IMG/VR virus record: IMGVR_UViG_3300042503_000986
Location: 1-33,963 of that record
DNA from: a virus
Reading direction: 5' to 3' (one strand)
Length of the DNA stretch: 33,963 nucleotides
Shown here: piece by piece, positions 1 to 33,963 of the stretch
How the letters are laid out: every line of letters begins with the position of its first letter
How positions within the stretch are numbered: the stretch's first letter is position 1
Position numbers and translations under genes: made by a program
Notes under the pieces: generated by a model
Told to the model about the DNA's origin: nothing
What the model saw: the letters and a program-made list of their open reading frames with translations, nothing else
Databases searched by the model: none

Positions 1-158
1 AATGAAAAAATATCATGTTCTGGAATATCAGGATTCAACCATTCACTGAACTCAGATTGAATTGCTTGTGCCGATTCAATATCATAATCAGACAACTCAT
101 GAATACGATCAATTGCCCAATCGTGTGAGATACGAAGTGTATTTTCAAGTATAGTCAT
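1..158 (-). CDS. Hypothetical protein, N-terminal part only (runs off the window)
   Basis: The minus strand is open from an ATG at 158 to the window edge, giving 52 codons that begin MTILENTLRISHDWAI and continue as an acidic, soluble-looking sequence (DRIHELSDYDIESAQAIQ). I do not recognise a family. It lies downstream of the plus-strand endonuclease gene and in the same direction as all other genes here. A possible weak promoter (TTGCAT, 18 bp, TAGACT) lies about 30 to 60 bases upstream of its start. The next clear minus-strand promoter is near 700, on the far side of the endonuclease gene. Confidence 0.6.
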   Translation of the reverse strand, partial: MTILENTLRISHDWAIDRIHELSDYDIESAQAIQSEFSEWLNPDIPEHDIFS

Positions 159-216
159 GGTATAAGGGGTGTTATCAATTTTTTTCAGTCTACCACTTTT
201 TGACTTGGAATGCAAA

Positions 217-224
217 TCTAAATA
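217..224 (+). promoter_or_regulatory. Late-type promoter (TCTAAATA) for the endonuclease gene
   Basis: TCTAAATA matches the T4 gp55-type late promoter TATAAATA except for C at the second base. It lies 18 bases before the ATG at 243, a spacing like the minus-strand late promoters of the window. It is the only plus-strand promoter candidate I can support. Confidence 0.4.
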
Positions 225-242
225 GTCAAATAAAGAATTCTT

Positions 243-668
243 ATGGATTGGCAATATAATGGAACGGTCTTTACCGATGTTCCCAAAGGAATGGAAGGAT
301 TTGTTTACATAATTACGAATCTTACGAACAATAAAAAGTACATTGGTAAAAAACATTTCTGGACAAGACAAAAGAACAAAAAGACAGGAAGAAGAAAGAC
401 CGAAGAATCTGATTGGAAAAATTACTTTGGTTCTTGTGATGAATTAAAAGAAGATGTAAAAAAAATAGGTAAAGAACATTTCCTTAGAGAAATACTTTAC
501 CTATGTCCTCATAAGAAATCTATGAGTTATTATGAAACTTATGAACAATTTAATCGTAATGTATTGTTAAGTGAAGACTATTATAATACCAATATCGGTG
601 GAACCTTTTATATGAGTGAATCTGAAAGAATTTATGGCGTGGTTCTTAAGTCTTCTAAGATTAGCTAA
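243..668 (+). CDS. GIY-YIG family endonuclease (probable homing endonuclease)
   Basis: This 141-aa protein has the GIY-YIG signature near its start: FVYIITNLTNNKKYIGKK at about residues 20-37 supplies the two beta-strand motifs. A conserved C-terminal stretch (YEQFNRNVLLSEDYYNTNIGG) carries the glutamate and asparagines expected in the metal-binding half of the nuclease. Freestanding GIY-YIG enzymes of T4-like phages (the Seg group) cut DNA and spread by gene conversion, so homing is the likely role. It is the only plus-strand gene in 34 kb, and it sits between minus-strand genes with its own late-type promoter. A strong minus-strand early promoter at 696-724 points into it and would make antisense RNA. 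There is no obvious C-terminal DNA-binding repeat domain. Confidence 0.8.
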   Translation: MDWQYNGTVFTDVPKGMEGFVYIITNLTNNKKYIGKKHFWTRQKNKKTGRRKTEESDWKNYFGSCDELKEDVKKIGKEHFLREILYLCPHKKSMSYYETYEQFNRNVLLSEDYYNTNIGGTFYMSESERIYGVVLKSSKIS

Positions 669-695
669 AGCCTCATCTTCAACCGGGACAAAGGT

Positions 696-724
696 AGTCT
701 ACATAAAAAAAGAGGACTTGTCAA
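696..724 (-). promoter_or_regulatory. Sigma-70-type early promoter TTGACA-17-TAGACT
   Basis: Read on the minus strand, TTGACA (724-719) is followed after exactly 17 bases by TAGACT (701-696). The -35 covers the tip of the terminator hairpin at 711-731 and the T-tract fills the spacer. Transcription would run antisense through the endonuclease gene toward the gene at 158. Confidence 0.65.
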
Positions 725-731
725 GCCCCCT
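711..731 (-). terminator. Rho-independent terminator after the 752-2278 gene
   Basis: On the minus strand a 9-bp stem (AGGGGGCTT with AAGTCCTCT, two G-U pairs) closes a three-base loop GAC and is followed by T7. The same sequence has A-C mismatches in plus-strand RNA, so it is directional for leftward transcripts. A separate 9-bp inverted repeat (674-682 and 732-740, CATCTTCAA/TTGAAGATG) brackets the whole promoter/terminator element. Confidence 0.65.
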
Positions 732-751
732 TTGAAGATGTTATAATATGA

Positions 752-2278
752 TCAATTCTGAGTTACGTAATACTCAACCATATCATCCCATGTATATTGT
801 GAAAGATCATAACCTTCCTCTACAAGACCATTTACCCACTCTTGAATTTCTTCAGCAAGTAAATAATCCTCATATTGTTTTATGATTGTACCAATTGCAG
901 TTTCATCCATTTCCATCATAATGTAATTTGCCTCGTCTAAGGTGTCTGCATGACCCTCAGACAGCAAGTAATTTAAAATAACGTCATAAGGTTCATATGA
1001 TTCTTTAGCAACTTCAGCAGATTTTTGTTTTAATTTTTCTTTCTCCTTTTCTTGTGCCGCCTTTATGTCTGCTTCAACTGCTTTTGTATCAATTTTTCCA
1101 GGTCCCTCAGGGCCTCCCATTTCTTGTCCTTGACGTTGTTTTGATTTGTTAGTCATTCTACGCAGTTCTTCTGCATCTCTCTCCATTTTACTTTGACCAG
1201 ATCCTTGAGAAGCAGCAGTTCCTTTATCATATAAAACTTTATTAATATCTTGTCTGGATGCACCCTGTTGTCTTAATTTTTCTGCTTGAGCAAGACGTGG
1301 ATTTGCCTTTGCCCACTTTTGCATATCAGTTTTAGCAGCAGGTTTTGCTGGTGCTGGTTTTGGAACTCCTGAAGAAGGTTTAGAAGAACCACCACTGCCA
1401 CCACCACCTGAAGAATTAGATCCACCACCACCATCTGAAGAGGATGAAGATTTTGGACCTACAATCTTAGGTCCTACAATTTTAGGTCCCACAATCTTAG
1501 GTCCTACCTTACCATCACCACCTCCACCAGCAAGTTTTGCTCCCATGTATCCAGAAAGAACACCAGTACCTCCGGCTAATGCATATTTTGCAGCAGTCTT
1601 TACACCTTTAATTGCTCTTGCAGTTCTTGCTTGTTTTATTAATTCGGTTGCTTGTGTTGGATTTAATGATCCTTTTGGAACTTCTATACCTGCTTTAGTT
1701 GCTTGTCTTTTTGAAAGTTTTTCTAAAGCAGCCGTTCTTCTATCTTGTGCAGAACCTGTTCTTCCAGATACATTTTTAAATGGACCAGAAATATTAGGTC
1801 CTTTATTTGTTACAAGTTTTTTACCAATTTTTGATTCTACTCCAGCAGTTGCTACTTTTGTAACTCCTGTTTTAACAGCACCTTTAGTTGCTTTTGCTCC
1901 TGCTTTAATTCCACTAGCAGCAGCTTTGGCACCTCTTCCTAAAAGTTTTATTAATCCAGCAACCTCAAGAAGTTCAAACTGCTCTTCAACAAAATCATTA
2001 TAAATTGATTCTTCAGAAATAAAATTTATATCAGTACTTAAATATTTTTCTAAAATAACTTCTTCATCAGAACTCACTAAAAATTTAACAAAAGTTTCAG
2101 CAGTATAACCCTCAGAAAACATTGCCAAAGATAAAGAAAGAATAATATCTTCTGTCAGTTCTGCAGTTTCTTCATCATAATACTCAGATTCTTCATTTAA
2201 AAAATTTTGGTCTTTTACATGAATTTGCTCATATAAAAAACCAACATTATTAACAAAGTCTTGCGAAATTCTAGACAT
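752..2278 (-). CDS. Low-complexity late protein with two shared helical modules; likely virion-associated
   Basis: 508 residues, no enzyme motif seen. The N-terminal ~105 residues are acidic and helical; 106-240 are rich in Lys, Ala and Gly; 230-255 form an Ala/Gly hydrophobic stretch. Then come four VGPKI-type repeats, a Gly/Ser linker and a charged coiled-coil-like region. The C-terminus carries two modules found elsewhere in the window: module A (about 426-475, NYLLSEGHADTLDEANYIM) and module B (476-508, EWVNGLVEEGYDLSQYTWDD). The 3961-4992 protein has both modules in the opposite order, and the 33096 protein has A. A late promoter at 2309-2316 precedes it. Late expression and composition suggest a structural or internal virion protein; the function is unknown. 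Confidence 0.75.
   Translation of the reverse strand: MSRISQDFVNNVGFLYEQIHVKDQNFLNEESEYYDEETAELTEDIILSLSLAMFSEGYTAETFVKFLVSSDEEVILEKYLSTDINFISEESIYNDFVEEQFELLEVAGLIKLLGRGAKAAASGIKAGAKATKGAVKTGVTKVATAGVESKIGKKLVTNKGPNISGPFKNVSGRTGSAQDRRTAALEKLSKRQATKAGIEVPKGSLNPTQATELIKQARTARAIKGVKTAAKYALAGGTGVLSGYMGAKLAGGGGDGKVGPKIVGPKIVGPKIVGPKSSSSSDGGGGSNSSGGGGSGGSSKPSSGVPKPAPAKPAAKTDMQKWAKANPRLAQAEKLRQQGASRQDINKVLYDKGTAASQGSGQSKMERDAEELRRMTNKSKQRQGQEMGGPEGPGKIDTKAVEADIKAAQEKEKEKLKQKSAEVAKESYEPYDVILNYLLSEGHADTLDEANYIMMEMDETAIGTIIKQYEDYLLAEEIQEWVNGLVEEGYDLSQYTWDDMVEYYVTQN
1455..1508 (-). repeat. 15-bp tandem repeat encoding VGPKI units
   Basis: About 3.6 copies of a 15-bp unit (plus strand GGTCCTACAATCTTA with small changes) occur in frame within the 752-2278 gene and encode VGPKIVGPKIVGPKIVGPK. 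Copies differ mainly at silent positions. It joins the hydrophobic region to the Gly/Ser linker. Confidence 0.9.
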
Positions 2279-2308
2279 GGTTATAAATTTAATACCTTTT
2301 TATAAAGA

Positions 2309-2316
2309 TATTTATA
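2309..2316 (-). promoter_or_regulatory. Late promoter TATAAATA for the 752-2278 gene
   Basis: An exact TATAAATA on the minus strand lies 31 bases before the ATG at 2278. Upstream the minus strand reads AACCTGCAGGTTGATTTTTA, a 12-base palindrome plus T-run. This may be a weak version of the terminator/late-promoter fusion seen at 3903, 5018 and 11244. Confidence 0.75.
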
Positions 2317-2320
2317 AAAA

Positions 2321-3880
2321 TCAACCTGCAGGTTTTGATTTTACACCAAGTGCCTTATTACGAGCAGCGTCGTTTGCTCTTGCGGTAGCAAGTTTCTTAG
2401 CAGCATTTGCCGCATCAGATTTCTTGTATGCACCAGCAAATAAAGATCTACCAATTCTTTCTAATGGATTAGAAGAAGTCTTAGCAAGTGACTGAGCACT
2501 TGGGCCCGCTTTATAAACTGCTTTGCCACCTTTATATGCAAGATGTCCCGCAACAGATTGACCACCTCTTTGAACTACACCAGTCTTAGCAAGACCAACT
2601 GTTTTTCTTTGTGCTCCAGTTCCTGTAGTCATTGTATTCTTTTTAGTATCGAAGGTTGTTTTACCACCAATACCTTTAAGTGCAGTTCCTGCTTGGCGCT
2701 GACGATTCGCAGTTGCCATTGCTTTTCTTTCTTTAGCATTTGCTCCAGCAACAGTGTCAAACGCCTTTTCTGCAGCAGCACCGCCCGCCATAGCGCCAGC
2801 AGTTCCTGTGGCGGCACTCAATAATCCACCACCACCAATTGCTCCTGCAGTACCACCAAGAAGTCCTCCAGCGGCAACTGTAGCACCTTTAGCGAGTGAT
2901 CTTGCCCATCCAGATCCTTTTGCTCTTTCATCGGCAGTAGAGAGTGCAGTATCTAGTACTGCAGAAGCAGGTCCAGCAATCCTACCAAATCTGCTTGGTT
3001 TTACCCCAGCGGGTGGTTTTCCTGCTGACGCTGGTACTATTGCAGAAGAAGATGGTTTTCCTGTATTGGTTAAACTTGATGATTGTCTTTTTGCTAATGC
3101 ACTTGAAGAATTCTTAGCATCATATGCTGCTGCCCTTGCCACCTTTCTGTCTGCTCTAATTTTACGAATTTCTGCCTCCATTTCTGGAGTAATTTCTCTT
3201 CTTCCACTGCTAGTAGTTGATCTCTGTGGTTGTGCTTGTGGAGTAGATGCTTTTACGGTTTCTTTCCCCACACCAAATGTTGAACTAGATGATGAATTTG
3301 AAGGTTTTGGAGTTTTTCCTGGTCTTGGTGTGTTTGTTCTATTTGCAGCATCTTGTGCGCCTTGCATCATAGCATCTGGAATACCAGGATTACGACTAGT
3401 GCGTCTTGCTAAATCTCCACCCCTTTCTCTAGATCCTATAGGAGGTAATGCCTCTTTTGGAGTTGTTCCGCCTGCAGGGGTAAGTGTTTTATTTGGAATT
3501 CTACTTGAAGGACCTTCTTTAGGAAGACCTAATTGTGGTTGACGTTTTTTAGGGAACCAATTCCATGGATCGCCAGGTTTTCTTGCCGGACTTGATACTT
3601 TAGTTACTTTTGGTTCTACATTAGGTTGAGTTGTTCTAGATGCAATATCGTTTGTCGTTGTAACTTCTGGTGCAGCGTTTGCAGATGCTCTTGCAGATCT
3701 AATCGCAGGAGCAGAAGCACCCCCTTGCAATGGTTGTCCCTGTCTTCCTAAAGCAGCCTTACTTCCACCCAATCTTCTTCTTGACTCTGCAGGTAAAGAA
3801 TTAAATTGATCTCTAGTCATACCTGCTGGTACTTCCTCATTCAAATATGATTCATGCAAAAACTGACTAAAAGACTTCAT
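2321..3880 (-). CDS. Ala/Gly/Ser-rich late protein with a capsid-targeting-like N-terminus
   Basis: 519 residues beginning MKSFSQFLHE, which resembles the ten-residue capsid-targeting peptide of T4 internal head proteins (MKTYQEFIAE) and ends in LHE, fitting the T4 gp21 protease rule (Leu/Ile-x-Glu). The next ~320 residues are low-complexity, basic and rich in Pro, Ser and Ala. Residues about 328-372 form a Gly/Ala hydrophobic segment (GGLLGGTAGAIGG) like a glycine-zipper or membrane-active helix. The rest is Lys/Ala-rich with little acid. A perfect late promoter lies at 3903-3910. No enzyme motif is visible. It may be a packaged basic head protein or an ejected protein; that role is inferred from the N-terminus, promoter and composition. 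Confidence 0.75.
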   Translation of the reverse strand: MKSFSQFLHESYLNEEVPAGMTRDQFNSLPAESRRRLGGSKAALGRQGQPLQGGASAPAIRSARASANAAPEVTTTNDIASRTTQPNVEPKVTKVSSPARKPGDPWNWFPKKRQPQLGLPKEGPSSRIPNKTLTPAGGTTPKEALPPIGSRERGGDLARRTSRNPGIPDAMMQGAQDAANRTNTPRPGKTPKPSNSSSSSTFGVGKETVKASTPQAQPQRSTTSSGRREITPEMEAEIRKIRADRKVARAAAYDAKNSSSALAKRQSSSLTNTGKPSSSAIVPASAGKPPAGVKPSRFGRIAGPASAVLDTALSTADERAKGSGWARSLAKGATVAAGGLLGGTAGAIGGGGLLSAATGTAGAMAGGAAAEKAFDTVAGANAKERKAMATANRQRQAGTALKGIGGKTTFDTKKNTMTTGTGAQRKTVGLAKTGVVQRGGQSVAGHLAYKGGKAVYKAGPSAQSLAKTSSNPLERIGRSLFAGAYKKSDAANAAKKLATARANDAARNKALGVKSKPAG

Positions 3881-3902
3881 GTTTCTTTCTTACTTTTTTA
3901 GT

Positions 3903-3910
3903 TATTTATA
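3903..3910 (-). promoter_or_regulatory. Late promoter TATAAATA fused to a terminator
   Basis: Exact T4-type late promoter on the minus strand, 23 bases before the ATG at 3880. Its first T belongs to the T-run of the terminator at 3916-3936, so the upstream transcription unit ends where the next begins. Confidence 0.85.
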
Positions 3911-3915
3911 AAAAA

Positions 3916-3936
3916 AGAGGGTTGGTTAGACCCTCT
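3916..3936 (-). terminator. Rho-independent terminator after the 3961-4992 gene
   Basis: AGAGGGT pairs with ACCCTCT (7 bp, 7-base loop), followed on the minus strand by T7 that runs into TATAAATA. The bases just before it (3939-3951) match the element found before the terminators at 30823 and 33053. Confidence 0.85.
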
Positions 3937-3960
3937 AGTGTGTCAGTTTAGAAAATTATC

Positions 3961-4992
3961 TCAATCTTTTTTTGCTTTTTTACCTCTTCTTTTGGCATGT
4001 GCCATCTGTCTCATTAATTGAGCATTTGGTCCCATAGGATTTCCACTGGGAAGAGTTGGGTTTTCAGATCTATATTCATCATTTCTTTTTCTGCGCCTTT
4101 GATCAGAAGTCAATGTTTCACTGTCTACAACACCTTCAAGAATACTCTCTCTCCACTCTTCACTCATGTTTGCCATGATTTGAAGTGCAAATTCTTCAGT
4201 ATCAGCATAACCTTCATCGATCAGGTGTCCCAATACAACATCAAACGGATCAAAATGTGCCAATTGAGTGCTTACAACATTTTGTCCTGCTTGGCGCATT
4301 TGAGATGCTAGTCTCAGTTTTTGTAATTCTACTCTCTGCTGTGCAAGAGATTGTCTTGCTGGAGCATTTAATGCGCCAGTTCCAGACAATCCAGGTAGAT
4401 TGGGAACTGGTGCAACAGCAGGTTTAGGTACGCCTGCAGGTGCTGTAGCGGGTCTTGCTGGTGCTTGTGCAGCAGGTCTAGCAGCAGGAGCGGGTCTTGC
4501 TGGTGCTTGTGCAGCAGGTCTAGCAGTTGCTGCTGGTCTAATTGGAGTATTGCCACCAGTTGTAGGACCGCCAGCACTTCCTTGTCTTGGAGTCCCTACC
4601 TGAGATGCTCTTGCTCTTGCTGCTTGCTGAAGTTCTGCTCCCCTATATCCAACACCCAATCCACCCAATCCACCAATTTGTGGTCTTGAAACTGCAGTTC
4701 CTCTACCAGTTTGTTGAGGAGTTCCAGCATTCATTGGGCGAGCAAATCTTGACTGATATGGTGCATTAGAAATTGGTCTATTTCCCCCAGGATTAATGGG
4801 AATTTCCGAAATATATTCTTCATACATATCTTCCCAAGTAAATTCACTCAGATCATGACCTTCTTCTACAAGTGAGTTTACCCAGTTCTCAACTTCTTCC
4901 CAAACTTGCTCTTCAGTAAGTTCTTGTGGAGCATAAACATTATTATATGCTTCAATTAATCCCAAAGCGTCAGATCCAGTAATCCTTTCCAT
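3961..4992 (-). CDS. Ala/Pro-repeat late protein with modules B and A
   Basis: 343 residues. The N-terminus (MERITGSDALGLIEAYNNVY) leads into module B at about 26-62 (VWEEVENWVNSLVEEGHDL). Residues ~70-240 are low-complexity with a repeated 14-residue Ala/Pro/Arg unit. Module A follows at ~245-287 (GHLIDEGYADTEEFALQIMA), and the tail is strongly basic (RRGKKAKKD). The LIE-A sequence at residues 12-15 could be a gp21-type cleavage site, but the preceding bases do not resemble the capsid-targeting peptide. Its late promoter is at 5018-5025 and a terminator follows, so it is a single-gene late unit. Probably a virion or assembly protein; exact role unknown. Confidence 0.75.
   Translation of the reverse strand: MERITGSDALGLIEAYNNVYAPQELTEEQVWEEVENWVNSLVEEGHDLSEFTWEDMYEEYISEIPINPGGNRPISNAPYQSRFARPMNAGTPQQTGRGTAVSRPQIGGLGGLGVGYRGAELQQAARARASQVGTPRQGSAGGPTTGGNTPIRPAATARPAAQAPARPAPAARPAAQAPARPATAPAGVPKPAVAPVPNLPGLSGTGALNAPARQSLAQQRVELQKLRLASQMRQAGQNVVSTQLAHFDPFDVVLGHLIDEGYADTEEFALQIMANMSEEWRESILEGVVDSETLTSDQRRRKRNDEYRSENPTLPSGNPMGPNAQLMRQMAHAKRRGKKAKKD
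4448..4526 (-). repeat. Direct repeat: 37 bp twice with 42-bp period
   Basis: The same 37 bases occur at 4448-4484 and 4490-4526, encoding two copies of a 14-residue Ala/Pro/Arg/Gln unit in the 3961-4992 protein. Exact identity at silent positions indicates a recent duplication or slippage. Confidence 0.9.
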
Positions 4993-5017
4993 TTGTTACT
5001 TTTTTCTTTTATAGTTT

Positions 5018-5025
5018 TATTTATA
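5018..5025 (-). promoter_or_regulatory. Late promoter TATAAATA fused to a UUCG-loop terminator
   Basis: Exact TATAAATA on the minus strand, 26 bases before the ATG at 4992. The T-run of the terminator at 5031-5050 leads directly into it. Confidence 0.85.
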
Positions 5026-5030
5026 AAAAA

Positions 5031-5050
5031 AGAGGGTCCGAAGACCCTCT
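5031..5050 (-). terminator. Rho-independent terminator with UUCG tetraloop after the nrd operon
   Basis: On the minus strand AGAGGGTC pairs with GACCCTCT across a TTCG loop, giving the very stable C(UUCG)G tetraloop on a perfect 8-bp stem, then T6-7. It ends the 61-nrdA-nrdB-53aa transcription unit. Confidence 0.92.
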
Positions 5051-5057
5051 CACACAC

Positions 5058-5219
5058 TTAATAAACATCGTTACTTTTTGAATCTTTCCAAACATAAGAG
5101 TAATCATAATCTCCAAATAAAAAAAGATCAGATTCTGCAGCGTCCTTATATGCGTTCAGGAGTTCCTGTTCACACCATTCATCATAGTTGGAATCCTGAG
5201 AAAGTATCTTTGGTAACAT
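5058..5219 (-). CDS. Small acidic hypothetical protein (53 aa)
   Basis: Starts MLPKILSQDSNYDEW and ends in an aromatic, acidic tail (FGDYDYSYVWKDSKS). I chose the ATG at 5219 because GGAGGA lies 10 bases upstream; a longer reading back to 5360 would lie deep inside nrdB without such a site. It overlaps the 3' end of nrdB by 38 bases in another frame and is the last gene before the UUCG terminator. The family is not recognised. Its position invites a link to ribonucleotide reduction, but nothing in the sequence proves it. Confidence 0.6.
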   Translation of the reverse strand: MLPKILSQDSNYDEWCEQELLNAYKDAAESDLFLFGDYDYSYVWKDSKSNDVY

Positions 5220-6312
5220 CTTGTTTGATTCCTCCGACGATATAGGACTCAACTTCTGTTTCCTGAGGTGCCACTTGAAGTCCCTTAGAGGAAATCCAAT
5301 GCTCAGTCCAAGGAAGTGGATTGTTCTTTGCTGGAATATCATAAAGTGGGCGAAGACCAATCGCCTTCATTCTACGATTTGCAATCCACTCAACATACTG
5401 CTGCAACAGTTTGTCATTGAGACCAATCATCGAACCATCCTTGAACAGATACTCTGCCCAAAGTTTTTCTTGATTTACAGCATTCTCAAAGGTCTTGTAG
5501 ACCCATTGCTCTTCTTCCTTGGCAATTCTCTGCATCTCAGGATCATCACCTTCCTTCCACTTGTTCAGAATGTTCTGAGTGATGACAAGATGCTGGTTCT
5601 CATCACGAGCAATCAGTGAGATGATTTTTGCACTTCCTTCCATAAGCTTGAGTTCGCCAAATGCAAAACTGCAAGCAAAACTGACGTAAAAGCGAATACC
5701 TTCAAGAATATTAACGTTTGCAACTGCTCTGAAAAGTTTACGTTTGAGTTCATATCTTTCTGCCTGTGCGTAAGGAACTGATTCTTGGGCGTGTTTCCAA
5801 AGTTCAGAAGTTCCATAATTTTGAGCACTATTGATGAAGTCATTATATGCCTCAGTTACACTGACGGCACGTTCCATAATACGATCCTCTTTTAGAATCG
5901 TATCAAAAACTTCAGATGGATCTGAATAAACATTCTTGATAATGTAGGTGTATGAGCGGGAGTGGATCATCTCCATAAACTCCCAGACCTTCATACACGC
6001 CTCCAGTTCGGGAAGTGAACAGTATGGAGCAAATGCCATACCAGGTCCACGACCCTGAACGGAGTCCAGCATCACCTGATATTTCAGGTTGCTGGTGAAA
6101 ATATGCTTTTGTTCTGGACGAAGAGATTGATAATCTCCACGATCCTTTTGGAGGGAGACCTCTTCAGGTCTCCAGAAGTATCCTAGTTGTTGTGTTGTGA
6201 GTTTATCAAAGATTGGATACTTATAAGAATCATATCTCTGAATTCCAAGAGGTTGACCAAAAAACATTGGTTGTTTCTTAGTATCAACCTCCTCAGAATT
6301 GAAAACGGTCAT
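5182..6312 (-). CDS. nrdB: Ribonucleotide reductase class Ia, small (beta) subunit
   Basis: 376 aa, close to T4 NrdB (388 aa). It holds the di-iron and tyrosyl radical that start reduction of ribonucleotides by NrdA. Visible motifs: FWRPEEVSL near the start, EFMEMIHSRSYTYI with Glu and His iron ligands and the radical-Tyr region, LEGIRFYVSFACSFAF, and the second ligand set ARDENQHLVIT. I prefer the ATG at 6312 because MTVFNSEE aligns with the T4 start MSTVFN. A GTG at 6366 with AGGAGG six bases upstream would add 18 residues and overlap nrdA by 20 bases, and cannot be ruled out. Confidence 0.95.
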   Translation of the reverse strand: MTVFNSEEVDTKKQPMFFGQPLGIQRYDSYKYPIFDKLTTQQLGYFWRPEEVSLQKDRGDYQSLRPEQKHIFTSNLKYQVMLDSVQGRGPGMAFAPYCSLPELEACMKVWEFMEMIHSRSYTYIIKNVYSDPSEVFDTILKEDRIMERAVSVTEAYNDFINSAQNYGTSELWKHAQESVPYAQAERYELKRKLFRAVANVNILEGIRFYVSFACSFAFGELKLMEGSAKIISLIARDENQHLVITQNILNKWKEGDDPEMQRIAKEEEQWVYKTFENAVNQEKLWAEYLFKDGSMIGLNDKLLQQYVEWIANRRMKAIGLRPLYDIPAKNNPLPWTEHWISSKGLQVAPQETEVESYIVGGIKQDVTKDTFSGFQL

Positions 6313-6346
6313 TTGATTAATCACTCGCACATCCTCTAAACCTGTT

Positions 6347-8644
6347 TTAAATCTTACAAGACTCACAATCTTCCTCCTCTGAATCTAGAATATCGGAAAT
6401 TAAATTTTCAAGAGACTGTTTGGTTTCCTCAACCTCATCAGTCTTATGGTCATAAGTATTTTGATAGTAACTGGTTTTCCAGCCGTACTTATATGTAGTC
6501 AAAAGGTCTTGCGCCATTACTGAAGTAGGAACTTCATTATCTGGGTAATTTTCTGGATTATAAGACCAGTTCCCAGAAATCGCTTGGTCAAAGAATTTTT
6601 GCATAACAGCAACAATATGAATGTACCCACGATTGCTAGGCATATCCCAAAGAAGCGTATAATTGTTCTTAAGTGTTTGATACTGGGGAACAATTTGCTT
6701 GAGTGGACCCTTCTTCGACTTCTTAACGGACAAGTATCCGCGAGGTGGTTCGATTCCATTTGTGGCATTTGACACAACGGAACTGCTCTCCGATGGCATC
6801 TGTGCGGACAGTGTTGAGTTCCGTACACCATACTGGATAACTTGTGCTCTAAGACCTTCCCAATCATACTTTAGATTATTTGGTACAAGTTCATCAACAT
6901 CTTTCTTATAAGTATCAATTGGTAGAATTCCATTACCATATTTAGTTCTATCAGAATACTCACAAGCACCCTTTTCTTTAGCAAGATTGACGGTTGCCTG
7001 AATTAGATAATACTGAAATGCTTCGGTAAGGTCGTGAACCAGTTGCCAAGCACCAGGATCATCATAATTCTCACCGTGCTTGGCAAGATAATGAGCAAGA
7101 CCAATAAATCCTACTCCAAGTGAACGACGTGCCCTGGTGGCGATTTCTGCTGCCTTTACGGGGTAACCTTGAAAATCAATCAGTTCATCAAGGGAACGAA
7201 CAGAAAGATCACAAAGTGCCTCCAACTCATCATTCGACTTGAGTTTACCTACATTAACAGCAGAAAGGATGCAAAGAGCAATCTCACCATCAGGATCATC
7301 AATATGCTGAATAGGTTTGGTTGGAAGAGTAATTTCCTGGCACAGATTGCTCATCTCAACTTTATCCATAAAGGATGAGTGAGAGTTGCAGTGGTCGATA
7401 TTCATAATGTAAATACGACCAGTTTCAGCACGTTCTTTCAGGAGGTCCAGAAAGAGTTCTTGAGCTCCGATAGTCTTTCTAGGAATAGACTCATCTCGTT
7501 CGTAACGTACATATAACTCGTCAAAAGCATCAGTTCCAAAAGCATCATACAGACCAGGAACTGCATGTGGGGAGAAGAGAGAGACTTCTTCGTTCTTGAT
7601 GAATCGTTCATAGAACAGTTTAGAGATTTGGATACTGTAGTCTAACTTACGAACACGGTTATCTTCGGTTCCTTTGTTATTTTTTAATACTAGGATGTCT
7701 TCGATCTCTTGGTGCCAGATTGGGAAGTGGACAGTTGCTGATCCACCACGGATGCCATTTTGAGTGCAGCATCTGACAGTTGCTTCAAACTTTTTGAGGA
7801 ATGGGACAACACCTGTGTGCTGAACTTCTCCGCCTCTGATTTTAGCGTTGATGCCACGGATTCGACCTGCATTGATACCGATTCCCGCCCTTTGTGCAAC
7901 ATACTTCCCGATAGCCATATCAGAACTAAAGATGCTATCGAGGGTGTCATCAACATCAACAAGAACACAGCTAGCATATTGTCGAAGTGGAGTTCGCACT
8001 CCCGCCATGATAGGTGTGGGAATGTTGATTTTGTGTTTGGAGATTGCGTCATAATACCTCTTAACGTAATCTAAGCGTGTTTCTTTAGGATACTTTGAAA
8101 AAATAGTTGCAGCAATCAAGAGGTACATAAACTGAGGCGTTTCATAAAGTTCACCAGAACTTCTGTCTTGTACAAGGTACTTATCAACAACTTGACGTAG
8201 ACCTGCATAAGTGAACAGATAATCACGACTATGATCAATGAACAATTCAAGTTTATCAAATTCTTCATCAGTATACATGTCAAGAATTTCTGCATCATAG
8301 ACACCTCTACCAACGGCACGAAGAACGTGTTGCTTTACGGTAGGGCATTCATACATTCCACCAAACAATTGCTTGCGGAGGGCGAACAGAAGCAGGCGGG
8401 CGGCGACGAATTGATAATTGGGGTGATCAAGATCAATCAGGTCAGAAGCAGAACGAATCAGAATCTCCTGAATCTCTGCGGTTGTAATACCATCGTAAAA
8501 TTGAATACCAGACTGCATTTCAACCTGTGATGCAGATACATTTGCGAGGTCTTTACATGCCTCCTCCACCATAACGTGGAGTTTATTTAAATCAAGAGAT
8601 TCAGTTTTACCATTTCTCTTAACGACTTTTGTTCCGTTACTCAT
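6347..8644 (-). CDS. nrdA: Ribonucleotide reductase class Ia, large (alpha) subunit
   Basis: 765 aa, near T4 NrdA (754). It reduces ribonucleoside diphosphates to deoxy forms for phage DNA synthesis. An ATP-cone-like N-terminus (VVKRNGKTESLDLNKL) supports allosteric control. The catalytic barrel shows QRAGIGINAGRIRG, CCTQNGIRGGSATVHFP and NLCQEITLPT, and the C-terminal CESC pair is the shuttle that reduces the active site. The ATG at 8644 has GGAAGAAAG just upstream and overlaps the primase stop as ATGA; a TTG four codons earlier is less likely. The enzyme is cobalamin-independent, so the phage's CobS-like protein is not explained by this reductase. Confidence 0.96.
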   Translation of the reverse strand: MSNGTKVVKRNGKTESLDLNKLHVMVEEACKDLANVSASQVEMQSGIQFYDGITTAEIQEILIRSASDLIDLDHPNYQFVAARLLLFALRKQLFGGMYECPTVKQHVLRAVGRGVYDAEILDMYTDEEFDKLELFIDHSRDYLFTYAGLRQVVDKYLVQDRSSGELYETPQFMYLLIAATIFSKYPKETRLDYVKRYYDAISKHKINIPTPIMAGVRTPLRQYASCVLVDVDDTLDSIFSSDMAIGKYVAQRAGIGINAGRIRGINAKIRGGEVQHTGVVPFLKKFEATVRCCTQNGIRGGSATVHFPIWHQEIEDILVLKNNKGTEDNRVRKLDYSIQISKLFYERFIKNEEVSLFSPHAVPGLYDAFGTDAFDELYVRYERDESIPRKTIGAQELFLDLLKERAETGRIYIMNIDHCNSHSSFMDKVEMSNLCQEITLPTKPIQHIDDPDGEIALCILSAVNVGKLKSNDELEALCDLSVRSLDELIDFQGYPVKAAEIATRARRSLGVGFIGLAHYLAKHGENYDDPGAWQLVHDLTEAFQYYLIQATVNLAKEKGACEYSDRTKYGNGILPIDTYKKDVDELVPNNLKYDWEGLRAQVIQYGVRNSTLSAQMPSESSSVVSNATNGIEPPRGYLSVKKSKKGPLKQIVPQYQTLKNNYTLLWDMPSNRGYIHIVAVMQKFFDQAISGNWSYNPENYPDNEVPTSVMAQDLLTTYKYGWKTSYYQNTYDHKTDEVEETKQSLENLISDILDSEEEDCESCKI

Positions 8645-9612
8645 ACTTTCTTCCAATTGTTAAACTTAATTTTTGCTTCTAAACCAGAGTAGATATTTGA
8701 TTTTAACACATCCATAACATTAAGTCCAGCGAGCACACAATCATTAATGTCCTTGTGCTGAACGGTTGTTGGCCAAATCACTACTTTGTCACCTCTGTTG
8801 ATGGTTTTTGATACTCGGTTGACGATTTCTCGATTACGTGGTTCGTTATCAAAAACGTAAATATAATTGCTCCAACCAAACGACCCAATATCAACGTCGG
8901 ACCCACACATAGCAACAGCATTTTGTATAAATGTGGAGTCGAAGGGTCCTTCAACGATATAAATGGGTTTCGTAGAATCCACTTGGTCCATCCCGTAGAT
9001 TTTTGGTGCGTCATCAGAAAGCATCACAGTGATATATTTAACAGGGTTCGGACCTAGTGCTCTTCCCTGAAATCCGATCAAATTACTCTTAGTGTCATAC
9101 ATTGGTATAATAATGCGACTCTCATCCTTACCAATAGTATCAAAAGTTTGTTTTTGGGTATTTGTCCACTCCTTAAACTTGTCAGAATAATAAAACTTTT
9201 CGGGATTCAGATTTCTCTTTTCCAGATACTCTCTAGCAGCAGGATTTTCTGATGCCTTTGGTAAATCTAATTTCTTCTTGAAGACAGGTTTGATAAACTC
9301 AAACTTTGGTTTTTCAACCACAAAGTTTTTGCCAGTATATCCTTCCTTAAACTTCTCAAGAGTATACTGCTTATGAAGAATTGGATCTAACTCCTTCAAG
9401 AAGTTATTGAAGGACATACTCGCACCACAGTTATGGCACTTGAAGTTTGTATTATTCTTGACCGGGTAAATGTATCCCCTGGTCTTGTTCTTGTTCTTCT
9501 GAGAATCTCCACAAATTGGGCAACGGAATGTGTAGAGATCCGACTTAACCCTTTTGAATTTTTGAAGACGCGAAGATAGGAGTCCAATATACTTGGAGTC
9601 AATCAGATCCAT
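8641..9612 (-). CDS. 61: DNA primase (T4 gp61-like)
   Basis: 323 aa (T4 gp61 is 342). It makes RNA primers for lagging-strand synthesis with the gp41 helicase. The N-terminal zinc-binding domain has Cys pairs at 31/34 (CPIC) and 59/62 (CHNC). The TOPRIM-type catalytic core shows IVEGPFDS around 219-226 and an acidic VFDNEPRN around 253-260. It begins the nrd operon and its stop overlaps the nrdA start, so priming and nucleotide supply are co-transcribed, unlike T4 where 61 is near 41. Confidence 0.93.
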   Translation of the reverse strand: MDLIDSKYIGLLSSRLQKFKRVKSDLYTFRCPICGDSQKNKNKTRGYIYPVKNNTNFKCHNCGASMSFNNFLKELDPILHKQYTLEKFKEGYTGKNFVVEKPKFEFIKPVFKKKLDLPKASENPAAREYLEKRNLNPEKFYYSDKFKEWTNTQKQTFDTIGKDESRIIIPMYDTKSNLIGFQGRALGPNPVKYITVMLSDDAPKIYGMDQVDSTKPIYIVEGPFDSTFIQNAVAMCGSDVDIGSFGWSNYIYVFDNEPRNREIVNRVSKTINRGDKVVIWPTTVQHKDINDCVLAGLNVMDVLKSNIYSGLEAKIKFNNWKKV

Positions 9613-9623
9613 TACGAAGGTGC

Positions 9624-10091
9624 TTATTTCAGTCTTTCTACTGTAACAGGAGAAGTGCGGGGTGTCAAGAGATTGAATGCTGGTGGAGCAAATTTAATGA
9701 AGATGGCAACTACTGCTAAACCACCCAGTACTTGCCATCTAAATTTTGAAATACTTTCTACCTTTTCTTCTACTTTCCCTATTCTTTCACCCAACTTTTC
9801 ACTTATTTGTTCGTGTTGTTCTTTTGATGATACTTTAATATCTTCAATCATCTTGACAATAATATTGTCTGTTCGATTACACTGCTCAATCTTTTCATTA
9901 TGAATAGCAAGCATTTGACTAATATTTTGACTTGTCTCACCAATCTTTTGAATTGCAGTATCAATTCTTTGCATCATCTGCTCATAAACATTAATGCGCT
10001 CTTCGAGTAGTGCTATTTTTGTTTCTGTAGATGATGGTTGGAACATTGTTCTAATTGCTGTCGTTAGTGTTTTTCCAACGTGTTCTAGCAC
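9624..10091 (-). CDS. Coiled-coil protein with one C-terminal membrane segment
   Basis: 155 aa from the GTG at 10091; an ATG at 10046 would give 140 aa. The middle (about 25-110) is a long heptad-rich helix (LLEERINVYEQMMQRIDTAI), followed by a transmembrane helix around 120-140 (VLGGLAVVAIFIKFAPPAF) and a short tail. Small coiled-coil membrane proteins of this kind (for example XhlA) assist lysis or membrane attachment in some phages, but I see no specific match. The GTG has AAGGTAAG upstream but costs a 41-base overlap with the previous gene; the ATG sits five bases after that gene's stop. Function unknown. Confidence 0.8.
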   Translation of the reverse strand: MLEHVGKTLTTAIRTMFQPSSTETKIALLEERINVYEQMMQRIDTAIQKIGETSQNISQMLAIHNEKIEQCNRTDNIIVKMIEDIKVSSKEQHEQISEKLGERIGKVEEKVESISKFRWQVLGGLAVVAIFIKFAPPAFNLLTPRTSPVTVERLK

Positions 10092-10266
10092 TAGGAAACT
10101 TACCTTTCCCTATAATTGTTGGCACTTTTCTTCGGGTAAATCCCATCACTGGATCATACTTTGCAATATTTCCACTCGAAATATTATTAGTAGGAGCACC
10201 AGTTACCATACCTTCCTCCTTAAGAGAATGAATGATATCAATAATTCTATTTATTTTACTTTCCAT
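10051..10266 (-). CDS. Conserved small phage protein (71 aa), function unknown
   Basis: Begins MESKINRIIDIIHSLKEEG and contains MVTGAPTNNISSGNIAKYDP, a stretch I recall as typical of T4-like cyanophage small proteins; the tail is basic (RRKVPTIIGKGKFPSARTRWK). The ATG at 10266 overlaps the previous stop as TGATG. A GTG at 10293 would extend it by nine residues without better support. A short N-terminal helix and a flexible, positively charged tail are all that can be seen. It lies in a cluster of conserved small genes between a likely virion protein and the primase. Confidence 0.75.
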   Translation of the reverse strand: MESKINRIIDIIHSLKEEGMVTGAPTNNISSGNIAKYDPVMGFTRRKVPTIIGKGKFPSARTRWKNTNDSN

Positions 10267-10637
10267 CAGATTGTTTGCAATTTTTTTAGACACTCTTCAT
10301 CTTCTTTAATATCGTTCACCGAAGTTTTTGGATATTCCGGTATTCTATTCAAAAATACCAAAAAACTTTTTATATAAGGCCACAGTTCCTCATCCAAATT
10401 ATAAAATAATAATGCAATACTAGCATCATTAAAAACATTAAATAAGACTATTAAATGATTCAATATTAAATGAATTTTTAACTCACCAGTATTTTTATAT
10501 CTTTTCAATAATCTTTTTATATATTTAATTCTTTTTAAATCAGATTCAAAATCCTCAAACGTAACTGCTTGAGGATTATCATAAAACTTTACCGCAAATA
10601 GTAAATAATTATCTTCGTTCAACTCATCAAATTTCAT
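10266..10637 (-). CDS. Conserved cyanophage protein (DUF7207-like), 123 aa
   Basis: MKFDELNEDNYLLFAVKFYDNPQ followed by a basic segment (KRIKYIKRLLKRYK) and a hydrophobic helical middle (HLILNHLIVLFNVF) matches my memory of the DUF7207 family of marine T4-like phages; I could not search. All-helical and soluble-looking, with no catalytic motif. It is co-directional with the likely virion gene upstream, with nine bases between, and overlaps the 71-aa gene as TGATG. Role unknown. Confidence 0.75.
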   Translation of the reverse strand: MKFDELNEDNYLLFAVKFYDNPQAVTFEDFESDLKRIKYIKRLLKRYKNTGELKIHLILNHLIVLFNVFNDASIALLFYNLDEELWPYIKSFLVFLNRIPEYPKTSVNDIKEDEECLKKLQTI

Positions 10638-10646
10638 ACCATATTA

Positions 10647-11213
10647 TCAGCTGTCTGGGAATCTTGAATCATCGCCAGCGTCTGAAGTAGTTGAAATTCC
10701 ACCAGCAACTAACACTTCACTTTTAACTCTGAAGTTTCCGTGATTATCAACATAAGTCATAATACCCACCCAACCAGAGTGTGCAACCGCATATGCTGCA
10801 TTTTTACCACCAACTGTTCTACCAGCAGCAACACCAACTTCAATTTGATCTACACCAAATACAGCAGAAAATCTATTCCCTTTTACATCGGGTGCAAAGT
10901 ATTGTCCATCTTCAAGAGTATACTTTGGTTTTTGAGTTACTGTATAAGCAACACCTACACTTATTCCTGGTCCAGTAGTCCCTATCCCAATGAGAAATTG
11001 AGTTGATCCAATTGAAAGTTGAGTAGCAGATGTTACTCCAGTTATAACTGCCTGTCCGTAAGTAGCGCCAGCACCAATTACAAGAATATCGCCTGTTGAA
11101 ATTCCAGCAGTTACAAAAGTTGTACCACTTCCGGTTACTACGTCAGTAGCAAGATTGATTGTTATAGTTCCAGTCAGATTACTTAAAGAATCTTTATTGC
11201 CCCAAAGAGCCAT
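10647..11213 (-). CDS. Probable virion structural protein (beta-rich, 188 aa)
   Basis: Starts MALWGNKDSLSNLTGTITIN. The first ~90 residues are Gly/Thr/Ser-rich beta repeats (TGSGTTFVTAGISTGDILVI) like a phage carbohydrate- or particle-surface fold, followed by a more globular part with conserved aromatics (HSGWVGIMTYVDNHGNFRVKSE). A perfect late promoter lies at 11244-11251. From memory, closely similar proteins are annotated as virion proteins in cyanomyoviruses. Cys-free, no membrane segment, no enzyme motif. The location in the particle (neck, tail or decoration) cannot be told from sequence. Confidence 0.75.
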   Translation of the reverse strand: MALWGNKDSLSNLTGTITINLATDVVTGSGTTFVTAGISTGDILVIGAGATYGQAVITGVTSATQLSIGSTQFLIGIGTTGPGISVGVAYTVTQKPKYTLEDGQYFAPDVKGNRFSAVFGVDQIEVGVAAGRTVGGKNAAYAVAHSGWVGIMTYVDNHGNFRVKSEVLVAGGISTTSDAGDDSRFPDS

Positions 11214-11243
11214 GTTTCTTACCCTATAGTTTCTTTATATTGA

Positions 11244-11251
11244 TATTTATA
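11244..11251 (-). promoter_or_regulatory. Late promoter TATAAATA fused to a terminator
   Basis: Exact late promoter 31 bases before the ATG at 11213. The T8 run of the terminator at 11258-11280 continues straight into it, the third copy of this layout. Confidence 0.85.
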
Positions 11252-11257
11252 AAAAAA

Positions 11258-11280
11258 AGAGACCTTTACTTTTGGTCTCT
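11258..11280 (-). terminator. Rho-independent terminator overlapping the end of the 54-aa gene
   Basis: On the minus strand AGAGACC pairs with GGTCTCT and is followed by T8. The stop codon of the 54-aa gene (11266-11268) lies in the loop, so the last codons form the ascending arm; a ribosome reaching the stop would cover the hairpin. Confidence 0.85.
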
Positions 11281-11430
11281 TTTATGTAGGAGTGTTTTTA
11301 AAAAATGATTAATTAAATCTAATAAACCATTCTCCTCAAATTTTTTTGTTTTTGCTAACCATTCCGAAGCAGTTAATAATAAACCAAGAATGATCGTTAC
11401 ACCCCAATTAGTTAAAAAGCAAGTAATCAT
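11266..11430 (-). CDS. Tiny single-span membrane protein (54 aa)
   Basis: MITCFLTNWGVTIILGLLLTASEW gives one hydrophobic span (about residues 5-24), followed by a soluble, charged C-terminal part (AKTKKFEENGLLDLINHFLK). Its ATG overlaps the stop of the 57-aa gene as ATGA, indicating translational coupling. Size and topology recall phage holin/spanin-type or membrane-anchoring peptides, but no family is assigned; I recall similar short genes in cyanomyoviruses. Its stop codon lies inside the terminator loop. Confidence 0.7.
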   Translation of the reverse strand: MITCFLTNWGVTIILGLLLTASEWLAKTKKFEENGLLDLINHFLKTLLHKRDQK

Positions 11431-11600
11431 GCTTGTGGTTTAAATAGATTTTCCTTAACCAACTGATAAACAACATCATCAATGCTATTGTCTGTTGATT
11501 TGACATATTTTGAAAGCAACTCAAGAACTAAGTTTTTAACTGCTGGATGTGTTGCAATTTGAATCAGAAGTGGTTTTACCACTGCTACTACTGCACCCAT
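11427..11600 (-). CDS. Small conserved helical protein (57 aa)
   Basis: MGAVVAVVKPLLIQIATHPAVKN is hydrophobic at the start, then a helical part (VLELLSKYVKSTDNSIDDVV). GGAGGATATT directly before the ATG is one of the best ribosome-binding sites in the window. It is coupled to the 54-aa membrane protein, so the two may act as a pair, perhaps at the membrane. Function unknown. Confidence 0.75.
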   Translation of the reverse strand: MGAVVAVVKPLLIQIATHPAVKNLVLELLSKYVKSTDNSIDDVVYQLVKENLFKPQA

Positions 11601-11629
11601 AATATCCTCCGTAAGAGAGTATCCTGAGA

Positions 11630-11637
11630 TATTTAGT
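11630..11637 (-). promoter_or_regulatory. Late-type promoter ACTAAATA for the two tiny genes
   Basis: ACTAAATA on the minus strand sits 30 bases before the ATG at 11600, just before the end of the upstream gene (stop at 11643-11645). It differs from TATAAATA at the first two bases. Confidence 0.45.
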
Positions 11638-11642
11638 AATTT

Positions 11643-13343
11643 CTATCTCAAATTCGGATTTCTTTCACGAGCAGACAATGATGGATGATCCTCTTCAGGT
11701 TTTTCTCTTTCATAACTTTGCTTTTCTTTCTGAGATTTTATCTTTTTATTCTTTTGTGTCTCCAAATCAGCATCAGTTCTTTGTTGTGCTTTTGCAGTTG
11801 AAGAATTTCGTTTTCCCCTTTTCTGCAATTTATAAAAGAGGGGAGTTGATTCATCAATCGACTCACCTTCCAATTCGTGCGATGCTAATTGCAATTTAGG
11901 AGACTTTTTGGGGGTTGGTGTTTGCTTTTCTCCAGGAAGATGTGGGCGACCACCTGGAGCTTTGGGTGTTCCTGGTCTATATTCTCCAGGTAATGCAGGA
12001 CCAGTTTGCTCAGAAGCAACCATTACCAATGGGTCTCTAACACCCATTGATCTTGCTTTATTCTTTGCAAGATTAATTGCAGTTGCAAGAGGACGACGAT
12101 CTACTCCATCATCTTCCTTTTTTCCACATTCTGCTTCTTCTTTTTGAACTTTTTGTTTAGGAATTCCCTCATGCTTTGTTTTAGCAAATTTACGAATTTC
12201 CTTTTCGCTCATCTTATCAACAATATCAAGAACTGCTTGACTTACTTCAGATCTTGAAGTTTTTCCTCTTTTGACTGAAAGTGCAAGTCCAAAAAGTTTT
12301 TGCTGTTGCTCACTTTCCGCCTTTTCATGAAGAGCATGAACTTTTTTAAGAAACTTAGAATAACCATTTTCAATAATAACATCACCTTCGATTTCATAAT
12401 GTGACATTAATTTTGATTGTGAGTTATCAGTTGGATTCACAACAATTTTATTTTTTTTGGTAGTAAAATCAATCTGAGTGGGATTTGTATCAGGACTTAC
12501 TTGCTGTGAAGCGTCAGTCTGAGGCAAATTTGCGGTTGCTGCTACCTCACCTAAAAAACCTTCTTTTACGCTTGAGGTATCTTTACCATCAGCAACTCCA
12601 CCTTTTTTACGTTGAATTGCATTATGTACTGCTCCGCGATACTCTTTTGCACCACTTTCAACTTTTCCATCCCTATCATAATCTTTCTTCGCTTTTCCAC
12701 CACCTAAAGCGGTAGCAGTTTGCTCACCCCTTTCTCTCTCACCTTCATATGGAGTTCCATATTCGGTCATTTCAACTTCAAGACCTTTTGCTCTAAGTTC
12801 ACTAATTTTTTTACGAGTTGCATATCTAACATAAGATACGCCACTTTGCTTATCAGTGACTCTAACTTTATATTTTTTAGATTCTGCTGAATTATACTTA
12901 TTAAAGTGTGCTTTTTCTTCTAAATCCAATTTAAGTTGATCTAGATCAATATACTCTTCCTTTTTTTCCAGAAAAACTTTATAAAGTGCTTTAGAAACTG
13001 CATTTGAAGCAGATTTTTTCATATAATTCTCAAAATTCTCCGCTTGCATCGCACCACCCTCTTTACCAAAGAGTTTTCTCTTTACTTCTTGTTTCTCCTG
13101 TTCACCCATAGAACTATTTTGCATATACTGGGAATATGCAGTGCGAAGAGGTAGATTTTCCCTTCTTGCGCGGTAGCGAATATCATAAACTGCTTGCTTA
13201 ACTTTCTGCTCTGGAGTTTTTTCTCCACCACCATCTCTCTTTTCATCACCAGAATTTCTACTTTCTGGTTTCTTGTTTTGAGAAGACAATTGTGCTTGTG
13301 GATGACTTCTTGCAGGAAGATCTTCGGCAATGTGCTTTTTCAT
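11643..13343 (-). CDS. Large charged late protein with a DUF3008-like segment
   Basis: 566 aa, very rich in Lys, Glu and Gln, with no membrane segment. Residues ~200-260 hold an acidic loop (KDYDRDGKVESGAKEYRG) that resembles a calcium-binding EF-hand or dockerin loop but lacks the usual acidic residue at position 12. Residues ~340-400 (KLFGLALSVKRGKTSRSEVS ... MSEKEIRKFAKTKHEGIP) match the pattern of DUF3008, normally a small free-standing protein. The C-terminus is basic and Pro-rich. The start (MKKHIAED) contains IAE, but is shorter than a full capsid-targeting peptide. A late-type promoter lies at 13379-13386. Probably virion-associated; role unknown. Confidence 0.7.
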   Translation of the reverse strand: MKKHIAEDLPARSHPQAQLSSQNKKPESRNSGDEKRDGGGEKTPEQKVKQAVYDIRYRARRENLPLRTAYSQYMQNSSMGEQEKQEVKRKLFGKEGGAMQAENFENYMKKSASNAVSKALYKVFLEKKEEYIDLDQLKLDLEEKAHFNKYNSAESKKYKVRVTDKQSGVSYVRYATRKKISELRAKGLEVEMTEYGTPYEGERERGEQTATALGGGKAKKDYDRDGKVESGAKEYRGAVHNAIQRKKGGVADGKDTSSVKEGFLGEVAATANLPQTDASQQVSPDTNPTQIDFTTKKNKIVVNPTDNSQSKLMSHYEIEGDVIIENGYSKFLKKVHALHEKAESEQQQKLFGLALSVKRGKTSRSEVSQAVLDIVDKMSEKEIRKFAKTKHEGIPKQKVQKEEAECGKKEDDGVDRRPLATAINLAKNKARSMGVRDPLVMVASEQTGPALPGEYRPGTPKAPGGRPHLPGEKQTPTPKKSPKLQLASHELEGESIDESTPLFYKLQKRGKRNSSTAKAQQRTDADLETQKNKKIKSQKEKQSYEREKPEEDHPSLSARERNPNLR

Positions 13344-13352
13344 ATGAAGAAT

Positions 13353-14690
13353 TTAACGTTTTACTTTTTTCCTATGTTTATTTATGAAATTAATACCATA
13401 TGCTTTTCCACCAACTTGAAGGTTCTCTGCACCAGTTCCCACTGCTCCAGGAGTCATCATCGTAGCGTATTTAAAAAAACCAGTAGTTCCAACTAAAGTA
13501 TTTGGTTTTCCTGGCATTCTCATTACCCTATTCATTTGTTTTTCAGAATAAGATTCTTTTACATCTTTAATCCAGGATTTGAACATCATTCCATTTTCAG
13601 TCACGCAAATTAGATAGTTAGTTCCTCTACGAATAATTTTACCATTCAATCCAGTATTTAAATTTTCAACAAAAGTTCCAACTTTAAAAATATTTTTGCC
13701 AATATAATTTTCGCGTAGAGAATGTGGATCAAATTTTGGAGCAATTTCCCATGTATTGTATCCTTCTTGTTGTATTTCTTGAATACCCATTCCCTGCCTA
13801 ACAAAATCAAAAAGTTGAAGTGCTTCTTTATTTTTGATTTCTGGAGGAAGACCAGATCTAAATGTCATAAAATCTCCTTCTGCGGCAGCAAGTCTAAGTC
13901 TTGATGCAGAGATTCCTTCAACACCCTTGTTACTATCAGGATCTCTATCACCAGAAGATAGTACATCAATAACATCAAATTGGTAAAGTTGTCCGTTATA
14001 TTCATTGGACAACCTCTCAAATTCTTTAACTCGATCAGATCCACCTACTATTCTAACATTAGTGTATCCATCATTATGTGCCTTTTTAAGAACATCAAAA
14101 ATAGTTCTAAAGTTTGGATCATTTACAATTCTTTCACTATGATTTGGAAACATCATTCTCATGAATGATATTTTAGTATCAGGATCCAGTGGATTTTTCT
14201 TTTTATCTAGACTGCGAGATGGAACAATAATATAGTCACCATCTTCTTCCATTGCTGCCATGGCGGCAGTATCCATTAATTGTTGATGTCCAATCGTAGG
14301 AGGATTAAAACGACCAAAAGCAATTGTAAGAGTTCCTTTTGTTTTAGGAACAGGTGGTGGAGTTGCTACTGGCACTTCTTGAGGAATTTCTTCTTGTGGA
14401 ACATCTTGAGGTTGCTGTTCTACAGGAACCTGTTGCTGTTGAGGAGCAGGTTGTTCTGGATATGAAGATCCTAGAGGAATATTTTTTTCAAATTCACTCT
14501 GTTTTGGATCTTTTCCACCAATAACCTGACGCTTGTTAAAATACTTCAGTTGGCCACCCACGGTCTTTGCCTCAAATTCACCAGTGGCCCTATTATACCA
14601 CCCCCCATGCCCATCGCCAACAAGCGCAAGACGTTTTGCTTGAATCGATGCCGAGGTTGCTTCCGTTATGAATTGGTGAAATTTTTTCAT
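13353..14690 (-). CDS. Nucleotidyltransferase (NMNAT/cytidylyltransferase-like) with a capsid-targeting-like N-terminus
   Basis: 445 aa. It starts MKKFHQFITE-A, matching the T4 capsid-targeting peptide pattern with ITE-A as a possible gp21 cleavage site. A short module follows at 21-55 (GDGHGGWYNRATGEFEAKT), then a Pro/Gln linker. The catalytic domain at ~120-300 has the HxGH-type loop GRFNPPTIGH (126-135) and the second signature ISASRLR (260-266). This family transfers a nucleotide to substrates such as nicotinamide mononucleotide or phosphocholine; the substrate here is not known. Residues ~337-379 form a small beta, KOW-like module (GLNGKIIRRGTNYLICVTE), then a basic tail. Promoter at 14734-14741. 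T4 Alt is a precedent for an enzyme carried in the head. Confidence 0.85.
   Translation of the reverse strand: MKKFHQFITEATSASIQAKRLALVGDGHGGWYNRATGEFEAKTVGGQLKYFNKRQVIGGKDPKQSEFEKNIPLGSSYPEQPAPQQQQVPVEQQPQDVPQEEIPQEVPVATPPPVPKTKGTLTIAFGRFNPPTIGHQQLMDTAAMAAMEEDGDYIIVPSRSLDKKKNPLDPDTKISFMRMMFPNHSERIVNDPNFRTIFDVLKKAHNDGYTNVRIVGGSDRVKEFERLSNEYNGQLYQFDVIDVLSSGDRDPDSNKGVEGISASRLRLAAAEGDFMTFRSGLPPEIKNKEALQLFDFVRQGMGIQEIQQEGYNTWEIAPKFDPHSLRENYIGKNIFKVGTFVENLNTGLNGKIIRRGTNYLICVTENGMMFKSWIKDVKESYSEKQMNRVMRMPGKPNTLVGTTGFFKYATMMTPGAVGTGAENLQVGGKAYGINFINKHRKKVKR
13379..13386 (-). promoter_or_regulatory. Late-type promoter CATAAATA inside the end of the nucleotidyltransferase gene
   Basis: CATAAATA (minus strand) lies in the last codons of the 13353-14690 gene, 36 bases before the ATG at 13343. 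One mismatch to TATAAATA. Confidence 0.55.
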
Positions 14691-14733
14691 TCTTTAGTTA
14701 TAATTACTACTTATAACAACTATTTTTATTATA

Positions 14734-14741
14734 TATTTATT
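14734..14741 (-). promoter_or_regulatory. Late-type promoter AATAAATA for the nucleotidyltransferase
   Basis: AATAAATA within a longer AT-rich run lies between the tRNA gene and the ATG at 14690, leaving a leader of about 35 bases. The nearby AT repeats make the exact start uncertain. Confidence 0.55.
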
Positions 14742-14749
14742 TATTTTAA

Positions 14750-14829
14750 TGCCCAAAAGAGGACTCGAACCTCCACGCCGAAGCACATGATCCTAAGTCA
14801 TGCGTGTATACCAGTTTCACCATTTGGGC
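14750..14829 (-). tRNA. tRNA-Leu (anticodon UAG)
   Basis: 80 bases fold as a class II tRNA: acceptor GCCCAAA pairs with TTTGGGC, the anticodon stem CATGA/TCATG closes the loop CTTAGGA (anticodon TAG), a long variable arm (TGCTTCGGCG) follows, and the T-arm is GAGG-TTCGAGT-CCTC. It reads CUA and other CUN leucine codons. CCA is not encoded, so the host must add it. The discriminator base is A, as expected for leucine. It lies between the HExxH gene and the nucleotidyltransferase, on the same strand. Confidence 0.95.
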
Positions 14830-14843
14830 ATAAAAGAATTATA

Positions 14844-15242
14844 TCACCTAAGTGGCATAAGGTCAAATAATTCTGGATGAAGTTTCCCATACTTCCTCAT
14901 AATCTCACCCGCCTTTGCATTTGCTTCGTTTTCAGCAGGACTTCCAGGATTTGATGAGATTTTTTTACCATCTACAACTTGTTTGTAATGAACGAACTCA
15001 TGAGAGACTGTTCTTAAAATATCTATTGGATGACGATTGATTATACTAATATAAAGTGTTTCTCTATTCATCATACCAAAGGTCATATTTGTTTTGGCAA
15101 AATCAGAGTCATCTATGAGTACATATGGAATATCATAGGTTAAACGAAGTTCTCTTTTAAGGAAGACAATAAATCTTTTAAGAATAGCATCAAACTGCAT
15201 TCTTGTAGTTGGTCTTCCTTTTCTTTTGCCAATCAAAGACAT
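14844..15242 (-). CDS. Small zinc-metallopeptidase-like protein (HExxH)
   Basis: 132 aa. The motif TVSHEFVHYKQ at about residues 78-88 is a typical zinc-binding HExxH helix, and a downstream ENEANAKAGEIM could supply a third, glutamate ligand as in gluzincins. The N-terminus is basic (GKRKGRPTTR). Whether it cleaves protein or only binds metal is unknown. It is separated from the upstream 61-aa gene by 15 bases and followed by the tRNA. The window holds two more unrelated HExxH proteins (28167 and 30863). Confidence 0.7.
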   Translation of the reverse strand: MSLIGKRKGRPTTRMQFDAILKRFIVFLKRELRLTYDIPYVLIDDSDFAKTNMTFGMMNRETLYISIINRHPIDILRTVSHEFVHYKQVVDGKKISSNPGSPAENEANAKAGEIMRKYGKLHPELFDLMPLR

Positions 15243-15257
15243 TTTTTGAAATATTTA

Positions 15258-15443
15258 TTACACACCAAGAACTGCACCAATATTATCATCAATATTTTGA
15301 ATAATAGTACGAATGTCAGAGATACGATGAGGAACACTCACTTCATCATAAGTGTATCCTTTCTGTGCATCAAAAAGGATTTGACGAACTGCAGCAGCAG
15401 AACGAACGTCCATTTTAATTGTTACTTGTTTTTCTTTAGTCAT
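15258..15443 (-). CDS. Conserved small protein (61 aa) coupled to mazG
   Basis: MTKEKQVTIKMDVRSAAAVRQIL continues into a mixed-charge chain ending IQNIDDNIGAVLGV. The ATG overlaps the mazG stop as ATGA, so it is translated with mazG. No family recognised; the size and helix pattern would fit a small regulatory or assembly peptide. Confidence 0.75.
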   Translation of the reverse strand: MTKEKQVTIKMDVRSAAAVRQILFDAQKGYTYDEVSVPHRISDIRTIIQNIDDNIGAVLGV

Positions 15444-15856
15444 CGGTCATCAGCAGCACGGTTTTCGGAGAAATAAACATCAAAAGCACCTTCAGGATAA
15501 CGCTTGAGAAGTTTTTGAACATTACGAGCAACTACATCATCAAGAGTGACATCAAGTGCAATACATGCTTGAGCAACATACCACATAATATCACCCAGTT
15601 CAATAATCAGGTGCTCACGGTTGTCCTCATTATAAGGTTTTCCTTGGAAGATCATTTTTTTAACAATCTCCATAAATTCACCACCCTCGGCATTAATACC
15701 AACAGAAGCGGTCAGGAGACGTTCAATATTGGCACCCTTTTCATCTAGAGCAACTAGACGATCAGAGAGGGAAAGAAAGTCCTTAGATGCGTCAGAAGTT
15801 ACAGCATCTACAAACTCAGCATACTTATCAAAATCTACGTGTTTAGCGGTTTCCAT
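15440..15856 (-). CDS. mazG: MazG-like nucleotide pyrophosphohydrolase
   Basis: 138 aa, the size of a single-domain MazG. The metal-binding pattern is visible: EGGEFMEIVKK at 57-67 (Glu pair) and ELGDIMWYV at 86-94 (Glu, Asp). MazG enzymes hydrolyse nucleoside triphosphates to monophosphates; the phage form may clear non-canonical or host-derived nucleotides, and (p)ppGpp has been proposed as a substrate in cyanophages. The ATG at 15856 overlaps the helicase stop (TAATG). It is a common marine T4-like accessory gene. Confidence 0.88.
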   Translation of the reverse strand: METAKHVDFDKYAEFVDAVTSDASKDFLSLSDRLVALDEKGANIERLLTASVGINAEGGEFMEIVKKMIFQGKPYNEDNREHLIIELGDIMWYVAQACIALDVTLDDVVARNVQKLLKRYPEGAFDVYFSENRAADDR

Positions 15857-17235
15857 TAAAATTTAAATCCTTCAAACGACTTTTTAGGTTTGTTGTCTTC
15901 ATTGCTATTATACTCGTCTTCCTGTCCAGAGTCAAGTATGTCTTTTTGAGCAGTTTGCTCACAATCATAAAGACGCATTTTGGCACGATCAATACCCACA
16001 ATAAAACGCTTGTAAATAGTGGGATCATTATATCGATTCTTCAATTGTTTTACCATAATCTGCCCCAACTGTTCCAACTCTTCTGTACTAATAAGGGCAA
16101 ACATAAGATCAGCAGTAGCAGGGAGACCAAAGGACTCACTAGTATCAGTAAGTTCAACATCAGAACTACCATAACCACTGCGGGTGGTCTGGGTAGCAGA
16201 GACAATGGGAACATTGAATTCCACTGCCAAACCGCGAAGTTCTTCTGCAATTGACTTAATATACGAATAAGAATTGATAGAGCTATTTGCCTTATGCCTA
16301 GAGGAAGCACAAATATTAAGGTAATCAATGAAAATAATATCAGGTCTAAATGATTTCTTAAGAGCAAGTTCATTGAGAAGTGCCTTGAAATGACCAGAAT
16401 GTGCGGATGCAGTGGGATACTCTTTAATGATAAGAGTACCTTGCGTCTTCTTTGCAATATTATTTACTTTATTTTCAAATGCCGAGCGTGGGAGATCAAC
16501 CAGTTGCTGAATCGGGACATTGAGAAGGTTTGCATCAATTCTTTCTGCAATTCTTTCTTCCGCCATCTCAAGAGTGATGTAGAGAACGTTCCTACCTTGC
16601 AATAAGACGGAACTAGCCACATGACACATGAATAGCGATTTCCCAACACCCGTCCCAGCGAGAGCGATATTGAGAGTCTTATTAGGGATGCCACCCTTTG
16701 TGATTTTGTTGAAATATTCCAGATCAAACTCGATCTTATCTTCTTTGCGATGGTAAAATTCATAACGCTCCTCATAATTTTGAAGATAATCGTGACCGAT
16801 ATTATTATCAAATGATACCGCTAGGGCATCAGAAAGAATACTTGGAATAGCATCACGATTTTTCTTTCCATCATTACCATCAGCAATATGGATTGATTCC
16901 ATAAGTGCTAGGTAAATGGCACGATCGCGACACCACTTTTCAGTTGTGTCCAGCAACCATTGCTTTTCTACAGGAAAATCATTCAGAGATTTATTAATTT
17001 CTCTGACTTCCTTTACCTGATCTTCTGTCAAGTCTGTGCGATTTTCTACCTCAATGTTGAGTGCTTCGATTGTGATTGCTGAACCATATTTAACAATAAA
17101 TTGGACAATCTCCTCAAAAATGACCTTTTCGGACTTGCTCTCAAAATAATCTGGTTGTATGAAAGGAATGACTTTGCGCGAATAATCTTCATTATATACT
17201 AGGTTTCTTAAAATTGTAGTTTCAATTCTTTCCAT
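15856..17235 (-). CDS. 41: Replicative DNA helicase (T4 gp41-like, DnaB family)
   Basis: 459 aa (T4 gp41 is 475). A hexameric 5'-3' helicase that unwinds the fork and works with primase gp61. The Walker A loop GTGVGKS lies at ~194-200, then LYITLEMAEERIAERIDANL (helicase motif 1a), DIIFIDYLNIC (Walker B), and SATQTTRSGYGSSDVELTDT with the conserved Gln/Arg. The ATG at 17235 overlaps the oxygenase stop as TGATG; a GTG one codon earlier is possible. The C-terminal ~30 residues are acidic then basic, like the gp41 tail that contacts primase. Confidence 0.95.
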   Translation of the reverse strand: MERIETTILRNLVYNEDYSRKVIPFIQPDYFESKSEKVIFEEIVQFIVKYGSAITIEALNIEVENRTDLTEDQVKEVREINKSLNDFPVEKQWLLDTTEKWCRDRAIYLALMESIHIADGNDGKKNRDAIPSILSDALAVSFDNNIGHDYLQNYEERYEFYHRKEDKIEFDLEYFNKITKGGIPNKTLNIALAGTGVGKSLFMCHVASSVLLQGRNVLYITLEMAEERIAERIDANLLNVPIQQLVDLPRSAFENKVNNIAKKTQGTLIIKEYPTASAHSGHFKALLNELALKKSFRPDIIFIDYLNICASSRHKANSSINSYSYIKSIAEELRGLAVEFNVPIVSATQTTRSGYGSSDVELTDTSESFGLPATADLMFALISTEELEQLGQIMVKQLKNRYNDPTIYKRFIVGIDRAKMRLYDCEQTAQKDILDSGQEDEYNSNEDNKPKKSFEGFKF

Positions 17236-17792
17236 CACTTATAATGCAAATATGTACTCATAATATACTTTGAATCAGTTATTGGGGGATTTCCTTTATG
17301 TGGAAACATCCAAAGTGGTGGAAATACCAATAGTGTACCCTTTTTAGGTTTAATGATTAAATCTTTAAAGACAGTCTCTCCACCAGTTTCAACATCATTC
17401 AAATACCACATAAAAGATAAAAATCTCCTTGCAGATGGATAGTCTAGCACATCAACATGAGTATCAAAGCGGTCTTCGCCACCAGGATTATACTTCTTTA
17501 TACGAAACTGCTCAAACGCATGGTCTTTAGGAAAGACACGAGTATCTACAAATTCATAATACTTATCACGATAAGTAAATACATTTTTAATAACATGATT
17601 ATGAACTTGCTCAACCTCTGATGTCAAATCACGATTTTCTGTGAAATTGAATTGAGTAAAGTTGGGTTTTCCATCATTATCGTGACGCTCATGTTTATCA
17701 GGTTCCTGATCAAATAATGAAATCAAAAAGTCGCAAATATTAGACTCTAAAGCATTCTCATAGATATGAATAAAATCATTTAGTTCATCCAT
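17235..17792 (-). CDS. 2-oxoglutarate/Fe(II) oxygenase, prolyl-4-hydroxylase-like
   Basis: 185 aa from the ATG at 17792, which overlaps the uvsX stop (ATGGATGA) and has GAAAGAG seven bases upstream. Iron ligands are visible as H112-x-D114 (DTHVDV) and distal H165 (FPHKGNPP), with a following Lys (K175) able to bind 2-oxoglutarate. The surrounding GGETVFKDL and GTLLVFPP fit the jelly-roll core. Such enzymes hydroxylate proline or other residues, or nucleic acid bases; the target is unknown. They are common in cyanomyoviruses. Lying between uvsX and 41, it is expressed with replication, suggesting an early target. An earlier start at 17819 is less likely. Confidence 0.88.
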
Positions 17793-18789
17793 AACTAAAC
17801 TCTTTCTTTGCAATTTCATCCAGTTGTTGCATCACTTCTTCTGTAAAATATACTTCAGGTTCTTTGAGAATCTGTTTGGCATAGATTTTCTTACCATCCA
17901 TCTCATAGCGACCTGCTACATTCTTCCAGAGTCCACCAAGTTCACCAAGTTCCAAAAGACCATAGTAACGATCAAGACCGCGCTCATCATAATAAAGACG
18001 GACTTCAACATCTTTGTTCTCCTTACTCAAACGCGACTTAGCAGTCTTTGCCTTGATAATGTTTCCAACGATTTCTGTTCCATCCTTTTCCTTTTTCTTT
18101 GAAAGGTAAATGATACTAGAAGCAGCGTACTTAAGACCACTACCACCACCCATCTCCTTAGTAGGAACATAAGCACCAATAACATCATAAGTATGATTGG
18201 TTACAATCATAGGGATGTTTGCTTGACCAAGTTTCAACGTAAGCATACGGAATGCACCTTTAATGAGTTGTGATTTGGTCATATCACGAACTTCTTTATC
18301 ATTCAGAGCATCATTAATCTCTTTACTTGTAGAAAGCATCCCCAAAGAGTCCAGAACAAACATACAAGGATTGCGTTCTGCTTCAGGTTTTTTCATATAC
18401 AAATCTACTGCTTTGAGTGCTTTTCCGCGAAACTCTTCAACAGTAACAACATTGACAACCACAAGACGAGAAGTATCAATTCCACGGGATTCTAAAAGAG
18501 ATTTAGTGATAGCAGCCTCAGTATCAAAGTAGAGACAATAACCATCGGGGTTATTATCAAGAAAATTCTTAACCACAGCGAGAGAGAAGAAAGTCTTTCC
18601 AGTAGAAGACTCTCCAGCAATAGCAGTAATCTTATTCCCAGATACACCACCAAATATGCTACCTGAAACCAGTGCATTAAAAATGTATGAACCCGTATCA
18701 ACATAAGTCTCCGTCTCATCAATATCGGAAGCAAGTTGTGTATACTCACCACCAATTTCTTTTACAATATCTTTAAGAAAATCCATCAT
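17785..18789 (-). CDS. uvsX: UvsX recombinase (RecA-like)
   Basis: 334 aa (T4 UvsX is 391). It forms filaments on single-stranded DNA and drives strand exchange for recombination-dependent replication and repair. The Walker A GESSTGKT is at 59-66, and [11 protein letters not shown] is the Walker B strand. The start is one of two adjacent ATGs at 18789 and overlaps the stop of the 46-aa gene. The C-terminus is acidic and helical ([20 protein letters not shown]) as in RecA regulatory tails. Confidence 0.95.
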
Positions 18790-18926
18790 TCTTTCTCCCC
18801 ATTTTTATTTTTATCGATATAGTTCATTTTATAAGTCCATAGTTTTTGATACAATGCAGAATCTCCTCCCAATCTCATAGCACTAATAATCGTATTCAAT
18901 TCTTTTTCGTTAATAGGCAAATCCAT
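18786..18926 (-). CDS. Small protein (46 aa) between polymerase and uvsX
   Basis: [21 protein letters not shown], then a helix ending DKNKNGEKE. Its ATG overlaps the polymerase stop (TGATG) and its stop overlaps the uvsX start (ATGA), so three genes are coupled. That tight packing, a full reading frame and the charged but orderly sequence support a real gene. Function unknown; a helical peptide that contacts the polymerase or UvsX is one possibility. Confidence 0.75.
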
Positions 18927-21433
18927 CAGTTAAAAAATGATTCTAGGGTTGTTGTATGTTCTGTTTTCCATCCAATTGCATCAAGAATGGACTTAAGTGG
19001 TTCAAGAAAACTCTTTTCAAATTGTAGTTCATAATCAATATATTTGTCAAGACCAAGTTCTGTAGGAAAGTCTTGAATAAAGGAGATAATATTCTCCTGA
19101 ATAATATTTGGTTTTTTGAGGTAAATAAATTTAATCTTTTCCCCATTACCAATAAGTGAATATTTATTGGTCAGGTTTTTCTCTTTAATATAATGATTAA
19201 AAAGAAGTGCTCCACGAATATGAATTGGTGTTCCCTTCATATAAATGTCAGACTGGGAACGATACTTACGAACATCAGAAGCAGTTCTTGGGAAAGAAAT
19301 CTGCTCTGGTGGAAGTTTTTTGAAGTCGGAACGACACTTATCAATAAACTTAATCACCTGTTCTTCAGTTCCACTCATCATCAGTTTTAGACCATCCTTA
19401 ATCATCTGACGACAAGGTGCTGGAGTAGAAGACTTGACTGCCTCAATGCCCATCATCTTGAGTTTAGGTTCTTCATAACGAACACCTTCACTATCCCAAA
19501 CATTGAGAATATAACGTTTTTTGGCAGTCCAGATTCCACGGTCGGCAATATTCTCACGCTTCATCTGCATCTTCTGATCGTAAGCATTCACATAGTCCGC
19601 CAGTTCTTGGTAGCAACCTTCAATATGCTTTTCAAGTTCCACTTTAGCGACCTTATCAAGGAACGAAACAACGCTTTCAGTAGTTTTCTCTCTTCCCTTG
19701 TATACAGTCTCAACCAAAGGACCCATATTAAGATAAATGGAGTCAGTATCAGAAGCAATAACATAATCAATATCCTGTGTCTTAAGAACTTTATTCAGAT
19801 ACTTATTAATCTTATCTTCAATCCAACGAATTGAAACTTGCCCAGAAAGAGTAATTGCTTCAGCATTCGCTAGTTTAAAATAACGGAAGTACTGATTACC
19901 AATAGCACCATAAGCACTATTAAGTTGAATCTTCCTTGCCATTTGAATGTTGTTACACCTTGCAATCTCCTTTTCCAGTTCTTTGGTTTTCTTCTTTTCA
20001 TATTCTTGCTTTGCAGCGATCATTTTCTTCTTATAGATGGTGCGGTCTTTGTAGATCTTTTCCATCAGTTCAGGAAGAAATCCACGAACATCCTTACGGT
20101 ACATTGCACCATTAGCACAAACTGCATAGTCCTTATAAGGTTCAAAATCAATTTCTTGATTCAGAATCTTATCTACAGTTACTGAGGGATGACGCTGTTC
20201 CACCAAAGTTTCTGGGGAGATGTTGTATTGCATAATCAGGTGAGGATACAGAGAGTTAAGGTCAAAGTTCACCACCCAATCATACACACCAGGAATCGGT
20301 TCTTTTACATATGCACCAGCATACTTAGAATCTTTATCAGACCTCACATTCGGAGGAATCACAATATTCTTCTTTTTCAGATAGTTGTAGATAATCGTAT
20401 CCCACATACGAACCTGAGAGAACACATCAGCATAATTTGCTTTAGCGTCATATGCCATTGTCAAAGCAAGTTCAATCAGTTTCATCTTGTCTTCCAAACG
20501 GTCAACAAGTTCCACGTCAATAATGTTATATTCTACAAACTTCTGCCAACCTTTGGTATAGAAATCTTTGAACGTATCAAATTCACTGTGGTCCAACTTT
20601 TTCTGCCCAAGTTCCACATTTGCAATGTGGTCAAGACGATAAGATTCCTGTGCCTTATAAGTAAACTTCTTGTAAAGGTTCAGATAATCAAGTTGACTCA
20701 CTCCACCAATATCGTAAGAGATATGTTTGCGTCCAGAAATAAAGGTCTCCCGTTCAGTAACTAGACCCCACGGAGACATACGCTTCATCAGTTTTTCACC
20801 AAGAACACGGTCTATGCGACGAACCAAATATGGAATGTCGTACAGTTCACTGTTCCAACCAGTAATGACTTCTGGAGTATTTTCCTCAATCATCCACCAA
20901 TTAATAAAGTCATTCAACAAATCATATTCATTTGAAAAAGAACGGTAGTTTACATTACTCTGCTGATTATTAAACTTACCAAGACCCCAAGTACGGATTT
21001 GTTTCGTATTATAATCTTGAATGGTAATCAGCAATACTTCTTCAGCAGAACTTTCTACATCAGGGAATCCGTTCTCTGATGCAACCTCAATATCGATTGT
21101 TGTAACTTTAATTTTACTAATATCAAACTTGAGTTCATCTTCTGGATAAGTCTCAGAAATATACTGATAGATGTATCGGTCATTTCCAGAAATATCAAAC
21201 CCCTTCACACCGTCATACTTTTTAATAAACTCCCTACATTCTCTTACAGTTCCAGGTTGCACTGCTTCAACATATTCACCATTTAGTGTTTGATACTCAG
21301 TATTCTTTTTTGAGGGGACAAAAAGAGTCGGGTAAAACTTCTCACGGGTCATGAAATGTTTACCATTTTCATAACCACGGACCAAGAAGTGATCCCCGAC
21401 CATTTGAACGTTAGTGTAAAAACGAAGCGACAT
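18926..21433 (-). CDS. 43: DNA polymerase (T4 gp43-like, family B)
   Basis: 835 aa (T4 gp43 is 898). It copies the phage genome and proofreads. Exonuclease motif I is DIEVASENG from residue 114; the polymerase motifs are DLNSLYPHLI (391-400), KIQLNSAYGAIGN (501-513) and ASDTDSIYLN (560-569). No intein or insertion is seen. The C-terminus (LDAIGWKTEHTTTLESFFN) ends in the LxSFF pattern of a sliding-clamp-binding peptide, as in T4 gp43. Its ATG overlaps the stop of the 84-aa gene (TGATG). Confidence 0.97.
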   Translation of the reverse strand: MSLRFYTNVQMVGDHFLVRGYENGKHFMTREKFYPTLFVPSKKNTEYQTLNGEYVEAVQPGTVRECREFIKKYDGVKGFDISGNDRYIYQYISETYPEDELKFDISKIKVTTIDIEVASENGFPDVESSAEEVLLITIQDYNTKQIRTWGLGKFNNQQSNVNYRSFSNEYDLLNDFINWWMIEENTPEVITGWNSELYDIPYLVRRIDRVLGEKLMKRMSPWGLVTERETFISGRKHISYDIGGVSQLDYLNLYKKFTYKAQESYRLDHIANVELGQKKLDHSEFDTFKDFYTKGWQKFVEYNIIDVELVDRLEDKMKLIELALTMAYDAKANYADVFSQVRMWDTIIYNYLKKKNIVIPPNVRSDKDSKYAGAYVKEPIPGVYDWVVNFDLNSLYPHLIMQYNISPETLVEQRHPSVTVDKILNQEIDFEPYKDYAVCANGAMYRKDVRGFLPELMEKIYKDRTIYKKKMIAAKQEYEKKKTKELEKEIARCNNIQMARKIQLNSAYGAIGNQYFRYFKLANAEAITLSGQVSIRWIEDKINKYLNKVLKTQDIDYVIASDTDSIYLNMGPLVETVYKGREKTTESVVSFLDKVAKVELEKHIEGCYQELADYVNAYDQKMQMKRENIADRGIWTAKKRYILNVWDSEGVRYEEPKLKMMGIEAVKSSTPAPCRQMIKDGLKLMMSGTEEQVIKFIDKCRSDFKKLPPEQISFPRTASDVRKYRSQSDIYMKGTPIHIRGALLFNHYIKEKNLTNKYSLIGNGEKIKFIYLKKPNIIQENIISFIQDFPTELGLDKYIDYELQFEKSFLEPLKSILDAIGWKTEHTTTLESFFN

Positions 21434-21687
21434 CAGGCAGTTAATTCAAGATACTTTTCAATAATTTCAGGTTTAGGATCAACGATAGTGAGAATACTAT
21501 CAGAATGAATCATCATTTCTCTTTGATCAGTTACATCAGGCCAAGGTGTCAAATTTCCTTCAACATCTATTTGATATGGATTGATTAACTTACAATCAGG
21601 TTCCCCTAACTCAGATCCAATTTCAATAATCTCAGTTACAATTACATTATCAACTTTCAGTAAGAGACATTTGATTGTTTTGTCCAT
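21433..21687 (-). CDS. Small beta-rich protein (84 aa), paralogue of the next gene
   Basis: MDKTIKCLLLKVDNVIVTEI, then NPYQID, LTPW and ILTIVDP in the same order as in the 110-aa neighbour (NPYKV, LTPW, VTLVDP). Short strands around a conserved Asn-Pro-Tyr and Leu-Thr-Pro-Trp suggest a small beta-barrel, perhaps Sm-like, but that is inference. The ATG lies 38 bases inside the upstream gene in another frame. It is the gene right before the polymerase. Confidence 0.8.
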   Translation of the reverse strand: MDKTIKCLLLKVDNVIVTEIIEIGSELGEPDCKLINPYQIDVEGNLTPWPDVTDQREMMIHSDSILTIVDPKPEIIEKYLELTA

Positions 21688-21982
21688 TTACTTTTTCCTC
21701 ATACATTTGTTTAAGTGATTGAATTGGGTCTACCAAAGTTACAACCCAATCCATTGTTACTAGCATCTGCCTATTTTCGCTTAAGATAATCCAAGGAGTT
21801 AATGATACTTGTATCTTAGCATCATATTCAGTCTCTTCAGAGAGAACAATACTTCTTTCAGTAATTACCTTATATGGATTTTCAAAGATATATCCACATA
21901 CATTTTCCTCGGCGGAAATAAGTTCTTTTACATCAGAAATAACTGTTTCTCCAGATTTTAATAGTGCAAGTTTGATTGACAT
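21650..21982 (-). CDS. Small beta-rich protein (110 aa), first gene of the polymerase operon
   Basis: MSIKLALLKSGETVISDVKE, then FENPYKV, SLTPW and VVTLVDPIQSLKQMYEE. The order and spacing match the 84-aa protein next to it, with an ~15-residue insertion in the middle and a polar tail (NGQNNQMSLTES). A strong early promoter at 22004-22032 precedes it, so it is the first product of the operon 110-84-43-46-uvsX-oxygenase-41-mazG. Small early proteins in this position could act on host RNA or replication; nothing proves it. Confidence 0.82.
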   Translation of the reverse strand: MSIKLALLKSGETVISDVKELISAEENVCGYIFENPYKVITERSIVLSEETEYDAKIQVSLTPWIILSENRQMLVTMDWVVTLVDPIQSLKQMYEEKVNGQNNQMSLTES

Positions 21983-22003
21983 TTTACTCTATGTGCTCCC
22001 AAT

Positions 22004-22032
22004 ATTATAGCAAAAAAATGGGGGAGCGTCAA
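22004..22032 (-). promoter_or_regulatory. Early promoter TTGACG-17-TATAAT for the polymerase operon
   Basis: Minus strand: TTGACG (22032-22027), exactly 17 bases, TATAAT (22009-22004). The -35 lies in the descending arm of the terminator at 22020-22055 and the T7 run lies in the spacer. The start site would be about 15 bases before the ATG at 21982. Confidence 0.85.
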
Positions 22033-22055
22033 CTGGATTTTGCCAGTTGCTCCCC
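22020..22055 (-). terminator. Rho-independent terminator after the 53-aa late gene
   Basis: A 13-bp stem (GGGGAGC-AACTGG with CCAGTT-GCTCCCC) with a two-base bulge and a short loop, followed on the minus strand by CATTTTTTTG. It is the longest terminator in the window and insulates the polymerase operon from the small late gene. Confidence 0.85.
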
Positions 22056-22079
22056 TGCGACGACGATATTCAATTATAT

Positions 22080-22241
22080 TTATTCTTCTTCACATCCTCT
22101 CCCACCACCACCAGGATTAAACGGAACTGCTTTACCAGAGGGAACATTTTGAACTTTTCCTTTCATATAAACCTTATGTGCCTTTGCCATAGGGTACTTA
22201 ATTGTTTTTATTTCATTCAAAAACTGGTGAAAAGTTTTCAT
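22080..22241 (-). CDS. 53-aa late peptide with a capsid-targeting-like N-terminus
   Basis: MKTFHQFLNE-I matches the T4 internal-protein targeting peptide (MKTYQEFIAE) in seven of ten residues and ends in LNE, a possible gp21-type cleavage site. The remainder is basic (AKAHKVYMKGKVQNVPSGKA) and ends in a Gly-rich acidic tail (GGGGRGCEEE). It has a late-type promoter of its own (22257-22263) and a terminator, so it is a one-gene late unit inside the early replication region. I infer a small head-packaged peptide. It has one Cys and no membrane segment. Confidence 0.75.
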   Translation of the reverse strand: MKTFHQFLNEIKTIKYPMAKAHKVYMKGKVQNVPSGKAVPFNPGGGGRGCEEE

Positions 22242-22256
22242 GTGAAGTTTTTCTTT

Positions 22257-22263
22257 TATTTAG
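22257..22263 (-). promoter_or_regulatory. Late-type promoter CTAAATA overlapping the hsp20 stop
   Basis: TCTAAATA on the minus strand includes the hsp20 stop codon (TAA, 22262-22260) and lies 16 bases before the ATG at 22241, giving a very short leader. The same TCTAAATA variant precedes the plus-strand endonuclease gene. Confidence 0.5.
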
Positions 22264-22700
22264 AGATAGTCCTTACGAGTATGATGCTCTGGAACTATTT
22301 TCCCAAGTACGATCCGTAGAAGTCCGTCTTCAAATGTGACTTCGCGGACTTCTGTGTCGTCGGATAAAGTCCACGCTCGTTTAAAACTTCTGCTAGCCAC
22401 TCCCTTGTGGATAAACGTCCTATCCGATTCGGTATCTGATTTTTGCCCTTCGACAAAAAGTTTTCCATATTCTGTGAAAACATTAACCTCTCCCTTCTTG
22501 AATCCTGCTAATGCAATCTCTAAGTGAGACTCTACATTATTTACCTGAATAAGATTATATGGAGGATAATTTGTTGTAGTTTCGTGAAGATTGAACAAAC
22601 GATCAAAATATTCATCCATTCCAATACTATTGCGAGTGATTCTTTCCATCAAAGCAGGAAGATCAGACGCAGTAAACCGTGATGTTGCAAGGTTAGTCAT
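22260..22700 (-). CDS. hsp20: Small heat-shock protein (Hsp20/alpha-crystallin)
   Basis: 146 aa, the usual Hsp20 size. The alpha-crystallin domain spans ~45-140 (YNLIQVNNVESHLEIALAGF, FVEGQKSD, RSFKRAWTLSDD, FEDGLLRIVLGKIVPE). It holds unfolding proteins in a foldable state without ATP; in phage it probably protects virion or early proteins. A phage hsp20 is a hallmark of cyanomyoviruses. It has its own extended -10 promoter. Confidence 0.93.
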   Translation of the reverse strand: MTNLATSRFTASDLPALMERITRNSIGMDEYFDRLFNLHETTTNYPPYNLIQVNNVESHLEIALAGFKKGEVNVFTEYGKLFVEGQKSDTESDRTFIHKGVASRSFKRAWTLSDDTEVREVTFEDGLLRIVLGKIVPEHHTRKDYL

Positions 22701-22760
22701 TATAGTAGCTCCTTTAAAAGCGAGTTTGTGTTTTGTGGATCCTTACGGCATCCGTATATA

Positions 22761-22770
22761 ATTATAACAG
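22761..22770 (-). promoter_or_regulatory. Extended -10 promoter (TGTTATAAT) for hsp20
   Basis: CTGTTATAAT on the minus strand provides TGn-TATAAT. No -35 match is visible at 16-18 bases, which is acceptable for an extended -10 promoter. It lies 61 bases before the ATG and follows the terminator at 22783-22801. Confidence 0.55.
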
Positions 22771-22782
22771 AAAACATAAAAA

Positions 22783-22801
22783 AGGGAGTGTTGAACTCCC
22801 T
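22783..22801 (-). terminator. Rho-independent terminator after the ParB-like gene
   Basis: AGGGAGT pairs with ACTCCCT (7 bp, five-base loop), followed on the minus strand by T6. It ends the ParB-like unit 17 bases after its stop. Confidence 0.85.
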
Positions 22802-22817
22802 ACTTTCTTATTCGGTT

Positions 22818-23801
22818 TTACGACTCAATTGAAAAAATAGAATTCATCAATTTATTTTGAGGTATCCTATTCTTATATTCAAAAGCAACTCGATCCCAAC
22901 CATTACCAACTTTAACAAGTTTTTCATCTTCCATATACTTATCCAACCAATACAAAATATAAGAAACTGTGCGATTCATATTTTCCCATTTAGTATCTTT
23001 ACAAATTGTAGCATCTTTGAAAAACTTCCCATTCATCCATTCAAATACAATATGAGAAACACCATCTCTTTCATCTGACATAAGATTACACTTTTGTGAA
23101 GTAATCAAGTTCCAAGCATGAAGAAGCTTTTGATTGTTCACTCCATAGTGCCTAAGACTCATTAAAGCGGCACAGATAAATGGTTGATTCCAAACCTTTT
23201 TATTTGCCATTAATTCATCAAGTGCTTTAATTTCTTCAATCCAACCACCAACCATTCCTTCTAATTGGTCTGTTTTAACACTGGGTTGATTCCATCGCAA
23301 AGGCCACATAAAATGACATGCTTTACTAAGTCCAGATAAAATTGCTCCTTGAATTAGTTTTTCAGATTTTGGTTGATAGTTATAAAAACCAGTCAAAACA
23401 CCAAATAATTTTTGTTGATTCTTTTCAGTTGCTTCCGTAGAATCAAAAGTGTTATAGCATTCTTTAATTTCGTCTAGAGTTTCATACTCATAAGTAATTG
23501 CAATTAATTTTTGAGGGATATAATCACTCTTACCAGTCTCCCAAGCCATAGCACGAGTATTACCATCCACCCGAAATACCATATCTTTAGGATATATTTT
23601 ACCCTTGATATTTGATTCTTTGCCAAGTTTCGCCAGATGTACAATACACTGTTCTGGACGCAAATATTTTAGATGCTTTGCATTCTTTATCCTTTCTTCA
23701 GTATTACGCTGACATGGAACTTCTGGCAATCTAACATATTCTTCATATGGAAATTCTGTGTCTACAGAAATATTTCCAGTAAAATCTCTCGTTTCAAACA
23801 T
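22818..23801 (-). CDS. ParB/Srx-like nuclease-domain protein
   Basis: 327 aa. FRVDGNTRAMAWETG at ~76-90 carries the DGNTR box seen in ParB-like and related domains (typically DGxHR), which bind nucleotide and cut or remodel DNA. It is preceded by LRPEQCIVHLAKLG, resembling the first ParB strand-helix unit. The C-terminal ~200 residues (IQGAILSGLSKACHFMWPLR onwards) are helical and unassigned. In phages such proteins are annotated as ParB-like nucleases, though the activity is mostly untested. It has its own early promoter and terminator, with a structured 90-base leader. Confidence 0.65.
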   Translation of the reverse strand: MFETRDFTGNISVDTEFPYEEYVRLPEVPCQRNTEERIKNAKHLKYLRPEQCIVHLAKLGKESNIKGKIYPKDMVFRVDGNTRAMAWETGKSDYIPQKLIAITYEYETLDEIKECYNTFDSTEATEKNQQKLFGVLTGFYNYQPKSEKLIQGAILSGLSKACHFMWPLRWNQPSVKTDQLEGMVGGWIEEIKALDELMANKKVWNQPFICAALMSLRHYGVNNQKLLHAWNLITSQKCNLMSDERDGVSHIVFEWMNGKFFKDATICKDTKWENMNRTVSYILYWLDKYMEDEKLVKVGNGWDRVAFEYKNRIPQNKLMNSIFSIES

Positions 23802-23851
23802 TTTCTTTATTCAATAATCTACTCACCATTCATCAACCTATAAAGAAGATG

Positions 23852-23871
23852 CTGTCTTGAAATTAAGACAG
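23852..23871 (-). promoter_or_regulatory. Hairpin in the 5' leader of the ParB-like gene
   Basis: CTGTCTT pairs with AAGACAG (7 bp, six-base loop) between the early promoter (start near 23888) and the ATG at 23801. It has no clean T-run (CATCTTCTTTAT follows), so it looks more like an mRNA structure or weak attenuator than a terminator. Confidence 0.5.
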
Positions 23872-23894
23872 GGGGTTCGTAGGTTTACCCAACT

Positions 23895-23923
23895 AGTATA
23901 CCACAAAAAAAGAGGGGTGTCAA
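23895..23923 (-). promoter_or_regulatory. Early promoter TTGACA-17-TATACT
   Basis: Minus strand: consensus TTGACA (23923-23918), 17-base spacer containing T7, TATACT (23900-23895). The -35 forms the loop of the terminator at 23912-23930. It drives the ParB-like gene. Confidence 0.85.
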
Positions 23924-23930
23924 CCCCCTC
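23912..23930 (-). terminator. Rho-independent terminator after regA
   Basis: GAGGGG pairs with CCCCTC around the loop GTTGACA, followed on the minus strand by T7. It ends the operon 45 ... 44 ... 62-regA. Confidence 0.85.
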
Positions 23931-23938
23931 TCCCCAGA

Positions 23939-24379
23939 TTATTCAGTTTCCTCAACCTTTTTCTTTTTAGCACCAATATTATATTTGGTTTCCAGAATCC
24001 AGTCACCCTTGTCCTTATAAGCAAGAACTTTGATCTGATTCAAAGGAGCAATGTCCTGAATCTTAGTAACATCAACAATCGTAATCAAACTCCAATCGGC
24101 AAGAAGTTGGGCAATACGATTGCGACGTTGAACATCATTTACAGTCAGATTTGCGTGTTTGCCATCGAGAGCAAATAATTCTTTAAAATGAACCAGGTAA
24201 TATCTACCTTGCTTATGCAGAATATGGCAAGACTGATAGATTTTCTTTTCTTTTCTTGAAGCAACTCCGATACGGGTCAAAGTCTCACGAACCTTTAGAA
24301 AATCATCAGGTTCATTGAGAATCACTTCCACCATTTGGTCGGGCGTCCACTTCACTTCAGGTTCTTGAACTACACTCAT
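23939..24379 (-). CDS. regA: RegA translational repressor
   Basis: 146 aa (T4 RegA is 122). RegA binds the start regions of many early mRNAs and blocks ribosomes. Strong match to T4: EPDDFLKVRETLTRIGVAS, KIYQSCHILHKQGRYYLVHF and RNRIAQLLADWSLITIVD. It has an extra ~17-residue N-terminal segment and a Lys-rich tail (GAKKKKVEETE). The order 62-regA matches the inverse of T4 43-regA-62 except that 43 has moved away. It overlaps gene 62 by four bases (ATGA). Confidence 0.95.
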   Translation of the reverse strand: MSVVQEPEVKWTPDQMVEVILNEPDDFLKVRETLTRIGVASRKEKKIYQSCHILHKQGRYYLVHFKELFALDGKHANLTVNDVQRRNRIAQLLADWSLITIVDVTKIQDIAPLNQIKVLAYKDKGDWILETKYNIGAKKKKVEETE

Positions 24380-24762
24380 TTTGTTCCTCCAGTTTCAAAT
24401 TTCGATTTAATAAATGTTAGTTGTTCTTTAGTAAGAATCCTCAAAGCCTGTTTTGCCTTTTCATTACTATATCCATAATAACGTTTGACATAATCAAGAT
24501 CTTTGATTTTATCTTGTCGGAGCCAGGGAGAATATCTCTTCTTTTTCCTCAGACTATTTATATAAAAGTCATATTGCATCTTCTTTGGGAGGAAATGATA
24601 TTGGTTCATTTCATTTGCAAACATCAAACAGTCAATATGCCCAGAAAGACAGCGATTGATGATATAAGGTGTATATTCTTTTTCAGATGTAGGATCTTCA
24701 TCCATAATATTATTTTTTGTTTGGTTGATAGAATTCAACCAATCTTTCAATTCATAAGTCAT
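24376..24762 (-). CDS. 62: Clamp loader small subunit (T4 gp62-like)
   Basis: 128 aa, shorter than T4 gp62 (187) but typical for marine T4-like phages. It works with gp44 to load the gp45 clamp. Recognisable: YELKDWLNSINQTKNNI at the start, YIINRCLSGHIDCLMFANEM and LRKKKRYSPWLRQDK. It overlaps regA downstream and the DruA-like gene upstream by four bases each, so it is tightly coupled. Confidence 0.9.
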   Translation of the reverse strand: MTYELKDWLNSINQTKNNIMDEDPTSEKEYTPYIINRCLSGHIDCLMFANEMNQYHFLPKKMQYDFYINSLRKKKRYSPWLRQDKIKDLDYVKRYYGYSNEKAKQALRILTKEQLTFIKSKFETGGTK

Positions 24763-25817
24763 CGAATAATCTCCAAATCATTACCATGTTTCCACAACTC
24801 AAGTTCTGTCCTTAAACGACCTTCAGACTTAAGTTTTTCATATCTCTTTGATGCCTTTTTCTTCCACCATTCGATGACTTCTTGAGGTTCATATCCAAAT
24901 TTAGAAAGATAATATCTTTTCTTTTCAGTTAAAGTTTTTGCGTGTTCGATGCAGGAATTAAATTCATCTAACTTAGAATGACCTTTCAAAGAATTCCTAA
25001 TAATAGAAATCATCTTAGTCTGAATCTTCAATTTCTTTGAAGACTTATCTGCAGAAATGAGTCTTTCTCCACCATTGGCAGTATTATTAAACCACCAAAA
25101 CATTTCCTTGAAGTAATCATCATGAAATAGAGGGAGAAAATTGCTTTCAGTATCTCCTATGTGTCGAATATAAGGTTTAAGACCATCATACATGGATACT
25201 CCTTTCGTTGTACCGTATAGTGAAGTTGTTTCAAAGTATTGAAGATCAATTCCATATTTACGATCAAATTGTCGCTTGAGTTCATTGGAAGAAGCAAGAA
25301 GAGCAAGAAGTTTTCCACCAAGATAATTGTATCCAAATGGTTGAACAGGGACAATGTTAAATCCCATTACAAACTCACTGTTAATTCTGGAAAGTGAAAT
25401 AACCTCACCAAAATAATCATTTCTTGGTTTTGAATTAATTGTTGGAGATCCAAATCGGACTACTCCAATTATCTTATTGCTAGTATCCTCAGTCACAATC
25501 CACTTCAAAGTTCTACCAGGAATTGCTTCTTCGATAGGATTTGATGCAGTATCATTCAAAATTTCTGAGTAAAGATCTTGATTGTACTTGGATGTTGTTT
25601 TGGGATTGGTATTTACCTCATGAATTGAAAATGACATTTCATTTGGATGAAGATTGAAATTGGAGAAAATCTCATCCTCAGGCCCGAACAATTTTCCAGA
25701 TGCATTATCCATTCTACTACGTTTAACATAACGAAGATAATCATCGATACGATTAAACTTGGAATAGTACTGTACAAATTGATCTGCTGCCCAAATTGCA
25801 TCTTCAATAGATAACAT
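24759..25817 (-). CDS. DUF4338/DruA-like protein inside the clamp-loader operon
   Basis: 352 aa. The central part resembles the DUF4338 (DruA) pattern: IGVVRFGSP at 117-125, NYLGGKLLALLASS at 164-177, YGIDLQYFETTSLYG at 188-202, then YDGLKPYIRHIGDTES. DruA is a core component of the Druantia anti-phage systems; its biochemistry is not settled. Flanking regions are helical and charged. Both ends fit the operon (overlap with 62, eight bases from the next gene). A phage copy could be a decoy, an exclusion factor or an unrelated nucleic-acid function. The family call is from remembered motifs and needs a profile search. Confidence 0.45.
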   Translation of the reverse strand: MLSIEDAIWAADQFVQYYSKFNRIDDYLRYVKRSRMDNASGKLFGPEDEIFSNFNLHPNEMSFSIHEVNTNPKTTSKYNQDLYSEILNDTASNPIEEAIPGRTLKWIVTEDTSNKIIGVVRFGSPTINSKPRNDYFGEVISLSRINSEFVMGFNIVPVQPFGYNYLGGKLLALLASSNELKRQFDRKYGIDLQYFETTSLYGTTKGVSMYDGLKPYIRHIGDTESNFLPLFHDDYFKEMFWWFNNTANGGERLISADKSSKKLKIQTKMISIIRNSLKGHSKLDEFNSCIEHAKTLTEKKRYYLSKFGYEPQEVIEWWKKKASKRYEKLKSEGRLRTELELWKHGNDLEIIR

Positions 25818-25825
25818 ATTTTTAA

Positions 25826-26521
25826 CTATTCAAACTCTTCAACAATAAACTGAGATTCATATTCATCATAACCCTCAGGAGTATCAATAGTAGCATCTAC
25901 TATTGGCATATCTTTATGATACCATCCGCGCCCCCTTTCCCTCTTAAGCATTACAATACCACAATGATTGTATCTTTGAGACAAAGAGCATAGAATCTGA
26001 ATTCTATCATATTTTTTACCATTTTCAACTTTTCCAGACTTTACACATTTCGATAACAAATCATTTTCTTCCTTAGTAACTTCTCTTGTTTGGCAAGATT
26101 TATAAAATAACTTAAAAAAATCGTTAGGGTCTTTAAGATATTTTTCAGGATTATCCAATACCATTCTAACCATAGATTGTGGAACATATATGTGATCTTT
26201 AGTTGTTACAAACTTTGGATCTTTCTTTTTTTTATCAGCAGCAGATTTAGAAATTAATCCAGTATCAATACTGTTTGAATGGACTCCATCATAAAATGAA
26301 TGACTCACTGACCTTGTTGTATTAAAACATTTCCTATTTAATTGCCAATTTGAAAGATTACCTACAATTTGATTATATGCATTTATAGCATAAACAACTA
26401 TTTTAGGATAATCAATAGATTTATCCAATTCAATGGATTGATATTTTTGTTTTGAATACCTAAAAGGAACAGATGTATTGTAAAGATCTTCAAGAGTTGG
26501 TTTAATTTTTTTCATGCTCAT
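25826..26521 (-). CDS. Hypothetical protein (231 aa) in the clamp-loader operon
   Basis: No family recognised. MSMKKIKPTLEDLYNTS, a basic, Tyr/Lys-rich N-terminal half, then FFKLFYKSCQTREVTKEEND and an acidic C-terminus (YDEYESQFIVEEFE). The centre (KKYDRIQILCSLSQRYNHCG) has spaced Cys and His, too few to call a zinc site. It overlaps the 71-aa gene by 20 bases; an ATG at 26515 would shorten the overlap. Lying with clamp-loader genes, it is probably early. Confidence 0.75.
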   Translation of the reverse strand: MSMKKIKPTLEDLYNTSVPFRYSKQKYQSIELDKSIDYPKIVVYAINAYNQIVGNLSNWQLNRKCFNTTRSVSHSFYDGVHSNSIDTGLISKSAADKKKKDPKFVTTKDHIYVPQSMVRMVLDNPEKYLKDPNDFFKLFYKSCQTREVTKEENDLLSKCVKSGKVENGKKYDRIQILCSLSQRYNHCGIVMLKRERGRGWYHKDMPIVDATIDTPEGYDEYESQFIVEEFE

Positions 26522-26717
26522 AATCAGGTTTGTTATATTTCAGGTATTCAAAAAAGGTAAGTTTCATTTCTTTCTGAGTCATTCCACAATGCTTTGCTGC
26601 TTGCGGTAGATTCATTTTAGAGTAAAAGAGTGCCTCATTTGCCTCTTTTACATTCTCAGGAGTTGTTTTCACTGGAACTTCTTTAAGAAGTTTATTATCA
26701 ATTTTATAAGGGTTCAT
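26502..26717 (-). CDS. Small HTH-like protein (71 aa)
   Basis: MNPYKIDNKLLKEVPVKTTP, then a helix pair NLPQAAKHCGMTQKEMKLTF that reads as a helix-turn-helix (Ala and Gly at the expected places), ending in FFEYLKYNKPDYEHEKN. Could bind DNA or contact a protein of the clamp-loader complex. It overlaps gene 44 as ATGA. I recall similar short genes beside gene 44 in cyanomyoviruses. Confidence 0.75.
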   Translation of the reverse strand: MNPYKIDNKLLKEVPVKTTPENVKEANEALFYSKMNLPQAAKHCGMTQKEMKLTFFEYLKYNKPDYEHEKN

Positions 26718-27655
26718 TGAAACTCACACTCCGCCATAATTTCAATCAGTGCTGCTAGGAGATTAATCTCCTGATCAGCCACGAACGCAATTTGGTATTG
26801 ATACTTAGCAATAATAAGAACGGCAGCAGGGATAGACTGGGGAAGTAAAACAGAGTAAAGGGAGTCATAAACCCTGCGAAGAATGATAGAAGAATCGTTG
26901 TCCAAGTTGGCGACCACCCACTTTCGGACTTCTGTGAAATTCTTTTCTTTGAGATATTTAATGAGATCATTTACGGCAACGTCAGAAAAAGATGCAAGAA
27001 TACCAGAGTCAATTTCTCCACCAACAGAGTATCGTTGGCATTCATTGAGAACTCGCCTCCAATCAGGAAAATGTTTATTAATCAGTTCGGCAAGGACTTT
27101 AGGATCATATTGTACACCTTCCGCATCCAGGATGTCCTGTAAACGCTTGAAGAAGGATCCTGCCAACTGGGTTTTTTCTTTTCCTTTGATCCCGAACTCA
27201 ACGACGGCGCATCGGGAGTGGAGGGGTTCAATGATTTTGTTCTTGTAGTTACAGGTGAAGATGAAGCGACAGTTGCCAGCAAACTCCTCAATAAACGCCC
27301 GTAGGAGGAGTTGTACGTCGTTCCCCGTGTTATCTGCTTCGTCAATGATGACGACTTTGTGTTTAGCATCTGACGAAAGTGAGACGGTCGAAGCGAAGTT
27401 CTTCGCATTGTTTCGGACAGTATCGAGGAATCTACCTTCGTCGGATCCATTGATGACATAAACATCTACTCCCAATTCATTACAAAGTGCTTTTGCCACC
27501 GTAGTCTTACCTACACCAGGAGGACCACAAAGAAGCATATTTGGAATTTCGCCTTTATTTAGAAAATCACTAAAGGTCTTTTTAATATTCTCAGGGAGAA
27601 TACAATCCTCAATTGTTTTTGGGCGATATCGTTCCGTCCAAATAAAATTACTCAT
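26714..27655 (-). CDS. 44: Clamp loader large subunit (T4 gp44-like AAA+ ATPase)
   Basis: 313 aa (T4 gp44 is 319). With gp62 it opens and loads the gp45 clamp using ATP. WTERYRPKTIEDC at the start, Walker A GPPGVGKTT at 44-52, Walker B VVIIDEAD at ~101-108, and the SRC box (HSRCAVVEF) that senses ATP. The ATG at 27655 lies two bases after the previous stop; a TTG four codons earlier is unlikely. Confidence 0.96.
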   Translation of the reverse strand: MSNFIWTERYRPKTIEDCILPENIKKTFSDFLNKGEIPNMLLCGPPGVGKTTVAKALCNELGVDVYVINGSDEGRFLDTVRNNAKNFASTVSLSSDAKHKVVIIDEADNTGNDVQLLLRAFIEEFAGNCRFIFTCNYKNKIIEPLHSRCAVVEFGIKGKEKTQLAGSFFKRLQDILDAEGVQYDPKVLAELINKHFPDWRRVLNECQRYSVGGEIDSGILASFSDVAVNDLIKYLKEKNFTEVRKWVVANLDNDSSIILRRVYDSLYSVLLPQSIPAAVLIIAKYQYQIAFVADQEINLLAALIEIMAECEFQ

Positions 27656-27657
27656 AA

Positions 27658-28167
27658 TCAAATCCAATCAGGTTTACGTTCTGGCATACGGAGATAGTTG
27701 TCCGCAACCCAGGGTTTGGAAGCAATATACATTTTGTATGCAGTGAATGTATCAATGCTTTCATCAAGTTTATATTCGTCGGGCATAGCACGAACGAATG
27801 ATGTCACCTCAGTAATCTTTCCTTTGGGGAAAAGATAGTATGCGGCAACAAGAGTATTGTAGCACGAATGTTGCTTACCATATCGCAGAGTATACTCATC
27901 ACAAAGGTTCATCCCGTGCTTAATCAACCAGTATGCATTATGAATAGATTCTGCTGCCCATTGAGTACATGGGTGATTGCGAAAGGCACCCTTCTCGGTT
28001 GCATAGGAGGTTCCGTCTGCTTTGGGAAGAGTACCATAGTTGTGATACCATTTGGATGCAACAATAGAGAGCATCTGGCAGCATTCAAGAGGCATCTTCA
28101 CTATATGTTTGTCAGGAAGACAAATTGCTGACTCAGCAGGAAATTCGTTAGTTACAAAGATGTTCAT
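27658..28167 (-). CDS. Conserved phage protein with DKH and PDW motifs (169 aa)
   Basis: MNIFVTNEFPAESAICLPDK followed by HIVKMPLECCQML, then NHPCTQWAAESIHNAYWLIK, EYTLRYGKQHSCYN, AMPDEYK and a final MPERKPDWI. These boxes belong to a family widespread in tailed phages and large viruses, which I know only as an uncharacterised protein; distant likeness to DNA-glycosylase-type folds has been suggested to me by the helix pattern only. The ATG at 28167 overlaps the upstream stop (TGATG); a TTG at 28176 is less likely. Many conserved polar residues suggest an enzyme. Confidence 0.75.
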   Translation of the reverse strand: MNIFVTNEFPAESAICLPDKHIVKMPLECCQMLSIVASKWYHNYGTLPKADGTSYATEKGAFRNHPCTQWAAESIHNAYWLIKHGMNLCDEYTLRYGKQHSCYNTLVAAYYLFPKGKITEVTSFVRAMPDEYKLDESIDTFTAYKMYIASKPWVADNYLRMPERKPDWI

Positions 28168-28592
28168 CAGAAACAATACTTTTGGAGTACATATTTAACT
28201 TCGTTAGGTTTATCTTCCATCCAAAATGCTTCCCGTTCAATCTGCCTAACTGAAGATCCCGATATTTTTACTGCAGATTCTACATCTTGATTCCTTCGAG
28301 AAGAAAGTTGTATTTTAGAATCAGAAATACCTAAAGGAGCAATAGATTTGTATTTACAATATTGTGCCAAATGAGCAGATTCATGTAATAGGGTTTCGTT
28401 TATGTAATGTTTTACATTATCCCTAGAAACAATTCTATCTGTACAAAAAACCATTGTTTTCTGATTAGGATTAAACCACCCATAAATGTCATACTTTTGA
28501 CAGATAGGTGAGTTTTCAACCACCTTAATCCTGCGAGAAATCATTTGATAAATTTCTGTGGATTCTGGGGAAAGATATAGGAGAAATTCCAT
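28167..28592 (-). CDS. Small HExxH metallopeptidase-like protein (141 aa)
   Basis: LLHESAHLAQYC at ~89-100 is a zinc-binding HExxH helix, and EREAFWMEDKP near 120 offers a glutamate third ligand. The first half (SPICQKYDIYGWFNPNQKTM) is mixed beta. It lies between the clamp gene 45 and the 169-aa gene, overlapping both as TGATG. Different in sequence from the other two HExxH proteins. Protease activity is not proven. Confidence 0.68.
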   Translation of the reverse strand: MEFLLYLSPESTEIYQMISRRIKVVENSPICQKYDIYGWFNPNQKTMVFCTDRIVSRDNVKHYINETLLHESAHLAQYCKYKSIAPLGISDSKIQLSSRRNQDVESAVKISGSSVRQIEREAFWMEDKPNEVKYVLQKYCF

Positions 28593-29257
28593 CAAGCAAA
28601 AGTACTATCGGGTTCCAGAGCAATATAATACTTCAAATTATACTTAGAATTTGTAAACTGTGACAAAAGTTTAGAAGACACAATCACATCATAGGCACCA
28701 GGAATGATCTTGATATTTTCCACTTTGAAGTTGAAAGCAAACTCAGAATCAGTTTCACCGACTACAATGGCATATTCGTTAGAAGTATCATTCTTTTTAT
28801 CGCGCACCACGAGTTTGATTACACCCGCTTCACCAATTGCAGAAAGGTCTGGAAGTTGATAAACTGCAGCTGCCTTAAGAAGTTTCTCCAAAGTAACACT
28901 ATCAAGTTGAAAACAAACATCCTGAGAAGGGAGTTGAATATCCTTATCTGGAGGAGAAATAATCACATTTGGGTCGGCAAAGAAATACTTGACACGACGC
29001 TTACCCTCTTTGATGCTCAGATAAGAATCTTCTTTAAAGTCCAGATCAGGATCATTGTGAAGTCCAAGACCATTCAAAAACTGATTAAGATCATAAATCG
29101 CAAAATCACGGGGGAATTCTTCAGTAATTTCTGCTTCTGCCAGAATATTTTTGGCGACAGAAATGGTACGAAGACGATTGCCCTGCTTCACAAGAATAGA
29201 GTTGTTGATACCAGCAAAATTCTTAAGAAGAGCAAGAGTATTATCAGAAAGTTTCAT
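28592..29257 (-). CDS. 45: Sliding clamp (T4 gp45-like)
   Basis: 221 aa (T4 gp45 is 228). A trimeric ring that tethers the polymerase and, in T4, also activates late transcription by contact with gp33/gp55. The start at 29257 is chosen because MKLSDNTLALLKNFAGINN aligns with the T4 start; a GTG seven codons earlier is unlikely. FAIYDLNQFLNGL, FFADPNVIISPP and VSSKLLSQFTNSKYNLKYYI are typical clamp segments. The many TATAAATA promoters here fit a clamp-dependent late system. Confidence 0.95.
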   Translation of the reverse strand: MKLSDNTLALLKNFAGINNSILVKQGNRLRTISVAKNILAEAEITEEFPRDFAIYDLNQFLNGLGLHNDPDLDFKEDSYLSIKEGKRRVKYFFADPNVIISPPDKDIQLPSQDVCFQLDSVTLEKLLKAAAVYQLPDLSAIGEAGVIKLVVRDKKNDTSNEYAIVVGETDSEFAFNFKVENIKIIPGAYDVIVSSKLLSQFTNSKYNLKYYIALEPDSTFA

Positions 29258-29274
29258 AGTTTTGTTTTGGAGTT

Positions 29275-29574
29275 TCACTTGTTTTCAACAAGGTTGAGAT
29301 GATTAATCAAAAGAATAGTGTAGTGCAAAACTTTGAACAAGTCAGCACGAGGAGTTCCTTTACTATCATAACGATCAGTGTACTTAGTAATGTTGCCAGC
29401 ACAGAAACCTTCACGACGATTATGTTTGATTTTATCCAGTGTCTGTTCTGTTCCACCGGCAGTCCTATCAACATAATGCTGATTATAAGTACCAGCAATA
29501 TATTCTTCAAGTTGTTTCAGGATTTTGTCTTCGTTGTATTTCCAGAAACCATTAGTATTTGTGTTTTCAGTCAT
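29275..29574 (-). CDS. DUF3310-like small protein (99 aa), first gene of the clamp operon
   Basis: MTENTNTNGFWKYNEDKILK, then FCAGNITKYTDRYDSKGTPR and FKVLHYTILLINHLN. The GNxxKY...R...GxxxDLxK..HY pattern matches DUF3310, a family of small phage proteins of unknown role, sometimes beside nucleotide genes. The ATG at 29574 is chosen over a reading from 29616, which would begin inside the upstream hairpin. It is 17 bases before gene 45. Confidence 0.7.
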   Translation of the reverse strand: MTENTNTNGFWKYNEDKILKQLEEYIAGTYNQHYVDRTAGGTEQTLDKIKHNRREGFCAGNITKYTDRYDSKGTPRADLFKVLHYTILLINHLNLVENK

Positions 29575-29604
29575 AGTAATAGTAAAATTTGGATCAATCA
29601 TAAA

Positions 29605-29629
29605 GGGAAGGCACATTTTTTACCTTCCC
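29605..29629 (-). terminator. Hairpin just after the start of the clamp-operon promoter
   Basis: GGGAAGG pairs with CCTTCCC (7 bp, 11-base loop) on the minus strand. Its T-run is poor (CCCTTTATG), so termination would be weak. A transcript that begins at the promoter 29632-29660 starts near 29625, within the left arm, and cannot form it; only read-through from cobS could. Confidence 0.5.
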
Positions 29630-29631
29630 CA

Positions 29632-29660
29632 ATTATATCAGAAAGTAGCGGGTTGGTCAA
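29632..29660 (-). promoter_or_regulatory. Early promoter TTGACC-17-TATAAT inside the end of cobS
   Basis: Minus strand: TTGACC (29660-29655), 17 bases, TATAAT (29637-29632). The -35 and spacer are the last codons of cobS. It should drive the DUF3310-like gene, 45 and the operon down to regA. Confidence 0.75.
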
Positions 29661-30771
29661 GGTTGTAAGTTACATGCTCACCACCTTCAGAAGGCATCTT
29701 GAAATCGGCATCAACCTTATCGTAGAGTTCCAAGAATGCTTGCTTGGTTTCATCATCAAATCGGTTCACGCAAACTTGAATTGCCTTTGCCTTATCGTTA
29801 AAGATGCTATAGGCACGAACAATGTGAACCAAACGACGAGTGCTGATGATTTCCTCAATACCACCATCATAGAAGGTTTTGCGGATGATGTCACCCCAAT
29901 CCACCAGACGCTTGCAGAAGTCACGATCCTCCACCCCAAGGTCCAGAGCGATGCCTTCAAGGATCTTCTGCTCGGTTGCAGGAGCAGGATAGGACTGCTC
30001 AAAGGTCACAGGGAAACGCTCCAGGAACGCCTCGTTGAGCACGTTGGTGCCAATGAAGCGACCATCATCAGAACCCTTGCCCTTGGTGTTTGCGGTGGCG
30101 AATACGTTGAATCCAGCAGCAGGTTTGACGAACTTACCGATTTTCTTGAGGAAGACACCTTTACCTTCAAGCACAGACTGAAGGCACAGAATCTTGTTAG
30201 AAGCAAGGTCAATCTCATCCAGAAGCAGAATCGCACCACGTTCCAGTGCCTCAATCACGGGACCATTGTGCCAGGCAGTTTCACCATTCACAAGACGGAA
30301 ACCACCAATCAGGTCATCCTCATCAGTCTCAATGGTGATGTTGACACGAATCAGTTCACGCTTAAGTTGAGCACACGCTTGCTCAATACTGAACGTTTTA
30401 CCATTACCCGAAAGACCCGTAATGAACGTCGGATAAAAAAGATTGGAAGAAATAATTTTTTTAATATCGTTAAAATTACCAAACTTGACGAAGGTATCAT
30501 CTTTATCAGGAATAAGGTTTTGTTCGGCAGCAGGAAGAACAGCAGGAGCACTGAAAGAACGTTCAATCTCCTCAACACGTTCTTGAGTCACTTCCAGATT
30601 CCAACGACCACGATCAGTTTTAAAAGGTTCCAGACGACGAGTTACGGTTTGATAATTCATATTACGAGAAGCACAATAACCACGAATATCGCCAGCACTC
30701 AGATCAGAACCAAACAGAGATTGGAGATCAGCGATCAGTTGTTCGTCAGTCACAGAAATTTTACGAGGCAT
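29638..30771 (-). CDS. cobS: CobS/MoxR-type AAA+ ATPase
   Basis: 377 aa. Walker A GLSGNGKT at 119-126, Walker B AILLLDEIDLA at ~180-190, then FNVFATANTKGKG (sensor 1) and the FLERFPV arginine region. The first ~70 residues form a separate small domain (LSAGDIRGYCASRNMNYQTV). CobS in bacteria works with CobT and CobN to insert cobalt into the corrin ring; cyanophage cobS is well known, yet no cobN is seen here and the phage reductase does not need B12. The neighbour upstream is a VWA protein, giving the usual MoxR-VWA pairing, so a chaperone or remodelling role is as likely as chelation. Confidence 0.88.
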   Translation of the reverse strand: MPRKISVTDEQLIADLQSLFGSDLSAGDIRGYCASRNMNYQTVTRRLEPFKTDRGRWNLEVTQERVEEIERSFSAPAVLPAAEQNLIPDKDDTFVKFGNFNDIKKIISSNLFYPTFITGLSGNGKTFSIEQACAQLKRELIRVNITIETDEDDLIGGFRLVNGETAWHNGPVIEALERGAILLLDEIDLASNKILCLQSVLEGKGVFLKKIGKFVKPAAGFNVFATANTKGKGSDDGRFIGTNVLNEAFLERFPVTFEQSYPAPATEQKILEGIALDLGVEDRDFCKRLVDWGDIIRKTFYDGGIEEIISTRRLVHIVRAYSIFNDKAKAIQVCVNRFDDETKQAFLELYDKVDADFKMPSEGGEHVTYNLDQPATF

Positions 30772-30805
30772 AATGTAGTTAGGCGGTTTTGTTTTGAACT
30801 CTCAT

Positions 30806-30811
30806 AGTATA
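30806..30811 (-). promoter_or_regulatory. Candidate early promoter (-10 TATACT) for cobS
   Basis: TATACT lies 35 bases before the ATG at 30771, just beyond the T6 of the terminator. The -35 is weak (TTACCT at 16 bases). The leader AGTTCAAAACAAAACCGCC resembles that of the 30863 gene. Confidence 0.45.
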
Positions 30812-30822
30812 GCGACAAAAAA

Positions 30823-30840
30823 GGGGCAGGTAAGTGCCCC
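30823..30840 (-). terminator. Rho-independent terminator after the VWA gene
   Basis: GGGGCA pairs with TGCCCC (6 bp, six-base loop) on the minus strand, then T6. The preceding 20 bases (30842-30861) are an element shared with the terminator at 33053. Confidence 0.85.
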
Positions 30841-30841
30841 T

Positions 30842-30861
30842 TGTGACAGTTTGGGAAGTGG
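30842..30861 (-). repeat. Shared element between stop codon and terminator, copy 1
   Basis: Plus strand TGTGACAGTTTGGGAAGTGG, 18 of 20 bases identical to 33074-33093. It starts one base after the stop codon of the VWA gene and leads into the terminator stem. A shorter match (11 of 13) is at 3939-3951. Confidence 0.75.
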
Positions 30862-30862
30862 T

Positions 30863-33016
30863 TCAGGCAACCAACTCAATAAACTCACCAAGAACCCGTT
30901 TGTTCATTTTTTTGGATTTAAGACTCTTCACAAAGGCATTCTTGATTTGAGTCTTGTTCGCATCTTCGGAAACCTCAAAATCAGTTTCCTGAGAAAGGGC
31001 AGATCCAGAAAGTCCAAAGTAAGTATGATATCCAGAACTCTTAATGGAGAATGACTTTTCTTTCTTCCAAGAAGACATAACCTTATCATACTGATCCCCA
31101 TAATATCCACAATAACGGCGAATAAAGGAACCAGCATCACGGGACTCAAGAACGCGAATACCAATAAAGTTCACGGTAGAAAACTTATCACGAAGATTGT
31201 GAAGAAGAACATCGGTGAATGTCCACCAAGCATCACCAAATGAATATGTGTTTCCAGTCTTACGATCACGCAAAAATGAATTAGGTCCAATATGATTCAC
31301 ACCCATATAAGGACCATCCTCCCACTTACGATGAAACTCGCGATGATATTTTAGGGGTGCTGCTTCCCCATCAGTCAGAATCACACACTGAACCTTTTGG
31401 AGTTTATTTTCTTTCTGAAATTTGGGAAGAATCTGATGCAAAGCAATCATAGTCTCATTCAGAGGAGTTCCAGACAGATTAAGTCCAGTAGGAATACTAT
31501 ATCGAGCATAGTATCCACCAAAGAATGCCTTTGCAAGACGAAAAATGTTTTTCATCTGATCATCAAGAGTTTTACCATTCACCTTGCTGGTAAGAAGATT
31601 CATCAAAGAGAACCAATCGCCAACTTGAACCAAACCATCACGCTTCTGATAGGAAGATTGGCGAAGAGTTGCCTTACCATTCTCATCATAGGATGCAACA
31701 GGATAATCATTCGTAAAGGCATAGACTTCAAAAGGGATGGATACTTTTTTACAGAACCAAACAAGATTAAAAAGTTGCTTGACAGTATCCAGCATCACAT
31801 TCTGCATAGATCCAGACCAATCCAGAATAAACACAAGACCATGATTCTTACCGTTTGCAAGAGTTGTAACTTTCCTGAACAGGTCTTCATTATATTTGTA
31901 AGTATGAAGTTTGGTGCAGTCCAAAACACCAGTGCGAGAAGTTGTAGCACGGGCATAGGAGTCTGCTGCTTTACGACACTCAAACTCTTTAACCAGATAG
32001 TTGACTTCCTTCTGTGCGGAACGCTTGAAGTCTACAAACTCTTTATCAACTTCACCAAAAACCTCTTCGTAAGAATAACCTAGTTTCTCAAGATATTCAT
32101 CCCACTGAACTTTACAGGTATGGTGAATATCAGAATTATTTCCAATAATCTGCTTCATATCCAGTTTAGGAAGTTCGAGATAAACATTCTCACTCCCATC
32201 AGTAGACAGAAGATCTTTGAGTGCTTTCTCAAGATTATCCATAGTTTTTACCTCTGGATCTGAAGTTTCTCCACCTTCGGATTGTTGCTGTTGTGGTTTT
32301 TTGTTCTCACCATTCTCTTGCTCGGCAGCACCCATACCATCACTTTTTTCCATTTCAGGTTGATCATTCTCACCTTCTTCCTGATCAAGAAAATCAGAAG
32401 CAGGACTATTACCAGAACCAGAAGTCTGATTTTCGTGAGAATCCAACTCGATCTTGGTTTCTTCTTCCTTCTTCTGTTTACAATACTTATAGAGTTCTTC
32501 TGCGGCAATCAGAACATCAGCAAAAGTTTCACTAAAACCAATTAGATTGATGATTTCCTGTTCTTCTGGAGTGAAGTCCAGAGACACAAAGTTTCCAATC
32601 TTAAAATAAAGATTTGCTCGGTCGGCAAGATTATAGGTAGAAATGTCATCATCATTCAGTTGAAAGAAATCAGCATCGGACAGTTCCTTATATCCATTGA
32701 AGAAAGTCTTGGCAAGACCAGCATAACGACGCTTCATCATCTTCTCAATTCGTACATCTTCAACGATGTTCACAAATTGAGGAGGAACTTTTACTTTTTC
32801 CAACCAATCCTCATCGGGGGTATAAAGAGCGTGACCAACCTCGTGACCCACCAGAAGGTCATACACAGTATTGCTTGCCTTCTCCCACATAGGTAGAGTC
32901 AGAACACGGGTATGAACATTGAAGCAGGCAGTCTCTACTTTCTTGTGCTCAACCACAAGGTCTTCGGTAGCAAGGAGTTTGGCGAGTTGGGACTTGATTT
33001 CGTGATTGACGGGCAT
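30863..33016 (-). CDS. VWA-domain protein with an N-terminal HExxH domain (MoxR partner)
   Basis: 717 aa. The N-terminal domain has GHEVGHALYTP (HExxH at ~58-62) and VNIVEDVRIEKMM ~25 residues later, whose Glu could complete a zinc site. A long acidic, Gln/Glu-rich linker covers ~185-275. The C-terminal VWA domain shows the MIDAS motif DWSGSM (~399-404), with SGTPLNET and LTDGEAAP as later metal-site parts. This layout recalls the CobT-like and DUF2201-type partners of MoxR ATPases, and cobS is the next gene. The metallopeptidase part is unusual for CobT. The ATG at 33016 is preferred; an ATG at 33043 lies inside the promoter region. Confidence 0.82.
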   Translation of the reverse strand: MPVNHEIKSQLAKLLATEDLVVEHKKVETACFNVHTRVLTLPMWEKASNTVYDLLVGHEVGHALYTPDEDWLEKVKVPPQFVNIVEDVRIEKMMKRRYAGLAKTFFNGYKELSDADFFQLNDDDISTYNLADRANLYFKIGNFVSLDFTPEEQEIINLIGFSETFADVLIAAEELYKYCKQKKEEETKIELDSHENQTSGSGNSPASDFLDQEEGENDQPEMEKSDGMGAAEQENGENKKPQQQQSEGGETSDPEVKTMDNLEKALKDLLSTDGSENVYLELPKLDMKQIIGNNSDIHHTCKVQWDEYLEKLGYSYEEVFGEVDKEFVDFKRSAQKEVNYLVKEFECRKAADSYARATTSRTGVLDCTKLHTYKYNEDLFRKVTTLANGKNHGLVFILDWSGSMQNVMLDTVKQLFNLVWFCKKVSIPFEVYAFTNDYPVASYDENGKATLRQSSYQKRDGLVQVGDWFSLMNLLTSKVNGKTLDDQMKNIFRLAKAFFGGYYARYSIPTGLNLSGTPLNETMIALHQILPKFQKENKLQKVQCVILTDGEAAPLKYHREFHRKWEDGPYMGVNHIGPNSFLRDRKTGNTYSFGDAWWTFTDVLLHNLRDKFSTVNFIGIRVLESRDAGSFIRRYCGYYGDQYDKVMSSWKKEKSFSIKSSGYHTYFGLSGSALSQETDFEVSEDANKTQIKNAFVKSLKSKKMNKRVLGEFIELVA

Positions 33017-33035
33017 TGGTGGTTTTTGAACTAAC

Positions 33036-33044
33036 AGTATCATA
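33036..33044 (-). promoter_or_regulatory. Candidate early promoter for the VWA gene (TATGAT or GATACT)
   Basis: Overlapping -10 candidates TATGAT (33044-33039) and GATACT (33041-33036) follow the T7 of the terminator at 33053-33070. No good -35 is present. Placement matches the other terminator/promoter fusions. Confidence 0.35.
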
Positions 33045-33052
33045 CAAAAAAA

Positions 33053-33070
33053 GGAGGTCTTGCGACCCCC
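33053..33070 (-). terminator. Rho-independent terminator with GCAA tetraloop
   Basis: On the minus strand a 7-bp stem (GGGGGTC with GACCTCC, one G-U) closes a GCAA tetraloop of the GNRA type, followed by T7. It ends the 33096 late gene. Confidence 0.88.
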
Positions 33071-33073
33071 TGG

Positions 33074-33093
33074 TGTGCCAGTTTGGAAAGTGG
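33074..33093 (-). repeat. Shared element between stop codon and terminator, copy 2
   Basis: Plus strand TGTGCCAGTTTGGAAAGTGG, two changes from 30842-30861. It begins two bases after the stop of the 33096 gene and leads into the terminator. Confidence 0.75.
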
Positions 33094-33095
33094 AC

Positions 33096-33963
33096 TCAAT
33101 CTTTGTTTTCTCTTTTTTCTCTCATTTTCTTTGCCTTCGCAAGCGTTCTTTGTCTTGCCGCTTCTCTTTCATTTTGGGGAATATCAATATTAATTAGAGC
33201 ACCAACCTTTTCTTTTGGTGGTTCAATTTTTGCTTCAACAATACTATCAATCCATGCTTCACTCATAGCACCTAAAATTGCCTCTGCAGACTTCTCATCA
33301 GAAGCAAAACCTTCATCAAGAAGATAATTAATTAAATTTTCTTCTTTCATTTTAGTCGAATACTCCTTACCACCATAAGTAAATGTTGTTGGAACTGAAT
33401 CTCCAATTCTCTTTGCCTCCCTTTCTTTTCTTTTTGCCTCTCTGAAAGCATCATCAAAAGTAGAACCAATCTTGCGAGGACCCACCGCAAGTCTACTACG
33501 AATTTGTCCTGTTGGTTTATCTATAGATGGTTTATCCATAGTATTGTAAACATTAGGAGTTACTTTTTCACTTTTTTTATTTTGTGAAAGTCCCATTCCA
33601 GCAACAGTAGATGCACCAATTGCTCCTACAGCGCCAGCCGTTGCTAATCTTCCACTATTTGCCTGTGCGGATTTTTGCGCTCTTTCAGATCTTCTTGCCT
33701 GTGCTCTATTTTTATATTCTTGTCCAATTTGAGTGTATCTTTCTTTATTAGAACCAGTCCCACCAGAAGATGATTGCGAAGTTGATGATGGTGTTTTAGA
33801 AGATGGTTTAGGTTTTTTAGTGGATACTAATGCACCTGGAGGTTCTGCAGTTGGATTGGTTTTAGGTAGTGCTTCAGGTTTAAAGGTTGGTTTAGGTGCC
33901 TTTGTACGAACCAATGCTCCTCCAGGTTCAGCCGACTTTGTTGCTTTAGGTAGTGCTTCAGGT
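33096..33963 (-). CDS. Repeat-rich late protein with module A, C-terminal part (runs off the window)
   Basis: The minus strand stays open to the edge, so the start is missing; 288 codons are visible. It opens with 28-residue Pro/Lys/Ala repeats (PEALPK, GALV, TKAPKP or TKKPKP), then a Ser-rich linker, a basic Arg/Ala region, a hydrophobic stretch (LATAGAVGAIGASTVAGMGL) and the segment FDDAFREAKRK ... FTYGGKEYSTKMKEE, which I recall in many marine phage proteins. Module A follows (NYLLDEGFASDEKSAEAILG), then a basic tail. Related in build to the three proteins at 752-4992, 29 kb away. Probably a virion or head-internal protein. Confidence 0.72.
   Translation of the reverse strand, partial: PEALPKATKSAEPGGALVRTKAPKPTFKPEALPKTNPTAEPPGALVSTKKPKPSSKTPSSTSQSSSGGTGSNKERYTQIGQEYKNRAQARRSERAQKSAQANSGRLATAGAVGAIGASTVAGMGLSQNKKSEKVTPNVYNTMDKPSIDKPTGQIRSRLAVGPRKIGSTFDDAFREAKRKEREAKRIGDSVPTTFTYGGKEYSTKMKEENLINYLLDEGFASDEKSAEAILGAMSEAWIDSIVEAKIEPPKEKVGALINIDIPQNEREAARQRTLAKAKKMREKRENKD
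33861..33963 (-). repeat. 84-bp tandem repeat (28 residues per unit)
   Basis: TTTAGGTAGTGCTTCAGGT occurs at 33861-33879 and again at 33945-33963, exactly 84 bases apart, and the coded residues between follow the same plan. The number of units cannot be counted because the window ends here. Confidence 0.8.

Follow-up and report, generated by a model that had tools for sequence, protein, structure and literature searches.

A nucleotidyltransferase of T4-like cyanophages carries a predicted T4-type capsid-targeting tag and is a probable internal head protein

Packaging of the T4 internal head protein IPIII needs its first ten residues; of these, targeting depends on positions 4 and 7, and processing on positions 8 and 10 (PMC9026906). 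Fusions bearing this tag have been packaged and delivered to the host in T4 work (PMC9026906, review), and T4 gp23 carries a propeptide of 65 residues (PMC9026906). In cyanophages, proteins of a nucleotidyltransferase family have been detected by mass spectrometry in the virions of S-SM1, where the T4-GC190 protein was counted among the core proteins of cyanophages (PMC3037559), of S-SCSM1 as "NMNAT" (PMC9602691), of S-SZBM1 as "cytidylyltransferase" (PMC9146016) and of S-CREM2 as ORF154 (PMC10665884). The family was not detected in the 2008 analysis of S-PM2 virions (PMC3037559), nor does the shallow S-CREM1 proteome of 14 proteins mention it by name. Carry-over was considered possible by the authors of the S-SCSM1 (PMC9602691) and S-CREM2 (PMC10665884) studies. 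Virion presence and the idea of a delivered NMNAT cargo are already published; in the published virion work we found no N-terminal peptide map or ejection experiment for the family.

The window analyzed here, 33,963 bases long, is part of a T4-like cyanophage genome. Positions 13353-14690 of its minus strand hold an open reading frame of 445 amino acids with an ATG start and the N-terminus MKKFHQFITEATSAS. Its features and those of its surroundings, all on the minus strand, are as follows.

14749..14830, minus strand: tRNA-Leu, immediately upstream of the enzyme's transcription unit
14734..14745, minus strand: putative late promoter, two overlapping AATAAATA, at -55 and -51
13353..14690, minus strand: tagged nucleotidyltransferase gene, T4-GC190 / "cytidyltransferase" family, 445 aa
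14661..14690, minus strand: predicted capsid-targeting sequence MKKFHQFITE, residues 1-10
14658-14660, minus strand: codon of A11; predicted prohead-protease (gp21) cut at E10/A11
14541..14657, minus strand: small conserved N-terminal module, A..L.L..dGhG.W....GeF, residues 12-50
14340..14540, minus strand: variable linker, predicted to be disordered, rich in P, Q and E, residues 51-117
13779..14339, minus strand: HIGH-type nucleotidyltransferase domain, residues 118-304
14286..14315, minus strand: ATP-binding motif GRFNPPTIGH, residues 126-135
13893..13913, minus strand: ISASRLR motif, residues 260-266
13542..13691, minus strand: SH3-like barrel similar to KOW and Tudor domains, residues ~334-383, with a basic tail after it
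11643..13343, minus strand: following gene of the transcription unit, product of 566 aa with a DUF3008 segment; its own NATAAATA at -43
2321..3880, minus strand: second tagged protein, MKSFSQFLHE followed by S, 519 aa, with NATAAATA at -30

The preliminary description of this DNA had placed MKKFHQFITE-A ahead of an enzyme domain with GRFNPPTIGH and ISASRLR, and this arrangement was confirmed in the reading frame. By sequence, the 445-aa protein is assigned to the T4-GC190 cyanophage cytidyltransferase family. It matches PHROG 395 "cytidyltransferase" (E 7e-99), its nearest isolate is Synechococcus phage S-SRM01 (Kyanoviridae, 84% identity), and the P-SSM2 orthologue PSSM2_194, annotated T4-GC190, is 58% identical end to end. 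Profile, HIGH and SxSxxR motifs and fold place it in the CTP_transf_like superfamily (PF01467), the Pfam cut-off of 21 being passed with 26.3 bits (E 9.5e-6). Matches were obtained in 531 phage records, cyanophages for the most part, and in cyanophages the gene sits between gp41 and gp61. A search of a defence-system library with the 445-aa protein returned no match. Elsewhere in the window, 24759-25817(-) encodes a 352-aa protein matching Druantia DruA (Pfam E 1.3e-13) within the phage replication gene region, and 243-668(+) encodes a homing endonuclease of the GIY-YIG class (SegE-type); its PHROG bears the name "NAD synthetase", apparently a mis-annotation.

The N-terminal tag is a nearly constant feature of the family. 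A tag-type start was scored in 173 of 177 family reading frames and in all 160 environmental relatives fetched; because the first environmental scan had the tag peptide among its six search patterns, the unbiased figure comes from a second scan with search peptides from elsewhere in the protein, where the tag was present in 80 of 80 loci. Among 123 distinct proteins, 43 different tag peptides are encoded by 71 different DNA 33-mers, which indicates that it is the peptide that is kept, rather than DNA shared through recent descent. Conservation reaches 95% or more at each of K2, F4, F7, E10 and A11, and position 8 holds I or L with few exceptions. In a scan of 280,152 translated residues (two cyanophage genomes and the window), six distinct reading frames matched the strict pattern MK.[FYL]..F[ILV].E[ASTG], every time at or near the start, against a mean of 0 matches in 50 shuffles; in S-SM1 the only reading frame with the pattern is the enzyme family member. 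Tagless stand-alone relatives are found in P-HM2, S-CAM1, S-CAM4, the Pelagibacter phage HTVC008M and jumbo phages, and the bare enzyme domain of 183-190 aa occurs in other phages. Packaging is therefore not universal or obligate for the enzyme, and in phages with a tagless form it would act only after synthesis. Enzyme and tag are separable, as a modular packing signal would be. We regard the tag as apparently unreported on this family, as none was found in the open literature searched, which does not prove it to be new; a search there for "capsid targeting" in cyanophages gave only a T4 paper with a passing mention.

T4 IPII and IPIII begin with MKTYQEFIAEA, and the conserved cyanophage positions K2, F4, F7, I/L8, E10 and A11 include residues 4, 7, 8 and 10 mapped in T4 IPIII. 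The 445-aa protein contains a predicted capsid-targeting sequence with both targeting positions, 4 and 7, and a predicted gp21 cleavage site of the form [IL]xE followed by a small residue (I/L8, E10, A11). When a scoring matrix built from the cyanophage tags alone was run over the whole T4 genome, ipIII, ipII and ipI took ranks 2-4 of 2388 candidate starts, with gene 61.1 in rank 1. T4 gene 61.1 (NC_000866, 18966-19130(-), 54 aa) adjoins gene 61, has the N-terminus MKTFKEFIKED and may encode an unrecognised packaged protein. The same F/I-L-x-E site followed by A or T was found at the aligned gp23 cleavage position in T4, P-SSM2, S-SRM01 and S-SM1, the position at which T4 gp23 is cut. A gp21-type prohead protease is present in the relatives S-SRM01, P-SSM2 and S-SM1, the corresponding region lying beyond the 34-kb window.

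All four orthologues detected in virions bear the tag, each followed by A: MKKFSAFLNE in S-SM1, MKSFLQFLKE in S-SCSM1, MKNFSSFLTE in S-CREM2 and MRFRQFIIE, which is one residue shorter, in S-SZBM1. Since a T4-type tag and orthologues in virions coincide, it is very likely that the protein is packaged and loses residues 1-10. The earlier proposal of head packaging with a cut after residue 10 is thus strongly supported by tag and published proteomics for the tagged members, and does not extend to the tagless relatives.

Late timing had also been proposed. NATAAATA has been published as the late promoter of cyanophages (PMC2984593). The two overlapping copies of AATAAATA at -55/-51 agree with the proposal, and of 27 distinct upstream regions from the freshwater clade, 26 have NATAAATA at -75..-45 (shuffles: mean 1.2, maximum 5). 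Of the window's replication genes that were tested, none has NATAAATA upstream. In S-SM1 it precedes 11 of the 22 late or neighbouring genes listed and none of the 17 genes for replication or metabolism. Judged by the promoter motif, late expression is supported in the enzyme's own clade. In the marine clade, where another gene lies immediately ahead of it, the enzyme gene lacks a NATAAATA motif of its own.

The AlphaFold model of the enzyme domain (residues 118-304) is confident, with a pLDDT of ~90 over most of its length. G126, R127, P130, G134 and H135 of the ATP-binding motif are invariant in 129 sequences, as are S261 and R266 of the second motif, with S263 being S or T. Because these key residues of the HIGH site and of SxSxxR are invariant, the enzyme is probably active. 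Structure comparison gave a tie between CoaD (Z 13.3), NadD (Z 12.7) and NadM (Z 12.0). No specific NCBIfam enzyme family reached its cut-off, only sub-threshold NMNAT-type matches being obtained (TIGR01526, 17.5 bits with 341 needed; TIGR00482, 16.5 bits with 112 needed). The models for NMN/NaMN adenylyltransferases (NadM, NadR, NadD) were thus missed by wide margins. NadV/NAPRTase (PF04095) was sought in S-SRM01, P-SSM2, S-SM1 and T4 and was found in none, and thus these phages encode no NMN supply to pair with an NMNAT. As the family models were missed and no phage NAPRTase was found to feed the enzyme, we do not file it as an NMNAT. What holds of the label "NAD- or nucleotide-modifying" is the nucleotidyltransferase fold; greater specificity does not follow from a tie of structures like CoaD, NadD and NadM. 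That adenylyl is transferred and not cytidylyl can be suggested only tentatively, and so can the substrate.

The reading that we consider probably correct is that of an internal head protein which is made late, packaged by its tag, cut by gp21 and ejected, and which acts as a metabolite adenylyltransferase. The protein would be synthesized late from the AATAAATA promoter, and its first ten residues would bind the prohead scaffold core and so bring it into the prohead. There gp21 would cut behind E10, and the mature protein, now beginning with A11, would lie amid the packaged DNA. By analogy with T4, cleavage would be followed by ejection with the DNA into the next host, where the HIGH-type domain with its intact ATP site would transfer AMP from ATP, most likely to a small phosphorylated metabolite, for example NMN or NaMN. 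NAD or a related cofactor would in this way be adjusted before phage gene expression, a timing that is likewise drawn from the T4 analogy.

A different substrate would leave packaging and ejection as they are. With RNA or protein as its target, the enzyme could be led by the SH3-like module and the basic tail to RNA, the ribosome or polymerase, in a manner resembling T4 Alt; we consider this unlikely. It draws on a conserved barrel resembling KOW and Tudor domains and on a C-terminal part with a pI of 10.0, but small folds of common type also reach the barrel's Z of ~7. The barrel matched KOW and Tudor domains as well as SH3-like domains of ribosomal proteins alike, and we do not claim a KOW function. 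When the C-terminal part was folded separately, confidence was low outside the barrel. A PDB profile search gave nothing convincing; its best match, the UPF0348 protein MJ0951, counts for this reading, yet at an E of 0.0077 it is weak, and neither of the segments spanned by the alignment, the HIGH site and an EGISGTKIR-like segment, is significant alone. TmcAL, a tRNA-acting HIGH enzyme, is among the Foldseek matches but ranks under NadD and CoaD. The narrower form, in which a head-delivered, ATP-using nucleotidyltransferase is steered by the SH3-like module and modifies host RNA or protein, seems to us more doubtful still. If true, it would give cyanophages a functional T4 Alt counterpart on a different enzyme fold in hundreds of genomes. 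P-HM2 and the S-CAM phages encode the SH3-like part as a separate downstream product, and there are stand-alone SH3-like proteins of 85-91 aa (L108 3043-3318; L227 2037-2294). The stand-alone protein of S-CAM4 bears the annotation "aerobic NDP reductase small subunit NrdB", and "ribonucleotide reductase alpha subunit" is the name of the PHROG that the module matches; both names are apparently mis-annotations.

It is highly improbable that the protein is an ordinary late metabolic enzyme whose detection in virions reflects carry-over of an abundant cell protein. The concern was raised by the mass spectrometry authors themselves, and tagless relatives do exist, but carry-over leaves unexplained four independent virion detections as well as a ten-residue N-terminus that stays the same at precisely those positions which serve targeting and processing in T4, while the linker varies. 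This linker has low occupancy and high entropy, with pLDDT mostly <55, and its residues 61-115 are absent from about half of the sequences (occupancy 0.55). The tag thus argues against carry-over. Least probable in our view is packaging for head assembly, with a scaffold-associated internal protein in which enzyme activity would be a relic or of no importance. T4 IPIII does affect head assembly (PMC9026906) and the neighbouring genes may also encode virion proteins, but the invariance of the catalytic motifs in 129 sequences and the occurrence of the enzyme as a bare domain speak against it. As to these neighbours, genes adjoining the enzyme orthologue are annotated as virion proteins in S-SCSM1 and were detected in S-CREM2 virions, and the product of 11643..13343(-) is a possible second virion protein. 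Its identification with the S-SCSM1 virion neighbour found no support, BLASTP giving no match, while its relation to P-SSM2 is clear.

The 519-aa product of 2321..3880(-) is a probable further internal head protein, with a tagged counterpart in S-SRM01 at 176324; P-SSM2 has a tagged 573-aa reading frame at 169737. A 53-aa reading frame of the window (start 22241(-)), directly after hsp20, begins with MKTFHQFLNE followed by I, and S-SRM01 has a similar start, MKTFQQFMEK, at 157606. In S-CRM01, two small tagged-looking reading frames, gp129 and gp128 (L107 1642-2426), lie ahead of the enzyme. Their starts are MKKLDQFLTE and, at an internal V that may serve as an alternative start, VKLSLDSFIKEA, which in gp128 is followed by the enzyme-type N-terminal DGHG module. 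In many marine phages, T4-GC71 / DUF6267 adjoins or lies near the enzyme gene (L091 2295-3269; L106 1269-2489; L229 819-2051). Read as motifs, its KWDGAP segment and, near the C-terminus, its EG.V and KLVDR segments look like those with which polynucleotide ligases bind nucleotides.

Time and again this enzyme has been detected in virion proteomes of cyanophages, with cargo or contamination left undecided by their authors, and a T4-type packing tag with a cut site answers the question in principle. The tag predicts the exact mature N-terminus and offers a simple route to listing more injected proteins. Since the gene is present in hundreds of cyanophage genomes and has been called a cyanophage core gene, T4-style protein shipping into the host may be general among cyanomyoviruses, as these results suggest.

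Compared with known systems, the protein is the same in kind as the "citidylyltransferase" or "NMNAT" of S-SM1, S-SCSM1, S-SZBM1 and S-CREM2, sharing with these the family and the N-terminal tag; those four were found in virions. In the text examined of those reports the tag is not described, and two of the reports do not commit themselves on true packaging. With CoaD, NadD and NadM/NadR it has in common the fold over 150-165 residues (Z 12-13) and the GRFxPxxxGH and [ST]x[ST]xxR motifs, but identity is 13-21% and the cyanophage protein adds tag, linker and SH3-like module. T4 Alt, proposed earlier as the model, is a fair one for a packaged enzyme: it is carried in the head, loses an N-terminal propeptide to gp21 and is delivered at infection (PMC9026906). 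It is, however, an ADP-ribosyltransferase of another fold, to which a sequence relation is not expected, and for the tag IPII and IPIII fit better. These share the ten-residue MK.[FY]..F[IL].E followed by A, but whereas the T4 internal proteins are small, variable between phages and, as far as known, non-enzymatic, the cyanophage protein is a conserved multidomain enzyme.

Follow-up and report, generated by a model that had tools for sequence, protein, structure and literature searches.

What is a 53-codon gene doing between hsp20 and the DNA-polymerase operon of a cyanophage, and where does its product go? The DNA analysed here, hereafter the window, is a stretch of 33,963 nucleotides that carries nrdA/nrdB, a primase, a gp41-type helicase, uvsX, the clamp, the clamp loader, regA and cobS, and is therefore a fragment of the genome of a T4-like cyanophage (Kyanoviridae) that infects freshwater cyanobacteria. 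The nearest match of its polymerase is in the freshwater Synechococcus phage S-SRM01, and those of its Hsp20 are in DSL-LC03 and S-SRM01. The gene lies at 22080-22241 on the minus strand, stop codon included, exactly where an earlier note on this DNA had placed a 53-aa ORF, and its translation is MKTFHQFLNEIKTIKYPMAKAHKVYMKGKVQNVPSGKAVPFNPGGGGRGCEEE, followed by the stop. It starts 18 nt after hsp20 (22260-22700, minus strand; PF00011, phrog_432) and is followed by two DUF6561 genes, the first of which (21650-21982, minus strand; PF20198) opens the polymerase operon, and then by the gp43-type DNA polymerase (18926-21433, minus strand; PF00136, phrog_262). Elsewhere in the window, within the phage replication operon, the product of 24759-25817 (minus strand) matches DruA of the Druantia defence system (PF14236, E 1e-13).

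Homologues of the peptide, 54-100% identical, were found in 35 viral contigs or loci of IMG/VR. Because of these 35 homologous loci and of the exclusively synonymous change at the key codons, 22080-22241 is a real gene and not a chance ORF. A tblastn search of the phage collection with the window peptide and with its L030 variant gave no significant match, so no isolate there carries the exact window family. In the reading that we favour, with a probability of roughly 0.8, the gene product is an accessory, small internal head protein that this T4-like cyanophage makes late, docks through a signal, cuts with a gp21-type protease and keeps with the DNA as a basic 43-residue peptide that most likely enters the host. 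Late synthesis would be driven by a TCTAAATA promoter that the late sigma factor of the phage recognises, the N-terminal MKTFHQFLNE would dock the peptide on the scaffold core of the prohead, and the protease would cut after E10; the resulting basic peptide of 43 residues would be retained alongside the DNA and enter the host at infection, as T4 IPI, IPII and IPIII do.

The putative capsid-targeting sequence, MKTFHQFLNE (22212-22241, minus strand), with its predicted gp21 cut after E10, was assigned on the basis of conservation within the family and of mutational data on T4 IPIII (PMC9026906). All window-family homologues start with MK[TS]FxxF and end with a Gly-rich, mostly acidic tail. Among the 34 distinct coding sequences of the family, F4 and F7 are invariant (34/34) with both Phe codons in use, residue 8 is hydrophobic in 34/34 and E10 is kept in 32/34; residues 5, 6 and 9 vary freely, while positions 4, 7, 8 and 10 are kept despite synonymous codon variation. 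When the sister family is included (75 distinct coding sequences), F7 is constant and residue 4 is F or Y throughout, with variable neighbouring codons, and, with two exceptions, every protein has a hydrophobic-x-E junction immediately ahead of its body. In T4 IPIII, mutants assign targeting to residues 4 and 7 and processing to residues 8 and 10 (summarised in PMC9026906). The alignments thus indicate that the residues kept by evolution here are those flagged by the T4 experiments, which is the core of our argument. The earlier note had proposed a T4-like capsid-targeting start and had named the lack of conservation of the first residues among homologues as a reason to abandon it; this comparison was run and found them conserved at positions 4, 7, 8 and 10. 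Its statement that T4 internal proteins start with MKTYQEFIAE is correct for IPII and IPIII but not for IPI, which starts with MKTFKEFTST.

The strict motif MK[TS][FY]xxF[LIMV]xE was found at 17 ORF starts and at 0 of ~3,960 internal Met residues of longer ORFs in the same seven sequences, and in four related genomes roughly 1% of the ORFs start with MKx[FY]xxF. At the P3 position of the cut site, most window-family homologues have L or I, and the window itself reads L-N-E; the remaining homologues have M, V or F where T4 has L or I, which counts against the packaged-peptide reading. Apart from T4, 10 relatives and isolates were tested, and 9 of them encode a gp21-type protease (PF03420); the 34-kb window stops short of that region.

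Cleavage after E10 would release a mature peptide of 43 aa, IKTIKYPMAKAHKVYMKGKVQNVPSGKAVPFNPGGGGRGCEEE (22083-22211, minus strand), with a predicted beta-hairpin and a disordered Gly-rich tail. Its computed net charge of +5 and pI of 9.7 agree with the basic product of about 43 residues that had been proposed in the earlier note. The AlphaFold model places a short helix over residues 4-9 and a hairpin over 22-33 and leaves the tail disordered; it is of modest confidence (mean pLDDT 70, pTM 0.42) and too weak for a fold search. Neither the window peptide nor its mature sequence matched a known family in Pfam, PHROGs or PADLOC. This lack of a match for the mature sequence counts against a packaged peptide, as does the predicted mature sister peptide of S-SRM01, which is near neutral (net +1).

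That sister peptide is the product of gp246 (PQC13_gp246, L038:2952-3131, NC_070963), the gene found at the same position in S-SRM01, whose annotated start lies 21 nt too far downstream and whose corrected start gives MKTFQQFMEKVGDFG. It belongs to what we call the GDFG family, with 76 loci, most of which start with MK[TS][FY]xxF, and with a linker of variable length between the signal and GDFG. Despite these variable linkers, a hydrophobic-x-E is located exactly two residues ahead of GDFG in 37 of the 37 distinct sister proteins; a cut site that keeps its place relative to the body whatever the length of the linker is the pattern that a propeptide should display. The GDFG and window families share the slot, the signal, a similar size, a KT[IV]xYxMA segment and a Gly/Ser-rich acidic or KRKR tail, whereas an extra GDFG...CY segment is specific to the GDFG family. 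We also considered a common body for the two families, an idea weakened by the fact that the strong whole-length profile comparison rested largely on the signal: when the bodies were compared by themselves, only 17 low-complexity columns aligned, and body homology is suggestive.

The position behind hsp20 was surveyed starting from hsp20 and blind to the next gene: the 80 nearest hsp20 relatives gave 75 usable loci, on partly redundant contigs. The next gene belonged to the window family at 13 loci, to a variant at 3, to the GDFG family at 11 and to a nucleotidyltransferase at 4, and encoded another protein (MKRFREFILE) at 1, so that a late signal-bearing gene stands behind hsp20 at 32 of the 75 loci, with at least three unrelated bodies among these 32. 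The nucleotidyltransferase genes (L037:3010-3723; L231; L284; L288:26012-26725) lie behind a late promoter, and their products start with MKTYKGFFKE, MKTYTGFFKE or MKNYKTFLEE, 14-16 nt after TATAAATA; a DSL-LC03 relative of this enzyme is 53% identical to S-CREM2 gp156, a protein detected in virions. At one locus, L276, a GDFG peptide is followed by a nucleotidyltransferase. Compared with an empty site, a filled one has the cassette and a repeat of TAAATA in addition: S-SM2 reads CTAAATATAATTGAATATCGTCG, and the window reads CTCTAAATA-cassette-TAAATATAATTGAATATCGTCG. The site behind hsp20 acts as a slot for late signal-bearing genes.

This distribution bears on another explanation, namely that the peptide is no injected effector but a minor part of the prohead core or scaffold, with a role in head shape, and is trimmed or expelled when the head matures. 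The signal is common to core-associated proteins, T4 IPIII affects head assembly (PMC9026906), and a passive filler could well have such a small size and such a Gly-rich acidic tail. However, the peptide is accessory, its two families occupying only 27 of the 75 hsp20 loci while the rest hold other bodies or nothing, and core parts are not so dispensable; we consider such a structural role unlikely, if still a serious contender.

Concerning expression of the proposed internal head protein, the octamer TCTAAATA (22257-22264, minus strand) overlaps the hsp20 stop codon, lies 15 nt upstream of the peptide gene and is conserved in the homologous loci. The cyanophage late promoter has been described as NATAAATA (PMC2984593), a form of which the window has 12 copies on its coding strand and none on the opposite one. 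In S-SM2, N[AC]TAAATA is found at most 70 nt upstream of 10/19 late genes versus 1/28 early genes, gp15 and gp19 having the C form, and in S-CREM2, [AC]TAAATA is found at most 45 nt upstream of 29/52 virion genes detected by MS versus 23/167 others (p = 5e-9). CTAAATA as such is not enriched in the window (5 observed versus 6.7 expected), and its significance comes from its position, strand and conservation and from the S-SM2 and S-CREM2 tests, not from the raw count. We read TCTAAATA as a late-promoter variant that would confer late expression on the peptide gene. A late-type promoter directly upstream had been claimed in the earlier note, with expression together with early genes named as an argument against its own interpretation; the octamer, at 22264-22257, belongs to a class tied to virion and late genes in S-SM2 and S-CREM2.

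It could be argued that the octamer is no more than the invariant end of hsp20 together with a 3' RNA element, the peptide gene having no promoter of its own, since phages devoid of the peptide retain T[AC]TAAATA where hsp20 ends. This is improbable in view of L022 and L023, where the hsp20 stop codon is shifted and CTAAATA remains outside hsp20, and of L030-L036, where the octamer is located at another distance.

Downstream of the peptide gene, an intrinsic terminator (22019-22058, minus strand) consisting of a GC-rich hairpin and a T-run (-21.5 kcal/mol, z = -2.5) corresponds to the strong terminator already noticed there. It is overlapped by the early-type promoter of the polymerase operon, a sigma70-type TTGACG-17-TATAAT (22004-22032, minus strand; 11/12 consensus match). 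From the "one-gene late unit" that had been proposed, the late promoter and the terminator are retained, but not the single gene: because the octamer coincides in part with the hsp20 stop codon, it is an internal late promoter in a two-gene unit of hsp20 and the peptide gene with a terminator on either side, and transcripts of hsp20 may read through into the peptide gene. A conserved element, TTGAATATCGTCG (window 22053-22082), lies behind hsp20 at many loci, with the late octamer on one side and the terminator on the other; peptide-less phages have it too, and it perhaps corresponds to a short late RNA.

The signal was also found on proteins of cyanophage virions. The window encodes a cytidylyltransferase (13353-14690, minus strand; phrog_395) with the relaxed signal MKKFHQFITE, whose orthologues are present in virions of S-SM1, where the protein is known as T4-GC190 (PMC3037559), and of S-CREM2 (PMC10665884); the T4-GC190 orthologue of S-SM2 starts with MKSFFQFLSE. 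In S-CREM2, the relaxed signal is carried by 5/52 virion-detected versus 0/167 undetected proteins (virion data from PMC10665884), with p = 6e-4, a value that is optimistic because the motif was relaxed at positions 1-4, 8 and 10 after inspecting the sequences. The five matches are a SAM hydrolase, an APH-like kinase, the cytidylyltransferase, a 78-aa protein and a 237-aa protein. The strict MK[TS][FY] form has 0 matches in S-CREM2, and PMC10665884 does not mention an N-terminus common to the S-CREM2 virion proteins. The signal scan of the window also pointed to a 519-aa protein of unknown family (2321-3880, minus strand) that starts with MKSFSQFLHE, has a perfect TATAAATA 22 nt upstream and is likely packaged too; similar starts occur in S-SRM01 (176324) and G005 (76870). 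From L060:1501 on, MKTFKQFMTE is joined to a double-psi beta-barrel of the RlpA-like type (PF03330), downstream of TCTAAATA; the product is possibly a packaged cell-wall enzyme. S-CREM2 gp12 (L287:7704-10313), a Cas9-like nuclease found in virions, contains a signal-like LRFASFMAE about 17 residues in, and its start may be misannotated. It is very improbable that the gene encodes an hsp20-linked early or middle protein, such as an Hsp20 partner, with an MKTFxxF start that is merely an amphipathic helix: the gene is 18 nt behind hsp20, where read-through is possible, and residues 4-9 are predicted to be helical, but the same start precedes unrelated bodies at loci away from hsp20 and marks virion proteins, and the promoter class is late.

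Returning to an internal head protein, packaging and cleavage of the window peptide are likely because the signal and cut site are conserved, the promoter is of a late class, relatives encode the protease, virion proteins bear the signal and a slot lies behind hsp20. The packaged head peptide of the earlier note is thus supported overall by signal conservation, by the promoter class and by the same signal on cyanophage virion proteins, from which we infer packaging itself. T4 IPI blocks a restriction enzyme; T4 IPIII is required on strain ECOR17 and, even when stripped of its signal, is active in the cytoplasm (PMC9391042). By analogy, the peptide most likely enters the host, where an anti-defence or host-takeover role would be plausible; DNA condensation or head filling are alternative roles.

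The window peptide shares with T4 IPI, IPII and IPIII the aromatic residue 4 and F7 of the N-terminal signal, and with IPII and IPIII the hydrophobic residue 8 and E10. As with these proteins, the mature product is basic (a prediction here), the gene is accessory and variable bodies follow one signal. In contrast to them, the mature sequence matches no known family, the peptide is only about half as long as IPI or IPII, and its gene adjoins hsp20 in a cyanophage behind a TCTAAATA late promoter. T4 gp61.1 (54 aa, MKTFKEFIKEDMVAG...), next to the primase gene, resembles the peptide in length, signal and location in the replication region, whereas its body looks unrelated and the 40 nt upstream hold no late-promoter octamer. 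Annotated only as hypothetical in its record, gp61.1 (L285:1467-1631, that is, T4 18966-19130) starts with MKTFKEFIKE beside gp61.2, and is possibly an unrecognised internal head peptide of T4. The T4-GC190 cytidylyltransferase, detected in S-SM1 and S-CREM2 virions (PMC3037559, PMC10665884), has the N-terminal signal and the late promoter in common with the peptide, but it is an enzyme-like protein of 286-445 aa.

In the literature searched, we found no description of a capsid-targeting sequence in cyanophages, and the shared head-loading signal together with the hsp20 cargo slot appears undescribed there. The window peptide is probably a new family within the known class of T4-type internal head proteins. 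We give even odds to the broader proposal that, in T4-like cyanophages, one head-loading signal delivers swappable peptides and enzymes into cyanobacteria, with the hsp20 slot as a site of cargo exchange and the 53-aa peptide as an injected effector. If the signal is general in Kyanoviridae, which are very abundant viruses, it would explain the presence of a cytidylyltransferase, a SAM hydrolase and a kinase in cyanophage virion proteomes, and the proteins carried into the cell with the DNA could be listed from sequence and tested singly for roles in countering host defence.
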